64,000 nt of DNA, taken from NCBI RefSeq assembly GCF_947498175.1, contig NZ_CANMJB010000002.1, positions 310,001-374,000 on the forward strand, written 5' to 3'. The notes below the pieces were generated by a model. The model did no database searches. It was not told the DNA's origin and saw only the letters and a program-made list of their open reading frames with translations. Positions within the stretch are counted from its first letter, which is position 1. The number at the start of each line of letters is the position of its first letter. The position numbers and the translations under genes are program-made. This DNA is from an uncultured Algimonas sp. (GTDB lineage Bacteria > Pseudomonadota > Alphaproteobacteria > Caulobacterales > Maricaulaceae). Positions 1-64,000 of the stretch are shown piece by piece.

Positions 1-295
1 GGAACACGGCGACGGAACTGTCGAACAGGCCGTTCTCCATGGCCATGCCGATCACGGCCATGAGCCGTTCCGCCGCGACCGGCTCCGCCGGCAGGGCGCT
101 GTCGAGCATTGCCATGTTGCGGTCCGCGATCTCGCGCAGGGCCGCCTCCATCACGCCCGCCTTGGAGCCGTAATGATAGACTAGCATGCGGTCGGACGTG
201 CCCGCCGCCTTCGCCATCGGCCGCAGGCTGGACGCCGCCATGCCGTGCGCCAGCACATAGTCGGCCAGCGCGTCCGTATGTTGGCGTTTCTCTAT
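1..295 (-). CDS. TetR-type transcriptional regulator, 3' part outside the window, start codon unclear
   Basis: The minus-strand frame is open from base 307 to the window edge and encodes a TetR-like helix-turn-helix: a first helix ending in LADYVLAHG, then SLRPMAKAAGTSDRMLVYHY and GSKAGVMEAAL, which matches the usual TetR pattern of DNA-recognition helix followed by a Tyr/His-rich turn and F/GSK. TetR proteins are dimeric repressors released by a small ligand, and the ligand domain is cut off here. No ATG, GTG or TTG occurs in frame between the upstream stop (308–310) and the first conserved helix; the only candidate is an ATA at 293–295. A GTG at 303–305 lies in another frame, so an indel is also possible. 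It is divergent from the membrane protein at 371, with a double palindrome between them. The HTH call is firm; whether the gene is intact is not. Confidence 0.7.
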   Translation of the reverse strand, partial: MEKRQHTDALADYVLAHGMAASSLRPMAKAAGTSDRMLVYHYGSKAGVMEAALREIADRNMAMLDSALPAEPVAAERLMAVIGMAMENGLFDSSVAVF

Positions 296-313
296 GGCCG
301 AGCACTTTCAGGA

Positions 314-341
314 TTGACGTGTCTGTAGCAGGCGCTACATA
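314..341 (+). promoter_or_regulatory. Candidate sigma-70 promoter of the DUF5367-like gene
   Basis: TTGACG at 314–319 is followed after 16 bases by TACATA (336–341), about 30 bases before the start codon at 371. The -10 hexamer sits between two palindromes (325–338 and 343–356), so a bound repressor would block it. The hexamers are inferred from sequence only. Confidence 0.5.
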
Positions 342-356
342 CGTAGCACCCGCTAC
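325..356. promoter_or_regulatory. Double palindromic operator, probably for the divergent TetR regulator
   Basis: Two copies of GTAGC-N4-GCTAC lie at 325–338 and 343–356, with centres 18 bp apart. The inner arms also pair with each other (GCTAC-N4-GTAGC at 334–347). Overlapping palindromes with this spacing are typical of TetR/QacR operators that bind two dimers. The site lies between the regulator gene and the divergent membrane protein gene and overlaps the latter's promoter. Confidence 0.6.
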
Positions 357-370
357 ATATGGAGGCTCTC

Positions 371-757
371 ATGGATCGCAAACTGACATTCATCGTCTAT
401 GGCATCATTGTCTGGCTGATCGGCGTGGCGCTGATCCGGTTCCTCCATCCTATAGCCTATCCGAACCTGGCATTGCACCTGCTGATGCTGGCGGTCGCCG
501 TGCTGGCCGCGCCGCCGACCCTGATCGCCATCGCCAGGCTTACGGGTCGGACGCGCCACGACATGCTGGTCCCGATGGCGATCATGGCGATGCCGTCCAT
601 GATGATGGACGGGCTTGCCATCACGTTCGACGCGATGGGGGTGAGCCACATCTATGCCGAGACGCCGCTTTACAGCGCCTATTCAGGCGGGGTGTTGTTG
701 GTCGCGTTCTGGGCGTTGTTCCTGTTCTCGCTGCTGTGGCATCGGAAGGCTGTGTGA
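371..757 (+). CDS. Four-helix membrane protein, DUF5367-like
   Basis: The 128-residue protein is almost entirely hydrophobic, with about four membrane helices (approximate residues 5–25, 35–55, 65–85 and 100–122) and short polar loops. Length and pattern resemble the DUF5367 family of small inner-membrane proteins, whose function is unknown; I recognise the family only loosely. An ATG at 359 is also open, but GGAGG at 361–365 sits six bases before the ATG at 371, which fixes the start there. The gene is divergent from the TetR-type regulator and lies behind the double operator, so it is probably that regulator's target. It may have a role in stress or efflux, but nothing in the sequence proves it. 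It converges on nadB. Confidence 0.65.
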   Translation: MDRKLTFIVYGIIVWLIGVALIRFLHPIAYPNLALHLLMLAVAVLAAPPTLIAIARLTGRTRHDMLVPMAIMAMPSMMMDGLAITFDAMGVSHIYAETPLYSAYSGGVLLVAFWALFLFSLLWHRKAV

Positions 758-781
758 AGCCTCGCAAAGCGAGACTACCCT

Positions 782-2314
782 TCACTCCAACCTCTCATAG
801 GTCAGATAGCTCGACCGGCTCGCCGCATCCGCGTCCGGAAAGTCCTCCCGGAAATGACCGCCACGACTTTCCTCGCGCGCCAGGGCGGCGGCGGCGATCA
901 TATGGCTGGCGATGAGCGGGTTGGCGCGGCCGACCTGGTCGATCAGCCCGCCGATGATGTCGATCAGCCGGTTCAGACCTGCCGCATTTCGGCGCACGCC
1001 GCAATGTTCGGTCATGGAGTGTCGAAGCGACTGGCTCACCTCCGGTCCCATAGACAGCCAGGGCTGGATCCGAACCCCTTCGGCCCGGCGTTCCACCGGG
1101 TCGGCCTCGTTGATGTGCGCAGCGGCGCGGCCCCCGAACACCACGGCTTCCAGCAGGCTGTTGGACGCGAGCCGGTTCGCGCCGTGCAGCCCGGTCGCCG
1201 CGCATTCCCCAACCGCGTAAAGGCCGGGCAGGGAGGACCGCCCATCCTCGTCCGTCGCCACGCCGCCCATATGGTAATGCACGGCGGGCGCGACGGGGAT
1301 GAGGTCGGTGCGGGGATCTATCCCGGCGCTCATGCAGCTCTCGAACACGGTCGGAAACTCGTCCGGAAAGTGTGCGCCGATGCTGTCGCGGCAATCGAGG
1401 AAAGGTGGCCGGCCGGCCTGGATCTCGGCGAAGATGGCGCGGGCGACATCGTCGCGCGGGGCCAGTTCGCCCTGCGGGCTGTAGCGGTCCATGAAGCGCC
1501 GCCCGTCCGCATTGACGAGGGTCGCGCCTTCGCCGCGCAGTGCCTCGGTCGCCAGCGGGGCCGGATCGCGGCCGATGTCGATGGCGGTGGGGTGGAACTG
1601 CACGAATTCCATGTCGCGCAAGGTCGCTCCGACGACCGCCGCCATGCCCAGCGAATCGCCTCGGGCCGTGCGCGGATTGGTCGTGACGGAAAACAGCCCG
1701 CCGATCCCGCCGGTCGCCAGCACGGTCGTGTCCGCCTCCACGGACAGCAGGGCGCCGTCGTCGCGCCGCGCCAAAGCGCCTGCGATCCCGCCTTGCGCGT
1801 CCAGCAGCAGGCTTTCCGCGCGCCAGCCGATCAGCCCTTCGACATGGTCGGCGTCCTGGGCGCGCCGCACCATGACGTTGATGATTTCGCGCCCGGCCGT
1901 GTCGCCTTTCACGCGCGCCACGCGCGGCAGCGAGTGGGCGGCTTCGAGCGACAGATAGAGCTCTCCGGCATCGGAGCGGTCGAACGGCACGCCCATCGCT
2001 TCCAGATCGCGCACCCGCGCCGCGCCTTCACCGGCGACCAGACGCGCAATGGCCGGATCGACCAGACCGTCGCCTGCCGCGACCGTGTCCAGGGCGTGGC
2101 TTTCCGCGCTATCGTCGGATGACAGGGCGGCCGCGATGCCGCCCTGCGCCCAGGCCGACGCCGCCCCTTTGGACGACCGGCGCGAGGTCAGCACATAGAC
2201 GGGCCGGGGTGCCAGCTTCAGCGCCAGGTAAAGCCCGGCCAGCCCGGCGCCGACGACCAGCACCGCGCCGGCGGGCAGGCGTTTGCGGTCGAGTGATCCG
2301 ATAGCGGTGATCAA
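782..2314 (-). CDS. nadB: L-aspartate oxidase NadB
   Basis: NadB oxidises L-aspartate to iminoaspartate with FAD, the first step of de novo NAD synthesis. The 510 residues show the dinucleotide motif GAGLAGLY near residues 22–29, the ASAWAQGGIAA segment near 50–60, EFVQFHPTA near 240 with the active-site His, the EALRGEGA loop, and the FAD-binding GLHGANRLASNSLLEAVVFG stretch near 380. A C-terminal helical domain follows. Length is normal for the family. The start is TTG at 2312–2314, supported by AAGGA a few bases upstream. The partners nadA and nadC are not adjacent. A role as succinate dehydrogenase flavoprotein is unlikely because the NadB-specific motifs and length fit. Confidence 0.95.
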   Translation of the reverse strand: MITAIGSLDRKRLPAGAVLVVGAGLAGLYLALKLAPRPVYVLTSRRSSKGAASAWAQGGIAAALSSDDSAESHALDTVAAGDGLVDPAIARLVAGEGAARVRDLEAMGVPFDRSDAGELYLSLEAAHSLPRVARVKGDTAGREIINVMVRRAQDADHVEGLIGWRAESLLLDAQGGIAGALARRDDGALLSVEADTTVLATGGIGGLFSVTTNPRTARGDSLGMAAVVGATLRDMEFVQFHPTAIDIGRDPAPLATEALRGEGATLVNADGRRFMDRYSPQGELAPRDDVARAIFAEIQAGRPPFLDCRDSIGAHFPDEFPTVFESCMSAGIDPRTDLIPVAPAVHYHMGGVATDEDGRSSLPGLYAVGECAATGLHGANRLASNSLLEAVVFGGRAAAHINEADPVERRAEGVRIQPWLSMGPEVSQSLRHSMTEHCGVRRNAAGLNRLIDIIGGLIDQVGRANPLIASHMIAAAALAREESRGGHFREDFPDADAASRSSYLTYERLE

Positions 2315-2376
2315 GGCGGTTCCTTCAAGAATCTGTCATCGCCGCCTAGACGATGGCTGCTTGCGAGGAAAGCGCG

Positions 2377-3000
2377 ATGCCCTACACGGGGCCCATGCAG
2401 CTTTACGACTATCTCCCGTCCGGCAACGGCTACAAGGTCCGCTGGGTTTGCGCGCAGCTAGGCCTGGACCATGCCCGATGCGAGGTCGATATCCATGCGG
2501 GCGAAACCCATACGGAGGAGTTCCTGGCGATGAATCCGGCTGGTCAGATCCCGCTTCTCGTCCTGGATGACGGCCGCACGCTGTCGGAGAGCAACGCCAT
2601 CATCCGCTATCTCGCCGATGGAAGCGATCTGGTGCCGCGCGATCCGTACGACCACGCGAAGATGCTGCAATGGCAGTTCTGGGAACAATACCGTCACGAG
2701 CCCGCCATCGCCGTGGCGCGGTTCATCGTGAATTATGAGGCGAAAGGCCGGGCCAACGAACTGGCCGCCCTGATGCCCAAGGGCGAGGCGGCCCTGTCGG
2801 TGATGGAGACGCATCTGTCCGGTCGCGACTGGTTCGTCGGCAGGGATTGTTCGCTCGCCGATGTGTCGCTCTATGCCTACACCCATGTCGCGGAAGAAGG
2901 CGGGTTCGACCTGGGCGATTATCCGGCCGTGCGCGCCTGGTTGGACCGGTTTGCAAGACGGCCCGGACACATCGCCATCACGGACACGCCCAACACTTGA
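2377..3000 (+). CDS. Glutathione S-transferase family protein
   Basis: The N-terminal thioredoxin-like domain begins QLYDYLPSGNGYKVRW and contains NPAGQIPLLVLDDG and LSESNAIIRYLA, the cis-proline and glutathione gamma-glutamyl binding motifs of GSTs. The C-terminal all-helical domain has the SLADVSLYAYTHVAEEGGFD region containing the conserved N-capping Asp. The catalytic position is Ser (SGNGYK), as in beta/theta-like enzymes. The frame opens at 2353, but GAGGAA at 2365–2370 points to the ATG at 2377. The substrate cannot be predicted. The gene is divergent from nadB with only about 60 bp between them. Confidence 0.88.
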   Translation: MPYTGPMQLYDYLPSGNGYKVRWVCAQLGLDHARCEVDIHAGETHTEEFLAMNPAGQIPLLVLDDGRTLSESNAIIRYLADGSDLVPRDPYDHAKMLQWQFWEQYRHEPAIAVARFIVNYEAKGRANELAALMPKGEAALSVMETHLSGRDWFVGRDCSLADVSLYAYTHVAEEGGFDLGDYPAVRAWLDRFARRPGHIAITDTPNT

Positions 3001-3023
3001 CGCCTTTTATGCGTAGATAGCCT

Positions 3024-3911
3024 ATGATGACCCTGTTTTCCCAAAAACGACTCGGATTTCTGACCCTGCCGGGGATGGCCGTGATCCTGCCCCTGGTTCT
3101 GGCTGGCTGCTCGGCGGCCGGGGTGCTCAACGGCGTCACGCCGTCCTCGACTTTCGACCGCGATCGGAACGTCGCCTACGGCGAGGCGGAACGGCAGGTG
3201 CTAGACGTCTACCGCGCGGAGGACCCGGACGCCGAAGCGCCCGTCATCGTCTTCGTCCATGGCGGCGGATGGACGCGCGGGTCCAAGGACATGTACAAAT
3301 TCGTCGCCGAGGGCTTCACCAAGGACGGTTTCGACGTGGTCGTGCCCAATTACCGCCTCTATCCCCAGGCGACCTATCCCGACATGATCGCGGATACGGG
3401 GTCGGCCATACGCAAGGCCACGGACCTCTTTCCCGGACGGATGCTCGTGCTGACGGGGCACTCGGCCGGAGCCTACAATATCCTGATGGCCGCGCTGGCG
3501 CCCGATCTGTCGGGGCTTGCCGTCTGCGACCGCGTGGCGGGGCTGGTCAGCCTGGCGGCGCCGACCGGGGCCTACCCGATGACCGATGCGCCCTATACGT
3601 CGATATTCCCCGAGCGCTTCACCGGACGGGACGCGCCATTGGCGCGTGTGGAAGACCGGGTCGCCCTGCCGCCGGTCATGCTAGTCAATGGCCGCGCGGA
3701 TGAGACGGTCGGGTACCGCAACGCCGAAGCGTTGGCGGCGGCCATCGGGGCGGTGGGCGGATCGGTCACCCTGTCGCTCTATGACGGCATGAACCATATC
3801 GATCCGGTACGGGTCCTGTCGCGCCATTTCGATGATGACAGCCCATTGAAGCGCGACATGATGCGTTTCATCGACGGGCTCGGTTCGGACCGCGGCACAT
3901 GCGCGCCCTGA
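3024..3911 (+). CDS. Alpha/beta-hydrolase esterase lipoprotein
   Basis: The 295-residue protein has a lipoprotein signal peptide ending in LAGC (Cys29), so it should be anchored in the envelope. The mature part is a carboxylesterase-type alpha/beta hydrolase: oxyanion-hole motif HGGGW near residue 80, nucleophile elbow GHSAGAYN near residue 146, likely acid Asp in GRADETVG and catalytic His in GMNHID near the C-terminus. This resembles the feruloyl-esterase/acetylhydrolase group (BD-FAE, kynurenine formamidase-like). The substrate is unknown. Its last 13 bases overlap the start of the DUF2233 gene, indicating translational coupling and perhaps joint action on an envelope or extracellular substrate. 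Confidence 0.85.
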   Translation: MMTLFSQKRLGFLTLPGMAVILPLVLAGCSAAGVLNGVTPSSTFDRDRNVAYGEAERQVLDVYRAEDPDAEAPVIVFVHGGGWTRGSKDMYKFVAEGFTKDGFDVVVPNYRLYPQATYPDMIADTGSAIRKATDLFPGRMLVLTGHSAGAYNILMAALAPDLSGLAVCDRVAGLVSLAAPTGAYPMTDAPYTSIFPERFTGRDAPLARVEDRVALPPVMLVNGRADETVGYRNAEALAAAIGAVGGSVTLSLYDGMNHIDPVRVLSRHFDDDSPLKRDMMRFIDGLGSDRGTCAP

Positions 3912-4627
3912 TCGGCATTGCCGTCGGTCTGGCCGCCTGCCGGGCAGACGCGACCGAACCGGTTTGCAAACGCATCCTGTTCGAAGACGTGGCGCACATC
4001 GTCTGCGACGTGGCGCGAGACGCCCGCATCAGCCTGCATCTGCGTGGCGAAGACGGCGAAACGCTGGGCCGGTTCGACGCGGTCGCCGCGCAGCTGGACG
4101 GGCCGGCTCTCATGATGATGAATGGCGGCATGTACCACGCGGATCGTGCGCCCGTCGGTCTTTACATCGAGGATGGAGACACCGTCACGCAACTGGTGAC
4201 ACAGGCGGGGCCGGGCAATTTCGGACTGCTGCCCAATGGCGTGTTCTGGAACGACGGAGAACGAGCCCATGTCACCGAAACGCTGGCGTTCGACGCGACG
4301 GACGCGGAGCCGGACTTCGCGACGCAGTCGGGACCGATGCTGGTGATCGACGGGGCGCTGCATCCACGCTTCCTGCCGGACAGCGACAGCCGCAAGCGCC
4401 GCAACGGCGTCGGCATCGCCGGGGAGCGGGTGGTCTTCGCGATCAGCGACGCCCCCGTGACGTTTTACCATTTCGGCCGGTTGTTCCGGGATGCGTTGGG
4501 CGCGGACAATGCGCTTTATCTGGACGGATCCATCAGCCGGATCCGCGCGCCGGAGCTGGGCCGGGACGAGGGGGGCGGCATGCTGGGACCGGTCATCGCC
4601 CTGACCGCCGAACCCGATAGGCCTTAG
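3899..4627 (+). CDS. DUF2233 / phosphodiester glycosidase-like secreted protein
   Basis: The 242-residue product starts with a short export signal (MRALIGIAVGLAAC, possible lipobox) and carries the DUF2233 (NAGPA-like) signature: MNGGMYHADRAPVGLY, GNFGLLPNGVFW, TQSGPMLVIDG, SRKRRNGVGI, FYHFGRLFRDALG and NALYLDGSISR. In mammals the related fold uncovers mannose-6-phosphate by cleaving a phosphodiester-linked GlcNAc; bacterial members are poorly characterised and may act on phosphodiester-linked sugars in the envelope. It starts inside the preceding esterase gene and its stop overlaps, tail to tail, the BLUF gene. The family call is strong; the substrate is unknown. Confidence 0.88.
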   Translation: MRALIGIAVGLAACRADATEPVCKRILFEDVAHIVCDVARDARISLHLRGEDGETLGRFDAVAAQLDGPALMMMNGGMYHADRAPVGLYIEDGDTVTQLVTQAGPGNFGLLPNGVFWNDGERAHVTETLAFDATDAEPDFATQSGPMLVIDGALHPRFLPDSDSRKRRNGVGIAGERVVFAISDAPVTFYHFGRLFRDALGADNALYLDGSISRIRAPELGRDEGGGMLGPVIALTAEPDRP

Positions 4628-5016
4628 CCGGCGAGCCGCATCTGTTCGGCAGCGCCGATATCGTAGGCTTTCAGCCCGTCCAACAGCCGGTTCAGATCAC
4701 AGGCGTGCCCGTCGTCGGCGATGCAATAGCCCATCGGATGTCCGGGGAAGCTGCGAAGGCGCGTATGCCGGGCCATCACCATGTCGCAGCGCACATGTCG
4801 GGTGTCGCGCAGGATGCGCTTGTAGAGGGCGCGAACGGTTTCCTCGTCGCCTTCGAGGAATTGGAGGATCGTTTCGCCGGACAGGACAAGCACGCCGGTC
4901 AGGGCGCGTTCCCGATTGAACCGGCGGGACCGGACCGCGATGTCGCGCACGCCATCGCGCGTCAGTCCGGTCGCGGGGTTGGATAGATAGATGAGCTGGA
5001 ACACGATGTCTCCCAC
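4624..5016 (-). CDS. Short BLUF-domain blue-light photoreceptor
   Basis: The 130 residues consist of one BLUF domain (FAD-binding blue-light sensor) and a short tail. Key residues are visible: Tyr10 in QLIYLS, Asn34 in SRRFNRERALTGVLV, Gln52 in the ILQFLEGDEE motif, and the RDTRHVRCDMV strand. In BLUF proteins the Tyr–Gln–flavin hydrogen-bond switch carries the light signal. No EAL, GGDEF or other output domain is fused, so it must act through a partner protein. It is divergent from the acyltransferase gene with about 150 bp between starts, and tail-to-tail with the DUF2233 gene. Confidence 0.9.
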   Translation of the reverse strand: MGDIVFQLIYLSNPATGLTRDGVRDIAVRSRRFNRERALTGVLVLSGETILQFLEGDEETVRALYKRILRDTRHVRCDMVMARHTRLRSFPGHPMGYCIADDGHACDLNRLLDGLKAYDIGAAEQMRLAG

Positions 5017-5168
5017 GTTCGAACGACCGGATCCCCCTTACAATCTCCGCTTGCATTGTTGTGAGTCCAGTCTTGCCACGGACTCCTTGATGCGCCGTTA
5101 ATCGCGTGAGCATGGATTATTAAGCTAACACCTTCCCTTTGCGGGACACGCCCGTTAGCGCCGGACGC

Positions 5169-6296
5169 GTGAGCATCGAATCCACACCCGGCCCGGTACG
5201 GTTGCAATCGCTGCAGGCCTTGCGCGCCGTCGCGGCCCTGCTGGTTGTCGTCTTCCACGCCGCCGCGATCTGGCGGGAGGCTGTCGGTGCGGATGTTTTC
5301 CGCGGACCTTGGGACCAGGGCTGGGCCGGAGTCGACCTGTTCTTCGTCATCAGCGGCTTCGTCATGGTCTGGGTGGCGGGCGAGCGGCCGGCCGGGCCGC
5401 GCATAGCCGCGCGTTTCCTGTTCGACCGCGCCACGCGGGTCTATCCGCTCTGGTGGGTCTTCTGCGCGGTGATGGCGGGATATTTCCTGTGGGTCTACGG
5501 CCAGCCCGCCGCACCGGCGCCCGCCGCTGCGACGACAGCCGGGCCAGGATGGCTGACCTTCCTGCGCTCCATGGCGCTGTGGCCGCAGGGGCAGATGCCG
5601 GTGCTGCCGGTCGGATGGACGCTGAGCTACGAGCTGGCTTTCTACGCCCTGTTCGCGGCCCTGTTGTGGCTGCCGCCGCGTTGGCGGCCCTGGGCGCTGG
5701 GACTATGGGGCGCCGTGCTTGCCTTGCGCTGGGGCTGGGGGGCGGTGGCGCCGGGATTGCCGCATGATTGGCTCGGCACGGTCCTCGACCCGCTCTGCCT
5801 GGAGTTCCTGTTCGGCGCGGGTGTGGCCTACTGGCTGCGCCGCAGAGCCTTGCCCGCACCCGCCGCCATCGGCGCCCTGGCCGCCGGGACCGTTCTGTTC
5901 GCGGTCGCCATGACGGTGCTCGCCGATACGGGCAGCGGCCTGACCCAGACCGCCCGCATTCTCCATTTCGGCGTGCCGTCCGCCCTGATCCTGCTGGGCG
6001 CGGTCGGATGGGAGCGGGTAGGGCGCGCCCGGCAGCCCGGCTGGCTCCTGCGCATCGGCGATGCCTCCTACACGCTCTATCTGGCCCACTTCATCCTGCT
6101 GCTGGCGCTCAAGCGCGCCTGGATCGCGGCCGGATGGGGCGAGGTGACCGGCCCCGCCGCCTTCGCCGCCTTCGTGCTGATCGGCACGGCGCTCAGCGTC
6201 GCCGCCTCGCTCCTCCTCTACCGCGCGTTGGAACGCCCGCTGCTGCGATTGGCGCGCGCGCCCCTTGCCAAACGCTCGGCTGCACGTCAGATGTAG
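5169..6296 (+). CDS. Acyltransferase 3 family membrane protein (OafA/YrhL-like)
   Basis: This is a polytopic inner-membrane protein with about ten helices. It opens with the family signature RLQSLQALRAVAALLVVVFH, which includes the essential Arg and His, then has FFVISGFVMVW and a WTLSYELAFYALFA segment. Acyltransferase-3 proteins transfer acetyl or other acyl groups to surface polysaccharides, lipids or peptidoglycan. The start is uncertain: GTG at 5169 or TTG at 5139, neither with a good ribosome site; the conserved domain begins just after both. It is divergent from the BLUF gene, and the neighbours do not show which polymer is modified. Confidence 0.85.
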   Translation: MSIESTPGPVRLQSLQALRAVAALLVVVFHAAAIWREAVGADVFRGPWDQGWAGVDLFFVISGFVMVWVAGERPAGPRIAARFLFDRATRVYPLWWVFCAVMAGYFLWVYGQPAAPAPAAATTAGPGWLTFLRSMALWPQGQMPVLPVGWTLSYELAFYALFAALLWLPPRWRPWALGLWGAVLALRWGWGAVAPGLPHDWLGTVLDPLCLEFLFGAGVAYWLRRRALPAPAAIGALAAGTVLFAVAMTVLADTGSGLTQTARILHFGVPSALILLGAVGWERVGRARQPGWLLRIGDASYTLYLAHFILLLALKRAWIAAGWGEVTGPAAFAAFVLIGTALSVAASLLLYRALERPLLRLARAPLAKRSAARQM

Positions 6297-6350
6297 AGCC
6301 ATCCGAGGGGCACCGCGGCGGTCCGGCTTCATCTCCCAGAAGGGGCCGGA

Positions 6351-6371
6351 ATTTTCGATGAAATCGAAAAT
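6351..6371. repeat. Perfect 9-bp hairpin in the leader before the thiC operon
   Basis: ATTTTCGAT and ATCGAAAAT face each other across GAA. There is no T-tract on the plus strand, so it is not a classical terminator for the acyltransferase gene that ends 54 bases upstream. It may be part of a longer leader or a repeat. Confidence 0.5.
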
Positions 6372-6426
6372 AGCGAAGGTGCCGCGACTTTCAGATTGCG
6401 GATCGCGCATAGCGCGACGACGCGGC

Positions 6427-6505
6427 AGGGAACGCGGCACTCCAGACTCCGCCACGGTCGAGACGCACCCTTTGAACTTGATCCCCGATGAAGGGGCGGA
6501 AGGAC
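6427..6505 (+). promoter_or_regulatory. Candidate (possibly degenerate) TPP riboswitch
   Basis: Bases 6467–6483 read ACCCTTTGAACTTGATC, which differs at one position from the usual alphaproteobacterial THI-box core (…GAACCTGATC). A CCCC/GGGG stem and CGGAAGGA follow, in the place of the GCG-AAGGGA end, and this end supplies the ribosome site of the gene at 6510. A GAGA lies shortly upstream, where CTGAGA is expected (here TCGAGA). The loop that should read TAATG is altered, and the 5' GGGGTGC element is not clear. The position before the operon containing thiC fits TPP control, but the mismatches leave real doubt. Confidence 0.42.
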
Positions 6506-6509
6506 GGAT

Positions 6510-8979
<2,470 letters not shown>

Positions 8980-9176
8980 GCTATCAGCAAAACCTTTTTG
9001 TGTTTGCTCGAAATGCAAGTTTAAATCAAACATAACTCTAGAGGTGTTCAAACGTAAGTATTTTAAATGTTATTTGAGATTTTATATTATTAAATAGCTT
9101 CGATCTTAGTCGAAGTTGGTGTCAAATATGAGTTAACTGACTCTAATTCTAAAGTTAATGTGGTCAGTAAGTCTGA
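8980..9176. other. A+T-rich intergenic stretch at the left edge of the accessory island
   Basis: Base composition drops abruptly after the thiC stop (bases 9001–9060 contain 20 G+C of 60). A hairpin CTTCGA-N6-TCGAAG lies at 9098–9115, without a T-tract. I see no gene, tRNA or attachment-site core. Confidence 0.5.
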
Positions 9177-9509
9177 TCAACGCGTTTGTTGTCTCTTGAA
9201 GCTTCCATGTCGCTGACTAGAATAATATTCAAAATGATAGTTACCTGCTATTAGCGCGATATGAGTAGAAAAAATATATCCAAAAGGTAAAAGAAGCAAT
9301 GTAAGTCGTCCTATCCAATTAACCTGATCGTTCCATATGAAATAGTGTGCCAGTGCGAGTATAATAGTTAAAGAGCCCGTTATTTTATAAACTTTACGGG
9401 CATATAGTTCGGATTTCGGATCACCCATAACATAACTTATTGGAGATAAGATTCCTAAGGGTTTAAAAACAGTAAATTCTTTATCTGTAGTTTTAAATGC
9501 CGTATTCAT
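9177..9509 (-). CDS. Small membrane protein, unknown; possible immunity partner of the EF-hand protein
   Basis: The 110-residue protein has a polar N-terminus (MNTAFKTTDKEF), two strong membrane helices (about residues 43–62 and 67–90) and a basic, Tyr-rich tail ending in SFKRQQTR. No family is recognised. It lies 27 bases downstream of the EF-hand gene on the same strand, in the same A+T-rich DNA, so the two are likely one transcript and were acquired together. Small membrane proteins in this arrangement are often immunity proteins for pore-forming toxins, but here that is only an inference from context. Codon use is clearly unlike the flanking chromosome. Confidence 0.6.
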   Translation of the reverse strand: MNTAFKTTDKEFTVFKPLGILSPISYVMGDPKSELYARKVYKITGSLTIILALAHYFIWNDQVNWIGRLTLLLLPFGYIFSTHIALIAGNYHFEYYSSQRHGSFKRQQTR

Positions 9510-9536
9510 AATAAATATCTAATATATAGCTAATTT

Positions 9537-10271
9537 CTATCTTGGCCTATAGACATTTAAGAGCCATTGATCAAAAGATACGATTGCGTTCCCCGTGTAT
9601 TCAATTGCGCGAGTTACATCTCCAGGGATTTGAGCTATTTCTTCAAGCGTTGAATACAATTCGAACTCTTGAGTAATGGCTACAGATAGCACTACTGCAC
9701 CAGGCAGCTGTATAAAAGGAGAGGTCAAAGCAATCACGCCGGCTCCGACTATAATATCCCCTAAGGCATTAATAACGTTTTCTGCGCTTCCCGAATTTAA
9801 AGCAACGAGCACGTCTGCAACATCACCGGCGGAATTTATTGTTTTTAAAGCTTTAAGTACATCAGTTGTCTTAAAGAATCTATCTCCTATTTTGATCTCG
9901 GAAACTTTGTCTTTGGCCGTTTCGACAATGGCTTCGAGTACCTTGGCAAGATTTTTAGCATCGCTCAGGTCATGATTATCTTTTTGCGGGGGGCTTTCAT
10001 AATACCAGTCACCCGATTCATAATCTAGCGTGTCTAAACCGGTGTCCCAATTTATGAACAAGCTATGCGTTCCAGCATATCCACCATATGTTCCTGTTGC
10101 GATTACAGCATCGCGTTCCATGTCTACAAATGCTTGAAATTCCTCGTCGCTCCAGCGACCATCCGCGTCTGTGTCAGCGGCGGCAAAGGTATCTTCAGAG
10201 ATAGAAGGGAAACTCGCTTGCAGCTCTTCAAAAGATACATATCCGTCGCCGTCTGCATCGAGATTTCCCAT
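9537..10271 (-). CDS. EF-hand protein with hydrophobic C-terminal region, unknown function
   Basis: The 244 residues begin with two canonical EF-hand loops: DADGDGYVSFEE (about residues 5–16) and DTDADGRWSDEE (about 34–45), each with acidic residues at loop positions 1, 3, 5 and 12. A Tyr/Trp/Asp-rich linker follows, then helical segments with AKNLAKVLEAIVETAKDKV. A largely hydrophobic stretch near residues 165–205 (ALGDIIVGAGVIALTSPFIQ, then PGAVVLSVAITQEF) could form a membrane-inserting hairpin. There is no signal peptide. No family is recognised. Codon use is A+T-rich and foreign to the region. Together with the small membrane protein downstream, it could be a calcium-dependent pore-forming effector with its immunity protein; alternatively it is a cytoplasmic calcium-responsive protein. 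Confidence 0.65.
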   Translation of the reverse strand: MGNLDADGDGYVSFEELQASFPSISEDTFAAADTDADGRWSDEEFQAFVDMERDAVIATGTYGGYAGTHSLFINWDTGLDTLDYESGDWYYESPPQKDNHDLSDAKNLAKVLEAIVETAKDKVSEIKIGDRFFKTTDVLKALKTINSAGDVADVLVALNSGSAENVINALGDIIVGAGVIALTSPFIQLPGAVVLSVAITQEFELYSTLEEIAQIPGDVTRAIEYTGNAIVSFDQWLLNVYRPR

Positions 10272-10600
10272 AGCAACACCTTATAATGTATCCTTGTAGT
10301 AGCTCATTATACAACATCAGTAATGTTTTGAAAATAGCTAATGTCTGATGCTGGGCTCTAAAGATGCTTGTCTTAGAATTTTAAAGGCTGCTTTATTTTA
10401 AAGGCATCGTTCCGTTGATGCTATCTATTGAATATTTTATAGTTTTTGCTGGAGCAGTAACTTTTATCATGATCCGTCACCCTATCACTACCTCGTTTGT
10501 CTATCATGATAGATGTCTGCGACTAAGCCTTATAGGTTTTGTCGATAGCGATTGTGAGCGGAGTCCAGATAGCTGCCAAGCAACCTTTCTGGCTTTTTAG
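10272..10600. other. A+T-rich intergenic stretch upstream of the EF-hand gene
   Basis: It holds the likely minus-strand promoter of the EF-hand gene at 10306–10334 and otherwise no convincing gene. A 61-codon plus-strand frame at 10415–10600 has no ribosome site and no recognisable features and is not called. The A+T bias fades at about 10600, where palindromic repeats begin. Confidence 0.5.
10306..10334 (-). promoter_or_regulatory. Candidate promoter of the EF-hand gene
   Basis: On the minus strand a perfect TATAAT (10311–10306) stands 17 bases after TTTTCA (10334–10329) and about 35 bases before the start codon. AAGG lies just before the ATG. The strong -10 suggests the acquired gene is expressed by the housekeeping sigma factor. 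Confidence 0.55.
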
Positions 10601-10623
10601 AGCTCCACCTTAATCAGGTCTTG

Positions 10624-10651
10624 ATCCCGACTTTCGTCGGGGTGAGCGGAG
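10624..10651 (+). repeat. Palindromic repeat (REP-like) left of the GIY-YIG gene, copy 1
   Basis: CCCGAC-TTTC-GTCGGG at 10626–10641 is followed by GTGAGCGG. The same unit occurs with nearly the same sequence at 11087 and inverted inside valS at 46102. Confidence 0.75.
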
Positions 10652-10678
10652 TAGGGATGGGATATCGTTCTAAATCTT

Positions 10679-10708
10679 CCGCTCATTCTGGCGGACGCCG
10701 GAATCCAG
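10679..10708 (-). repeat. Palindromic repeat left of the GIY-YIG gene, inverted variant
   Basis: CCGCTCAT starts the element, followed by the imperfect hairpin TTCTGGCG-GA-CGCCGGAA and ATCCAG. Read on the minus strand it has the layout of the 10624 and 11087 copies (CTGGAT, stem, ATGAGCGG) with a different stem sequence. Confidence 0.6.
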
Positions 10709-10721
10709 GATTACCCTCTTC

Positions 10722-11084
10722 ATGCTGACCTCCGGCTTCTGCACCTACATCGCCACGAACAAGCGGAACGGCACGCTCTATACCGGTCACACCGACGATA
10801 TCGGGATGCGGGGTCTCCAGCATTTGCACGGCACGTTCGACGGGTTTTCCAAGCGATATGGGTGCAGGCATATCGTCTGGTTTGAGGAGCATGTGTCGCG
10901 GGACGAGGCGTTCGTGCGCGAGCGGCGGATCAAGGAATGGCGGCGGAGCTGGAAGCTGGAATTGATCGAGCGTTTCAATCCGCATTGGATCGATGTGCTG
11001 GCGTCTCCGGTTTGGCCGCTGCCGGATGCGCAGGTGTTTCCGGAGTTTTATGAGCGATGTCTAACGTTTGCGCTTCCCCGGTAG
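10722..11084 (+). CDS. GIY-YIG family nuclease, stand-alone
   Basis: The 120-residue protein is a single-domain GIY-YIG protein of the UvrC-N/YhbQ-like kind: CTYIATNKRNGTLYTGHTDD supplies the two motif strands, followed by a conserved Arg (GMRGLQHLHG), Tyr/Lys in SKRYG and the catalytic-type Glu in DEAFVRERRIKEWRR. Such proteins nick DNA or RNA structures or are domesticated. It is framed on both sides by palindromic repeats of one family, an arrangement that suggests the gene moves with, or acts on, these repeats. The G+C content is higher than the island to its left. Confidence 0.85.
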   Translation: MLTSGFCTYIATNKRNGTLYTGHTDDIGMRGLQHLHGTFDGFSKRYGCRHIVWFEEHVSRDEAFVRERRIKEWRRSWKLELIERFNPHWIDVLASPVWPLPDAQVFPEFYERCLTFALPR

Positions 11085-11086
11085 CT

Positions 11087-11114
11087 GGATCCCGACTTTC
11101 GTCGGGATGAGCGG
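11087..11114 (+). repeat. Palindromic repeat right of the GIY-YIG gene, copy 2
   Basis: The core ATCCCGAC-TTTC-GTCGGGAT (11089–11108) is a perfect hairpin with ATGAGCGG overlapping its end. All 28 bases from 11087 to 11114 equal the reverse complement of 46102–46129 inside valS. Confidence 0.85.
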
Positions 11115-12067
11115 GAAATAGATGCGCTTATCTTCGCTTTCGACCGTCCGTCCATAAACCCATCCTCGCCTATCCACGCGAAGGGGCGGGCGTAGCCTCT
11201 TGTTTCTCCCGCCTTTCCGAAAAAGTTCGACAATCATATCCTTGCCACCGCCCTTTGCCCCTATTTTCACTCCCGTCCACTGCGCGGCACGGGGAGAGGT
11301 ACGAGCTCTTCGGGTGCGGTGGATGGATGAGCGAGGGCTTCGGGGCCCGTGGCGGACGAAAATGGAGGACGGGACGCTCTGGGTGCGTATTTCCGGCCTC
11401 TTCCGCATCGCTTCCCGGCTGAGGCGCGTGGACCGTGGTGTAGCAGACCACCGACCCGCACCCCGGTCGGGGCGGCGGATCCCCGGGGCGGGACTGAGGT
11501 GCGATCGTACCGCGCGGATGTCCCTTCCGATCCTCGTCGACCCTGTCGCTGGCCGGTTTCGACCGCGTTAGCGCTTAAGATCCCGGGGCGGGTTTCGTTT
11601 TCGAACCCGATCCGGGGGAGGCCGCGGCGCCCCCAAAAGGGGTCAATCGCGACCGGCGTGAGACAGGGGATCGGCGACAGAGCGGAGCTTGGTTCGTTCG
11701 ACCGCGCGGGCGTCGTCCCAAGCGTAAAACGGTAACTCTTCTGTTCTTCCATCGCTGGGAGGACGCCCGCGCCCCGTGCCACTCCCGATGGGAGCCAAGG
11801 CACCGACCGCACTCCCGCCGGGCCAGGCCGCCCGGTCGCACCTGAGGTCGTGTCCGATGATAGCATGTCGCAGACCACACACCACAAACCACGCACCACC
11901 GAGTGCGGGCGACGCGCCGCCCGTCCAACCTTACCCATCCTGTAAGCCCTCACCCCGGGTCGAGGAAAGGGAGACAGGGGAATGATGGGGCGTCGTGCAC
12001 ATACTGAACGATTGTCATCTTCGTCGGTGCCTTTAAGGTTGGCGAGTTCAAGAAAAGGGGATTTTGC
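11115..12067. other. About 950 bp without a credible gene, G+C-rich and full of hairpins; possible structured RNA locus
   Basis: No frame here has a family, a ribosome site or natural composition; the longest (228 codons, minus strand, 11267–11953) reads as Arg/Gly/Pro-rich shadow sequence. Hairpins are frequent: CGGGTT…AACCCG at 11589–11609, CCCC-GGTC-GGGG near 11463, the 15-bp stem at 11704–11772, a nested stem at 11776–11803, and CCGGGC…GCCCGG near 11820–11840. I looked for tmRNA, RNase P RNA, SRP RNA and intron domain V signatures and did not find them. The last 60 bases hold the leader of the gene at 12068, with AAGGGG as its ribosome site. Confidence 0.45.
11704..11772. repeat. Long inverted repeat, 15 bp with one mismatch
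   Basis: GCGCGGGCGTC (11704–11714) pairs with GACGCCCGCGC (11762–11772), and TCCC with GGGA inside it after a single G/G mismatch, enclosing a 37-base loop. It is directly followed by a nested hairpin (GTGCC…GGCAC with CTCCC-GAT-GGGAG inside, 11776–11803). It looks like RNA structure rather than a transposon end. Confidence 0.6.
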
Positions 12068-12649
12068 ATGACCAGATCATTCATGCTCGGCGCGATGATC
12101 GTCGGAGCGATGGCGACCTATCCGCTGGCGGCGGCGGACGAGACCGAGGCGGCCGACGCACCCGTCCATCCGGTCGTGGCCGCGATGGCGGAACTGAAGC
12201 CGCTCATGGGCGAATTCGTCGTGACCGGGACGCAGAACGAGGCGGACGGGTCCGTCACCCCCCACGTGCCGAGCCGGGCCACGGGCGAGGCGACGGTCGG
12301 CAAGGTGGGGCTGTTGCTGAAGACGGCGGTGAATGCGGGCTATGGCCAGCCCATCACGACCCATGTCACGCTCGCCTACGACCAATATCGGAATGTCTAC
12401 CGGATCGCCGTGCTCGACAATATGAGCGGCCTGCTCGACATCTATGAAGGCACGGTCGAGGACGGCGTGCTCAGCGCGGACAATCTGCGCACCGATACCT
12501 ATTACATGAACGGCGACATGAAGGTCCATTTCCGCCTGGTCTGGGACATGACCGGGCCGGTCATCGACTATGACGTCGATGCCAGCATCGATGGCGGCGA
12601 GACCTGGATGCCCTACATGATGATGGAAATGACTCCGACCGACACCTAA
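12068..12649 (+). CDS. Secreted DUF1579-like protein
   Basis: The 193-residue protein has a cleavable signal peptide (MTRSFMLGAMIVGAMATYPLAAA). The mature part contains ELKPLMGEFVVTGTQ near the start, then beta-strand-rich sequence with THVTLAYDQYRNVYRIAVLD and HFRLVWDMTG, a lipocalin-like layout like DUF1579 proteins, which are of unknown function and often secreted. The family assignment is tentative. The start has a good AAGGGG ribosome site. Its stop overlaps by four bases the stop of the convergent PhoD gene. Confidence 0.6.
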   Translation: MTRSFMLGAMIVGAMATYPLAAADETEAADAPVHPVVAAMAELKPLMGEFVVTGTQNEADGSVTPHVPSRATGEATVGKVGLLLKTAVNAGYGQPITTHVTLAYDQYRNVYRIAVLDNMSGLLDIYEGTVEDGVLSADNLRTDTYYMNGDMKVHFRLVWDMTGPVIDYDVDASIDGGETWMPYMMMEMTPTDT

Positions 12650-14313
12650 CCCAGCGCGATCCGTCCGCCGGTCGGCGTCAAGGTCGTCGTGCGGATGACC
12701 GTGGAGCGCCGGGACGGGGCGAGCACGTCGCCCGAGGCGACGAAGTCGGCGCGGCCTGTCTCCCGGGTCAGCACGACGCGGACATAGCCCTGGTGGAAAT
12801 TGTCGGTCCAGACGACTTCGGGCAGCGCGGTTTCGAAGTGCCGGTCGAGCGCGGCGGAGAGTGCTTCGCCGTAGCCGCTCTCCACGAAGTCGCCGGGTGA
12901 GGACACGCCCGCCGTGCCCAGCTCAACGCCCATCGGTGTGCCCGAGGCGTCGGACAGATCGTTGATCCAGAAACTGTGGCTGTCGCCCGTCAGGAAGACG
13001 AGATCGCGGGCGCCTGCGCCTGCGGCCAGATCGTAGACCCGCTCGCGCGCCGCCGGATAGCCGTCCCACGTGTCGGTGTAGAAGGGCAGGCCCCAGCGCC
13101 CCTTCCAGGCCACATGGGCGAAGGCTTTGCGGGCGGCCTCGGTCTCGAATGTTGACGGTTTGGCCGCGAGCGGGGTTACGTCCGGGACCAGCATGCGCGC
13201 GATCGGGCTGGCATTGCCGATCAGGCGCCAAGGCTGGCCGTCGCGTGTGGACGCGGTGAGCGCGTCGCCGAGGAAGGCGTGCATCTCGTCCGACAGCATG
13301 CGGCGGTCGGGGTCGTTGACCACGTCGGCCATGAAGCGGTCGCGCGACGCGGCGTCGGTGATGCGGTCTTCCCAGTCGCCATAGTCGATCTGCTCATGGC
13401 GGCCCGTATGGCGCGATTCCAGCGTGACGAGTGTCGCCAGATCGCCGAAGCGGTAGCCGCGCCAGAAGGCGCGTCGGCCCAAATCGGTGCCAGGATCGCG
13501 GACCGGCAGCCACTCGTAATAGGCCTGGAGCGCCGCCGCTCGGCGGGCTTCCCAGTCGCCTTCCTCGTCAGGCTGGTGGTTCTGCGCTCCGCCGGTCCAA
13601 GGGTTGTTGGTGACCTCGTGATCGTCCCAACAGGCGACGAACGGGTGCGCCGCGTGCATGGCCTGGCTTTGCGGGTCGGATTTGTACTGGGCGTGGCGCG
13701 TGCGGTAATCCGCCAGGGTGATGATTTCACCCGCCGGTTCATGCACGCGGCCCAGCACCTTCGCCGTATCCGCGCCCCAGCCGTCCGCGCCATATTCGTA
13801 GATATAATCGCCTGTATGCAGGACGATGTCGATCTCCGGGTCTTCGGCGATCAGCCCGTAGGCGTTGAAATGCCCGAACGCATAGTTGGAACAAGAGACG
13901 AGCGCGATGCCGAGCCGTTCCACGCGGCCGTCCGGCAGCGTGCGGGTGCGGCCGGTGGGCGAGGCTTCGCCGCGGCAGGTGAAGCCGTAATGGTAGCGGC
14001 GGCCCGGCTGCAACCCGTGCGGGACGGCCTTGACCGTGAAGTCGCGCGACGCGTCGGTCGTGACGGTTCCGCGCTGGACGGGTTGGGTCAGGGCGGCGTC
14101 CTCGGCGATGATCCACTCAACCGTCTCGCGCACAGAGCTTGGCTCGACGCGTGTCCAGAGGACGAGGCTGTCGGTCTGCGGATCTCCGCTGGCGACGCCG
14201 TGGCGGAAGACTTGCGGGGCTACAGGCGCGGGTGTTCCGGTGGTCGTCGCGCAGGCGCTGAGCGTCCCGGCAGCGAGAAGGGCGACGCCTTCGCGGCGGT
14301 TGAGGGTCGGCAT
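12646..14313 (-). CDS. phoD: PhoD-type alkaline phosphatase/phosphodiesterase
   Basis: The 555-residue protein has an export signal and a lipobox-like LSAC near residue 20, an N-terminal Ig-like PhoD domain (FRHGVASGDPQTDSLVLWTR), and the metallophosphatase core: SCSNYAFGHFNAY, HTGDYIYEYG, CWDDHEVTNN, IGNASPIA and TGDSHSFWIND. PhoD enzymes are Fe/Ca phosphomonoesterases or phosphodiesterases that release phosphate outside the cytoplasm. No clear twin-Arg signal is seen (the N-terminus reads NRREGVALLAAG, a weak Tat-like form). It lies 58 bases behind the TonB receptor gene on the same strand, suggesting one operon for using phosphorylated compounds. I saw no convincing Pho box. Confidence 0.9.
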   Translation of the reverse strand: MPTLNRREGVALLAAGTLSACATTTGTPAPVAPQVFRHGVASGDPQTDSLVLWTRVEPSSVRETVEWIIAEDAALTQPVQRGTVTTDASRDFTVKAVPHGLQPGRRYHYGFTCRGEASPTGRTRTLPDGRVERLGIALVSCSNYAFGHFNAYGLIAEDPEIDIVLHTGDYIYEYGADGWGADTAKVLGRVHEPAGEIITLADYRTRHAQYKSDPQSQAMHAAHPFVACWDDHEVTNNPWTGGAQNHQPDEEGDWEARRAAALQAYYEWLPVRDPGTDLGRRAFWRGYRFGDLATLVTLESRHTGRHEQIDYGDWEDRITDAASRDRFMADVVNDPDRRMLSDEMHAFLGDALTASTRDGQPWRLIGNASPIARMLVPDVTPLAAKPSTFETEAARKAFAHVAWKGRWGLPFYTDTWDGYPAARERVYDLAAGAGARDLVFLTGDSHSFWINDLSDASGTPMGVELGTAGVSSPGDFVESGYGEALSAALDRHFETALPEVVWTDNFHQGYVRVVLTRETGRADFVASGDVLAPSRRSTVIRTTTLTPTGGRIALG

Positions 14314-14371
14314 GGGGCGCTCCTTTGAAAGAGGATGAGGGCAGGCCGGAGCCTGCCCTCATGGACGTGGA

Positions 14372-16753
14372 TTAGAAGTCGGCGGTGGCCGTGAAGGTGA
14401 CGGTGCGCGGTGCCGAGACCCAGGCGCCATTGCCGGAAATGCCGGCCAGCCAGTCATTGTCGAACACATTGTTCACGACTAGCCGCAGGTCGAGCGCGTC
14501 CAGTTCCGACGAAATCCGCCCCGCATTGACCCCGATATACAGGTCGCTATCGACATAGCCGTCCGCTTCCCATGTGTTAGACAGATTGACGGCGCGGTCG
14601 CCGACGAACTTGGTCGAAAAGCCTGCGAAGATCGTGTCGCTCGCATAGTCCAGGCTGACCACGCCCATCGTCTCGGCAATGCCCGGCACGCGGTTGCCCA
14701 CGAAGATACCCGCCGCCCGGTCGAGCGTGGCGTCACCCGTGCCGAGAACGCTCGCGTCGATATAGGTGAACGAGGTGTAGAGGCTCAGCGTATCGGTCAG
14801 CCTGGCGCCGCCCGCGAATTCGATGCCGCTCGATTCGATGCCGCCGCCATTGATGAAACCTCCGTTGGACGCTTCGAGGTAGTCGATTCCGTCCACGGTC
14901 TCGGTCGGCGCCGGGAACAGCCGATTGTCGAAATTCGTGTCGAACCAGGTCAAGGCGGCATTGAACCGCTCGCCATCGTAACGGCCGCCGATCTCGATGT
15001 TCTCGGAGGTTTCGCTCTCGGGCACGCCGGCCGCCGAATTGATGACTTCCAGCACCGTATCCGGGATCGCCTTGAAGTTTTCGGCATAGCCACCGAACAG
15101 CTCGACTCCTTCGATCTGACTCGGCGCGTAGGTGAAGCCGCCGGAGAACAGCACGTCGCTCTCCACATCGATCGAGAAATTTCGGTCCGCCCGGCCGGGC
15201 TCGAAGACATCGGAGCGTTCGAGCTCGTTGCTGAACTGCTTGATGCCGCCGCGCAGGGTCAGATCGCCGAAGGTGACGACGTCCTCGATATACCATTTGA
15301 AGGTCGTTTGCGGAAAGACGCGGTTGTATTGGGTCCAGTAAGCCTGTTCGTCGAACTCGAAGCCCACGCGCGTGTCGATGATGCGGTGCCAGTCGCGATA
15401 TTCGAACCGGGTCGCGTCCTCGTACCAGATGCCGCCGCGCAACGTGTTCAGGAACTGGCCAAACTCGGCCTCCCATTCGGCGTCGGCGGTGAAGCCGGTC
15501 CGCTCCTTCTGGTAATGGGTGTGGCGGTAGGATTGCACGGGTATGGCGCCAGCCGGATAACAGGCCGGATCGTATTCCGGACCCGCGCCGCCATAGGGAA
15601 AGGTGATCGAGCTGACACAGCCGTCGCGCGGGCTAAGCGCGACGCCCGCCGCGTTGACGAAATAGATGCGGCCGAGCGCGGCGCCGCCCTGGACCGATCG
15701 GTCGGTCAGTTCGCTCTGCGGCTGTCCGTCGCCGTCCGCCGTGACATCGACGATGTAGGGTGGCACCCAGTCGCCGCGGCCATCATTGTCGTGACGATAG
15801 ACGGACGCTTGGAGCAGCAGGCCCGGCACGACTTCCTTGTCGGCCTTCAGATAGGTGAAGAAATTCTCGCGCAAGGTGGACCAGCCCTTGCGGTAGAGCT
15901 GATCGACGTAGGGCAGGCCGGTCCATTCGGCGGTTAGCTGGTCGCTATTGGGATTGGACGCGAAGTCGGCTGCGGAGAAAAGGCGCTGGTAATTGTCCTC
16001 ATGGCTGTCGTCGAACGAGGCGTAGGCCGTCAGGTTCACGCCCACGACTTCGGAAGTAAGCTTCGCGGCAATATGGTCGCGACGGTTTTCCGCCGACTGG
16101 TTGACATGATCGGTCGCCGTCTGGCTCGACAGCGAAACCCAGAGCTTCGTTGTATCGTCGAGGAACAGCCCGGTATCGTAGCGCGCATAGAAACGTTGAG
16201 CATCGAAGTCGCCGAGCGTGCCCGACAAACGCAGCCGCGAATCGTCTAGCGGATCGGAGGTCATGAAGTTGAGCGTGCCACCCAGTGCTTCGTTGGACCG
16301 CGTGGCAATGTCCGCCGTGCCCTGGAAAACCTCGATCCCGTCCAGGTTCTGCGTGTCGATGAAGCGGTTGGCTTTCGAGCCGCCGCCGTAGTTCGACCCG
16401 CCATTGGGCATGCCGTCGACGGTGATGCCGATCTCCTGCGATCCGAGATTGGTCTGGAAACCGCGCAGGGCGACACCGGTGGACCAATCGTCGAAGCCGA
16501 ACGTGTCGCCTTCCTGGACCAGCACGCCGGGCAGACTGTCGATCTGCGACAGGACGGAGGTGACGGGCGATTGCTGCAGCGCCATTTCCTCGGTCGTGTC
16601 GGAGGATGAATAGGTCTGGGCCGTGCCGGTGACGATGATCTCGTCAGCTCCGGCATCCAGATAGATAGTCTCTGCCGGCGCCTGAGCGGTGGCCAAGGCC
16701 GGAAGAAGAGAAAGAGCGGCTACGCCGAGGCATAGTTTCGTTGTGGTGGTCAT
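14372..16753 (-). CDS. TonB-dependent receptor
   Basis: The 793-residue outer-membrane protein has a signal peptide (ending LATAQA), a plug domain with DSLPGVLVQEGDTFGFD, ALRGFQTNLGSQEIGITVDG and the LGGTLNFMTSDP end, and a 22-strand-type barrel ending in TADF with terminal Phe. A short DEIIVTGT segment stands in the TonB-box region. It imports a ligand too large for porins, driven by TonB. The pairing with PhoD downstream suggests a phosphorylated compound (phosphoester or phytate-like) rather than a siderophore, but the ligand is inference. Its leader is shared, divergently, with the radical SAM gene. Confidence 0.93.
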   Translation of the reverse strand: MTTTTKLCLGVAALSLLPALATAQAPAETIYLDAGADEIIVTGTAQTYSSSDTTEEMALQQSPVTSVLSQIDSLPGVLVQEGDTFGFDDWSTGVALRGFQTNLGSQEIGITVDGMPNGGSNYGGGSKANRFIDTQNLDGIEVFQGTADIATRSNEALGGTLNFMTSDPLDDSRLRLSGTLGDFDAQRFYARYDTGLFLDDTTKLWVSLSSQTATDHVNQSAENRRDHIAAKLTSEVVGVNLTAYASFDDSHEDNYQRLFSAADFASNPNSDQLTAEWTGLPYVDQLYRKGWSTLRENFFTYLKADKEVVPGLLLQASVYRHDNDGRGDWVPPYIVDVTADGDGQPQSELTDRSVQGGAALGRIYFVNAAGVALSPRDGCVSSITFPYGGAGPEYDPACYPAGAIPVQSYRHTHYQKERTGFTADAEWEAEFGQFLNTLRGGIWYEDATRFEYRDWHRIIDTRVGFEFDEQAYWTQYNRVFPQTTFKWYIEDVVTFGDLTLRGGIKQFSNELERSDVFEPGRADRNFSIDVESDVLFSGGFTYAPSQIEGVELFGGYAENFKAIPDTVLEVINSAAGVPESETSENIEIGGRYDGERFNAALTWFDTNFDNRLFPAPTETVDGIDYLEASNGGFINGGGIESSGIEFAGGARLTDTLSLYTSFTYIDASVLGTGDATLDRAAGIFVGNRVPGIAETMGVVSLDYASDTIFAGFSTKFVGDRAVNLSNTWEADGYVDSDLYIGVNAGRISSELDALDLRLVVNNVFDNDWLAGISGNGAWVSAPRTVTFTATADF

Positions 16754-16993
16754 TGTGTTCCCTCTGCGGTGCGATTTGCAGGGCGCCGCTAGTGGGGATG
16801 AGCAACAGCCTTATGATGCTGATGCGACCGATCGGTCATAAAAGATGGCCGGATTGTCACATTCGGGGTCTGAAAAGCCTGAGGGGTTTGTCCCCAAGCC
16901 AAATCCATACCGCTCTTGCAAGACAGGAATAAATTCCTTAGGGCACACAACTGCCTCCTTTGGGCCAATGGGAGCGTTGCGAAAGAGAGCGCC

Positions 16994-18121
16994 ATGGCCC
17001 GTCACACCCTATTGCCCTACCGCCAGCCCAAGCGCGATCTGCGCTTGCGGGAAAAAGGACGCGGGGCGCGCAGCAATGCGACGGGACGGTACGAGCCGCT
17101 GACCCGCGAGCAGACCGACGAGGATTGGGACGCGCTGCCGGACGAGGACCGACGGGCGCGGCGCACGACGGTCACGGTGGAGCGGCCCCGGACGATCATC
17201 AACAAGGTCGTGTCGCCCTATGTCGGCTTCACCCGCTCGATCAATCCGTATCGGGGCTGCGAACATGGCTGCGTCTACTGCTTCGCCCGGCCGACCCACG
17301 CCTATCACGGCCTGTCGCCGGGGCTGGACTTCGAAACGCGGCTGTTCGCCAAGCCGGACGCGGCGGACATGCTGCGGCGCGAGCTGTCGGCCCCGCGCTA
17401 CCGGCCGGTCCCGATCATGATCGGGACCAATACGGATGCCTATCAGCCCGAAGAGCGGGAGCGGCGCATCATGCGCGGCATCCTGGAGGTGCTGGCCGAC
17501 TTCCTTCATCCGGTCTCGATCCTGACCAAGTCGAACCTGATCACGCGCGATATCGACCTGCTGGCCCCGATGGCGCAGCGCGGCGTGGCGCGGGCGATGA
17601 TCTCGATCACGACGCAGGACCGGGGGCTGGCCCGCGCGATGGAGCCGCGCTGTCCCACGCCGGAGCGGCGGTTCGAGGCGATCGCCGCGCTGGCCGCGGT
17701 GGGCGTTCCGACCGGCGTCATGCTCGGCCCGATGATCCCGGGGCTGAACGATAGCGAGCTGGAGAGCATCATGGCGCGCGCGGCGGATCTGGGCGCGACC
17801 TACAGCGCCTATACCGTGCTGCGGTTGCCGCAGGAGGTCAGCCTGATCTTCCAGGAATGGCTGGCGGCGTTTGCGCCGACCCGCGCGCGGCGGATCATGC
17901 ACCATATCCGGACCATCAATGGCGGCCGGGACTATGATCCCGCCTGGGCGCGCGGCGAGGATAGCGAGGTCAGGACGCCGTTCCGCAAGCTGATCGCGCA
18001 GCGCTACTACATGGCGCAGAAGCGCTTCGGGATCACGGCACGCGAAGACCGGGTGCCGCTGGACGGCTCGCAGTTTCGCGTGCCGGAAAGCGTCACCGGG
18101 CAGGGGGACCTGTTCGGCTGA
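16994..18121 (+). CDS. PA0069-family radical SAM protein
   Basis: The 375-residue protein holds the radical SAM cluster motif CEHGCVYC (CxxxCxxC) inside NPYRGCEHGCVYCFARPTHA, followed by GTNTDAYQPEE, ILTKSNLITRDIDLL and a PMIPGLND segment, all typical of the PA0069/SplB-like family (COG1533). The N-terminus RGARSNATGRYEP is the family's usual opening. Function is not established; a relation to spore-photoproduct-lyase-type DNA repair has been suggested for the superfamily. The frame opens at 16916, but the ATG at 16994 has GAAAGAGAG upstream and fits homologues. It is divergent from the TonB receptor. Confidence 0.9.
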   Translation: MARHTLLPYRQPKRDLRLREKGRGARSNATGRYEPLTREQTDEDWDALPDEDRRARRTTVTVERPRTIINKVVSPYVGFTRSINPYRGCEHGCVYCFARPTHAYHGLSPGLDFETRLFAKPDAADMLRRELSAPRYRPVPIMIGTNTDAYQPEERERRIMRGILEVLADFLHPVSILTKSNLITRDIDLLAPMAQRGVARAMISITTQDRGLARAMEPRCPTPERRFEAIAALAAVGVPTGVMLGPMIPGLNDSELESIMARAADLGATYSAYTVLRLPQEVSLIFQEWLAAFAPTRARRIMHHIRTINGGRDYDPAWARGEDSEVRTPFRKLIAQRYYMAQKRFGITAREDRVPLDGSQFRVPESVTGQGDLFG

Positions 18122-18143
18122 AAGAGACTTCGGATACCGCATA

Positions 18144-18196
18144 CCCCTCCCCAACTTGGATCGAGTCCGGCAGAAGGCTGGGGTTGAGGGGAGGGG
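18144..18196. repeat. Inverted repeat between the radical SAM and GNAT genes
   Basis: CCCCTCCCC (18144–18152) and GGGGAGGGG (18188–18196) form the arms around a loop with further pairing possibilities. There is no T-tract. It may be a member of another dispersed repeat family, or a structured end of the upstream transcript. Confidence 0.55.
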
Positions 18197-18234
18197 AATG
18201 CTAGCGTGCCGGAGACCATGACAGAGACACCGCA

Positions 18235-18528
18235 ATGACCGACATCACTTTCACCGTCCAAGACACCGAAACCAAAGGCCGCATCGTGGCCCATGTTCCG
18301 GGTCATGACGACACGGCGGAGATCACCTTCTCCAAATCGAGCCCGACCTTGGTCATCGTGGACCATACGGGTGTGCCCGATTCGATGAGCGGCGAGGGCG
18401 TCGGCCTGGCGCTGGTGGAGCGCATGGTCGGATTGGCGCGCGAACGCGGGTACAAGACCGTACCGCTCTGCCCTTTCTACAAGGCGATGATCGCGCGTCA
18501 TCCCGACTGGGCCGACGTGATCCCTTAA
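18235..18528 (+). CDS. Small GNAT-type N-acetyltransferase (COG2388)
   Basis: The 97-residue protein is the short YjdJ/Gtl-type GNAT fold: [20 protein letters not shown] for the central strands, [20 protein letters not shown] as the acetyl-CoA pyrophosphate-binding segment, and the closing motif [19 protein letters not shown] with its invariant Cys. Members bind acetyl-CoA; the substrates are unknown. Length is normal for this small family. It is a single gene between an inverted repeat and the cold-shock leader. Confidence 0.9.
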
Positions 18529-18779
18529 CCGGCGGCATGTCACGGTCGCGCAAAAATAGCGTCACGCAGACTTCACTTGCTATTGCGGGGCGCAGGCCCC
18601 ATTTACGGCCTATCGACCAAGGGCCAGAATATCGGCCTGCCGCTTGCCTGTCGTTCATCGGCGGACCGGCGCAGAATGCTTTTCCTACCAGACGTCGAGA
18701 GTGGCTCTTTTGCATCATAGCGAAGGAGCGTCCGTTCGGCACGTCGTCGAACGGGAACCGACGATCAAAGGATTACATT
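18529..18779 (+). other. Intergenic leader of the cold-shock gene
   Basis: This 251-base stretch has no gene of its own. A frame in phase with csp extends upstream but lacks natural composition. Long 5' leaders are common for cold-shock mRNAs, so part of this may be an untranslated thermoregulatory leader; I could not define a promoter. The ribosome site AAAGGA stands just before 18780. Confidence 0.4.
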
Positions 18780-18998
18780 ATGTCGGATATGAAAACAGGT
18801 ACCGTTAAGTTCTTCAACGCCACCAAAGGCTTCGGCTTCATCGCCCCCGAAGGTGGCGGCGACGACGTCTTCGTCCACATCACGGCGCTGCAGCGTGCCG
18901 GCCTGGACAGCTTGAACGAGGGCGACAAGGTCCAGTTCAACACGGCCGTCAACGAGCGCTCTGGCAAGACAGCCGTCGACTCGATCTCGATGGGCTAA
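18780..18998 (+). CDS. Cold-shock domain protein (CspA family)
   Basis: The 72-residue protein is a single cold-shock domain: [18 protein letters not shown] with RNP1 (KGFGFI), [14 protein letters not shown] with RNP2 (DVFVHI), then the GDKVQFNTA strand. It binds single-stranded RNA/DNA and acts as an RNA chaperone. The ATG at 18780 with AAAGGA upstream fits the family; the longer frame is spurious. A strong intrinsic terminator follows, so it is monocistronic. Confidence 0.96.
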
Positions 18999-19020
18999 GG
19001 CTCACGCCTCACACTTGCGA

Positions 19021-19046
19021 AAAGCTCCCTTCGGGGAGCTTTTTTT
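19021..19046 (+). terminator. Rho-independent terminator of the cold-shock gene
   Basis: AAGCTCCC-TTCG-GGGAGCTT forms an 8-bp stem with a stable UUCG tetraloop, followed by a run of T. It starts 23 bases after the csp stop. Confidence 0.95.
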
Positions 19047-19194
19047 ATGCGGGAAGATCTTTTGCAGGAGCGGCAAATCCCGCTGCCGTTCGGCGCCTCA
19101 TTGTGCAGGCTGGTCCTCCGCCTGCGGCGGAGATCCTATCGGGAAGATCGGCCGTGCAAGGCGTCCTACAATCGCGTTGATGTCTTGGGGGAAA

Positions 19195-19271
<77 letters not shown>

Positions 19272-19336
19272 TTAGAAGCGAGAGCGGCCAGATAGGGGAG
19301 CGGTTGCGGGCCGTCAACGCGAAAAGGAACAAGAAA

Positions 19337-19696
19337 TCAGTCGAGGCCGAATTTTTTGCGCGCGGCTTTCGTCAGGCTGGCCGCACAGAGCGAATGGGAG
19401 GTGGCGAGACGTTCCTCCACATCGTCGCGCTCCAACCGGTCCGGCAACAGCATGACCCAGCTGCCGCGCGGCATATGGGTGTGCCGTTGCGCCACGCCCG
19501 CCTCGATCAGGACATTGGCCGTCTCGCGGTCGGGTGTCTTGATCGTCAGCTGGCTCTTGCCGGGATTGAGGATGGCGAACATCTTGAACGTTTCCGGATC
19601 GCCGATCTTGTAGACATGGCTGCCCATCCATTGCTCGGTCATGAAGACGCAAGGCAAGGCGGTCGCGGCCATGTGGATGTCAGCATCCGTCATCAT
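19337..19696 (-). CDS. MmcQ/YjbR-like protein
   Basis: The product (119 residues from the ATG at 19696; an upstream ATG at 19738 is also open) has ALPCVFMTEQWMGSHVYKIGDPETFKMFAIL followed by QLTIKTPD and a helix with Leu and Ala repeats, the general layout of the MmcQ/YjbR (CyaY-like fold) family. Members are small double-wing DNA-binding-like proteins of unclear role. The motif matches are moderate, so the call is tentative. It lies between two divergently placed tRNA genes. Confidence 0.6.
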   Translation of the reverse strand: MMTDADIHMAATALPCVFMTEQWMGSHVYKIGDPETFKMFAILNPGKSQLTIKTPDRETANVLIEAGVAQRHTHMPRGSWVMLLPDRLERDDVEERLATSHSLCAASLTKAARKKFGLD

Positions 19697-19757
19697 TGTC
19701 TGAACGTCCCGTTTGCCATCCGCGCGGAAGCTTGGCATAGGCGCCGACCATGTGGAA

Positions 19758-19833
19758 GGGCGGTTAGCTCAGCTGGCAGAGCATCTCGTTTACACCGAGA
19801 GGGTCGGCGGTTCGATCCCGTCACCGCCCACCA
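19758..19833 (+). tRNA. tRNA-Val (TAC)
   Basis: The cloverleaf begins GGGCGGT, with D-arm TAGCTCAGCTGG, anticodon loop TTTACAC closed by TCTCG/CGAGA, T-arm GCGGTTCGATCCCGT and acceptor ACCGCCC followed by A and encoded CCA. Anticodon TAC reads Val codons. A Xre/RES toxin–antitoxin pair starts about 230 bases downstream. Confidence 0.97.
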
Positions 19834-20060
19834 TGTCCCACGACATCGACAGTCTCGAACGCGGAAGGACCAGCGGTTTGCTGCTGGGTAGAGCCTGCGC
19901 CTCCCGAGCAGAGCGCGAAAGGCGCATTGTCGGATGCCGACTGGTCAGGCGCGCGTCTCATCGTGCCTTGCGGTCTCAGAATGATGCGGGGCATATGCAT
20001 GACAGTTGACGTCTAGGCGCTAAACATTGACATTTGGCGGATGCCCGCTATCTTCGCCCC

Positions 20061-20477
20061 ATGATGCTCGAACTCGTCGAACCCACGGACTCCACGCCTT
20101 TGGTCCCGCTCGATCTCGACAAGGACCAGGACCGTGTCGCCAAACGGGCCTTCGTGCGCTTGATGGCGCTGTGGGGGCTGCGCGACAGCGACGCGTCGAC
20201 CTTGCTCGGCCATGCGGCGGTCCGGACCTATCAGCGCTGGAAAGCGGGCGAATATGGCCGCCCGCTCACGATCGACACGCTGGAGCGCATTTCGAACCTG
20301 CTGGGCATTCACAAGGCGCTGGGCATCCTGTTCGAGGAAAAGAGCCAGCGGGATGCCTGGATCGGCAAGCCGAATGCGGCATTCGATGGGCGCAGCGCGC
20401 TGGAGATCATGCTGGAAGGTCGCCTGATCGGTCTGATGCGCGTGCGCCGCTATCTCGACGCCGTGCGCGGCGGATAG
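20061..20477 (+). CDS. MbcA/ParS/Xre-type antitoxin
   Basis: The 138-residue protein has a Xre-like HTH in the N-terminal half (VRLMALWGLRDSDASTLLGHAAVRTYQRWKAGE) and the DUF2384 toxin-binding part with TIDTLERISNLLGIHKALGILF and NAAFDGRSALEIMLEG. These are the marks of the antitoxin of RES-domain toxins. It neutralises the toxin and probably represses its own promoter. The ATG pair at 20061/20064 is the likely start; the frame also extends to a TTG at 20034. The toxin gene begins 23 bases downstream. Confidence 0.92.
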   Translation: MMLELVEPTDSTPLVPLDLDKDQDRVAKRAFVRLMALWGLRDSDASTLLGHAAVRTYQRWKAGEYGRPLTIDTLERISNLLGIHKALGILFEEKSQRDAWIGKPNAAFDGRSALEIMLEGRLIGLMRVRRYLDAVRGG

Positions 20478-20500
20478 CGGACGCGGCCGCCCGTTTCTTT

Positions 20501-21223
20501 ATGAACCTGTCCCCGGACGATCTGCCGAAAGTGCGCCTGCGCTGGTCGCGCTGGCACAGGCTCGTGCCGAGCCAATTCCCGCCCGTAAACCTGTTCGAGG
20601 ATCTGGGCGACCCGGAGGACTGGGAAACGCTGGCGTCCATTGCGAGCCTGACCAATCCGCGCCTGGACACGGCATTGGGCGATCTGGCGAAGCTGCCGCC
20701 GGATCATCGGGCGAGCGGGCCGGGCGCGTCCTATCTGGTGTCGCCCTTCCTGCATGCCACGCCCGACCGGCCGGGCCGTTATCATGCCGATGGCTACGGC
20801 GCGCTCTATGTCGCCAAGACGTTCGAAACGGCGCTGGCCGAAGTGGCTTGGCATCAAGGCGTGTTCCTGCGCGCCACGGCCGAACCGGCCGGATGGACCG
20901 GAACTTTCCGGATCCTGGTCGGGAGTTCGGACATGATCGTCCGCGATGCGCGCGGACCCGGTGCGGCGCTGGAACTGCTCAGGCAGTTGGAAGACTATGC
21001 GGCCCCGCAAGCCCTGGCCGCAGAGATGCGCGCCCGGGACGAGCGGGGCATCGTCTATCCGAGCGTGCGGCGCGACGGCGGGGAATGCGCGGCCTTTTTC
21101 CGCGTGGACGGCATGACCGGCCCCGTCCAGACGGACCATCTGCGCTATCACTGGAACGGCGAGCGCATCGACATCGTGGAACGGGCGTCGGGCACCGACA
21201 AATCACAGCTTTTTCGGATTTGA
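20501..21223 (+). CDS. RES-domain toxin (NAD-degrading family)
   Basis: The 240-residue protein carries the RES fold: LRWSRWHRLVPSQFPPVNLF with the conserved Arg, SLTNPRLD, RYHADGYGALYVAKTFETALAEVAWH with Arg/Tyr and the Glu of the active site, and GIVYPSVRRDGGECAAFFR near the C-terminus, which holds the RES-type Ser. Known RES toxins (MbcT, ParT, Res) degrade or modify NAD+ and stop growth. It follows its antitoxin by 23 bases, the standard order. The toxin stop is one base before the dusA start, so read-through into housekeeping genes is likely. Confidence 0.92.
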   Translation: MNLSPDDLPKVRLRWSRWHRLVPSQFPPVNLFEDLGDPEDWETLASIASLTNPRLDTALGDLAKLPPDHRASGPGASYLVSPFLHATPDRPGRYHADGYGALYVAKTFETALAEVAWHQGVFLRATAEPAGWTGTFRILVGSSDMIVRDARGPGAALELLRQLEDYAAPQALAAEMRARDERGIVYPSVRRDGGECAAFFRVDGMTGPVQTDHLRYHWNGERIDIVERASGTDKSQLFRI

Positions 21224-21224
21224 C

Positions 21225-22271
21225 ATGGAGGAAGGACAGGGTGTCCGGACCGCGCAGCCATGCTATCGGGCCGCCGTGTCCGATTCCGACCTGAAACCCG
21301 ACTTCGCCGTTTCCGTCGCGCCCATGATGGACTGGACGGACCGGCATTGCCGCCTGTTCCACCGGCATCTGTCGCGGCGCGTGCGGCTCTATACCGAGAT
21401 GGTCGTCGCCGATGCGGTGATATACGGGCCCCGCGACCGGCTTCTATCGTTCGATGCGCTGGAGCACCCCGTCGCGCTGCAGCTGGGCGGGTCCGACCCG
21501 GACAAGCTGCGCGAGGCGACCGGGATCGGCGCCGCCTATGGCTATGACGAAATCAATCTGAATGTCGGCTGCCCGTCAGACCGGGTCCAGTCCGGACGGT
21601 TCGGAGCCTGCCTCATGGCCGAACCCAGTCTGGTGGCCGACTGTTTCAAGGCCATGCGCGACAGTGCAGGCGACGCAGCGGTGACGATCAAGTGCCGGCT
21701 CGGAATCGACGATCAGGATGTGGAGCGGACCTTGCCGCACTTCATCGAAACCGTCTCGGGCGCGGGCTGCCGCACCGTGATCGTGCATGCGCGCAAGGCG
21801 TGGCTGCAAGGCCTGTCGCCCAAGCAGAACCGCACGGTCCCGCCGATCGACTACGCTCTGGTGACCCGGATGAAAGAGGCGTTTCCGGACCTCGGCATCA
21901 TCGTCAACGGTCAGATCGAAACCGTTTCGCAAGGGTTGGACGTCGCGCAAGATCTGGACGGCTTCATGATGGGGCGTGCGGCCTATAACGATCCGTGGAG
22001 CCTGACGGCGGTGGATCCGGCCTATGGCGACCCGCCCGCCGCGACGGACCGGGCTGCCGTCGCGCGCGACATGGTCGCCTATCTGGAACGCGTGCAAGAC
22101 ACGGACCGGACGGCCAAGGCGCTCATCCGGCACATGATGGGCCTGTTCGCGGGGCAGCCAGGCGCCCGCCTTTGGCGCCGGACCCTGTCGGAAGGACTGA
22201 CCGCCAAGCTCGCGCCGTCCGATATTCTGGCCTCGGGGCTTGGTGTGATGACGACGGGGCAGGCGGCTTGA
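21225..22271 (+). CDS. dusA: tRNA-dihydrouridine synthase DusA
   Basis: DusA reduces uridines 20/20a in the tRNA D-loop with FMN and NADPH. The barrel shows VSVAPMMDWTDRHCR, LYTEMVVADAVIYG, PVALQLGGSDP, EINLNVGCPSDRVQSGRFGA with the catalytic Cys, TIKCRLGIDD and the DusA signature KAWLQGLSPKQNRTVPPIDY, plus a C-terminal helical tRNA-binding domain with HMMGLFAGQPGARLWR. Length (348) is normal. The start may be this ATG or a GTG at 21276; neither has a clear ribosome site. The stop overlaps the TTG start of the exporter gene. Confidence 0.95.
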   Translation: MEEGQGVRTAQPCYRAAVSDSDLKPDFAVSVAPMMDWTDRHCRLFHRHLSRRVRLYTEMVVADAVIYGPRDRLLSFDALEHPVALQLGGSDPDKLREATGIGAAYGYDEINLNVGCPSDRVQSGRFGACLMAEPSLVADCFKAMRDSAGDAAVTIKCRLGIDDQDVERTLPHFIETVSGAGCRTVIVHARKAWLQGLSPKQNRTVPPIDYALVTRMKEAFPDLGIIVNGQIETVSQGLDVAQDLDGFMMGRAAYNDPWSLTAVDPAYGDPPAATDRAAVARDMVAYLERVQDTDRTAKALIRHMMGLFAGQPGARLWRRTLSEGLTAKLAPSDILASGLGVMTTGQAA

Positions 22272-23104
22272 CCGAATTGTTGCCGCTGGTCGCGCTATTG
22301 CTGGGGGTCGGCGCGCTGGCGGGGTTCACCGCCGGGCTGTTCGGGATCGGTGGCGGCGCCGTCATGGTGCCCGCTTTGTTCTACGCCTTCACTGCGTTCG
22401 GTGTCGATCCAGACGTGATCATGCATTGCGCTGTCGCGACCAGTGCGTCGGTCATCATCGTCAATGGCTACCGCTCCACGCGGAGCCATCTGGCACGGGG
22501 CAGCGTGGATATGGATCTGCTCTGGCCGCGGGCCTGGTGGCGCAGTTACGGCCTCTGGATCGGGGTCGGATCGTTTGTCGGGGCCTGGTGGCTGGCACCA
22601 CGGCTCGGCTCCGACATGTTGACGCTCATCTTCGCCGTCGTGGCATTCATCGTCGCGTTGCAATTCGTGATCGGTCGTCCGGATTTCACTCTCAGGGAGA
22701 CGGTCCCCGGCGGGGCCGCGCCGCCGCTGGTCGGCGGATCGGTCGGCGCACTCTCGGCGATCATGGGGATCGGCGGCGGATCGCTCAGCGTGCCGCTCTT
22801 GACCCTGTGCGGCGTACCGGTCCACCGCGCCGTGGGCACGGCCGCCGGGTTCGGACTGGCGATCGCCGTCCCGGCCACGGCCGGCTTCGTCTTGTCGGGC
22901 TGGGACGTGGCGGGTCGGCCGCCGCTGTCGCTGGGTTATGTCAACCTGGCGGGTTTCGCGGTGATTGTGGCAAGTGCCTGGTTCACGGTGCCGCTGGGCA
23001 CGGTGGCGGCGCATCGGTTGAAAGCCGTGCCGCTGCGGCGCATTTTCGGGATCTGCCTCGCCCTCGTCGCGCTCAACATGGCGCGCAAGGCCGGCCTGTT
23101 CTAA
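22268..23104 (+). CDS. TauE/SafE-family sulfite/sulfonate exporter-like membrane protein
   Basis: The 278-residue protein has about eight membrane helices in two halves, each with the family's Gly-rich motif: LAGFTAGLFGIGGGAVMVP and GALSAIMGIGGGSLSVPLL. These proteins export sulfite, sulfoacetate or related organosulfur anions; the real substrate here is unknown. Translation starts at TTG 22268, overlapping the dusA stop as TTGA, so the two are translationally coupled. There is a 180-base gap to cobT. Confidence 0.88.
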   Translation: MTELLPLVALLLGVGALAGFTAGLFGIGGGAVMVPALFYAFTAFGVDPDVIMHCAVATSASVIIVNGYRSTRSHLARGSVDMDLLWPRAWWRSYGLWIGVGSFVGAWWLAPRLGSDMLTLIFAVVAFIVALQFVIGRPDFTLRETVPGGAAPPLVGGSVGALSAIMGIGGGSLSVPLLTLCGVPVHRAVGTAAGFGLAIAVPATAGFVLSGWDVAGRPPLSLGYVNLAGFAVIVASAWFTVPLGTVAAHRLKAVPLRRIFGICLALVALNMARKAGLF

Positions 23105-23282
23105 CGGTGCCCATCGGACCAGCGCGGAGCAGAGAGGCCAACGCGGGCCTGACAGCAATATACGGCGCCAAAGGACGAGCGGGAGGCCTTGGAATTCACC
23201 CTCTTGCCCAGCCGGGCGGAACCTGTCCGCCGTCACATAATTTTGCGGTGACGCCTGCGCCGAACGCGCCTATGTGGCGCTC

Positions 23283-24245
23283 ATGACCGAACGCCGCCCT
23301 TTCGACGATGTGCGGGATCTGGCCGGATCCGTTCCCGGCCGCGATACCGATCTTTATGCCGACATCATGACGCGGGCGGATTGTCTGGGGCATGATCTGT
23401 GCCCGCTGGGATCGCTCGCCGCCCCGCTCGCCCGGATCGCTTCCATACAGGGGCAGTCGTCGCCGAACGTGACGCGGCCTCTCGTCGCCGTCTTCACGGG
23501 CAGTCATGCTACGGTGGCCGATGCCTCAGCCCGCGTCGCGGACCGCGTCGCCGCCCTGTCGAGCGGTCGCGCCGCCGTGCGCGGCGCGGCGCAGCAGGCC
23601 GGCGCGGCCTTCAAGGTCTATGAGTTCGGCAACGATCATCCATCGGATGACTTCCGCCAGGGACCGTCCCTCTCGGAGCGAGACTGCGCCGGCGCGATCG
23701 CGTTCGGCATGGAAGTGGTCGCCGAAGGGGCTGATGTCATCGTGCTGGGCAATGCCGGCTACGGGTCGGCGACGGCGGCCGCGGCGATTGCGCGCGGACT
23801 TTACGGCGGCGCGGCGGATTACTGGGCCGGTGGTCAAGGCGACAAGGCGGCGGTGCGCATCGACACCGTCGCGGCGGGCGCGCAGGCCAATGCGGAGCTT
23901 CTGTCGGATCCGCTGGGCGTGTTGCGCGCCTTTGGCGGGCGCGATCTGGCCGGAACGGTCGGGGCCATCCTGGCTTGCGCGCATCAGCACATCCCCGTCA
24001 TCCTGGACGGTTACGTCGTCTGCGCCGCAGCGGCGGTCGTGCATGCGCTCAACCCGGACGCGGTGGCACACTGTATTGCGGGACACGCCACGGCGGAGCC
24101 CGCCCAACGCGCCTTGCTCGACCGGATGGATCTCGATCCGGTGCTCGACCTGGATATCAATATCGGCGACGGAACCGGCGGTGTGTTTGCCTTGGGTCTG
24201 CTGCAATCGGCCAATTCGGGACTGTCCAGCCTCGATGGAGGCTAG
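23283..24245 (+). CDS. Divergent CobT-like phosphoribosyltransferase
   Basis: The 320-residue protein aligns with nicotinate-nucleotide–dimethylbenzimidazole phosphoribosyltransferase (CobT/CobU): LVAVFTGSHATVADAS, an NDHPSDDF segment, GADVIVLGNAGYGSATAAAAIA, ILDGYVVCAAAAVVHALNPD and the closing LDLDINIGDGTGGVFALGLLQ. CobT normally activates the lower-ligand base of cobalamin. Several hallmark residues differ: the catalytic Glu of the C-terminal GEGTGA motif is Asp (GDGTGG), the AGDHGV-like motif reads TGSHAT, and the GNTT-type motif is changed. No other cobalamin gene is near, and no cobalamin riboswitch is visible. It may use another base or be a paralogue. GTG at 23274 is an alternative start. 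Confidence 0.8.
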   Translation: MTERRPFDDVRDLAGSVPGRDTDLYADIMTRADCLGHDLCPLGSLAAPLARIASIQGQSSPNVTRPLVAVFTGSHATVADASARVADRVAALSSGRAAVRGAAQQAGAAFKVYEFGNDHPSDDFRQGPSLSERDCAGAIAFGMEVVAEGADVIVLGNAGYGSATAAAAIARGLYGGAADYWAGGQGDKAAVRIDTVAAGAQANAELLSDPLGVLRAFGGRDLAGTVGAILACAHQHIPVILDGYVVCAAAAVVHALNPDAVAHCIAGHATAEPAQRALLDRMDLDPVLDLDINIGDGTGGVFALGLLQSANSGLSSLDGG

Positions 24246-24325
24246 ATAGGGCAAGCCATTCCAAAATCTTGCCGCTATGACGGCGGACATACGAGTTTGC
24301 GGCCCCCATCATCACGATCGACGTC

Positions 24326-25381
24326 ATGAGCATTTTCTCCCATCCCGATTTCGACGGCCACGAGGCCGTGCATGTCTTCTGCGACGCGGCCTCCGGCCTG
24401 CGCGCCATCATCGCCGTGCACAACACCAATCGCGGCCCGGCCAGCGGTGGCACGCGCTTCTGGCACTATGCGAGCGACGCCGACGCGCTGGCCGACGTGC
24501 TGCGCCTCTCCCGCGCCATGAGCTACAAGAACGCCATGGCCCGGCTGGATCTGGGCGGTGGGAAGGCCGTCATCCTGAAACCGGACGAACCCTTCGACCG
24601 CGATGCTCTGTTCGCCGCCTATGGCCGTGCCGTGGACACGATCAGCGGCACCTACATCACGGCCGAGGATGTCGGCGTGTCGCCGCGCGACATGACGACG
24701 ATCAAAACGCAGACCGACCATGTGGCGGGTCTGCCGGAAGGGAAGAACGCGTCGGGCGATCCGTCGCCGGTAACGGCGGAAGGCGTCTTCCGCGGCGTCC
24801 GCGTCGCGGCGGAGCGTCGGTTCGGCACGCGCGACCTGTCCGGGATGACGGTGGCCGTTCAAGGGCTGGGCAGCGTCGGCTACGCGCTGGCCGGTCATCT
24901 GGCGAATGCCGGTGCGACGCTCAATGTGGCCGATATCAATCCGGACATCCTGCGCAAGGCGGAAGCGGAACTCGGCGCGACCGTCGTGCCGGTGGAGGCC
25001 GTCCATTCCGTTGATGCCGACATTTTCGCACCCTGCGCGCTGGGCGGGGCGATCAACGACCGGACCCTGCCGGAGCTGAAGGCGAAGGTCGTGGCGGGCG
25101 CCGCCAACAACCAGCTGGCTAGTGAGGATATGGATAACGCGCTCAAGGCGCGAGGCATTCTCTATGCGCCGGACTATGTCATCAATGCGGGCGGGATCAT
25201 CAACGTCGCCGCCGAAGTGGCGGGCGATTACGATCCGTCTTGGGTGAACGCCAAGCTCGACCAGCTGGAGGAGACGCTTGGCGAGGTGTTCGACCGCGCG
25301 GTGGCGGAAGACCGCACGACCGCCGAAGTCGCCGACGAAATGGCGCGCGACCGCATGGCGGTCACGCGCGACTGGCGCTGA
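24326..25381 (+). CDS. Leu/Phe/Val dehydrogenase (Glu/Leu/Phe/Val family)
   Basis: The 351-residue enzyme has the N-terminal catalytic domain with GPASGGTRFWHYAS, LSRAMSYKNAMARLDLGGGKAVI (two active-site Lys) and TAEDVGVSP, then a Rossmann domain with VAVQGLGSVGYALAGHLANAGA, FAPCALGGAINDRTLPEL, VAGAANNQLAS and PDYVINAGGIINVAAE. This family oxidatively deaminates branched-chain or aromatic amino acids with NAD+, and the sequence is closest in layout to leucine dehydrogenase. Exact specificity cannot be read. It converges on the zinc-ribbon membrane gene; a GCATTC-GTA-GAATGC hairpin near 25420 lies between. Confidence 0.93.
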   Translation: MSIFSHPDFDGHEAVHVFCDAASGLRAIIAVHNTNRGPASGGTRFWHYASDADALADVLRLSRAMSYKNAMARLDLGGGKAVILKPDEPFDRDALFAAYGRAVDTISGTYITAEDVGVSPRDMTTIKTQTDHVAGLPEGKNASGDPSPVTAEGVFRGVRVAAERRFGTRDLSGMTVAVQGLGSVGYALAGHLANAGATLNVADINPDILRKAEAELGATVVPVEAVHSVDADIFAPCALGGAINDRTLPELKAKVVAGAANNQLASEDMDNALKARGILYAPDYVINAGGIINVAAEVAGDYDPSWVNAKLDQLEETLGEVFDRAVAEDRTTAEVADEMARDRMAVTRDWR

Positions 25382-25472
25382 CCGACGGTCTGAGCCGTCT
25401 CCGACGTCATGTGGGAGCGCATTCGTAGAATGCGACCCTGAGTCCCTAAAGACCCGGGTTTCAAGAAATAGA

Positions 25473-26540
25473 TCAACTCATGACGAGTTCGCCCGCCACC
25501 GGCTCCGGCTTCGGCGTGCCGCAAGCCAAGCAGTAATGGTGGAAGGAGATGTTCTTCTGCCCGCAGGCGGCGCATTGGTCCTGCAGCCGGATGCCGCAAT
25601 GGACGCAGAAATCCGTCGCCACGCCGTCGCGTTCGATGATGGCGCGGTCGCAGCCTGGGCAGGTCTTGGCCGCGATCTTCTTCAGCGCGGTCTCGTATTC
25701 GATGGATTGCCTGCGTTCGACTTCGGACCGCGCTTCTTCGGCGCGTTTGCGGTCCAGATAGCGCCGCATGCCGCGGATCAGGAAATGCCCGGCGATCAGC
25801 ACGACGACGATGCCGACCGCATATCGCACATAGCCGCCATAATGGGGAAGATAGGGCACCAGCTCCACGAAGAAGGCGAAGGCCGCGAACAGGGCGAAAC
25901 CGCGATAGAGCGGCCAATAGGCCGATTCACGCTTGCGCAGGATCAGCCATCCCGCAACCAGCAGGAGCGGCAGGGTCAGGGCCAGCCGGTAGAGAAACAC
26001 CCGGAGCTCTTGCGCCCGCTGGGCCCGTTCATAATCGTCGCGTCCCGCGTCGAGAATCGCCGTCCGCGCCTGCCGCTGATCGGACAGGTCCCTTCGGGCT
26101 TCGGTCATGGCCGATTGCGCAGCTTCGACTTCGCCCAGTGCGCGCCGTTGCGCCAGGCGGAGGTCGTCGAGCGCCCGGGTGCGACGGACGACTTCCGGAT
26201 TCTGGGCGTCGCTTTCGGTGGCGTTGCGCGTGCTGATCCAATTGTCGAACGCGCCTTTGGCCGCCAGATAATCCGCCGTGGCCGATTGCGACTCCGCCAT
26301 CGCGTCCTCGACATTGCGCTGTAGTGGCGTCAACGCATCGTCCAGGGTCTCGATCCTGGCATCGACGGCGTTCAGGGCGTCGGGGGCCACGAACTCTTCC
26401 AGCATGAGCGGGCGGTCCACCTTGGGCAGGTCGCGAATGACCAGATTGCCGAAGCCGATGAGGAAGCCGGCGAAGACGATCGACAGGACCCACATCAGGA
26501 TTTGGTAGATGCGTTGCGGGCGGCGGGCGGATTTCGACAT
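25473..26540 (-). CDS. Membrane protein with coiled coil and double zinc ribbon, unknown function
   Basis: The 355-residue protein starts with one membrane helix (IYQILMWVLSIVFAGFLIGFG), followed by a long coiled-coil segment (about residues 50–165, rich in Ala, Glu, Arg and Gln) that should be periplasmic. Three further helices lie near 170–260 (LYRLALTLPLLLVAGWLIL and following). A cytoplasmic tail has two zinc ribbons: CPGC…CVHC and CAAC…CLAC, ending CGTPKPEPV. This layout is seen in serine-endopeptidase-like or membrane-organising proteins of unknown role. The ATG at 26540 has AAGGA nine bases upstream; the longer frame starts at 26603. No neighbour suggests a pathway. Confidence 0.7.
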   Translation of the reverse strand: MSKSARRPQRIYQILMWVLSIVFAGFLIGFGNLVIRDLPKVDRPLMLEEFVAPDALNAVDARIETLDDALTPLQRNVEDAMAESQSATADYLAAKGAFDNWISTRNATESDAQNPEVVRRTRALDDLRLAQRRALGEVEAAQSAMTEARRDLSDQRQARTAILDAGRDDYERAQRAQELRVFLYRLALTLPLLLVAGWLILRKRESAYWPLYRGFALFAAFAFFVELVPYLPHYGGYVRYAVGIVVVLIAGHFLIRGMRRYLDRKRAEEARSEVERRQSIEYETALKKIAAKTCPGCDRAIIERDGVATDFCVHCGIRLQDQCAACGQKNISFHHYCLACGTPKPEPVAGELVMS

Positions 26541-26668
26541 GGCGTTCGTCCTTTTCGCGGGGCGGTCCGTCCGGATCATGCCGCCCTTCCGGGTTGCCGA
26601 CAACCACGGATTGTCGCCGTCGCGCGATCCGGCTGTGCGGTGCGGCCGGTCTGTGCTAGAGACGGTCT

Positions 26669-27160
26669 ATGAGAACATTCCTCATCGTCTTGTCGGCCAT
26701 GCTGAGTGCCTGCGCCACGCAGGCCCCGGAACCAGCCGTCTGCTCCAATCTGCCGTCCGGCGACTATTGCGCCTTCGACGCGACCCGCGATGCGGGAGAG
26801 GATGTCCGCATCGCCCAGGAGGTCGCGGCGCGAGAGGATTTGAAGACGCTGATCGTGATGGGCGCGAACTGGTGCCATGACAGCCGCGCCCTGGCCGGAA
26901 CCCTGCGCGGGGACCGGTTCACGCCGTTGCTCGCCGAGCACTACAGGTTGGTCTATGTCGATGTCGGTCGGAAGAACCGCAATCTGGACATCGCGCGCCG
27001 CTTTGGTCTGGACGATATCCTCGGCACGCCGACCGTGATCATCGCGGACAGCGACGGCACGGTGCTGAACCGCGACACGGCGCCGACTTGGCGCAATGCC
27101 GCCAGCCGGACCGAGGACGAGATCTACGACGAACTGGAGCGCTTCGCCGAGATGGAATGA
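26669..27160 (+). CDS. Thioredoxin-fold lipoprotein with single-Cys WCHDS motif
   Basis: The 163-residue protein has a lipoprotein signal ending LSAC (Cys15). The mature part has a thioredoxin fold with LKTLIVMGANWCHDSRALAG, where only one Cys is present (WCHDS in place of WCxxC), then YVDVGRKNRNLDIARRFGL and GTPTVIIADSDG with the cis-Pro region. The single Cys argues against a dithiol reductase; it resembles Dsb-like or YyaL-N-type thioredoxin-family proteins that reduce sulfenic acids or act as chaperones. It is divergent from the zinc-ribbon gene, with about 130 bases between starts. Confidence 0.78.
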   Translation: MRTFLIVLSAMLSACATQAPEPAVCSNLPSGDYCAFDATRDAGEDVRIAQEVAAREDLKTLIVMGANWCHDSRALAGTLRGDRFTPLLAEHYRLVYVDVGRKNRNLDIARRFGLDDILGTPTVIIADSDGTVLNRDTAPTWRNAASRTEDEIYDELERFAEME

Positions 27161-27273
27161 AGCGCGACGAGGCAAGCAACTCCGCCTTTGTCGGATATCA
27201 CGCTCCGGCGACCCTTGCCGCCGTCTGATCGATACAACCGTGGCGGTTTGACCGGCCCAGACGTCCGACGGGC

Positions 27274-28638
27274 CTACAACTGATCGTCCCTGATCTTGCC
27301 GGGCAGGGAGGTGGCTTGGCTTTCCTTGGCGCGGGCCAGGCGCAGGCCGCGGCCCGTGAGCACGGCGTCCGCGCCGAAACGCGCGCGGGCGATGTCGGAG
27401 GCGCGTTCGGCCTTGCCGCGCTTGGCAGCCTTCATGTCCAGCAGGTCGGCCGCGTCGCCGATTGGGGCGCAGAGCCCACTGATCCCGGCACCGATCAAGC
27501 GGTAGGGCCGCCCCTTCGCCTCGTTTTCGAGCAGAGGTTCCAGCGCGTGGAACAAGGCGTCGGCGAGCTGGATCGGCTGCGGCAGGGTGCGGCGGCGCGT
27601 GACCGATTTGAAGTTCGCGGTCTTGAGCTTCAGCGTTACGACCGACCCGGCCATGTCCTTGGCCTTGCTGCGGTCGGCCGTTTTCAGGCAGACCTGCCAG
27701 AGCTTGTCCTTCAAGGCTTCCAGTTCCTCGATATCCTCTGAAAAGGTCGTCTCGGCGCTGATCGACTTGCGTTGGTGGACCGGATCGACGCGGCGGTGGT
27801 CCTCGCCGCGCGACAGGCGTGCCAGCCGCAGACCGTGGTCGCCGAACCGTTCGGCCAGTCGCTTGTCGCTCCATTGGCGGACATCCGCGATGGTGCGCAA
27901 TCCGGCCGCTTCCAGCTTGGACGCAAAGGCCGGGCCGATGCCGTAGATGAAGCCGACCGGCTGCCGCGCGAGAAAGTCCGGCGCGTCCGAGCGGCCCAGA
28001 ACGGCGAAACCGTTCGGCTTGTCGAGATCGGACGCCGTCTTGGCGAGAAACTTGTTATAGGACAGACCGACGGAAACCGTCACGCCGACTTCGTCCATGA
28101 TGCGCGACTGCAGCGCGATCAGGCTTTGCGCCGGGCTGCGGCCATGCAGACGCCGCGTGCCCGACAGATCGAGGAACGCTTCGTCGATGGAAAGCGGCTC
28201 GACCAGCGGCGTAAGCTCCGTCATCAGCATCCGGATGCGCCGCCCCTCAAAGGCGTACTTGTCCATATCGCCTTTGACCACGACGGCGTCGGGGCAGAGC
28301 TTCAGCGCCTTGAACATCGGCATGGCCGAGCGCACGCCGTAGATCCGCGCATGGTAGCAGGCCGCCGAGACGACACCGCGCCGCCCGCCGCCGACCAGGA
28401 CGGGCTTGTCGCGCAAGGACGGGTCGTCGCGCTTCTCGACGGAGCAATAGAAGGCGTCGCAATCGACATGGGCGATGGACAGGTCCGCAAGTTCCGGATG
28501 GGACAGAAGGCGCGACCCGCCGCAGGCGGGGCAAGGGGCAGGGCGGGGAGCGTTCTCGCAACCCTGGACGATGTCGCGCGCCCGTCCGCAATCGCGGCAC
28601 AGGGCCGGTGCGTATCTATGCGGAACGTCACTGGACAA
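27274..28638 (-). CDS. dinB: DNA polymerase IV (DinB) with N-terminal zinc-ribbon extension
   Basis: This Y-family translesion polymerase has the catalytic start HVDCDAFYCSVEKRDDP, LVGGGRRGVVSAACYHAR, SIDEAFLDLSG with the acidic pair, VSVGLSYNKFLAKTASDLDKPNG, the little-finger domain and a long C-terminal tail without an obvious clamp-binding motif. About 55 extra N-terminal residues contain two Cys pairs (CRDC and CPAC), a zinc-ribbon typical of alphaproteobacterial DinB. Length is 454. No LexA box was found in the short leader. The gene is divergent from divK. Confidence 0.94.
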   Translation of the reverse strand: MSSDVPHRYAPALCRDCGRARDIVQGCENAPRPAPCPACGGSRLLSHPELADLSIAHVDCDAFYCSVEKRDDPSLRDKPVLVGGGRRGVVSAACYHARIYGVRSAMPMFKALKLCPDAVVVKGDMDKYAFEGRRIRMLMTELTPLVEPLSIDEAFLDLSGTRRLHGRSPAQSLIALQSRIMDEVGVTVSVGLSYNKFLAKTASDLDKPNGFAVLGRSDAPDFLARQPVGFIYGIGPAFASKLEAAGLRTIADVRQWSDKRLAERFGDHGLRLARLSRGEDHRRVDPVHQRKSISAETTFSEDIEELEALKDKLWQVCLKTADRSKAKDMAGSVVTLKLKTANFKSVTRRRTLPQPIQLADALFHALEPLLENEAKGRPYRLIGAGISGLCAPIGDAADLLDMKAAKRGKAERASDIARARFGADAVLTGRGLRLARAKESQATSLPGKIRDDQL

Positions 28639-28833
28639 ACTTTAGGGACTCCTTAATGTGTTCACCTTATGTTCCATAGTCGCCGGAGCAGCATGGTTAA
28701 GTCAAGCTGAAGGCCGGTTCCATGGTTCCTTAAGGATGGTCTGGCAGGAAGCGTGGCATCAGACAAGACACCGGCCCGCCGCATGTTCACCGAACGTCCG
28801 GCGCAGGACCGGCGCCACAGGTGACGGGAAGAA

Positions 28834-29217
28834 ATGCTGCAAGTGATGCCCAAGAAGGTCCTGATCGTCGAAGACAATGAGCTGAACATGAAACTGTTCA
28901 GCGATCTTCTGGATGCGCATGGCTACGAGGTCCGTCAGACGCGCGAGGGTCTGAAAGCGATCTCCATCGCCAAGGAATTCGAACCCGATCTGATCCTGAT
29001 GGACATCCAGCTGCCGGAAGTGTCCGGACTGGAAGTCACCAAGTGGCTGAAGGACGAACAGGGCCTGTCCGAAATCCCGGTCGTCGCCGTCACGGCGTTC
29101 GCCATGAAAGGCGACGAAAAGCGCATCCGCGACGGCGGCTGCGTCGGCTACATCGCCAAGCCCATCACGGTCAGCAACTTTCTCGCCACCGTGAGGAAGT
29201 ACAGCCAGGCCGCGTAG
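28834..29217 (+). CDS. divK: Single-domain response regulator DivK
   Basis: The 127-residue protein is a receiver domain only: [19 protein letters not shown] with the acidic pocket, [16 protein letters not shown] with the phosphoryl-accepting Asp, [15 protein letters not shown] with Thr, and [12 protein letters not shown] with Lys. The sequence, and direct linkage to pleD 12 bases downstream, identify it as DivK, the polar cell-fate regulator acting through DivJ, PleC and DivL to control CtrA in Caulobacter relatives. Start is ATG 28834 (a GGGAAG ribosome site) or ATG 28846. Half-TTAA sites occur upstream but no spaced CtrA pair. Confidence 0.95.
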
Positions 29218-29229
29218 GGAAGGACCGCC

Positions 29230-30612
29230 ATGTCCGCCCGGATCCTGGTGGTCGACGATCTCGCCCCCAACCGCAACCTGCTCGGCGTCAAACTCGCCGC
29301 CGAATATTACGACGTTCTGACCGCCGCCAGCGGCGAGGAAGCCTTGGAGATCGCGCGCCGCGAAAAACTCGACCTCATTCTCATGGATGTCGTGATGCCG
29401 GGCGGAATGAACGGGTTCCAAGCCACGACAGCGCTCAAATCCGATCCGGCGCTCTATCACGTGCCCGTCATCATGGTCACGGCGCTGGAGGAGGCGCGCG
29501 ACCGCGTGCGCGGACTGGAAGCGGGCGCCGACGATTTCATCACCAAGCCGATCGACGATTTCAACCTGACGGCACGGGTCCGCTCGCTGCTGCGTCTGAA
29601 GATGACGACGGACCAGATCATGACCCATACCGGCCACACGGCCGAGAATTGCCGTCCCGTCTTCGACCGGATAAAGGATCGGCGCGGTCGTGTCATGGTG
29701 GTCGGCGATGCGGGCGGGCAACCGGCGCGCATCCGGCGCATGATCGGCGACAGCCACGATGTGCAGGTCGAAAGCGACCCGTCCGCGGCCATTCGCAAGG
29801 CCAAGGCCGGTTACGACCTGATCATCGTCAGCCTTGTGGCCAAATCCTTCGACGGATTGCGTCTTTGCGCCTCGCTGCGGTTCAACGCGGAATCACGCGA
29901 CACGCCGATCCTGATCGTCGGCGATCCGGAAGACCAGTCCGGCTTCGTCCGCGCCTTCGACCTGGGCGTGAACGATTCGATCATGCGACCTATCGAAAGC
30001 CAGGAACTGCACGCGCGCATGACGACGTTGCTGCGGCGGAAATTCTACGCCGACTCGCTGAAGGAGAATTTCAACGAGGATCTGGAAATGGTGATCGCCG
30101 ATCCGTTGACGGGGCTCGGAAACCGCCGCTTCTTCGACCGGCAGGTGGGTCCGCTGTTCCAGCAACTCTGCGAAGAGGGGCGGGACTTTTCGATCCTCGT
30201 CTTCGACATCGACCACTTCAAGCGCGTCAACGACATGCTCGGCCACGATATGGGCGACCAGATCCTCAAGGAAATCGCCGCGCGGCTCGTCACGAACATG
30301 CGCGCTGTCGATGTCGTCTCTCGCTATGGCGGCGAGGAATTCATGATCGCCATGCCGGAGACGCGACAGGACGAAGCCTTGCGGGCGGCCGAACGGGTGC
30401 GCGCCTCCATCGCCGGAACGCCGATCTTCGTGGACGGGCAGTGCCTGTCGGTCACGATCAGCTGCGGCGCGGCGCAGGTGCGGGCGGACGAACAGCTACG
30501 CGACGTCTTCCGGCGCGCGGACGGAGCGCTCTACGAGGCCAAGCGGGGCGGACGGAACAAGGTGGTCGGCGCGGTGATGCAAGGCGGGGCGGCATCGGCG
30601 GACGCGGCGTGA
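29230..30612 (+). CDS. pleD: Response regulator diguanylate cyclase PleD
   Basis: The 460-residue protein has a first receiver (ILVVDDLAPNRNLLGVKL, LILMDVVMPGGMNGF, phospho-acceptor Asp), a second degenerate receiver adaptor (about residues 155–280), and a GGDEF domain with DPLTGLGNRRFFD, FDIDHFKRVND and RYGGEEFMI. The I-site RxxD (RAVD) stands five residues before GGEEF, so product inhibition by c-di-GMP is likely. PleD makes c-di-GMP on phosphorylation and drives polar development. It is co-transcribed with divK. A hairpin just after the stop serves the opposite strand. Confidence 0.96.
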   Translation: MSARILVVDDLAPNRNLLGVKLAAEYYDVLTAASGEEALEIARREKLDLILMDVVMPGGMNGFQATTALKSDPALYHVPVIMVTALEEARDRVRGLEAGADDFITKPIDDFNLTARVRSLLRLKMTTDQIMTHTGHTAENCRPVFDRIKDRRGRVMVVGDAGGQPARIRRMIGDSHDVQVESDPSAAIRKAKAGYDLIIVSLVAKSFDGLRLCASLRFNAESRDTPILIVGDPEDQSGFVRAFDLGVNDSIMRPIESQELHARMTTLLRRKFYADSLKENFNEDLEMVIADPLTGLGNRRFFDRQVGPLFQQLCEEGRDFSILVFDIDHFKRVNDMLGHDMGDQILKEIAARLVTNMRAVDVVSRYGGEEFMIAMPETRQDEALRAAERVRASIAGTPIFVDGQCLSVTISCGAAQVRADEQLRDVFRRADGALYEAKRGGRNKVVGAVMQGGAASADAA

Positions 30613-30634
30613 AAAAGCCGCCCGGAGAGGCGGC
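30612..30634 (-). terminator. Intrinsic terminator for the rpmG transcript
   Basis: GCCGCC-N6-GGCGGC (30617–30634) is followed on the minus strand by five T. It lies 133 bases after the rpmG stop and right at the pleD stop, so it may also shield pleD mRNA, though there is no T-run on the plus strand. Confidence 0.75.
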
Positions 30635-30767
30635 AGGGAAAGGGTGGCCTGGCTGACGTAGCGCTTCCTTTTCGTCCTCTGGGACGAGCGCCGTTGCGGC
30701 GAGGTTTGCGACGAACGGGATCGCCGTTCTCAAGGTCCCGACGGGAGATCTGAACCGATAGGCCGGC

Positions 30768-30935
30768 TTACTTGATCTTGCCTTCCTTGAACTCTACATG
30801 CTTGCGCGCGACGGGGTCGTATTTCCGCTTGACCATCTTCTCGGTCATGGTGCGGGCGTTCTTCTTGGTGACGTAGAAATAACCCGTGCCAGCAGTGCTG
30901 TTCAGGCGGATCTTGATGGTTGTCGGCTTCGCCAT
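30768..30935 (-). CDS. rpmG: 50S ribosomal protein L33
   Basis: The 55-residue protein is bacterial L33: [20 protein letters not shown], then [20 protein letters not shown] and [15 protein letters not shown]. It lacks the Cys pairs of the zinc-binding type, so it is the C– form. The ATG at 30935 fits; the longer frame upstream is spurious. It lies in the conserved alphaproteobacterial neighbourhood with rnr and topA, with a NUDIX gene between. Confidence 0.97.
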
Positions 30936-31033
30936 GGGACTCGTCCAGTATAGGGGTGGTAATTCGAAGCGCGGCGGATAGGGGCGGGGGCGATCCAAGT
31001 CAAGCATGCGCGGCACTCAGGCGATGCGCCGTT

Positions 31034-31885
31034 TCACGGGAAACGCTCTTCCCGGTATGTGCCGTGTTTGGCGCGCGAAAAGAAGATGGCCGGGTCCGGA
31101 GTGTCGCGCCGGACATGATCCCGGAACACATCCATCATCATGACGGTCGCGCGTTGCAGTTTCAGTGTCTTGATGTCTTCGAACGAAAACCAGCCGACAT
31201 TGAGCAATTCGTGACTGTCATTGACCTCCGGCGGGGTTTCCGGATCCAGTGAGTCGCCGAGATGTCGGTGGAAGAACCACGCATCGAAGCGTTTGTGCCG
31301 GTGCGGCGGGGTGATGGCGCGTCCGAACACTTCCAGTCTGGAAATGTCCGGCAACATCCCGGCCTGGCGGAACGCGTCATAGGTCGGATTCTTCATGTTG
31401 CGCACCTGCCCGTCCGCGGGCGTGCCGATCATCAGTCCCGTTTCCTCATAGGTTTCCCGGATGCAGGACAGGGCGATGGCGCGGGCCTTGCGCGGACTGA
31501 CGGCGGCCTCCAGGACGCGCTCGGTCCGCGCCGACAGATCGCCTGCATAAGGCGCGTAGCTGTCGATCCGGTCCACCCGCCCGCCGGGAAAGACATAGAC
31601 GCTGGGCATGAAATCGTGCCGTGAACTGCGCTGGCCCATCAGGATCTTCGGGTCCCGCGGATCGCCGATCGTCAACGCGACGGTCGCGGCGATACGCGGG
31701 CGCGGCGCGCGGTCCAGCGTCTTCCGGGCGGACCGCTCCCGGTCCGTCAGGTGCAGGCTGGAGACTTTGGCGGGGCGAACGGGAACGGTCACGGGCCGAA
31801 AGCGTGTGTCGGGCAAGTTCGTCGCGAAGAGACCGGCACAGCCACTTTGGTCCGGAGTGATTCCATCCGCGCAATCAGGTTGCAC
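31034..31885 (-). CDS. NUDIX hydrolase (NUDT7/19-like)
   Basis: The fold begins around PRIAATVALTIG, with ILMGQRSSRHDFMPSVYVFPGGRVD, then a roughly 25-residue insertion before the catalytic helix IRETYEETGLMIG, which fits the Nudix box REUxEExGU, and a final HRHKRFDAWFFHRHLGD region. Split Nudix boxes like this occur in the NUDT7/19 group, which cleaves CoA derivatives; the substrate here is unknown. The start is not certain: the frame opens with GTG at 31885, and GTG at 31792 is an alternative that fits the domain better. It lies between rpmG and the lipoprotein gene on the same strand. Confidence 0.85.
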   Translation of the reverse strand: MQPDCADGITPDQSGCAGLFATNLPDTRFRPVTVPVRPAKVSSLHLTDRERSARKTLDRAPRPRIAATVALTIGDPRDPKILMGQRSSRHDFMPSVYVFPGGRVDRIDSYAPYAGDLSARTERVLEAAVSPRKARAIALSCIRETYEETGLMIGTPADGQVRNMKNPTYDAFRQAGMLPDISRLEVFGRAITPPHRHKRFDAWFFHRHLGDSLDPETPPEVNDSHELLNVGWFSFEDIKTLKLQRATVMMMDVFRDHVRRDTPDPAIFFSRAKHGTYREERFP

Positions 31886-32000
31886 CGGCTGTCATCCGAC
31901 CCCTGTCTCGCCGTCCTGTCGGCTCGGACAACCTGGCCACGACAGGGATCGCTGCGAAAGCTGGAGGGATATGGCTGTCCGCGATGCCAGCACATGTCCC

Positions 32001-32603
32001 TCAACGATCCCTGCGATGCAACGCCGTCGGGATGATCTCGTCTGCGGAAACCCTGTAGTCGCCGACGGTGATCCGCCCCGCTGCGATGGCCGCCTCCAGT
32101 TCCGCGCCTTTGCTCATCGTCAGAAATTCGACCGATCCGTCTCTCATGTCGATGCCGAAGCTGACATTCTCTAGGCCGACCGCGGCGAGTTCGTGCCGAA
32201 GCCTGTCGGAAAACCGCTCGAAGTCTCTGTTCGACAGCGCCATCCGCCTGACGGTCACGTTCGACAGACCAGCCGGTATCAGAGGCGTAATGTCTATTCC
32301 GGGTTCGGACAGTCCGACGATGACGCTCCGGTCGGGGCCGAGTTCGACATGCGTGAAGGCATTCGGATAGGCGGTCTCGACCCTGCGGGAGAGGAGGTTG
32401 ATCCGCTCCGACGCCGCCGCATCGATAGCGTAATCCGGATGGAGATGGATCCCGCCGGTTTTACCGGCAGCCGCACCGGCAGCCACACCGCGCACGCCAA
32501 TCCGGTCATCCGACGGTTCAGACGGCGTCGCACACGCCGCCAAACCGGCACAGAGGCATAGGGCGAGGCCGAGGGCTTTCGAATCCATTCGGAACGGACT
32601 CAT
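32001..32603 (-). CDS. Lipoprotein of unknown function, coupled to rnr
   Basis: The 200-residue protein has a lipoprotein signal (LALCLCAGLAAC) and a mature part with GVAAGAAAGKTGG, a helix with ASERINLLSRRVETAYP, and strand-rich sequence containing VELGPDRSVIVGLSEPG. No family is recognised. Its ATG overlaps the rnr stop as ATGA, so translation is coupled to rnr; a second ATG five codons downstream is also possible. The tight coupling could mean only shared regulation. It probably sits in the periplasm or outer membrane. Confidence 0.65.
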   Translation of the reverse strand: MSPFRMDSKALGLALCLCAGLAACATPSEPSDDRIGVRGVAAGAAAGKTGGIHLHPDYAIDAAASERINLLSRRVETAYPNAFTHVELGPDRSVIVGLSEPGIDITPLIPAGLSNVTVRRMALSNRDFERFSDRLRHELAAVGLENVSFGIDMRDGSVEFLTMSKGAELEAAIAAGRITVGDYRVSADEIIPTALHRRDR

Positions 32604-34864
32604 CCCTTGCGCCGCCGCTTGTGCTTCGCGCCACGACCGCCCTTTTTCCCGGACCGGTTTCCGCCGGATGCGCGCCCGCCCTTGGGCGGCTTTCCCGGTT
32701 CGCCCTTGCTGACCATGTCGAAGATCAGCCCGCCCGTCACCGGCGTCGCTTCCTTCAGCTTGACCTCGACCTCGCGGCCGAACTTGAAGGTCGCACCGCT
32801 TTCCGTGCCGATCACGCTCTTCGTCCGCTCATCGAGCGCGAAATATTCGCGGCCCAGCGAACTGATCGGGATCAGTCCGTCGGCGCCGGTTTCGGCCAGC
32901 GTCACGAACAGGCCGAACTTGGTCACGCCGGTGATGCGCGCCTTGAAGGTCGCCCCGACGCGGTCCTGCAGATATGCGGCGATGTAGCGGTCGACCGCGT
33001 CACGCTCGGCGACCATGGCGCGGCGCTCGGTCGTGCTGATATGTTCGGCCGTCTCGCTCAGGCGGCTTTCCTCTTCGCGGGTCGTGCCGCCTTCGCCCAG
33101 CTTGAACTGCTTGATCAGCGCGCGGTGGACGACCAGGTCCGAATAGCGCCGGATCGGGCTGGTGAAGTGAGCGTAATGGGTCAGGTTGAGGCCGAAATGC
33201 CCCATCCGCTCGGCCGAATAGATCGCCTGCGCCTGGGTGCGCAGCACCGCCATGCCGACCGTCTCGGTCAGGTCCTTGTCCTCGGCCTGACGCAGCAATT
33301 TGTTGAACCGTGCGGGCGTGATACGTTCGCCGGCGGAGAATTTCAGGTCCAGCGCGGGCAGAAATTCCGACAGATCGCTGACACGCTGGCGTTCCGGATT
33401 GTCGTGGAACCGCATCAACGTGCGCACGGCCTTGCCGGATTTGGGCATGGCGAGGGCCTCGGCGGCGGCGACATTGGCCTGCACCATGAATTCCTCGACC
33501 AGCTTGTGCGCGTCGAACCGGTCGCGCACCGAAATGTCGACCACATCGCCGGCCTCGTCCACTTTGACGCGGCGCTCCGGCAGCTCGATCTCCAGTGGTT
33601 CGCGCTGGGCGCGGGCGTTACGCAGCGCCTTGTAGCAAGAATAGAGGTTGCTCAGCTCACCCAGCACGTCCTGGCTCTCCGGCCCGTTCTGGCCCTCGAA
33701 CGCATCCTGCGCCTGGCGATAGGTCAGTCGCGCGCGCGAGCGGATGATGCCGCGGTGGAATTTGTGGCTTTGCTTGTTGCCGCCACTGTCGAACGTCATG
33801 CGCACCAGCATCGAGGCCCGGTCCTCGTCCGGGCGCAGGCTGCACAGATCGGAGGAGAGTTCGTGCGGCAGCATCGGCTCGACCCGGTCGGGTAGATAGA
33901 CGCTATTGCCTTTCTCCCACGCCGCCTTGTCGAGCGGACTGCCCGGCGTGACGAAGGCGGCGACGTCGGCGATGGCGACCCAGACGGACCAGCCGCCGGG
34001 GTTCTTCGGATCGTCGTCCGGTTCGGCCAGGATGGCATCATCGAAATCCTTGGCGTCGACCGGGTCGATGGTCAGCAGCGGCAAATGGCGCAGATCCTCA
34101 TGGCCGATCTCGCCGACCTTGGGCATGGTTGCCTGTTCGGCCTGTTCGATGGCGGCAGGCGGGAAGCCCAGAGGGATATCGTTTTCGTGCAGGGAGATGA
34201 GCGAGGCGGAGCGCGCCTCCTTGATGTTGCCGATGGTCTCGCGCACTTCCGCCAAACGCAGCTGGCCCCGGTTCTTGCGGGTCGAACGGAACATGACGAT
34301 GGCGCCGTCTTCCAGCGTGTCGGGGACATGATCGACACCGTAATCGTGGCGCGCCTTCTTCGACACGGGCTGAATCCGCCAGCCCTTATCAGTCTTGTGC
34401 AGCACGCCCATATGCGTCTGCGCGCCCGCGCCGAGGCGCTTCATCACCATGCCGACGGCGGTGCCGTCCTCGCGCTCCTTGATGCGCACCAGCGCGCGGT
34501 GGCCAATGCCCAGCGCCCCCCCATCGTCGCGCTTGCCGCCTCTCTTTCCGTCCACGGTGTCCCGGATCAGGATGGAGCGCTGCACGCCGCCTTTCAGCTC
34601 GCGCTCCGGATCGGCCCACATGTCGCCGTCTTCGTCGATATGCACGACATTGACGACCATCACGCCGGGCAGGGCGTCGGCGATGCGGTAGGTCTTCTCC
34701 GGCGTGTAGACCAGTGCCCCGTCATCGACGAGTTCGCGCAAGGTCTGACGCAGGGTCCGCCGATCGTCGCCCTTGACCCCCAACCGCCGCGCCAGCCGTT
34801 TGCGGTCGTAATGGTCGGGCCGCTCGCGCACGGCGTCGAGGATGGAATCGCGGGATAATGTCAT
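32600..34864 (-). CDS. rnr: Ribonuclease R
   Basis: RNase R degrades structured RNA 3'→5'. The 754 residues contain an N-terminal HTH (RDSILDAVRERPDHYDRKRL and following), cold-shock domains, the RNB core with LLTIDPVDAKDFDDAILAEP carrying the catalytic Asp cluster, DRVEPMLPHELSSDLCSLRP, and HYAHFTSPIRRYSDLVVHRAL. An S1 domain (VGATFKARITGVTKFGLFV) and a Lys/Arg/Gly-rich tail (KGGRGAKHKRRRKG) follow. Length is normal. It lies in the topA–rnr block conserved in alphaproteobacteria, and its stop overlaps the start of the lipoprotein gene. Confidence 0.97.
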   Translation of the reverse strand: MTLSRDSILDAVRERPDHYDRKRLARRLGVKGDDRRTLRQTLRELVDDGALVYTPEKTYRIADALPGVMVVNVVHIDEDGDMWADPERELKGGVQRSILIRDTVDGKRGGKRDDGGALGIGHRALVRIKEREDGTAVGMVMKRLGAGAQTHMGVLHKTDKGWRIQPVSKKARHDYGVDHVPDTLEDGAIVMFRSTRKNRGQLRLAEVRETIGNIKEARSASLISLHENDIPLGFPPAAIEQAEQATMPKVGEIGHEDLRHLPLLTIDPVDAKDFDDAILAEPDDDPKNPGGWSVWVAIADVAAFVTPGSPLDKAAWEKGNSVYLPDRVEPMLPHELSSDLCSLRPDEDRASMLVRMTFDSGGNKQSHKFHRGIIRSRARLTYRQAQDAFEGQNGPESQDVLGELSNLYSCYKALRNARAQREPLEIELPERRVKVDEAGDVVDISVRDRFDAHKLVEEFMVQANVAAAEALAMPKSGKAVRTLMRFHDNPERQRVSDLSEFLPALDLKFSAGERITPARFNKLLRQAEDKDLTETVGMAVLRTQAQAIYSAERMGHFGLNLTHYAHFTSPIRRYSDLVVHRALIKQFKLGEGGTTREEESRLSETAEHISTTERRAMVAERDAVDRYIAAYLQDRVGATFKARITGVTKFGLFVTLAETGADGLIPISSLGREYFALDERTKSVIGTESGATFKFGREVEVKLKEATPVTGGLIFDMVSKGEPGKPPKGGRASGGNRSGKKGGRGAKHKRRRKG

Positions 34865-35151
34865 ATGTCGTCAGCTATATATGTTTTGGGGTGCAATGGA
34901 GACCCAATGCGCGACACGCCAAAAGGTTGGGACAGGGCCGCGTCTGAACCCTGCGCCTGTCCGCCGCAGGCCGGGTTGATGGGCGCGGTCCCACGCGGTT
35001 CATTGCCGGACAACCGGGCGAGCCGGGGCGGGGCTTTGCGGCGTCGATCCGGACTCCGGCTTGAGTCGGGGTGAGCGGGAGGAACGAGGACGGTCGGGCT
35101 TGGGCTGCAAGCCTTACCTGTTCGTCCCACGAAGCGAACGTCGCGCCGGAC
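34865..35151. other. Intergenic region between topA and rnr with a palindromic repeat
   Basis: No gene is visible. It contains the rnr leader (left end, A+T-rich ATATAT stretch near 34876) and one repeat unit at 35046–35081. Three hairpin-prone G+C-rich stretches lie between. A T-rich segment directly after the topA stop on the minus strand is not preceded by a good stem. Confidence 0.5.
35046..35081 (+). repeat. Palindromic repeat, divergent copy
   Basis: ATCCGGACTC, a six-base loop and GAGTC, followed by GGGGTGAGCGGGA, keep the outline of the 10624/11087/valS unit (ATCC, stem, GTGAGCGG) with a different stem. Confidence 0.5.
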
Positions 35152-37800
<2,649 letters not shown>

Positions 37801-37987
37801 GGAAATCCGTTCAGTGATCAGGGCGAAAGCGGCGCGCCATTTGGGCGGTCGTCCCGGTCATGTCAATCGGACCGTCCAGACGCTTAGCCGGGGGAACTCT
37901 TTTAACGATGATAATCGTTTGCAACTTCAAGGCGTTTGATCAAATAGTTTTCTACTTTTACGGGATGTGTCAGGCTGGAGGAAACCC

Positions 37988-38167
37988 GTGTTGAAGAACA
38001 AGACTGTCAATGATTTCGACGGCGCATCGGACGCCGATATCGCCAACCACATCGCGTCATCGGCGCGAGAGCTGTCCGACATGGCCATGTCGGCCGGCAA
38101 GGCGGAGGCGGCGGCGTTGCTGGTCGTTGTCGCCGGCATGCTGAGCGAAGGCCCCGACGCCGACTAG
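37988..38167 (+). CDS. Small acidic helical protein of unknown function
   Basis: The 59-residue protein begins after GGAGGA (37976–37981), seven bases before the GTG at 37988, and reads VNDFDGASDADIANHIASSA, then a Met/Ala-rich helix with AEAAALLVVVAGMLSEG. It has no signal or membrane helix and no family I recognise. Composition and the strong ribosome site support a real gene. It is placed against the flow of its neighbours, between dprA and topA, which are adjacent in most relatives, and it ends five bases before the end of dprA. Confidence 0.6.
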   Translation: MLKNKTVNDFDGASDADIANHIASSARELSDMAMSAGKAEAAALLVVVAGMLSEGPDAD

Positions 38168-38171
38168 GCGC

Positions 38172-39290
38172 TCATCCCGCGCGTCCGACGCGTCCGTCCG
38201 GCTCCACCAGGATGTCGGCATTCAATTCCATTTCGAGCAGCGCCGCCGCGGCGAGGCCGACCGGCACGCCCGACGCGCGGATCAGGTCGTCGCGATGGGT
38301 CGGCGTGAACGACAAGGCGCGGCTCAGTTTGTCCTTGGCCCTTGCCATTTCCGCCGCCTGCCTGTCCGGGTCGAAACCGGGCGCGTCGAACCCGCCCGCC
38401 GGGTCGAACAGGCTGGACGGCACGGCGTCGCGACGCGCCCCTTCCAGACAATCCATGACGTCCTGCGCCGTCTCGACCAGGGCGGCGCCCTGCCGGATCA
38501 GGCGGTTGCAGCCCTTTGTGCGCGGGTCCAGCGGACTGCCCGGCGCGGCCATGACCTCGCGGTTCTGCTCCAGCGCGTAGCGTGCCGTGATCAGCGTGCC
38601 GGAGCGCTCCGCCGCCTCGACCACGACGACGCCGAGCGACAATCCGGAGATCAGGCGGTTGCGCCGCGGGAAGTCCCGCGCCGTGGCGCGGTAGCCCAGC
38701 GGCGATTCGGAGACGAGCAGCCCGCGCTCGCGCATGGCCAGATGCAACTCCGTGTTCTGGCGCGGATAGATGTGGTCCACACCGCCGCCCAGCACGCCGA
38801 CCGTGCCGGTCTCCAGCGCCGCCGCATGGGCGGCCGCATCGATGCCGCGCGCCAGCCCGGAGACGATGGTGAAGCCCGCCTCGCCCAGCTCTCCGGCCAG
38901 CGTGGCGGCGAATTTCTGCCCGATGGCGGACGCGTTGCGCGACCCGACCATGGCGACGCAGGGCCGGGTCGCCAGACTCGGATCGCCCCAGACGCTGATC
39001 AGCGGCGGGACGGGGTCGAGCGCGCGCAGCAGGTCGGGATAGTCCGGTTCCACCGCGCAGAGGATGCGTACGCCCGCCTGCTCGCTCGCCTCCATCTCGG
39101 CTTCGACCTGTTCGGGGGAAGGCGGGCAGATGTCCTTCTTGCGGATCAGGCCGGGCAGAGCGTCCAGCGCGTCGCGTGCCGATCCGAAACGCTGCATCAG
39201 GCCCCAGAAGGCGACAGGGCCGACCGTGCGCGTGCGGTAGAGCCGCAACCAGTCGCGCCGCTCCGCGAAACTCAGTTCATGCGTCTGCAT
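38172..39290 (-). CDS. dprA: DNA-processing protein DprA
   Basis: DprA loads RecA on incoming single-stranded DNA. The 372 residues have an N-terminal SAM-like helical domain, a central Rossmann fold with AMVGSRNASAIGQKFAATLA, IVSGLARGIDAAAHAAAL, TVGVLGGGVDHIYPRQN, SESPLGYRATARDFPRRNR and VVVEAAERSGTLITARYALE, then a C-terminal winged-helix (DLIRASGVPVGLAAAALLEME). Length is normal. It is downstream of plsY by 10 bases, in the usual alphaproteobacterial order. Confidence 0.96.
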   Translation of the reverse strand: MQTHELSFAERRDWLRLYRTRTVGPVAFWGLMQRFGSARDALDALPGLIRKKDICPPSPEQVEAEMEASEQAGVRILCAVEPDYPDLLRALDPVPPLISVWGDPSLATRPCVAMVGSRNASAIGQKFAATLAGELGEAGFTIVSGLARGIDAAAHAAALETGTVGVLGGGVDHIYPRQNTELHLAMRERGLLVSESPLGYRATARDFPRRNRLISGLSLGVVVVEAAERSGTLITARYALEQNREVMAAPGSPLDPRTKGCNRLIRQGAALVETAQDVMDCLEGARRDAVPSSLFDPAGGFDAPGFDPDRQAAEMARAKDKLSRALSFTPTHRDDLIRASGVPVGLAAAALLEMELNADILVEPDGRVGRAG

Positions 39291-39300
39291 CGCGCGGCGG

Positions 39301-39885
39301 TCAGGCTTTCCGGCCGATGCGCGACTCGGTCCCGGCGCGCAGACGGCCGATATTCTCTCGATGGCGCCAGACGATCAGCACCGTCATGAAGGCGATCATC
39401 GCCGTGACGGGCCACGGGAAGAACAGCAGCGACACGGCCGTGGAAAACAGCGCTGCGCAAAGCGCCGCCGCCGAACTGTAGCGCGTGGTGAAAGCCACCA
39501 GCAGCCAGGTTCCCGCCGCGACCAGCCCGATCGGCCAGACCAGGCCCAGCAGCGCGCCGAAGAAAGTCGCCACGCCCTTGCCGCCCTTGAAGCGCAGCCA
39601 GACCGGATAGCAGTGTCCGAGCAGCGCCGCCGCGGCCGCGACGAGGTGAAAAGGCGCGCCGAACAGCGCCATCGCCAACCAGCCCGCTCCCGCCGCCTTG
39701 CCGGCATCGAGAAGCAGCGTCAGCGCGGCGATGCCCTTGTTGCCGGTGCGCAACACATTGGTCGCCCCGATGTTTCCCGAGCCGATTTCGCGTATGTCAG
39801 GACCGCCGGTCGCGCGGGTGAGCAACAGGCCGAACGGGACCGAGCCGAGCAGATAGCCAAGAAGAAGGGCGAGGGCAAAGTCCAT
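39301..39885 (-). CDS. plsY: Glycerol-3-phosphate acyltransferase PlsY
   Basis: PlsY transfers the acyl group of acyl-phosphate to glycerol-3-phosphate, starting phospholipid synthesis. The 194-residue membrane protein has about five helices and the three motifs: GSVPFGLLLTR, REIGSGNIGATNVLRTGNK and HCYPVWLRFKGGKGVATFFG. The ATG at 39885 is the family start; the frame runs further upstream but is not used. pyrC, often upstream in relatives, is absent here and replaced by tRNA-Cys. Confidence 0.96.
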   Translation of the reverse strand: MDFALALLLGYLLGSVPFGLLLTRATGGPDIREIGSGNIGATNVLRTGNKGIAALTLLLDAGKAAGAGWLAMALFGAPFHLVAAAAALLGHCYPVWLRFKGGKGVATFFGALLGLVWPIGLVAAGTWLLVAFTTRYSSAAALCAALFSTAVSLLFFPWPVTAMIAFMTVLIVWRHRENIGRLRAGTESRIGRKA

Positions 39886-39999
39886 GCGGGCGGTGTAGCG
39901 GCGTGGGTGGGGAAGGGGAAGGGCGCGCTTGGCGCGGAATCCTGTCATGTCTGTGACGGGCGGGAAAGCTCCGGTGGTGATCGGGAGCCTTGTCTGGCT

Positions 40000-40073
40000 T
40001 GGAGGTACCACCCGGAATCGAACCGGGGTTCACGGATTTGCAATCCGGTGCGTCACCACTCCGCCATGGTACC
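40000..40073 (-). tRNA. tRNA-Cys (GCA)
   Basis: On the minus strand the gene starts GGTACCA, has D-arm TGGCGGAGTGG, anticodon loop with GCA (ATTGCAA between GGATT/AATCC-type arms), T-arm CCCGGTTCGATTCCGGG, and acceptor TGGTACC with discriminator T and encoded CCA. A GCA anticodon reads Cys codons. Confidence 0.96.
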
Positions 40074-40221
40074 GTCCAAGCGAACGCGCCTCTATCAATA
40101 GGAGGGGCGGTTGCGCAATGGGGAATGTCGGCGCGACCCTGCCGTAAAATCGTTTCGGCGTCGATCCGCGCATGGCGGTCTTGCGCGCAACGACCGTTGC
40201 GGGGCGCGCACAGCAGGAGTA

Positions 40222-40257
40222 GGGGTCGGGCCGACGCGCGCCATCCGCGCCGACCCC
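40222..40257. repeat. Hairpin upstream of the methyltransferase gene
   Basis: GGGGTCGG and CCGACCCC pair perfectly across a G+C-rich loop, 21 bases before the start codon at 40279. Without a T-tract it is not a normal terminator; it may affect translation initiation or form the 3' side of another structure. Confidence 0.5.
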
Positions 40258-40278
40258 GATGCCAGAGGACCGCCTTCC

Positions 40279-40938
40279 ATGCCCCAATTCGATTTCGGCG
40301 CCGCGCGCGAAACGATGGTCGAAAGCCAGATCCGCACCGCGGATGTCACGGACCTGAATTTGCTGGTCGCCTTTCGCCGCACGCCGCGCGAAGCCTTCGT
40401 GCCGGCCTCCAAGATGGCGCTGGCTTATGGCGACGCCGTGCTGGATTACGGCGAAGGGCGCGCTTTGCTGCGCCCGCGCGACTTCGCCAAGCTGGTGCAG
40501 GCGGCCGAGATCGAACGCGACGAGGTCGTGCTCGATCTCGCCTGCGCCCGCGGCTATTCGACCGCCATCCTGGCGCAGATCGCCGAAACGGTCGTCGGGC
40601 TGGAAACGGATGACGAAACGGTGGACCGCGCGACCGGCCTGCTGACCGATCTGGGTGTGCTGAATGCCGCCATCGTCAAGGGCGACCTGAAACGCGGCGC
40701 GCCGGAACACGGCCCGTTCGACGTGATCGTCGTCGGCGGTGCGGTGGCCGACGTTCCGCAAAGCTGGTTCGACCAGCTGGCCGATGGCGGGCGTCTGGCG
40801 GTGATCGTCCGGTCGGGGCCTGTGGGCCGCGCCACCCTGTTCACCAAATCCGGCCAGGCGATCGGCAACCGGATCGAATTCGACGCTCATGCGCCTTTCC
40901 TGCCCGGTTTCGAGCCGGCGCGGAGCTTCGCCCTGTAG
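40279..40938 (+). CDS. Protein-L-isoaspartate O-methyltransferase family protein
   Basis: The 219-residue protein has MVESQIRTADVTDLNLLVAF, TPREAFVPASKMALAYGDAV, the SAM-binding LDLACARGYSTAILAQIA and VDRATGLLTDLGV, typical of the Pcm-like proteins placed upstream of tolC in Caulobacter relatives. Classic Pcm repairs isoaspartyl residues; this group is shorter at the SAM motif (LACARG in place of VGTGSG), so the activity may differ. The start has GAGGA nine bases upstream. The gap to tolC is 27 bases, so they are likely co-transcribed. Confidence 0.85.
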   Translation: MPQFDFGAARETMVESQIRTADVTDLNLLVAFRRTPREAFVPASKMALAYGDAVLDYGEGRALLRPRDFAKLVQAAEIERDEVVLDLACARGYSTAILAQIAETVVGLETDDETVDRATGLLTDLGVLNAAIVKGDLKRGAPEHGPFDVIVVGGAVADVPQSWFDQLADGGRLAVIVRSGPVGRATLFTKSGQAIGNRIEFDAHAPFLPGFEPARSFAL

Positions 40939-40965
40939 CACCGGGCGCGGGGGAGAAAGCCACGC

Positions 40966-42549
40966 ATGACCTTGATGCCCAAATCCAGCCGCGCCTCTGC
41001 CGCCGCGGTCTGTGCCGCCCTGCTATGGAGCGCGGGCGCGACCCTTGCCGCTGCGCAGACCCAAACCGTGCCGCAAACCCAAACCCAATCCCAAATCCTG
41101 CCGCAGGTTTTGCCGCCCGAGGCGGGCGATACGCTGCAAAGCGTGCTGGCCAGCGTCTATCGCGGCAATCCGCAGCTGCTGGCCGAACGGGCGCGCTTGC
41201 GCGAGGTGGACGAAAACTACGTCCAGGCCCGCGCCCAGGGCCGCCCCAATCTGAGCCTCAGCGGGTCGGCGTCGCTGCAAGCGGATAAAGGCGTCGAAGG
41301 CGACACACCCAACCCGTTCAATCCGAACCAGGGCGAATGGGTCGGCACGGAACCGCGCTCGGCGCAGTTCAACGTGTTGCAGCCGATCTATCAGGGCGGC
41401 CGGGTCAAGGCGTTGAAACGCCAAGCCAAGGCCGGCATCCTGGCGGCCCGCGCCGGGCTGGACGGGGCGGAGAACAACGTCTTCCTGTCCGCCGCCCAGG
41501 CCTATGTGGATGTGTTGCGCGACGAGGAAGCGGCCCGCATCCGGCGCAACAATGTCCGCGTGCTGACACGCCAGCTCTCGGCCGCCGATGCGCGCTTCGA
41601 AGTCGGCGAAGGCACGCGCACCGATACCGCCCAGTCCCAGTCGCGCCTGGCCGCCGCCGAAGCCGGTCTGGCCCAGGCCGACGCCCAGCTGGAAACGAGC
41701 CGGGCGCGCTTCGTGCGCCTAGTCGGACGCATGCCGAACCGGCTGCAGCCTGTGCCGGAGGTCGCCCTGCCGGGGTCGCTGGAAGCGGCGACGGTCCTGG
41801 CGCTGGCCAACAATCCGCAGCTCCTGGCGGCCTACTATAACGAGTTGAGCGGCGAGGCGGCGATCGACGTCGCCAAGGCGGCGGGACGGCCGACGGTCAA
41901 CCTGCAGGGATCGGTCGGCCGGTCGCGCGGGTCGCTGCTCGGCTTTTCCGACGGCGACCAGGCCATCCTGGGCGCGCAGCTCAGCGTGCCGATCTTCAGC
42001 GGCGGTGCGAACGCATCGCGCGTGCGTCAGGCCCGCCACGCCCGGACACGGCTGGGGTTCGAAGCGCGCGACACGGAACGCGCCGTCCACGAAGCCGTGG
42101 CGCAGGTCTGGGCGCAGCTGGAAGCGTCGCGCCGGATCGTGGAAGCCGGGCGCCGCCAGGTCGCCGCGGCCGAGACCGCGTTCGAAGGGGTGGAACTGGA
42201 ACAGCAGGTCGGCACGCGCACGCAGCTGGACGTGCTGGATGCGGAGCAGGAGACGCTGGACGCGCGCCTGACCTTGATCGATGCCCAACGCGGCTTCGAC
42301 ACCGCCGCTTTCCAGTTGCTCGCCACGATCGGCGTGTTCGATGTGGACGGGCTGAACCTGCCGGTCGCGGAGTACGATCCCGACATCCATCTGGCGGTGG
42401 CCGTCGATGACGGTCTGAAGCGCGTCGCGGACCGGATCCTGCCCGAAAGGCTGGGCGGCGGCACGACGATCGCCGGCGACCTGCGCGCGATCGAAGCCGG
42501 GATCGCCGCTCCCGCCGACGAACCCGTCATCCTGATCGAGACCCCCTGA
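40966..42549 (+). CDS. tolC: TolC-family outer-membrane efflux/secretion protein
   Basis: The 527 residues have a signal peptide (ending AAAQ), a Gln/Thr-rich stretch, and the duplicated TolC repeat: NPQLLAERARLREVDENYVQARAQGRPNLSLSG and the matching second half NPQLLAAYYNELSGEAAIDVAKAAGRPTVNL, each with the long coiled-coil helices (AEAGLAQADAQLETSRAR and following) and barrel strands. It forms the outer-membrane tunnel for type I secretion or RND efflux; no ABC transporter or fusion protein gene is close, so it may serve several systems. In Caulobacter the orthologous position holds RsaF. popZ follows after 319 bases. Confidence 0.94.
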   Translation: MTLMPKSSRASAAAVCAALLWSAGATLAAAQTQTVPQTQTQSQILPQVLPPEAGDTLQSVLASVYRGNPQLLAERARLREVDENYVQARAQGRPNLSLSGSASLQADKGVEGDTPNPFNPNQGEWVGTEPRSAQFNVLQPIYQGGRVKALKRQAKAGILAARAGLDGAENNVFLSAAQAYVDVLRDEEAARIRRNNVRVLTRQLSAADARFEVGEGTRTDTAQSQSRLAAAEAGLAQADAQLETSRARFVRLVGRMPNRLQPVPEVALPGSLEAATVLALANNPQLLAAYYNELSGEAAIDVAKAAGRPTVNLQGSVGRSRGSLLGFSDGDQAILGAQLSVPIFSGGANASRVRQARHARTRLGFEARDTERAVHEAVAQVWAQLEASRRIVEAGRRQVAAAETAFEGVELEQQVGTRTQLDVLDAEQETLDARLTLIDAQRGFDTAAFQLLATIGVFDVDGLNLPVAEYDPDIHLAVAVDDGLKRVADRILPERLGGGTTIAGDLRAIEAGIAAPADEPVILIETP

Positions 42550-42868
42550 CGGGCGGGCGGCCCGATCCGAATCAATCCGGCGTTGCATTCCGCAAGCGGA
42601 ACGTATCGCCTCCGGCCCGACAGGCGCTGAGCTAGACGGGACTCCCCGGGCAGCGTGGCGACGGTCAGGCGCGCGCTTTCAAAATATGACGCAAGCCATT
42701 ACAACTACAGTGTTTTGCCTAGGCCGTTTTCGCGGTTTCGTCCGGTTTCCATATCCGCGGTGGATTGTCCGCGCGCTCGCCTAGACAAGGGGCGAGCCTT
42801 CGCTTAACCCTCTGTTAAGTGTAACGGATCGCCGATCCGCGCACGATGATTGGGGATTTGAGAGTCAT
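42550..42868 (+). other. Intergenic region upstream of popZ
   Basis: The 319 bases have no gene. They contain a CtrA-type box at 42804–42818, about 50 bases before the popZ start, and an A+T-richer stretch near 42682–42715. No terminator hairpin was found for tolC. Confidence 0.5.
42804..42818. promoter_or_regulatory. CtrA binding site (TTAA-N7-TTAA)
   Basis: TTAA at 42804–42807 and TTAA at 42815–42818 are separated by exactly seven bases, and the left half is TTAACC, the classic CtrA consensus. It lies about 50 bases upstream of the popZ start. CtrA is the cell-cycle master regulator in this lineage; divK and pleD, its upstream controllers, are in the same window. Confidence 0.7.
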
Positions 42869-44530
42869 ATGTCGGAGCAGACACCGGATTCCAGCGCGAG
42901 TGCCGCCGAGAGCGACATCTTCGCCGACGGCGATACAGAGCCGAGCATGGAAGACATTCTGGCGTCGATTCGCAAGATCATCGCCGACGATGCCGATCCC
43001 GTCCCGATGGATGGACCGGGCGGGGCCTACGGTCCCATGGACGATCCCGCCGCCGTTCCGGCGCTGCCCCAAAGCGGGTCGGAGATGCGCGGGGCCGAGA
43101 TGGGCCCGTCTGGACGGGTCGTTTCGGGAGACGGCGATTTCGACATCGAGTCGCTGCTGACCGATTTCGACGTGATCGAGCCCGTGCCCGACGCGGCTGC
43201 GGTGGGCGAGGACGATCTCGCCATTCCGGCTCCCGATCCGGTCCTGTCCCCCGATCCGTCCTTGTCCGAAGTGTCCATGCCGGACATGTCCCTTCCTGGA
43301 ACTGCCGAGACTGAATATGCTGGCACCGGAAGTTCCGGCGCGGTTTCATCCACGGCGATGGACCGCGATGTCGGCGGCAGCGCCGAAGACGATATGGACC
43401 AGCTGATGAACGCCCTGATGATCGGGATGGACGAGGCGGACGACGCGCCCGTTCCGGACGGCCCGCTCGCCGCCGCCACGCTGAGTCCGGACGCCGGCCT
43501 GGATGAAGCGCCAGCCGCGCCGGTCGATGGTCCGATGTCCGAGACGGCCTCAAGTCAGACGGCCCAGATAGAGGATGCGGACGACATGGATCTGGTCCGC
43601 GCCCTGATGGAAGACCTGACCGACGCGGATGAGGGCGACACGGACATGGCCGCTGCGCCGGACGAGCTTTCGGCTCGGCCCGATCCGTCCCACTCCGGCT
43701 CCACGGTGCCGCAGGCGATCGCACAGCCCGATTCCGGTCGGGACACGGCGCCGGTCGATCCGCTCGACGCGATGGAAGAGGATATCTTCGACACCATCCT
43801 CGACATGACGACGGACGACGAAGCCCCGGCCCTCGACACGGACGGGCTCGCCATCCCGGATCCTGATCCGGAACCGGCTGCCATGCCGGACGAGGAGCCC
43901 GTCTCCGACACTCACTCAGGCGGACCGTCCCTGGCGGACATCGCCGCAGCGGCCGAAGCCGATGCGGTCGCGCCGTTCGCTCCGCCCGAGCCTGTGGACG
44001 ATGTCGAACCTGTGGGCGATACCGAGAGCGTGGACGATCCCGCGCCCGCCGCGTCGTCCGAAGACGGACTCGATGACGCACGATCCGACCACGACGCTCC
44101 CGGTGCCGACGGACCCGTCAATGATGCCGCCTTGCATGCGTTTTCCGACGCCGCTGCGCCGGCCAATCCCGAACCTGCCTTGCCGGCGCCCGCTCTCGTC
44201 ACGGCGCCCGCCCCTATGCCGACGACCCCAGCACCCGCTTCCGCCCCCTCTGCCTCTGCCCCGACCTCAATGGAGACTTCCATGCCGCGAGCCGTCCGCT
44301 CCGAAACCATTCTCGACGACGTGACCGAGGAGGCGACGATGACCGCGTTCGCCGAACTCAACCAGGTCGTGGAAGACAAGGCGATCCTGTCCGAACGCGG
44401 CCCGCGCGTCGGCGACCTGGTCCACGAAGCGCTCAAGCCGATGATCAAGGAATGGCTCGACGAAAACCTGCAAGGCATCGTCGAACGCGCCGTCGCCAAG
44501 GAAGTCAAACGCATCGCCAACGGGAAGTAG
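42869..44530 (+). CDS. popZ: Polar organising protein PopZ (DUF2497) with very long acidic linker
   Basis: PopZ forms polar condensates that anchor the chromosome origin and recruit DivK-pathway kinases. The N-terminal binding helix is present (SMEDILASIRKIIADD, about residues 26–41), and the C-terminal oligomerisation part begins near residue 475 (VRSETILDDVTEEATMTAFAELNQ…) and ends with GDLVHEALKPMIKEWLDENL and RAVAKEVKRIANGK. Between them lie about 430 residues of low-complexity Asp/Glu/Pro/Ala/Ser sequence. Caulobacter PopZ has about 177 residues with a linker below 100, so this one (553) is about three times longer. Such a linker sets condensate fluidity. The start has a GAG-type ribosome site; position between tolC and valS is conserved. 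Confidence 0.93.
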   Translation: MSEQTPDSSASAAESDIFADGDTEPSMEDILASIRKIIADDADPVPMDGPGGAYGPMDDPAAVPALPQSGSEMRGAEMGPSGRVVSGDGDFDIESLLTDFDVIEPVPDAAAVGEDDLAIPAPDPVLSPDPSLSEVSMPDMSLPGTAETEYAGTGSSGAVSSTAMDRDVGGSAEDDMDQLMNALMIGMDEADDAPVPDGPLAAATLSPDAGLDEAPAAPVDGPMSETASSQTAQIEDADDMDLVRALMEDLTDADEGDTDMAAAPDELSARPDPSHSGSTVPQAIAQPDSGRDTAPVDPLDAMEEDIFDTILDMTTDDEAPALDTDGLAIPDPDPEPAAMPDEEPVSDTHSGGPSLADIAAAAEADAVAPFAPPEPVDDVEPVGDTESVDDPAPAASSEDGLDDARSDHDAPGADGPVNDAALHAFSDAAAPANPEPALPAPALVTAPAPMPTTPAPASAPSASAPTSMETSMPRAVRSETILDDVTEEATMTAFAELNQVVEDKAILSERGPRVGDLVHEALKPMIKEWLDENLQGIVERAVAKEVKRIANGK

Positions 44531-44753
44531 CGGGCGATCCATCCGCGCCGAACCGCTTTAGCATCATCTTCCAACGCGTTGATGCGCAAGGCCTTCGGGT
44601 TTCATACCGGCAATCATATCCGCGCCGGGGCGAAACGGGGCCATAAACAGGGTGTCATCGCGAAAACCCCTTCACGCCGACCCGTCTTGGTTCTTCCGTC
44701 CGGCCCGCGATTGACGCTTCGCCGGACGCCGCGCTAAGGCTTGACCCGTCCTT

Positions 44754-44790
44754 CCCGCCCGTCTCCCGCAGAGGCGGGCCTTTTGTTTTG
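44754..44790 (+). terminator. Terminator-like hairpin directly before valS
   Basis: CCCGCC (44754–44759) pairs with GGCGGG (44773–44778), with extra pairing in the loop (GTCTC/GAG), followed by CCTTTTGTTTTG. It ends nine bases before the valS ATG. It may end the popZ transcript, or act as an attenuator in the valS leader. Confidence 0.7.
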
Positions 44791-44798
44791 AGCCCCCC

Positions 44799-47700
44799 AT
44801 GTCCGACCCGACACCCGAACACCCAGACGCTCCGCCGCCCGGACCGCTCCCCCCCGGAACGCTCCCCCCCGGCACGTTGCCCAAGCATTTCGACCCGACC
44901 GAAGCGGAAGGTCGCCTCTACGCGGCGTGGGAGGCGGCGGACTGTTTCCGGCCGGACATGGACGAGGCCAAGCCGCCTTTCTCCATCGTCATCCCGCCGC
45001 CCAACGTCACGGGCAGCCTGCATATGGGTCACGCGGTCAACAACACGATCCAGGACATCCTGGCGCGCTTCCACCGCATGCGCGGCTACGACGTGCTGTG
45101 GCAGCCCGGCACCGACCATGCCGGGATCGCAACCCAGATGGTGGTGGAGCGAAAGCTGGCCGAGGAACAGCGCCCGCGCTCTTCCATGAGCCGTGAGGAT
45201 TTCCTGGACGAGGTCTGGGCCTGGAAGCGCGAGAGCGGCGGCATCATCACCGAACAGCTCCGCCGTCTGGGCGCGAGCTGCGACTGGAGCCGGGAGAAAT
45301 TCACGCTGGGCGATCCGGACGACCCAAGCGACAAGATGGCCGAGGCCGTCACCAAGGCGTTCGTGGAGATGTACGAAGCCGGTCTGATCTACCGCGACAA
45401 GCGGCTGGTGAACTGGGACCCGCATTTCCAAACCGCGATCTCTGACCTCGAAGTCGAGAACCGCGACATGGACGGCCATATGTGGCACTTCAAATATCCG
45501 CTGGAGGGCAGGGAGAGCTACACCTACATCGAAAAGGACGCGGACGGAAACGTCACGCTGAGCGAGGAGCGCGACTATATCTCCATCGCCACGACCCGGC
45601 CCGAAACCATGCTCGGCGACGGGGCTGTGGCAGTCCATCCGGACGATGACCGCTACGCGCCGATCGTGGGCAAAAAGGTGCGCCTGCCGCTCGCCGACCG
45701 GCTGATCCCGATCATCGCGGACGACTATCCGGACCCGGACTTCGGCTCCGGCGCGGTGAAGATCACCGGCGCGCACGACTTCAACGATCATGAGGTGGCG
45801 AAGCGGCACGACCTGCCCATGTATGCGCTGATGGGGACTAAGGGCGAGATGATCGCCAGCGACATCATGCCGGAAAAATATGTCGGGATGGACCGGTTCG
45901 AGGCGCGCAAGGCCGTCGTCGCCGACATCGACGCGGAAGGCTTGCTGATCAAGGTCGAGGACAAAAAGATCATGCAGCCCTTCGGCGACCGCTCCGGCGC
46001 AGTGATCGAGCCCATGCTGACGGACCAATGGTTCGTGGATGCGGAAAAGCTGGCGGGCGAGGCGATGGCGGCGGTGGCTCGAGGACATGCCTCTCCTCCC
46101 TCCGCTCATCCCGACGAAAGTCGGGATCCAGTCGACGGCGATGGCAAGCAGCCTAGATCCCGGATCAAGTCCGGGATGAGCGGAGGGAAGGGGGAAGGCA
46201 TCAAGCCAGCTCTGACTTCTTCCCGCTCAGGCCGACTTGATCGGCCTGCCCATCTCCCAACGACCGATGGTTCAGGTGATGGGTTCGCCCCCGAATCAAG
46301 TCCGGGGCAGGCTGTTCAAGTCGGCGAAGGCGGGAATGAGGGAAGCACCCGCTTCATCCCCGAAAACTGGAAGAAGACCTACGACCACTGGATGGAGAAC
46401 ATCCAGCCCTGGTGCATCTCCCGCCAGCTCTGGTGGGGGCATAGGATTCCGGCTTGGATTTTCGCTTCGTTGTCTGGTCCCGCAACCGAGACTGGATCAG
46501 AAGAACATAAAAGGATCATACTTGAACTAGATCAGCTTTACGATCTGCTTACAGCAACTCCATTTGTGGTTGGAGATGAAACAGAACTTGAGGTCAAGTT
46601 TCGAAAACATCTTGATGAGTTATCCATCATTTCAAAAGTTATTGATGTTAGTCTGAAGCAAGGGCCAACAGAAGTTGGTGTTTATACGTATTTAAAAGCA
46701 CAAATTCTTCTACGATCAGGAAGTCGATTTACATTTGATTACATTCGCGACCCCGACGTCCTTGACACCTGGTTCTCCTCCGGCCTCTGGCCCTTCTCGA
46801 CGCTTGGATGGCCGGACGAAACCGAATATCTCGAAAAGTTCTACCCCACCTCCGTCCTCGTCACGGCGTTCGACATCATCTTCTTCTGGGTGGCGCGGAT
46901 GATGATGCAGGGGTTGTACTTCATGGACGAGGTGCCGTTCCGCGACGTCTATATCCATGCGCTGGTGCTGGACGAGGCCGGCAAGAAGATGTCCAAATCG
47001 ATCGGCAACACGATCGATCCGCTCGACCTGATCGACGGCGTGTCGGTCGAGGAACTGGTTGAGAAACGCACGCGCGGGCTGAAGAACCCGGAGACCGCGC
47101 CGCAGGTCGCCAAGGCGACGCGCAAGGCCTATCCGGACGGGTTCGAGGCGTTCGGCGCGGATGCGCTGCGCTTCACCCTGGCGGCGATGGCGGGGCAGGG
47201 ACGCAACATCAAGCTCTCCGTGGATCGGGTGGCGGGCTACCGCAATTTCGGCACCAAGCTGTGGAACGCGGCACGTTTTGCGCAGATGAATGGCTGTCGC
47301 GGGGGTGGGGACTTCGACCCGGCGCGCGTCGAGTCCGCGCTCAATCGCTGGATTGTAGCCAAGACGGCTGAGGCGGCGGCGACGGCAACGGAATACATCA
47401 TCGCCTACCGATTTAACGATGCGGCGGACGCGGTCTACAGCTTCGTCTGGGGCACGGTTTGCGACTGGTATATCGAACTGGCCAAGCCGGACCTGAACGG
47501 CGCCGACCCGGAAGAGACGCAGGCGACGCTGGGCTGGGTGCTGGACCAGAGCTTCAAGCTGCTCCACCCCTTCATGCCGTTCATCACGGAAGAACTGTGG
47601 GCGCAGACGGGGGATCGTGACGGCTTCCTGATGCTGAGCGACTGGCCGGAGATCGAGCCTTTGGAAGTGGGCGACGACATCGACTGGCTGATCCGGCTGA

Positions 47701-48125
47701 TCTCCGCCCTGCGTTCGGTCCGGGCCGAGATGAACGTGCCGCCTTCGCGCAAGGCGCCGCTGGTCGTGGTGGGTGCGCAGGACGAACGCTTCGAGACGTT
47801 CGGCGAGGCGCTCGGGCGGCTCGCGCGGGTGGACGGGGTGACCTTTGCCGAGGCAGCCCCTGACGGCGCGCTGCAGACGGTGGTGGACGGGGTTTCCTAT
47901 GCCATCCCGCTCGACGGCCTCATCGACGTGGACGCCGAGCGCAAGCGACTCGACGCGTCCATCGCCAAGGCGGAAGGCGAGGTCGCCAAGATCGACAAGA
48001 AGCTCGGCAATGCCAACTTCACCGACCGTGCACCGGCTGCCGTGGTGCAGGAGCAGAAGGACCGTCGCGCGGGATATGCGGACGAGCTGGCCAAATTGTC
48101 GGACGCGCGCGCGGCGCTCGGATGA
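44799..48125 (+). CDS. valS: Valyl-tRNA synthetase with two in-frame additions
   Basis: ValRS charges tRNA-Val. The class I motifs are intact: HIGH as [13 protein letters not shown] near residue 70, [14 protein letters not shown] near 540–553, [22 protein letters not shown] near 651–672, and KMSKS as [11 protein letters not shown]. The editing domain with [10 protein letters not shown] and a C-terminal coiled-coil arm are present. The frame is 1108 residues against about 950 in typical bacteria. Residues 430–515 come from palindromic repeats, and residues 554–649 are an A+T-rich segment replacing the short HRIPAW–DVLDTW connector. No stop or frameshift interrupts either block. Start at ATG 44799 lies nine bases after the hairpin. 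The stop overlaps the next gene (ATGA). Confidence 0.95.
   Translation: [1108 protein letters not shown]
46096..46308. repeat. Cluster of palindromic repeats inside the valS coding frame
   Basis: Four hairpins follow each other: ATCCCGAC-GAAA-GTCGGGAT (46108–46127), ATCCCGGA-N5-TCCGGGAT (46157–46177), CAGGCCGA-N5-TCGGCCTG (46228–46248) and GCCCC…GGGGC around ATCAAGTC (46287–46308). The first two are enclosed by inverted arms of about 17 bases (46096–46112 against 46173–46189). Bases 46102–46129 equal the reverse complement of 11087–11114. The block encodes residues 430–515 of ValRS. Confidence 0.9.
46458..46745 (+). other. A+T-rich 96-codon block inside valS
   Basis: Between the ValRS motifs HRIPAW and RDPDVLDTW the sequence drops to about 35% G+C (85 G+C in 240 bases at 46501–46740) while the flanks are near 60–65%. 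It encodes a coherent, predicted helical segment ([52 protein letters not shown]) with no similarity I recognise. Typical ValRS has about 30–45 residues here. Confidence 0.85.
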
Positions 48126-49060
48126 TGCATTCCTTTCGATCCAAACATGCGGAGTTTGACGGGTTTTCCGAATATTTCGCACGTGACGTTCGACCCATAT
48201 TGAAGGACCGCGACGCGGTGCGACAGGCTGCCGTGCGCAAGGGCCTGATCGGTGCGGTCCTGTCGACCGCCGTCCTATTGTCCGTCTCCTCGCTCATCAT
48301 TCTCTACTTCGACAATCCGATGTTCGGCATATTCCTCGTCGGCTTGGCCATGATGAGTGGTTTCGTCGTTTTCGGGGCTTCGACGAATTCCATCCGCAAG
48401 GAGACCAAGGGTCGGATCGTCTCGTCCGTCGTCGAATATATCGGCTGGACGTTCGACGCGGATGTCATAAACTACGACATACGCCCCTTTGCCGAACTGT
48501 TCCTGATACCGAACAGGATCGACCGGTCGTCCTTCGAAGACCGGTTGAGCGGGCAGGCGCATGGCGCGCAGTTCCACGCGGTCGAAGCGCATTTCGAACG
48601 GCGCACGCGCGACAGCAAAGGCAAGACCCGGTGGTCCACGATCTTTCGCGGACAGTTGATGCAGATCCAGTTTCCGACCCGCACTTACGGCCGCACGATC
48701 GTGTTGCGCGAAAAAGGGCTGTTCCAGCGCAAGAAGCGCGGCGACATGAAACGGATCGGGCTGGCCGACCCGGTGTTCGAGAAGATCTTCGAAGCCTATG
48801 GGACCGACCAGGTGGAAGGGCGCGTCATCCTCGATCCGGCCTTCATGCAGCGCATGGTCGATCTGGAAGCCGCCGTGTCGGGCAAGAACATTCGCTACGG
48901 GTTCGATGCGGACACGCTGTTCATCGCGGTGGAAACGCGCAACCAGTTCGAGGCTGGGTCGATGTTCAGCCCGCTCGCCCGGCCGGAGCGCACGCAGGCG
49001 ATCCTGGACGAGGTCGGCGCCGTATTCGACATCGTCGATGCGATGCTGGCCGCGGCGTAG
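48122..49060 (+). CDS. DUF3137 membrane protein
   Basis: The 312-residue protein has two membrane helices near residues 43–63 and 68–86, followed by a large soluble part with VEYIGWTFDADVINY, FERRTRDSKGKTRWSTIFRG, TIVLREKGLFQRKKRG and FEAYGTDQVEGRVILDPAFM, the DUF3137 pattern. The domain family is of unknown function. It starts inside the valS stop (ATGATG at 48122), so it is translated with valS. A role with valS is not implied. Confidence 0.85.
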   Translation: MMHSFRSKHAEFDGFSEYFARDVRPILKDRDAVRQAAVRKGLIGAVLSTAVLLSVSSLIILYFDNPMFGIFLVGLAMMSGFVVFGASTNSIRKETKGRIVSSVVEYIGWTFDADVINYDIRPFAELFLIPNRIDRSSFEDRLSGQAHGAQFHAVEAHFERRTRDSKGKTRWSTIFRGQLMQIQFPTRTYGRTIVLREKGLFQRKKRGDMKRIGLADPVFEKIFEAYGTDQVEGRVILDPAFMQRMVDLEAAVSGKNIRYGFDADTLFIAVETRNQFEAGSMFSPLARPERTQAILDEVGAVFDIVDAMLAAA

Positions 49061-49138
49061 CGAAACGCCGCACTTCGGAACCGGGCGGACGCGCAAGCCG
49101 TTGCGCGGGTTCATCCCCTAGATACAAGGAGCCGCCCC

Positions 49139-49567
49139 ATGAGCCAGTCCGCCGAAACATTGTCCATCGAAAAGCTGTCCAAGATGATGGCCAAGCAGGA
49201 CATCGCCATGCTGGTGACTCGCCACGGCGACGACAGCGCGGTGCGGCCCATGTCCAACAACCGCGAGGTGGAGTTCGACGGCGACACCCATTTCTTCACC
49301 CGCGCCGACACGACGACGGTGGACGACATCAAGGCGCACGATCGCGTCAGCGTGACCTATCAGGACACGGAAGACGACACCTTCATCGTCCTGACCGGCA
49401 CGGCGAGCCTGCACACGGACCGCGACACGCTGGAGGAGCACTGGAAGGACGAGCTGTCCAACTGGTTCGAGGACGGGCTGGAGACGGACGGGCTGACGCT
49501 GGTCCGCGTCGACGCCGACCGGGTGCATTACTGGATCGGCCGGAAAGAGGGCGAGCTGACGCTCTAA
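49139..49567 (+). CDS. Pyridoxamine-5'-phosphate-oxidase-fold protein (general stress protein 26-like)
   Basis: The 142-residue protein has a split-barrel fold with DIAMLVTRHGDDSAVRPMSNNREVEFDG, FFTRADTTTVDDI and ISVTYQ-like VSVTYQDTEDDTFIVLTGTA, as in the Pfam PNPOx-like/GSP26 family that binds FMN or heme. A catalytic pyridoxamine oxidase is unlikely because of its short length. The ribosome site AGGAG is clear. It is tail-to-tail with the antiporter gene. Confidence 0.88.
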   Translation: MSQSAETLSIEKLSKMMAKQDIAMLVTRHGDDSAVRPMSNNREVEFDGDTHFFTRADTTTVDDIKAHDRVSVTYQDTEDDTFIVLTGTASLHTDRDTLEEHWKDELSNWFEDGLETDGLTLVRVDADRVHYWIGRKEGELTL

Positions 49568-50505
49568 AGCGCCCGGCTGACCAACCAGGCCAGATAGGCG
49601 GCGTAGCCCGCCAGCATCACGGCCGCTTCCCACCGCACGACCTTGCGGTGGGTCACGGCGAAGACGAACATCAGCGCGGTCGCGGCCAGCAGCACGACGC
49701 CGTCGAGCGCGGAGAAGCCGGCCGCACTGACGTCGAAGCCGAGCGGGAAGACCAGGCCCGTCACGCCCAGGATGGCCAGCCCGTTGAAGATGTTCGACCC
49801 GACGATGTTGGCGAAGGCGAGCGTGTTCTCGCGCTTGATCGAGGCCAGTATCGAGGCCGTCGCTTCGGGCAGGGACGTGCCGATGCCGACCACCGTGATG
49901 CCGATCAGGGCTTCGGAGACGCCGAAGCCGCGCGCGATGGCGCCGGCCCCGCGGATCAGCCCTTCCGCGCCCGCCACCAGCAGCGCGACCCCCGCCAGCG
50001 CCATGGCCAGGGACAGCAGGACGGGCTTCGGCGTGGCCGACGCGTCCGCCGCGTCTGGCGGAAGGGCGAGGTCGGCGCGGATCGACAGGACCAGATAGGC
50101 GGCGAAGGCGGCCACGAGCGCGGCGGCGCCAAGGGTCGGGATGCCGCCGACCAGGATCCAGGCCATGCAGCCCACGGAACTGGCCATGACGAAGACCGCG
50201 TCGCGGCGCACTTCGCGCATCTGCGTCGCGATCGGCAGGATCAACGCCGACACGCCCAGGATCATCAATATGTTGGCGATGTTGCTGCCCAGCACGTTGC
50301 CGAAGGCGATGTCGTCCGCACCCTTGGCCGCCGCGCCAAAGGTGGCGACGAATTCCGGCATGGACGTGCCGAAACCCAGCAGCAGCACACCGATCAGGGC
50401 GCGCGACAGTCCGAACCGTTCGGCGATGCCGACGCTGCCGCGAATGAGGACCTCCCCGCCGGCGACCAGCAGGGCGAGCCCGCCGACGACCAGAAGGTAG
50501 TCCAA
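49564..50505 (-). CDS. Calcium/sodium:proton antiporter (CaCA family, YrbG-like)
   Basis: The 313-residue protein has about ten membrane helices and two inverted alpha-repeats: GFGTSMPEFVATFGAA with NVLGSNIANILMILGV, and GIGTSLPEATASILAS with NIVGSNIFNGLAILGV, the ion-binding motifs of cation/Ca2+ exchangers. It exchanges Ca2+ (or K+/Na+) against Na+ or H+. The start is TTG at 50505, one base after the ferredoxin stop, suggesting co-translation with the ferredoxin gene. Confidence 0.92.
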   Translation of the reverse strand: MDYLLVVGGLALLVAGGEVLIRGSVGIAERFGLSRALIGVLLLGFGTSMPEFVATFGAAAKGADDIAFGNVLGSNIANILMILGVSALILPIATQMREVRRDAVFVMASSVGCMAWILVGGIPTLGAAALVAAFAAYLVLSIRADLALPPDAADASATPKPVLLSLAMALAGVALLVAGAEGLIRGAGAIARGFGVSEALIGITVVGIGTSLPEATASILASIKRENTLAFANIVGSNIFNGLAILGVTGLVFPLGFDVSAAGFSALDGVVLLAATALMFVFAVTHRKVVRWEAAVMLAGYAAYLAWLVSRAL

Positions 50506-50506
50506 A

Positions 50507-50824
50507 TTACTGGCTTTCGGGCGTCGTGATCTCTATCCCGTCGAGCTCGTCCGTCAGAAGGATCTGGCAGGACAGGCGGGAGCTGTCCTGCACGTTCTCG
50601 GCGAAGTCGAGCATGCTGTCTTCCATGTCGTCCTTGGGCTTGAGCTTGCCGACCCATTCGGGGCCGACATAGACATGGCACGTCGCGCACGCGCAGGCGC
50701 CGCCGCAATCGGCGTCGATCCCGGGGATCATGTTGGAAATGGCGGCTTCCATGACGGAGGTGCCGATCTTGGCCTCGACTTCCTTAGTATTGCCTTCATG
50801 GTCGTGGAAGATGACTTTGGCCAC
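50507..50824 (-). CDS. Adrenodoxin-type 2Fe-2S ferredoxin
   Basis: The 105-residue protein has the four-Cys ligand pattern CGGACACATC (Cys in positions 1, 5 and 8 style), followed by a distant Cys in SRLSCQILL, typical of vertebrate-type ferredoxins (Fdx/putidaredoxin/adrenodoxin) with the start AKVIFHDHEGNTKEVEAKIG. It carries electrons to cytochromes P450 or to Fe–S assembly. Length is normal. No partner reductase is in the window. It is divergent from tsaE. Confidence 0.93.
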   Translation of the reverse strand: MAKVIFHDHEGNTKEVEAKIGTSVMEAAISNMIPGIDADCGGACACATCHVYVGPEWVGKLKPKDDMEDSMLDFAENVQDSSRLSCQILLTDELDGIEITTPESQ

Positions 50825-50911
50825 GCTTGCTCCTCGTCACTTGGGTGGGATGTCCGTTCGGACTGCATTGCAGGGTAGTTAAGCGCTTGCCCTCAAAAGG
50901 CAAGGCGCTAG

Positions 50912-51352
50912 ATGATGGCCCCGGTGAAGCCTATCCCGTTGAAATCCGAAGCGGACACGCTGGCGCTCGGCGCCCGTCTCGCGGCCGTGTTGCGGCCGGG
51001 CGACACGGTGCGCCTGTCCGGCGGGCTGGGCGCGGGCAAGACGACGCTGGCGCGCGGGCTGATCCAGTCGCGGCTGGGCGCGGTCGAGGTGCCGTCGCCG
51101 ACCTATACGCTGGTCCAGGCTTACGACTGGGGCGAGGAGGAACTGTGGCACTGCGACCTCTACCGGCTGGAGCGGCCGGACGATGCCTATGAGCTGGGAT
51201 TGATCGACGCGATGGGCGAGGCGGTCGTGCTGCTGGAATGGGCGGATCGGCTGGGCCCGCTCTGTCCCGCCGACGCGCTGTCGGTCGAACTGGACTTCGA
51301 AGGCGATGGACGCGCGGCTCTGCTGAGCGGATGGGAGGGACGCGATGTCTGA
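50912..51352 (+). CDS. tsaE: tRNA threonylcarbamoyladenosine biosynthesis ATPase TsaE
   Basis: TsaE is the ATPase of the t6A37 tRNA modification complex with TsaB and TsaD. The 146-residue protein has the Walker A LSGGLGAGKTTLARGLI, PSPTYTLVQAYD, the Walker-B-like HCDLYRL and EWADRL motif, as usual. Two ATGs at 50912/50915 serve as starts. Its 3' end overlaps by eight bases the start of the phosphotransferase gene, opening a run of overlapping genes to trxA. Confidence 0.94.
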   Translation: MMAPVKPIPLKSEADTLALGARLAAVLRPGDTVRLSGGLGAGKTTLARGLIQSRLGAVEVPSPTYTLVQAYDWGEEELWHCDLYRLERPDDAYELGLIDAMGEAVVLLEWADRLGPLCPADALSVELDFEGDGRAALLSGWEGRDV

Positions 51353-52427
51353 GCGACAGGCCGCTATGGACGCTTTTCTCGCCCGGGCCGGGTGGGCCGA
51401 TGCGGCGTGCACGCCCGTTCCGGGTGATGCCTCCACGCGCCGCTACACGCGGCTCGAACGGGGCGGTATCCAGGCCGTGTTGATGGACGCGCCCAAGGGC
51501 GAGGAAGCGCCCGGCGAACCGGAAGGCGCGACGGTCGAACTGCGTCGACGCCTGGGCTACAATGCCATGGCCCGGGTCGCGGGTCCGAATATCGAAGCCT
51601 TTCTGACGGTGGCGGAGCAACTCTACGTTCGCGGTTTTTCCGCGCCCCGGATCATTGCCGCCGACCCGGAAGAGGGTTTCGCGCTGCTCGAAGATCTAGG
51701 CCGACGCGACTACGCTTGTCGGCTTGACGAAATGCCAGAGCTGGAAACCCCGCTTTACGAAGCGGCCGTCGATGTTCTGGCTGCGATCTATCGCAGCACG
51801 ATTCCACGACGGTCTTCGTTCGACGACAGAGTTTGGACAATTCGCGACTATGACGAAGCTGCCTTGATGGCCGAAGCCGATCTGCTGATCGATTGGTTCG
51901 CGCCAGACATCGGTCGGAGCGTAGACGATGCGGCCCGATCGGATTGGCATCACCATTGGGGCAAGGCGATCGCGGCACTGCGGGCGCACACACCGGGCCT
52001 AGCCTTGCGCGATTACCACGCCCAGAACCTGTTCTGGCTGCCGGACCGGACCGGACAGGCGCAAGTCGGCCTGATCGATTTCCAAGACGCGTTGTTTGCG
52101 CATCCGGCCTACGACCTGGCCAGCCTGCTGGAAGACGCACGGCGGGATGTCTCGCCCGAGCTGCACGATCCGCTCATCACCCGCTTCTGCGCGGCGGCGG
52201 GCCTGGCGCGGGACGACGCGTTCGATGCCGCCTATGCCGTCACGGCGGCTCAGCGCAACGCGAAGATATTGGGCATCTTCGTCCGTCTGGCCAAGCGCGA
52301 CGGCAAGCCGCACTACCGCACGCTGATCCCGCGCGTGCGCGCCCATTTCAAGCGCGATCTCTCCCATCCCGCCTGCGACGGGCTGCGCGGCTGGTTCGCG
52401 ACCCACGTTCCCGAGGTGCTAGAATGA
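51345..52427 (+). CDS. amgK: Cell-wall sugar kinase AmgK (N-acetylmuramate/N-acetylglucosamine kinase)
   Basis: The 360-residue aminoglycoside-phosphotransferase-fold protein has the kinase start PVPGDASTRRYTRL, FALLEDLGRRDYA, LRDYHAQNLFW with the catalytic Asp and VGLIDFQDALFAHPAYDLASLLEDARR, as in AmgK. It phosphorylates MurNAc/GlcNAc on the anomeric carbon in peptidoglycan recycling. The adjacent murU gene supplies the next step, which supports this reading. Its start lies within tsaE and its stop overlaps the murU start. Confidence 0.9.
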   Translation: MSERQAAMDAFLARAGWADAACTPVPGDASTRRYTRLERGGIQAVLMDAPKGEEAPGEPEGATVELRRRLGYNAMARVAGPNIEAFLTVAEQLYVRGFSAPRIIAADPEEGFALLEDLGRRDYACRLDEMPELETPLYEAAVDVLAAIYRSTIPRRSSFDDRVWTIRDYDEAALMAEADLLIDWFAPDIGRSVDDAARSDWHHHWGKAIAALRAHTPGLALRDYHAQNLFWLPDRTGQAQVGLIDFQDALFAHPAYDLASLLEDARRDVSPELHDPLITRFCAAAGLARDDAFDAAYAVTAAQRNAKILGIFVRLAKRDGKPHYRTLIPRVRAHFKRDLSHPACDGLRGWFATHVPEVLE

Positions 52428-53143
52428 TCGAAACGGCGATGGTGATGGCGGCCGGGCACGGCACGCGGATGGCGCCTCTGACCGACGACCGGTCAAAGGC
52501 GATGGTCGAGGTCGGGGGCAAGCCGCTGATCGACCACACGCTCGACCGGATGGATGAGGCGGGCGTGAAGCGCGCCGTCGTGAACGTCCACGCTTTCGCC
52601 GACGATCTGGAAGCCCATCTGAAGGCCCGCACCACGGGGCCGGAGATCGTCATATCCTGCGAACGCGACCGGCTGCTGGAGACGGGCGGGGGGGTTGTGA
52701 AAGCGCTGCCTCTGCTCGGAGACGACCCGGTCTTCATCTGCAACATCGATGCGGTGTGGATCGAATTCGCGCCGGTGCTGAAGGCCATGTGGAACGCATG
52801 GGATCCCGACGAAATGGACAACCTGTTCCTGCTGGCGCCCAAACCGCGCACACTCGGCTATCCGGGCGTCGGCGATTTCGACATGGACCGCGACGGCCGC
52901 CTGTCCTGGAAATCGGGCGACAAGGCATTCTGGGTCTATGCGGGCGTGGAGATTTTCACCCCGGCGCGCGCCGCAGGGTTTCCGCTGGAAAAGTTCTCCC
53001 GCACCCGCATCTGGGACATGTCCATCGATCACCGCCGCGTCTTCGGCCTGCCCATCCCCGGCTATTGGATGCATATCGGCGATCCGCGGGCACGGGAAGC
53101 GGCCGAAGAGATATTGTCGGGTCGCGTGGACGTTCCCGTATGA
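52424..53143 (+). CDS. murU: N-acetylmuramate alpha-1-phosphate uridylyltransferase MurU
   Basis: The 239-residue nucleotidyltransferase has the pattern AMVMAAGHGTRMAPLTDDRSKAMVEVGGKPLIDHTL, DRLLETGGGVVKALPLLGDDPVFICNIDAVW and GYWMHIGDPRAREAAEE, specific for MurU-type proteins. It turns MurNAc-1-phosphate into UDP-MurNAc, bypassing MurA/MurB and giving fosfomycin tolerance in relatives. It follows amgK with ATGA overlap. The gap to addB is 27 bases. Confidence 0.93.
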   Translation: MIETAMVMAAGHGTRMAPLTDDRSKAMVEVGGKPLIDHTLDRMDEAGVKRAVVNVHAFADDLEAHLKARTTGPEIVISCERDRLLETGGGVVKALPLLGDDPVFICNIDAVWIEFAPVLKAMWNAWDPDEMDNLFLLAPKPRTLGYPGVGDFDMDRDGRLSWKSGDKAFWVYAGVEIFTPARAAGFPLEKFSRTRIWDMSIDHRRVFGLPIPGYWMHIGDPRAREAAEEILSGRVDVPV

Positions 53144-53170
53144 CGGCTGCCTTGTGAAAGCGCGCACGCC

Positions 53171-56158
53171 GTGAAGACGGTCTACAACATGCCGTCCGGC
53201 GTGCCGTTCCTGCGTTCGCTCGCCCACGGACTGAATGAACGCTACGGCGACGCTTTGCAGGACGGGCTGGTCCTGCTGCCGACGCGGCGCGCGGCGCGGG
53301 CGCTGGAATTCGCCTTCGTGCGTCAGGCGGCGGAGCGCGGCCTGTCGGCGGCGCTGCTGCCGCGCCTGCGCCCGCTGGCCGATGTCAATCCGGACGAACC
53401 GCCCTTCGAGCCCGGCGAGCTGGCGGGCCGCGTGGCACCGGGTATCGATCCGGTCCAACGGCGGTTCGAAATCGCCCAGCTGGTCGCCCGCTACCACGAA
53501 CGCACGTCGGACATGCCCCTCGACCCGGCCGCCGCGCTGCACATGGCCGATCCACTGATCGAGATCATGGACGATGCGGCGCTGGAGGAAGTCGGCATTT
53601 CCGACCAAGCGGAATGGAAACGCGTCTGCGACGAGGCCGCGACCCACTTCCAGCATGCCGGGCGCCTTTACCAGATCATCGAAACCCATTGGCCGGAGCG
53701 GTTGGCCGAGATCGGCATGATGGAGCCGTCCGCGCGCCGGGTCGCTCTTCTGGATGCGCTGGCCGGGATATGGGCCGAGACCCCGCCCGGCTACCCCGTC
53801 ATCGTCGCCGGATCGACCGGGACGCTGAAGGCGACGGCGCGGTTGATGGATGTGGTCGCCGGCATGCCGGACGGCATGGTGGTGCTGCCCGGTCTGCAGG
53901 AGGAATTTCCAGACCGAGTGTGGGACACGATCGATGCGCGCCATCCGCAAAGCTCGCTCAAGGGCCTGTTGGAAACGATGGAGGTTCCGCGCGATGCCGT
54001 GCCGGTCTGGCCTTGGGTTGTCGGAGGTGCCGACCGGACGGTCGCGAAGAAACGCCGCCGCATCCTCGCCGAAGCGCTCGTCCCGGCGGACGCGACGGGC
54101 GACTGGCTCGGCCGTATCGCGGCGCTGACGGGGGGCGAGGGCGCGGACGTATTCGACACCGCCCTGTCGGGCCTGTCGCTCATCGAGGCGCGGACCGATG
54201 CGGAGGAAGCGCTCGCCATCGCTCTGATCCTGCGCGAGGCGCTGGAAACACCGGACCGGACCGCCGCCTTGGTGACGCCGGACCAGTTGCTGGCCCAACG
54301 CGTGCGGGCGCGCCTGTCGCGCTGGGACGTGGACGTGGCGATGAGCCAGGGCGTGCCCGTGGAGCAGACGCCCGTCGGCGTCTTCCTGACCGCGTTGCTG
54401 GACCTGGCGCGCGACCCGGGCGGGCCCGTGGAGATCAGCACGGTGCTCAATCACGATCTGTGCGCGCTGGATCGCCCCGAAGGGCAGGTCAAGACAGTCT
54501 GGCAAACGTTGGAGCGACAGACGTTCCGGGGGCTTCGTCCGGCAACCGGTGCGGAGGTCTATCGCGACTCGGACATATTGGTCGATCTGGCCGCCTTGAT
54601 CCGGCCCTTGCGCGAAGACGGCCTGATCGCGCGACCCGACGGATGGGGTTCGTCGCTGATCGCCGCGGCCGAAGCGGTGTCCAGCACCGACACGACGCTC
54701 GGCGCGTTCCGCCTGTGGGGCAGCGATGCCGGACGGCAGGCCGCCAACATCCTGGACAGTATCGCGACCCATGGCGGCACCTTGCCCGAAACCGATGCCG
54801 AAGGATTCTCCCGCCTGCTCGGTTCGCTGCTGCAGGGCGCAGTCGTGCGTCCCGCGCAGGGCGTGCATCCGCGCTTGTCCATCCTCGGCCCACTCGAAGC
54901 CCGTCTGCTGGAAGCGGATGTGATCGTGTTGGGCGGCCTGAACGAAGGCACGTGGCCGGGCGGCGTCGAAACCGGTCCGTTCCTGTCGCGCGGCATGCGC
55001 AAGACGATGAAACTCTCCCTGCCGGAACGCCGCTACGGCCTCGCGGCGCACGACTTCGCCGAGCTTGCCGCCAACGGCACGGTCTATCTGACCCGCAGCC
55101 GCAAGGACGATAGCGGCCCGACGGTCGCGTCGCGCTGGGTCTGGCGACTGAAGACATTGCTGCGCGGGGCGCTGCCCGAAGCGCAGATGGAGGCGCTGCT
55201 CGGCACCGGCCAACGCTATCTCGACTGGGCGCGCTCGATGGACCGGATCGGTCAAGCCCGACCCGTCGATCGTCCCAATCCGAAGCCGTCCGTCGAAAAG
55301 CGTTGGGCGCGGCAGGGGCGGGAGATTTCGATCACTGGCGTTTCGACCTGGATCCGCGATCCCTACAGCCTGTTCGGGCGCGAAGTGCTGCGGCTCAAGC
55401 GCCTCGATCCGCTTGATGCACCGATGGACGCCCGCCATTTCGGCACGGCCATGCACAAGGCGGTGGAAGACTATCTGAACGCGGTGGACGTCCCGGGCGA
55501 GGCGGCCAATCGGAACCGGCTCGAGCGGTTCTTCGCCGACGCTCTGCTGGATGCCGGTCTGACCGAAGCCGAAGTCCACAAGGAAAAGGCTCGCCTTAAC
55601 ACTCTCTCTGGGCAGTTGATCGACTGGTTCCGCCAGCGTGCGGCCTTGGGTTACGACGTCGTGGGGACCGAAGTGGAAGCCCGCCACCGGATCGACGATC
55701 TCGATTTCTCCCTGAAGGGCGTGCTCGATCTGGTGGAGCGCTCGCCCACGGGCTACGCGTTCCATGATTTCAAGACGGGCAGTCCGCCGACGGCCAATAC
55801 GGTCGCGGCCGGGTTCGACCTGCAGCTGCCGCTGGCCGGATGGCTGGCGGGCGAGGGCGCCCTGGAAGGTCACGGCCCCGGCGCAACCGAAGCGATGGGC
55901 TATGTGCGGCTCAAGGGATCCAATGACGACTTCAAGGCGGTTTCGGCGGTCAGCCGGCGCAAGGACGCCAAGTCAGTGGACGCGCTGATGGAGGATGCGA
56001 TCGAGACGCTTCGCGCGCTGATCGACACCTTCGACAAGCCGGAGACCGGCTATCCCAGCCAACCGCGCGCGCAATACACCCATGATTACGGGGAATATGA
56101 CGATCTGGCCCGCCGCGCGGAATGGTCGTCCGTCACGCCCGGCGCGGGCGAGGCATGA
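53171..56158 (+). CDS. addB: Double-strand-break repair protein AddB
   Basis: AddB is the second nuclease/helicase-like subunit of the AddAB complex that resects double-strand breaks for RecA. The 995 residues start with VYNMPSGVPFLRSLAHGLNE (GTG start, 53171) and show the helicase-like core with IVAGSTGTLKATARLMD, PGLQEEFP and VLGGLNEGTWPG, then a C-terminal RecB-type nuclease domain with RFGTAMHKAVEDYL-like HFGTAMHKAVEDYLNAVD, FSLKGVLDLVERSP and HDFKTGSPP (catalytic Asp…Lys). No Fe-S Cys cluster is evident. Overlap with addA (ATGA) is complete. Confidence 0.94.
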   Translation: MKTVYNMPSGVPFLRSLAHGLNERYGDALQDGLVLLPTRRAARALEFAFVRQAAERGLSAALLPRLRPLADVNPDEPPFEPGELAGRVAPGIDPVQRRFEIAQLVARYHERTSDMPLDPAAALHMADPLIEIMDDAALEEVGISDQAEWKRVCDEAATHFQHAGRLYQIIETHWPERLAEIGMMEPSARRVALLDALAGIWAETPPGYPVIVAGSTGTLKATARLMDVVAGMPDGMVVLPGLQEEFPDRVWDTIDARHPQSSLKGLLETMEVPRDAVPVWPWVVGGADRTVAKKRRRILAEALVPADATGDWLGRIAALTGGEGADVFDTALSGLSLIEARTDAEEALAIALILREALETPDRTAALVTPDQLLAQRVRARLSRWDVDVAMSQGVPVEQTPVGVFLTALLDLARDPGGPVEISTVLNHDLCALDRPEGQVKTVWQTLERQTFRGLRPATGAEVYRDSDILVDLAALIRPLREDGLIARPDGWGSSLIAAAEAVSSTDTTLGAFRLWGSDAGRQAANILDSIATHGGTLPETDAEGFSRLLGSLLQGAVVRPAQGVHPRLSILGPLEARLLEADVIVLGGLNEGTWPGGVETGPFLSRGMRKTMKLSLPERRYGLAAHDFAELAANGTVYLTRSRKDDSGPTVASRWVWRLKTLLRGALPEAQMEALLGTGQRYLDWARSMDRIGQARPVDRPNPKPSVEKRWARQGREISITGVSTWIRDPYSLFGREVLRLKRLDPLDAPMDARHFGTAMHKAVEDYLNAVDVPGEAANRNRLERFFADALLDAGLTEAEVHKEKARLNTLSGQLIDWFRQRAALGYDVVGTEVEARHRIDDLDFSLKGVLDLVERSPTGYAFHDFKTGSPPTANTVAAGFDLQLPLAGWLAGEGALEGHGPGATEAMGYVRLKGSNDDFKAVSAVSRRKDAKSVDALMEDAIETLRALIDTFDKPETGYPSQPRAQYTHDYGEYDDLARRAEWSSVTPGAGEA

Positions 56159-59100
56159 GCCGCCCGACGCTCAATATGACGCTGGAGGAGGCAACCCGGC
56201 TGCAACGCATCGCCGCCGACCCGTCCGCGCCGCGCATGGTCAACGCCAATGCGGGATCCGGCAAGACCAAGGTGTTGGTGGATCGAGTGTCGCGCATCCT
56301 GTTGCAAGGGACCGATCCGGACAAGATCCTCTGCCTGACCTATACCCGCGCGGCCGCGTCGGAGATGCAGGAACGGCTGTTCGACAAGTTCTCGGAATGG
56401 TCCATCGCGCCCGATGCGGTGTTGAAGGCGGCGCTCGGCGAATTGCACGGCATGCCCTATCCGGATGTCCGTCCGGCGCTGGATATCGACCGGGTCCGGA
56501 CCTTGTTCGCCCGCGCGCTGGAGACGCCGGAGGGGCTCAAGGTGATGACCATCCACGCCTTCTGCGAACGCATCATCGCGCGGTTTCCCATCGAAGCGGG
56601 GATCATGCCGGGCTTTTCGCCGCTGGACGATGCGGACGGCCGGGAGATGCTGGCCGAAAGCCGGATGCGTCTGCTGGAGCGCGCGCGCGAAGACGACGGC
56701 TTGTCCGCCGCGCTGCATCGCCTGACGCGGCTCAAGGCCGACTCCACGCTGGACGATCTGCTTTACGGGGTCGCGCGCGACTTCGACCGGACGAAAGCCT
56801 GGCAGCGCAGCGGCGGTCTTTCGAACTTCCGCCGTAGGGCGGGACTCGAAGAGAGCGACACGGAAGAGAGCCTGTCCGCTTTCGCCTGGACCGGCATGGA
56901 TCACGATCATCTCGCGCTTTATGCCGAAGAGGCGATCGATGCGGGCGGTCATGCGAAGAAGTTCGGCGAAGCCATACAGGCCGCCTTGCTGGCCGACGAT
57001 CCCGTCACGGCGTTCGCGCTCTACAGCCAGCCGTTCTTCACCCAGAAGGGCACGCTGACGAGCCAGTTGCCCGCCAAGGGATTCCAGGAGCGCGATCCCT
57101 TCATCGGCCCGGACAGTCCGGAACAACGGCGCGTGGCCAGGATGCGCGCCCTGCTGCAGGCGGCGCGGCTCGCGGACAGGACGGAGGCTGTGCTGAGCCT
57201 CGGTTACGCGCTCGGCGCGGATCATGCGCGGGCCAAGCACCAAGCGCGCGGGCTGGATTTCAACGATCTGATCGTCAAGACGCGCGACCTGCTGCGCCGC
57301 AAGGACGTCAGCGACTGGATCGCCTACAAGCTGGACGGCGGGGTGGAGCACGTCCTGCTCGACGAGGCTCAGGACACCTCACCGACCCAGTGGGAGATCA
57401 TCGACGCCGTCACCGCGCCGTTCGCGCATGACGCACCCGACCGGGACGCTCCGCCGCGCACCTTCTTCGCCGTGGGCGATCCGAAACAATCCATCTACCG
57501 CTTCCAGGGCGCGGCGCCGTCCATCTTCACCGAGAGCATCCGCACGCGCGGCGGGGAGGAAGGCGAAGTTCGGCTGCGCATGTCCTTCCGGTCCGCGCAG
57601 GACGTGCTGGACGTGGTGGACGCGCTGTTCGTGGACCAGGGCGGGATACAGGCCATGTTCGATGCGCACATCGTGCCGGATGCGGCCGATCCGGTCCGCC
57701 ATGTCGCCCACCGCGACGATGCGGGGCTGGTCGAACTCTGGCCGTTGGCGCCCAGGGCCGAGCCATTGGAAGACAAGGCGCCCTGGGACACGACGCCCGT
57801 CGACCAGCGCAGCGACGGGGATCCGCGCATCGTGCTGGCGCGGACGATCGCGGAGCAGATCGCGCATTGGCTGGAGCGCGCGGAACCCGTCTTCGACCGC
57901 AAGGCCGGGACGCACCGCCCGATGCATGCGGGCGACATCCTCATCCTTGTGCAGAAGCGCGTCGGCGGTCTGTTCGATGCGCTGATCAAGGCGCTGAAGG
58001 AGGAAGGGCTGCCGGTCGCGGGGGCGGACCGACTTGTCCTGCAGGACGCGACCATTGTGCGCGACTTGCTGGCGATCACGCGCTTCGTCCTGCTGCCCGG
58101 CGATTGCCTCAGTCTCGCCGAAGCGCTGAAATCGCCGCTGTTCGGATTGACCGACGACCAGCTTTTCGCGCTCTGCGTGGACCGGGGCGACATGACGCTG
58201 TGGCAGGCCGTGCAGGCACGGGCGCCCCAACTGGCAACGCATCTGCAAGCCATGCGCAACGACGCGGCGCTGGCGCCCTACGATTTCTACGCTCGCCTGC
58301 TCGACCGCCGCAACCCGGCCGGTTCGACCTATCGCGAGGCGCTGTTCCGGCGGCTGGGCATGGAGGCGAACGAGGCGCTGGAAGCCTTCCTGGCCACTGC
58401 CCTGTCGCACCAGCAGCGCCAGGCGCCCGGCCTGCAGCGATTCCTGCAGGCCTTCACGGCGGACGAGATCGAGATCAAGCGCGACAAGGATCCGGCGGGC
58501 GGCGAAATCCGCGTCATGACGGTTCACGGCGCGAAGGGGCTCGAAGCCCCGGTCGTGTTCCTGCCCGACACGACCCGCGTGCCGACGGCCCGGTCCGGCG
58601 GACTGATACCGGACGGCGAGGACGGGTTCATCCTTGCGCCCAGCCAAGCGGAGAGCTTCGATCTCGCTGACACGCTGAAACGGGAGGATCATGCGGAAGC
58701 GATGCGTGAATATATGCGCCTGCTCTATGTCGCCATGACCCGGGCCGAGAGCCGCCTCGTCCTGTGCGGTCATGCGCACGGCAAGGCGGAGGAGGGGTTC
58801 GCGGAAGGGTCCTGGTATCACTGGTTCCTGCGGACGCTCCCGCATCTTGACGGGGTGACGGCGTTCGCGACCGCTTTCGACGGTGAGGGGCGGCAAGGCC
58901 TGCGCTACGGGCGGCGTCCGGACCGCGCGGAGACTCATGCATCGGACCCGGTCGGGGTCGCCGCCTTGCCTGACTGGATCGACGTTCCGGCGGCGCCGGA
59001 GCGCCGGATCACGCAAACCGCCACGCCCAGCGCGCTTCTGGACCGGGCGGAGCCGATGGGGCGCGGCCCCGGCGGCGGGCGGTTCCTGCGCGGCATCCTG

Positions 59101-59634
59101 ATCCACAAGCTGCTGGAGATGCTGCCGGACCATCCGCCCGCGCGCCGTCCCGATCTGGCTGCGAAGATCGTCGGCGACTATCCGGATTTCGTGCAAAGCG
59201 AGCGCGAGGCCATCCTTCGCGAAGTGTTCGGCGTGCTGGACGATCCGGACTTCGCGGACGTTTTCGCCGAAGGATCGCGCGCCGAGGTCAGCCTGGCCGG
59301 ACGAGTGGAGACCATTCGCGGCGGCGATGTCTTCCTGACGGCGCAGGTGGACCGGCTGCACGTCACGACCGACACGGTCTATCTGGTGGACTACAAGTCC
59401 AACCCGTCGCCGCCGGACCATGCCGACGATGTGGACGACGCCTATCTGGCGCAGATGGCGGCCTATCGCGAGTTGGCGCGCGCCATCTGGCCGGACCGCC
59501 ATGTGCGCTGCGGTCTGCTGTGGACGGACGCGCCGTCGCTGATGTGGCTTCCCGATGACGTGATGGACGCCGTCTTGACGCAGGTGAACGGCCTTCCTAC
59601 CTCCGGACCAACCGAAGAGAGAGGCCCATCATGA
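56155..59634 (+). CDS. addA: Double-strand-break repair helicase/nuclease AddA
   Basis: AddA unwinds DNA 3'→5' and cuts with its own nuclease. The 1159 residues begin MSRPTLNMTLEEATRLQ, then have Walker A NANAGSGKTKVLVDRV, Ia LTYTRAAASEMQERL, DEAQDTSPTQWEI (Walker B), AVGDPKQSIYRFQGAAP, the VMTVHGAKGLEAPVVFL motif and YVAMTRAESRLVLCGHAHG, ending in the nuclease with LVDYKSNPSPPDH. The ATG at 56155 overlaps the addB stop; the upstream extension is not used. trxA starts inside its stop. Confidence 0.95.
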   Translation: MSRPTLNMTLEEATRLQRIAADPSAPRMVNANAGSGKTKVLVDRVSRILLQGTDPDKILCLTYTRAAASEMQERLFDKFSEWSIAPDAVLKAALGELHGMPYPDVRPALDIDRVRTLFARALETPEGLKVMTIHAFCERIIARFPIEAGIMPGFSPLDDADGREMLAESRMRLLERAREDDGLSAALHRLTRLKADSTLDDLLYGVARDFDRTKAWQRSGGLSNFRRRAGLEESDTEESLSAFAWTGMDHDHLALYAEEAIDAGGHAKKFGEAIQAALLADDPVTAFALYSQPFFTQKGTLTSQLPAKGFQERDPFIGPDSPEQRRVARMRALLQAARLADRTEAVLSLGYALGADHARAKHQARGLDFNDLIVKTRDLLRRKDVSDWIAYKLDGGVEHVLLDEAQDTSPTQWEIIDAVTAPFAHDAPDRDAPPRTFFAVGDPKQSIYRFQGAAPSIFTESIRTRGGEEGEVRLRMSFRSAQDVLDVVDALFVDQGGIQAMFDAHIVPDAADPVRHVAHRDDAGLVELWPLAPRAEPLEDKAPWDTTPVDQRSDGDPRIVLARTIAEQIAHWLERAEPVFDRKAGTHRPMHAGDILILVQKRVGGLFDALIKALKEEGLPVAGADRLVLQDATIVRDLLAITRFVLLPGDCLSLAEALKSPLFGLTDDQLFALCVDRGDMTLWQAVQARAPQLATHLQAMRNDAALAPYDFYARLLDRRNPAGSTYREALFRRLGMEANEALEAFLATALSHQQRQAPGLQRFLQAFTADEIEIKRDKDPAGGEIRVMTVHGAKGLEAPVVFLPDTTRVPTARSGGLIPDGEDGFILAPSQAESFDLADTLKREDHAEAMREYMRLLYVAMTRAESRLVLCGHAHGKAEEGFAEGSWYHWFLRTLPHLDGVTAFATAFDGEGRQGLRYGRRPDRAETHASDPVGVAALPDWIDVPAAPERRITQTATPSALLDRAEPMGRGPGGGRFLRGILIHKLLEMLPDHPPARRPDLAAKIVGDYPDFVQSEREAILREVFGVLDDPDFADVFAEGSRAEVSLAGRVETIRGGDVFLTAQVDRLHVTTDTVYLVDYKSNPSPPDHADDVDDAYLAQMAAYRELARAIWPDRHVRCGLLWTDAPSLMWLPDDVMDAVLTQVNGLPTSGPTEERGPS

Positions 59635-59951
59635 GCACTATCGCCGTTACAGACGACACGTTCCAGACCGAAGTCCTGAAATCCGACACGCCCGTCCTGG
59701 TCGATTTCTGGGCCGAATGGTGCGCCCCCTGCAAGGCCATGACACCCGCGCTCGAAGCCGTGTCCGAGGACATGGCCGGCAAGGTCAAGATCGCCAAGGT
59801 CAATATCGACGACGCGCCGGATACGCCGATGCGCTACCACATCCGCAACGTGCCCACGATGATGATCTTCAAGAACGGAGAAGTCGTCTCCACCAAGATG
59901 GGCGCGATGACCAAGACCAAGCTGGCCGAGTGGCTGGCCGAGCATGCCTGA
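59631..59951 (+). CDS. trxA: Thioredoxin
   Basis: The 106-residue protein is a standard thioredoxin with FWAEWCAPCKAMTP (WCAPC active site), NIDDAPDTPMRYHIRNVPTM (cis-Pro 76-like), and a C-terminal helix MTKTKLAEWLAEH. Among the reactions it serves are ribonucleotide reductase and peroxiredoxins. Its ATG lies within the addA stop (ATGA), so it is translated as the last gene of tsaE…trxA. A peroxiredoxin-like gene lies 0.5 kb downstream. Confidence 0.96.
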   Translation: MSTIAVTDDTFQTEVLKSDTPVLVDFWAEWCAPCKAMTPALEAVSEDMAGKVKIAKVNIDDAPDTPMRYHIRNVPTMMIFKNGEVVSTKMGAMTKTKLAEWLAEHA

Positions 59952-60043
59952 AGCGCGCTGAGCGGCGCGCTGAGAGACGCGCCATTTCTTTCGGAACGGC
60001 GCGTCGCATCCATGAGTTCCTCTCCTTGAAACAGGAGAGACCC

Positions 60044-60379
60044 ATGCCCGACCTCGACCCCCGAAACACCACCCTGGCCGTTGACACGCAAATCGACAGC
60101 GACGGCTACATGCCCGGCCTGGCCAACCCGGTCACGGCCGACGAAATCACCGACCTCTATTCCAATCCGCAAGTGCCGCTGGCCGGGCGCATCGAAGCCC
60201 TGCAGAAGCTGCGTCAGGAAATGGTCGCGCGCGACAGCGCCGATACGCTGGACGACACCCAGGCGTTGATCGCCAAGATCGACGAGGGGCTCGCCTATCT
60301 GAATGAAGACGGCGACGGCTTTGCCGACCCGGACGTCATGCGCCTGCAGGACACGGCGGTCGATCCGGACAACCTCTAA
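60044..60379 (+). CDS. Hypothetical protein with EF-loop-like motif
   Basis: The 111-residue acidic protein has AGGAGA (60032–60037) before its ATG and reads MPDLDPRNTTLAVDTQIDSD at the start, a central helix IEALQKLRQEMVARDSADTL and near the end a loop EDGDGFADPDV like one EF-hand calcium loop, without its usual helix partners. It has no signal or membrane part, and I recognise no family. Its position between trxA and a peroxiredoxin-like gene gives no clear role. Confidence 0.65.
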   Translation: MPDLDPRNTTLAVDTQIDSDGYMPGLANPVTADEITDLYSNPQVPLAGRIEALQKLRQEMVARDSADTLDDTQALIAKIDEGLAYLNEDGDGFADPDVMRLQDTAVDPDNL

Positions 60380-60491
60380 TCCGCTTCGCGCAGATCCCGG
60401 GCCAAGGCATGCCCTTGGCGATGCAAGACCTGGGCAATGCATCCCTGGACGATGCAAGCCCCAAGAGAACACAGATACAGGACAAATCCGC

Positions 60492-61016
60492 ATGACCAAC
60501 CTCATGACTCCGAAGTCGCGCATCCCCGAATTCGAGCTGCCGCTGATCGGCGGCGGCGCGTTCGACACGAGCGACATCGTCGCCGAGAATTTTCAGATCA
60601 TCGTCGCCTATCGCGGCGTGCATTGCCCCAAATGCAAAGAGCAATTGGAGGCGATCGAGCCGATGGTGGCCGACATCCGCGCCGACGGGCACGACATCGT
60701 CGCTCTGTCCATGGATACGGAAGAGCGCGCGCGGAAAGCGCATGAGGAATGGGACGTGAGCGAGCTGCCTATCGCCTACGATCTGGAGCTGCTGGACGCC
60801 AAGGCGCTCGGCCTGTTCATTTCGGACGGCATCTCCGACAAGGAGCCGCACATCTTCACCGAGCCGGGCCTTTTCGTCGTGCGTCCGGACGGCACGCTCT
60901 ATGCCCAGATCGTGCAGAACACGCCGTTCGGCCGTCCCGACGTCAAGGACCTGGTGTCCGGCCTCAACTACGCGGCCAAGAACGATTATCCGGTGCGCGG
61001 AACGTCTATTGCCTGA
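60492..61016 (+). CDS. Peroxiredoxin-like protein (AhpC/TSA superfamily)
   Basis: The 174-residue protein has a thioredoxin-like fold with an N-terminal strand IPEFELPLIGGGAFDTSD, QIIVAYRGVHCPKCKEQLEAIEP carrying a CPxC motif at the place of the peroxidatic Cys, DIVALSMDTEERARKAHEEW and GLFVVRPDGTLYAQIVQNTPFGRP. This is the peroxiredoxin-like group rather than classical AhpC. It reduces peroxides or disulfides, perhaps with the thioredoxin encoded upstream. The start at 60492 has an AGGA site 11 bases upstream; ATG 60504 is possible. Its end overlaps the convergent lipoprotein gene by 31 bases. Confidence 0.88.
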   Translation: MTNLMTPKSRIPEFELPLIGGGAFDTSDIVAENFQIIVAYRGVHCPKCKEQLEAIEPMVADIRADGHDIVALSMDTEERARKAHEEWDVSELPIAYDLELLDAKALGLFISDGISDKEPHIFTEPGLFVVRPDGTLYAQIVQNTPFGRPDVKDLVSGLNYAAKNDYPVRGTSIA

Positions 61017-61528
61017 GCGGAGTCCACTGGCGCGAATACGACCGTGACCGGATTGGGAGCCAGGTTCTTGTTCGCGCCGGTCGCCATGTCCAACACGGCG
61101 CCCGTTCCGAAACTGAAGATCGCCCCGGTCACGACCCGGCTGCCCGACGGGATGCGGTTGAGCAGGTCGGCCTTGCCGGCGTAGACATGGGTGCCGGGCG
61201 GCAGTCCGGCGACGAGCGATCCCGCCCGGACGGCGCTGGATCCCGTCGCCACGGTCGATGTCACCTTGAACTTGATCGGTTGATAACCATCCATGGAGAC
61301 CGTGACGATGGGTTCGCGTTTGCGCGGAACACTGATGGAGCACGGCGTCGGACGGCATCCGAGATATCCGTTCACCGCATTGGACCCCGACGCGCGTATA
61401 TTGGTCACAGCCGTAGCCCCGGGCGGTTGGGATTCGACCCGGATTCCTTCCTTCGACCCCTGGGTCATCGTGGCGCAACCGGCGAGACCGCCGATGAGCG
61501 GCAGGCATAAGAAAATTCTTTTGATCAT
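60986..61528 (-). CDS. PEGA-like lipoprotein (paralogue of its neighbour)
   Basis: The 180-residue protein has a lipoprotein signal ending LAGC (Cys18) and a PEGA-like start GIRVESQPPGATAVTN, then YLGCRPTPCSISVPRKREPIV and ATGANKNLAPNPVTVVFAP near the end. It shares with the gene just upstream the motifs CRxTPCxIxVPR and TGANxNLxPNP, so the two arose by duplication. Such PEGA-like lipoproteins may bind the cell surface or peptidoglycan. No family with known function is recognised. Confidence 0.75.
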   Translation of the reverse strand: MIKRIFLCLPLIGGLAGCATMTQGSKEGIRVESQPPGATAVTNIRASGSNAVNGYLGCRPTPCSISVPRKREPIVTVSMDGYQPIKFKVTSTVATGSSAVRAGSLVAGLPPGTHVYAGKADLLNRIPSGSRVVTGAIFSFGTGAVLDMATGANKNLAPNPVTVVFAPVDSAQAIDVPRTG

Positions 61529-61532
61529 GGGT

Positions 61533-62366
61533 CTAGCCTTTCCGGGCTTCGTCGCGCGCGGCCTTGGCCGTTTCGATGATGAAATCCTCCATCTCCTTCT
61601 TGCGCGATTTGAAGGTGGTTTCGCTTAGTTCCATTGCGCGCTTGGCCGTTTCGCAGTCCGGCTTGGATCGATTGCGATGGCACGCCTCCGCCATATTGTT
61701 CTGGGCTCTCGTCAGGTTCCAGAAAGCGGTCGCCATATCGTCTTCGATGACGGTGGTGCCTTTCGGCGCGAGCCCGAGAACAGCCGGATTGGGAAACAGG
61801 TTCAGATTGGCGCCCGTGCCCGCATCGACCAGCAGGCTCGCTGCCGCAACGCCCAGACCGACGCCGGTCCCCGCCGCAGTCGCTCCGGATGCGCCGACCG
61901 TCGGAGTCGCGCTTAACGTCAGAGCCGAGAAGAAGCCGCTCACCATCTGCTGCACGGCAATGATGCCGAACGTGGTGATCGTGCCGACGGCGACGCCCGT
62001 CGCAGCCGAAGCAGCCGCCGTTTTCACCACCGATGTGCCAACGCCGCCGCGGAGTTTCGACGGGCCGACATAGTACTCGACCGGTTCGAACCCGTCCGCC
62101 TCCACCCTTACGACCATGTCGGTGCGGCGCGGAACCTCGATCGCGCAGGGCGTGGCACGGCAAACGAGTGTCTGGTTGTCGTGCAGATACCCTTTCGTGC
62201 CGGAGACCTTGCGGCCTTGACGATCGACCCGGTTCAAGGTCGTAACCGTGACTTGCGCGCCTTGCGGAACGCTATCGACGCGGACGTGATCGTTCGTGCC
62301 CCGGTCGATGGTCGAACAGGCGGACAGCAATGTGGCGGCCATGAGTGCGGAAGAAAGCTTTTTCAT
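61533..62366 (-). CDS. Lipoprotein with PEGA-like start and Gly/Ala-rich membrane segment
   Basis: The 277-residue protein (ATG at 62366, MKKLSSALMAATLLSACSTI with lipobox LSAC) has VRVDSVPQGAQVTVTTLNR, CRATPCAIEVPRRTDMVV, then a long Gly/Ala-rich hydrophobic segment near residues 115–185 (with VAVGTITTFGIIAVQQMV and TAAGTGVGLGVAAASLLVD), and a final helix of charged residues with SRKKEMEDFIIETAKAARDE. It is a longer paralogue of the gene 4 bases downstream. Function unknown. The frame extends to 62399, but MKKL is the likely start. Confidence 0.75.
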   Translation of the reverse strand: MKKLSSALMAATLLSACSTIDRGTNDHVRVDSVPQGAQVTVTTLNRVDRQGRKVSGTKGYLHDNQTLVCRATPCAIEVPRRTDMVVRVEADGFEPVEYYVGPSKLRGGVGTSVVKTAAASAATGVAVGTITTFGIIAVQQMVSGFFSALTLSATPTVGASGATAAGTGVGLGVAAASLLVDAGTGANLNLFPNPAVLGLAPKGTTVIEDDMATAFWNLTRAQNNMAEACHRNRSKPDCETAKRAMELSETTFKSRKKEMEDFIIETAKAARDEARKG

Positions 62367-62424
62367 GGCGGCTCTGTCGTTCGCGATGTTATAAAACAAC
62401 AGTTACGACTTCTTCAGATGTCGA

Positions 62425-63741
62425 TCATTTCACATTCGCCGCGAGCACTTCGCCCGCCAAATATAGTGAACCGCAAATCAAAATACGCGGTGGCACCGTG
62501 GGTTGCTCCGCCGTATGGCGCGACAAGGCCTCGCCCATATTGACGGCCTTCTGCATGGCGTCCGTCAGATTGTCCGCGGCGACAGCGGCCAGACCGCGGA
62601 TGTCCGCCAACTCCATCAATACGTCCGGCGACAGGCTGGCGTGATCCGCGATGTCGATGGCGACGAGCCCGGCCGCCAGACCTTGAAAATAGTCCAGAAA
62701 CGCACCGGCGTTCTTATTGGCCAGAATGCCCATGACGAGAATGAGCGGTCGCGGCGCCCGGGCTTCCAGGCTGGCCATATGGGCCGACAATGCCTGCGCG
62801 GCATGAGGGTTGTGACCGCCGTCGAGCCAGACTTCGGCTCCAGCCTCGCCTGCAAGGTCCACGAGCGGGCCGTTCCGCAAAGGCTGCATCCGTGCGGGCC
62901 AGACTGCGCGTTCGAGACCGGACGATATGGCGTCCGGCGACAGCCCCAGCCGGCGGGCGACCGCCACGGCCAGCCCGGCATTGAGGATCTGGTGTTCACC
63001 CGCCAGCGCGGGCAGGGACAGATCGAGCAATTCGGTCCCGGTTTCGAACACCAACCGCCCTTGCTGGCGATAGGCGCGGAAGTCGCGGCCCCAGCGGTGC
63101 AGCGGTGCTCCCACCTTCGTGGCTTGCCCGTCCAGAACCGCATCGGCGGCCTCCTGTTGCGGGGCGGCGAAGACCGGGACGGCAGGCTTGATGATGCCCG
63201 CTTTCTCACGCGCGATCCCGGCGAGTTCCCGGCCCAGGAATTCTGCGTGATCATAGTCGATCGGCGTTATGGCGCACACATCCGGCTCGAACACGTTCGT
63301 GGCGTCGTAGCGTCCGCCCAATCCGACTTCGATGATTGCATAGTCCGCCTCAGTTTCGGAAAACGCCAGGAAAGCCGCCGCCGTCGTCGCTTCGAAAAAG
63401 GACAAAGGACGGCCCGCATTGGCGTCCCGCACGCGGTTCAGCACGTCGATCAGCGCTGCATCGTCGATCTCCCGGCTCGCCAGCACAATGCGTTCGTTGA
63501 AACGCACGAGGTGAGGAGAGGTATAGACATGGACGCGGGCCCCGGCTGCTTCCAGCATGGCGCGGAGCAATGCGACCGTCGATCCCTTGCCGTTCGTTCC
63601 GGCGACATGGACGCTTGTCGGCAGCCTGTCCTGGGGCCGCCCGAGCGCGTCGAGGACGCGTTCGATCCGCGACAGGCCCAGGTCGATCTTGCGGGGATGA
63701 AGGCGCCGGAGTTCCTCCAACGCAGTTTCGATGTCGCTCAC
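62425..63741 (-). CDS. folC: Bifunctional dihydrofolate/folylpolyglutamate synthase FolC
   Basis: FolC adds Glu to dihydropteroate and to tetrahydrofolate. The 438 residues contain the ATP P-loop [97 protein letters not shown] and [18 protein letters not shown], and [18 protein letters not shown] in the C-terminal domain. Its start overlaps the accD stop (ATGA), the standard accD–folC coupling. Confidence 0.96.
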
Positions 63742-64000
63742 GCCGGGACGGGCGCGGGGGCAGGGGTGTCGGGGATGGCATGATCCGTCTGCATCAGAAC
63801 GGATAGCAGACGCGCCAGCGTCTCGCGCAGATCCGCGCGCGGCACGACTTTGTCGACCATGCCCTTTTCTTCGAGATATTCCGCGCGCTGGAATCCTTCG
63901 GGCAGCTTTTCGCGGATCGTCTCCTCGATCACGCGGGGACCGGCGAAGCCGATCATGGCGCCGGGTTCGGCCAGATGGACGTCGCCCAGCATGGCGTAGC
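63738..64000 (-). CDS. accD: Acetyl-CoA carboxylase carboxyltransferase subunit beta AccD, C-terminal part
   Basis: The visible 87 residues end the AccD beta domain: [40 protein letters not shown] and [20 protein letters not shown], then a Pro/Ala-rich tail ending VPA. AccD with AccA carries out carboxyl transfer from biotin to acetyl-CoA in fatty-acid synthesis. The N-terminal part, including the zinc ribbon, lies outside the window. Its stop overlaps the folC start. Confidence 0.95.

Follow-up and report, generated by a model that had tools for sequence, protein, structure and literature searches.

In-frame palindromic elements in the valyl-tRNA synthetase gene of an uncultured Algimonas sp. 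and their probable link to palindrome-flanked GIY-YIG nuclease genes

Palindromes inserted in coding genes are already known. Among the closest described systems, the CGTC REPs form a mostly alphaproteobacterial superfamily, characterized by stems of 8-9 bp starting with AT, loops of 4-5 bases, mostly CCA tails, and frequent dimers in opposite orientation (Di Nocera et al. 2013, PMC3733652). The stem is preceded by an unpaired tag, CGTC, TGTC or CCTC. The same survey describes intragenic CGTC and GTAG REPs, including those in tRNA synthetases of X. oryzae, E. litoralis, and S. alaskensis, and assigns the R. conorii elements RPE-4 and RPE-6 to the CGTC superfamily (PMC3733652). According to this 2013 account, the CGTC repeats are without associated or dedicated transposase genes (PMC3733652). 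In Rickettsia, RPE-7 was reported in the phenylalanyl- and isoleucyl-tRNA synthetase genes (PMC3767692), and coding palindromes are also described from Wolbachia (PMC10969869). GTAG REPs and REPINs with RAYT, the REPtrons, are presented as a DNA-processing enzyme gene flanked by palindromes, which also occur at other places as numerous short copies (PMC3733652). The GIY-YIG fold was linked with mobile DNA through homing endonucleases and other mobile GIY-YIG proteins (Dunin-Horkawicz et al. 2006, PMC1564403). The strings 'palindrom' and 'flank' had no occurrence in the main text of PMC1564403, and the term GIY-YIG had none in the CGTC-REP survey PMC3733652.

We analysed a 64-kb stretch (64,000 nucleotides; the window) from an uncultured Algimonas sp. 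(Caulobacterales), whose valS gene carries the insert studied here (Table 1). The valS product was a class I synthetase by Pfam and a valine--tRNA ligase by NCBIfam, with a score of 1180 bits for the NF004349 equivalog against a cut-off of 704. Positions 46086-46343 corresponded exactly to codons 430-515. The sequence-only reading of this DNA had proposed that the valS frame runs open through four hairpins at residues 430-515; the codon check and the hairpin positions bore this out, and neither a stop nor a shift interrupted the frame. It had also described the segment as extra compared with other ValRS. The alignment with Thermus ValRS (1gax) broke at about chain position 378 and resumed there, so the 86 residues, which lie between about positions 377 and 378 of that chain, are additional, and the near congeners G015 and G006 also lacked them (G000 denotes the window's genome and the other G numbers its relatives). 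A second valS, another point raised by that reading, was not found in full length in the own genome: the four other matches were partial, 25-32% identical, and belonged to other synthetases. Folding of the insert gave z = −7.7, and none of 200 dinucleotide-preserving shuffles was as good. We infer that the insert is disordered and surface-exposed, without an essential function of its own.

Table 1. Features of the valS insert and of the GIY-YIG unit (window coordinates)
Feature	Position	Strand	Remarks
valS, valine--tRNA ligase, 1108 aa	44799..48125	+	sole full-length copy found; NCBIfam NF004349 equivalog
valS insert, 86 residues (430-515)	46086..46343	+	open frame, comparison with relatives, 1gax alignment, fold z = −7.7
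Hairpins in valS insert	46108-46127, 46158-46176, 46228-46248, 46289-46307		two compound palindromes
Compound palindrome E1, 'alpha' element	46097..46188		hairpins 46108-46127 and 46158-46176; ends TCCCTCCGCTC...GAGCGGAGGGA
Compound palindrome E2	46220..46336		'beta'-type left arm 46228-46248; further hairpin 46289-46307 inside
GIY-YIG unit overall	10679-11114		nuclease gene between two arms of E1's palindrome type
Extra single alpha arm	10620..10651	+	just upstream of the GIY-YIG unit
Left arm, diverged alpha type	10679..10709	+	weak R1 match at 10674-10771, E = 8e-5
GIY-YIG endonuclease gene, 120 aa	10722..11084	+	PF01541 E = 3.7e-12
Right arm of GIY-YIG unit	11085..11114	+	exact 30-base inverse match to first valS hairpin

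The E1 ends showed perfect complementarity over 17 bases, and the E2 arms were 81% complementary over 32 bases. The first E1 hairpin (46108-46127) consisted of the stem ATCCCGAC and the loop GAAA, followed by GTCGGGAT. Its arm matched 11085-11114 in inverse orientation (30 exact bases, E = 1.7e-8 for the genome). An inverse match to a repeat at 11087 had been noticed earlier and holds; the length given for it, 28 bases, was too short, and that the repeat is one arm of a pair around a GIY-YIG gene had been missed.

E1 agreed with the CGTC REPs in its stem (8-9 bp, AT at the start) and its loop (4-5 bases), and in the alignment of six copies the first stem was followed by GGATCCAG, with the CCA tail, and by a mirrored second unit. 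In the tag position, however, the alpha family, E1 included, has GCTC instead of CGTC, TGTC or CCTC; E1 is therefore regarded as a close variant and not as a strict CGTC-REP member. The CGTC tag was present in the repeat at the valS site of G011 (ACATCGTCATCC...). The parallel that had been drawn with Rickettsia elements is sound, as RPE-4 and RPE-6 are placed in the CGTC-REP superfamily in PMC3733652 and the valS repeats are close to this superfamily; the link runs via the published classification. Like RPE-4, RPE-6, RPE-7, and others, the palindromes lie in frame in coding genes. Unlike the Rickettsia elements, they occur in another lineage (Caulobacterales) and in a genome of 2.85 Mb, and different repeat families occupy one site in congeners. 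The valS insert is a further example of palindromes inserted in coding genes.

With the insert and short flanks as query, the own genome yielded 63 matches at E up to 1, a count that includes the insert. The E1 hairpin was present at 15 places with at most 2 mismatches and the second hairpin gave 57 matches with at most 3, and both reversed control patterns gave 0. The alpha element, defined from six copies, had a length of 80-85 bases and contained CCGCTC, the hairpin, CCAG, a spacer, and the mirror image. Model R1 was built from these six copies, one of them the valS copy E1 (C2:356097-356188); the copy at C2:225697 (L076) was excluded from the alignment because its right half differs. When the own genome was searched with R1, the six building copies came first and weaker matches followed. 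Five of the six were in frame in core genes, namely valS, leuS, glyS (two copies), and pdhC, which showed the expected Pfam domains, and the sixth (C1:329303) was in no recognised long frame, as judged without a Pfam scan. A weaker copy was in frame in a squalene/phytoene-synthase gene. A palindromic element in frame in a coding gene, the hallmark of the RPEs, was thus found in valS, leuS, glyS (twice), pdhC, and squalene/phytoene synthase. Six of the 12 places with an R1 E of about 2e-6 or better were in recognised genes; the copy at C13:35122, in an open frame ahead of a pseudouridine-synthase domain, is putative coding only. The GlyS protein query also matched the insert of LeuRS at 70% over 30 residues, and one peptide type is thus common to two unrelated essential enzymes, GlyRS and LeuRS. 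tRNA synthetases made up three of the five genes carrying alpha elements, a proportion to which no probability is attached because the analysis began from one of them. Across 60 genomes, the R1 search at E up to 1e-4 gave no match in 21.

The dispersed repeats of the own genome, together with the kept frame, the essential gene found once, and the congeners without insert, agree with the earlier suggestion of a palindromic element tolerated in a coding gene. A sequencing or assembly artefact has a negligible probability: the valS frame is intact, the element family recurs in frame in four other genes of this genome, inserts are present at homologous positions in further genomes, and nothing was found in its favour. 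A strong reading-frame preference was considered and rejected. The SAHPDESRDP... frame was used in 14 of 15 coding first arms (by eye), a bias largely explained by stops. In the six genic G000 copies, one alternative frame was closed by stops in five and the third frame in two; much of the bias is therefore a stop-codon effect, and no selection is claimed.

The valS gene was found in 100 genomes, and the site in the window was compared with that in 40 of the 99 relatives; most of these 40 belong to the same genus and family. Among these 41 genomes, 10 had a long insert (G000, G001, G002, G010, G011, G018, G022, G048, G053, and G056), 4 had a short loop (G027, G035, G047, and G057), 24 had neither, and 3 were incomplete. 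Alpha-type palindromes occupied the site in G048 and G056. A different repeat family (CGTCATCCTCGGG...) was present in G011, G018, and G001, and the inserts of G010 and G002 were different again. With the G011 insert as query, matches numbered 11 in G002, 13 in G018 (valS included), 5 in G010, 3 in G011 (valS included), and 1 in G001, in its own valS insert. Near relatives with neither insert nor loop were G015 and G006 beside G000, G008 beside G011, and G014 beside G010. On the C-terminal valS tree of 36 taxa, a minimum of 8 changes was obtained for the 8 long inserts on it. Of 80 listed named alphaproteobacterial valS loci, 40 were parsed by regex (the other 40 were unread), and 39 of the 40 had no insert; the Hellea sp. 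MAG-149 locus showed a short loop.

These site data bear on the explanation that one ancestral ValRS insert was inherited by vertical descent, with the site hit once and the insert later overwritten via gene conversion or repeatedly lost. Nine of the 10 long inserts still open with 'GH...' (eight with RGH), and the four relatives with a short loop, like Hellea MAG-149, have an RGH/GH...KG loop and nothing more, which fits a single origin; a small ancestral loop is likely on these grounds. For Rickettsia japonica, orthologues of an insert-bearing gene were also reported to contain inserted sequence, and insertion hotspots were left open there (PMC3767692). The near relatives without any loop (G015 and G006; G008; G014) and the differing repeat families speak against a single ancestral insert, which we consider possible but rather doubtful. 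The N- and C-terminal ValRS trees conflicted for several of G001, G002, G008, G011, G022, and G056. Parts of valS have likely been exchanged between lineages, as judged from these trees, so gains at the site are not fully separable from losses.

A second, non-palindromic segment was observed in valS at 46458-46748 (residues 554-650, 97 aa), with 38% GC against 64.6% GC for the window. It was unalignable with most congeners, and the G000 version resembled those of G018, G008, and G057 by eye. A segment of at least 45 aa was present at this place in 28 genomes, and in 26 of them its GC was below that of the upstream valS DNA (mean 43% vs 54%).

The leuS and glyS genes were compared in 21 genomes each (own genome plus 20 of 59 relatives). 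The editing-domain site of leuS held the full element in three genomes (G000, G011, and G013) and short stretches of a similar kind in two (G004 and G028). The glyS insert site was common to G000 and G011, and other repeat-like inserts were present there in G032, G024, and G029. That ValRS, LeuRS, and GlyRS each have a loop with recurrent inserts would suit recruitment of the insert for a ValRS function, such as tRNA or partner binding, under selection to stay. Such recruitment is improbable, since sequence and length of the insert vary among relatives and 24 of the 41 genomes have neither insert nor loop at the valS site. The LeuRS (L079, residues about 240-312) and the GlyRS beta subunit (L080, about 570-640) each contained a hypervariable stretch, of a kind similar to the second valS segment, that differed between the relatives compared. 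In G027 glyS (L319), an in-frame TAG, either a draft error or a real stop, was observed at the G000/G011 insert site.

The repeat at 11085-11114 that matched the first valS hairpin belongs to a unit lying between open frames, in which a GIY-YIG gene is enclosed by palindromic arms. The stop codon of this gene touches the right arm. The Rfam search of the 64-kb window gave three tRNAs and nothing else, and thus no intron at the unit. Because the left arm is diverged, the arm score of the window unit was 25, which keeps it out of the armed genes counted below. The own genome had seven GIY-YIG matches, four of which were examined: arms were found at the window unit and at L363, where they were of the 'gamma' type, and none at L354 and L364. 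In G004, a GIY-YIG gene with perfect alpha arms was observed (L336). A RAYT transposase (Y1_Tnp) was rejected as the mover, as PF01797 had no match in the own genome and was positive in 5 of 14 control genomes, Caulobacter included.

The window unit resembles the REPtrons in having palindromes that flank the gene of a DNA-processing enzyme and short copies elsewhere, but the enzyme is a GIY-YIG nuclease and not a Y1 HUH transposase. It differs from the surveyed CGTC REPs by GIY-YIG genes between the arms, and from the described GIY-YIG homing endonucleases by the location of the nuclease between REP-like palindromes. Among the best-ranking matches in open-licence PubMed Central, no published link of GIY-YIG with REP-type palindromes was found, and the nuclease-palindrome association may be new.

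The PF01541 search gave matches, housekeeping ones included, in all 100 genomes. From these, a survey sample of 112 distinct GIY-YIG genes was taken among the matches listed, mostly in listing order. Inverted palindromic arms with a score of at least 30 were found around 66 of the 112 genes, compared with 0.9% of 1120 displaced controls, which had the same window geometry and were shifted within the same loci; the remaining 46 scored below 30. Four loci (L259, the window, L363, and L365) had been picked in the knowledge that repeats were close by, and subtracting them gave 63 of 108. For the 66 armed genes, arm similarity followed nuclease similarity (Mantel r = 0.33, a value reached in 0 of 2000 permutations), with r = 0.26 for pairs less than 60% identical; common descent of the genomes may add to this co-variation. 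A second GIY-YIG subfamily (such as WVYILRCADGSYYVGSHRGDD; L399, L353, L405, L415, and similar) had a different flanking repeat, CCTCATCCTGAGG..., and 'CADG'-type GIY-YIG genes showed arms in 11 of 23 cases.

Sixteen further GIY-YIG loci were obtained from a plasmid collection by protein similarity (6 from 33 records and 10 from 34, overlapping). Eleven of these named loci scored at least 30, the Planktothrix locus among them only barely above its shuffles (36 vs 34), and five scored below. The arms of the Azospirillum, Shinella, and Neorhizobium units contained the CGTC tag and fit CGTC REPs. The Neisseria arm agrees with type CGTC-1, equated with dRS3 in the 2013 survey (PMC3733652), and the Sphingobium and Novosphingobium arms were similar. 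Flank scoring detected no arms at the loci of Rhizobium K1/93, R. tumorigenes, Photobacterium, and Sphingomonas paeninsulae. The Sinorhizobium C101 locus, whose frame runs beyond the usual stop, had no arms by the script, yet they were visible in the alignment. Two Sinorhizobium units (L444/L463) were 88.7% identical over 622 bp, and the homology ended at the outer palindromes. A block with defined ends, as in a transposon with terminal inverted repeats, is supported by this one pair. In Azospirillum lipoferum 4B, the interval from sufB to sufC contained the GIY-YIG gene with a REP dimer on each side; the unit was missing from this place in five other Azospirillum records, a difference that may reflect gain or loss. 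GIY-YIG genes between two neighbouring co-directional genes were seen at L462 (rnc-era) and L445 (sufB-sufC).

The armed loci could also be read in the opposite sense, with GIY-YIG genes as passengers for which REP dimers or their vicinity are preferred landing sites, and with the REPs moved by something else. Some insertion sequences are reported to target REPs (PMC1525189; PMC3733652), and a passenger inserting in this way would give identical-looking arm pairs. The co-variation of arms and nuclease, the likeness of the two Sinorhizobium units up to and including the arms, and the absence of the Azospirillum unit together with its arms from the same intergenic place in the five other records argue against passengers, an explanation we hold to be the less probable one, with perhaps a minor chance of being correct.

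Palindromes of this kind are dispersed in the genome and lie in frame in several genes, the valS site carries different families across relatives, and GIY-YIG genes are often bracketed by such palindromes, both in the window's order and in other groups. Taken as a whole, these data are best explained by palindromic elements inserted in frame with a GIY-YIG-linked origin, which we consider probable for the valS insert. On this view, the ValRS loop would have received, in frame, two palindromic mobile elements that are non-autonomous, RPE-like and close to CGTC-type REP dimers, and these would have persisted since the gene was still open and additional residues are tolerated in the loop. More generally, a copy landing in a gene would survive only if, by its length and frame, it leaves the gene open and if the loop is tolerant of it. 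The GIY-YIG nuclease may start the spread by cutting the arms, or the cruciform that they form, and the protein may act in cis on its own unit and in trans on the short copies. If it acts in both ways, the coding elements would be miniature derivatives of GIY-YIG units. For mobilisation by GIY-YIG as such, we judge the chances to be slightly better than even. We lean to a similarly small degree towards the wider proposal that GIY-YIG proteins are dedicated mobilisers of CGTC-type repeats in Alphaproteobacteria and Neisseria, with one clade per repeat family, and that coding palindromes, by extension the RPEs, are miniature copies.

A nuclease gene between arms of the same type provides a concrete, testable enzyme and possibly the long-missing engine of the spread of these repeats. 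The recurrent loop inserts of ValRS, LeuRS, and GlyRS form a natural insertion series in essential enzymes, suited to asking where in a protein, and in what frame, new segments can be accommodated.
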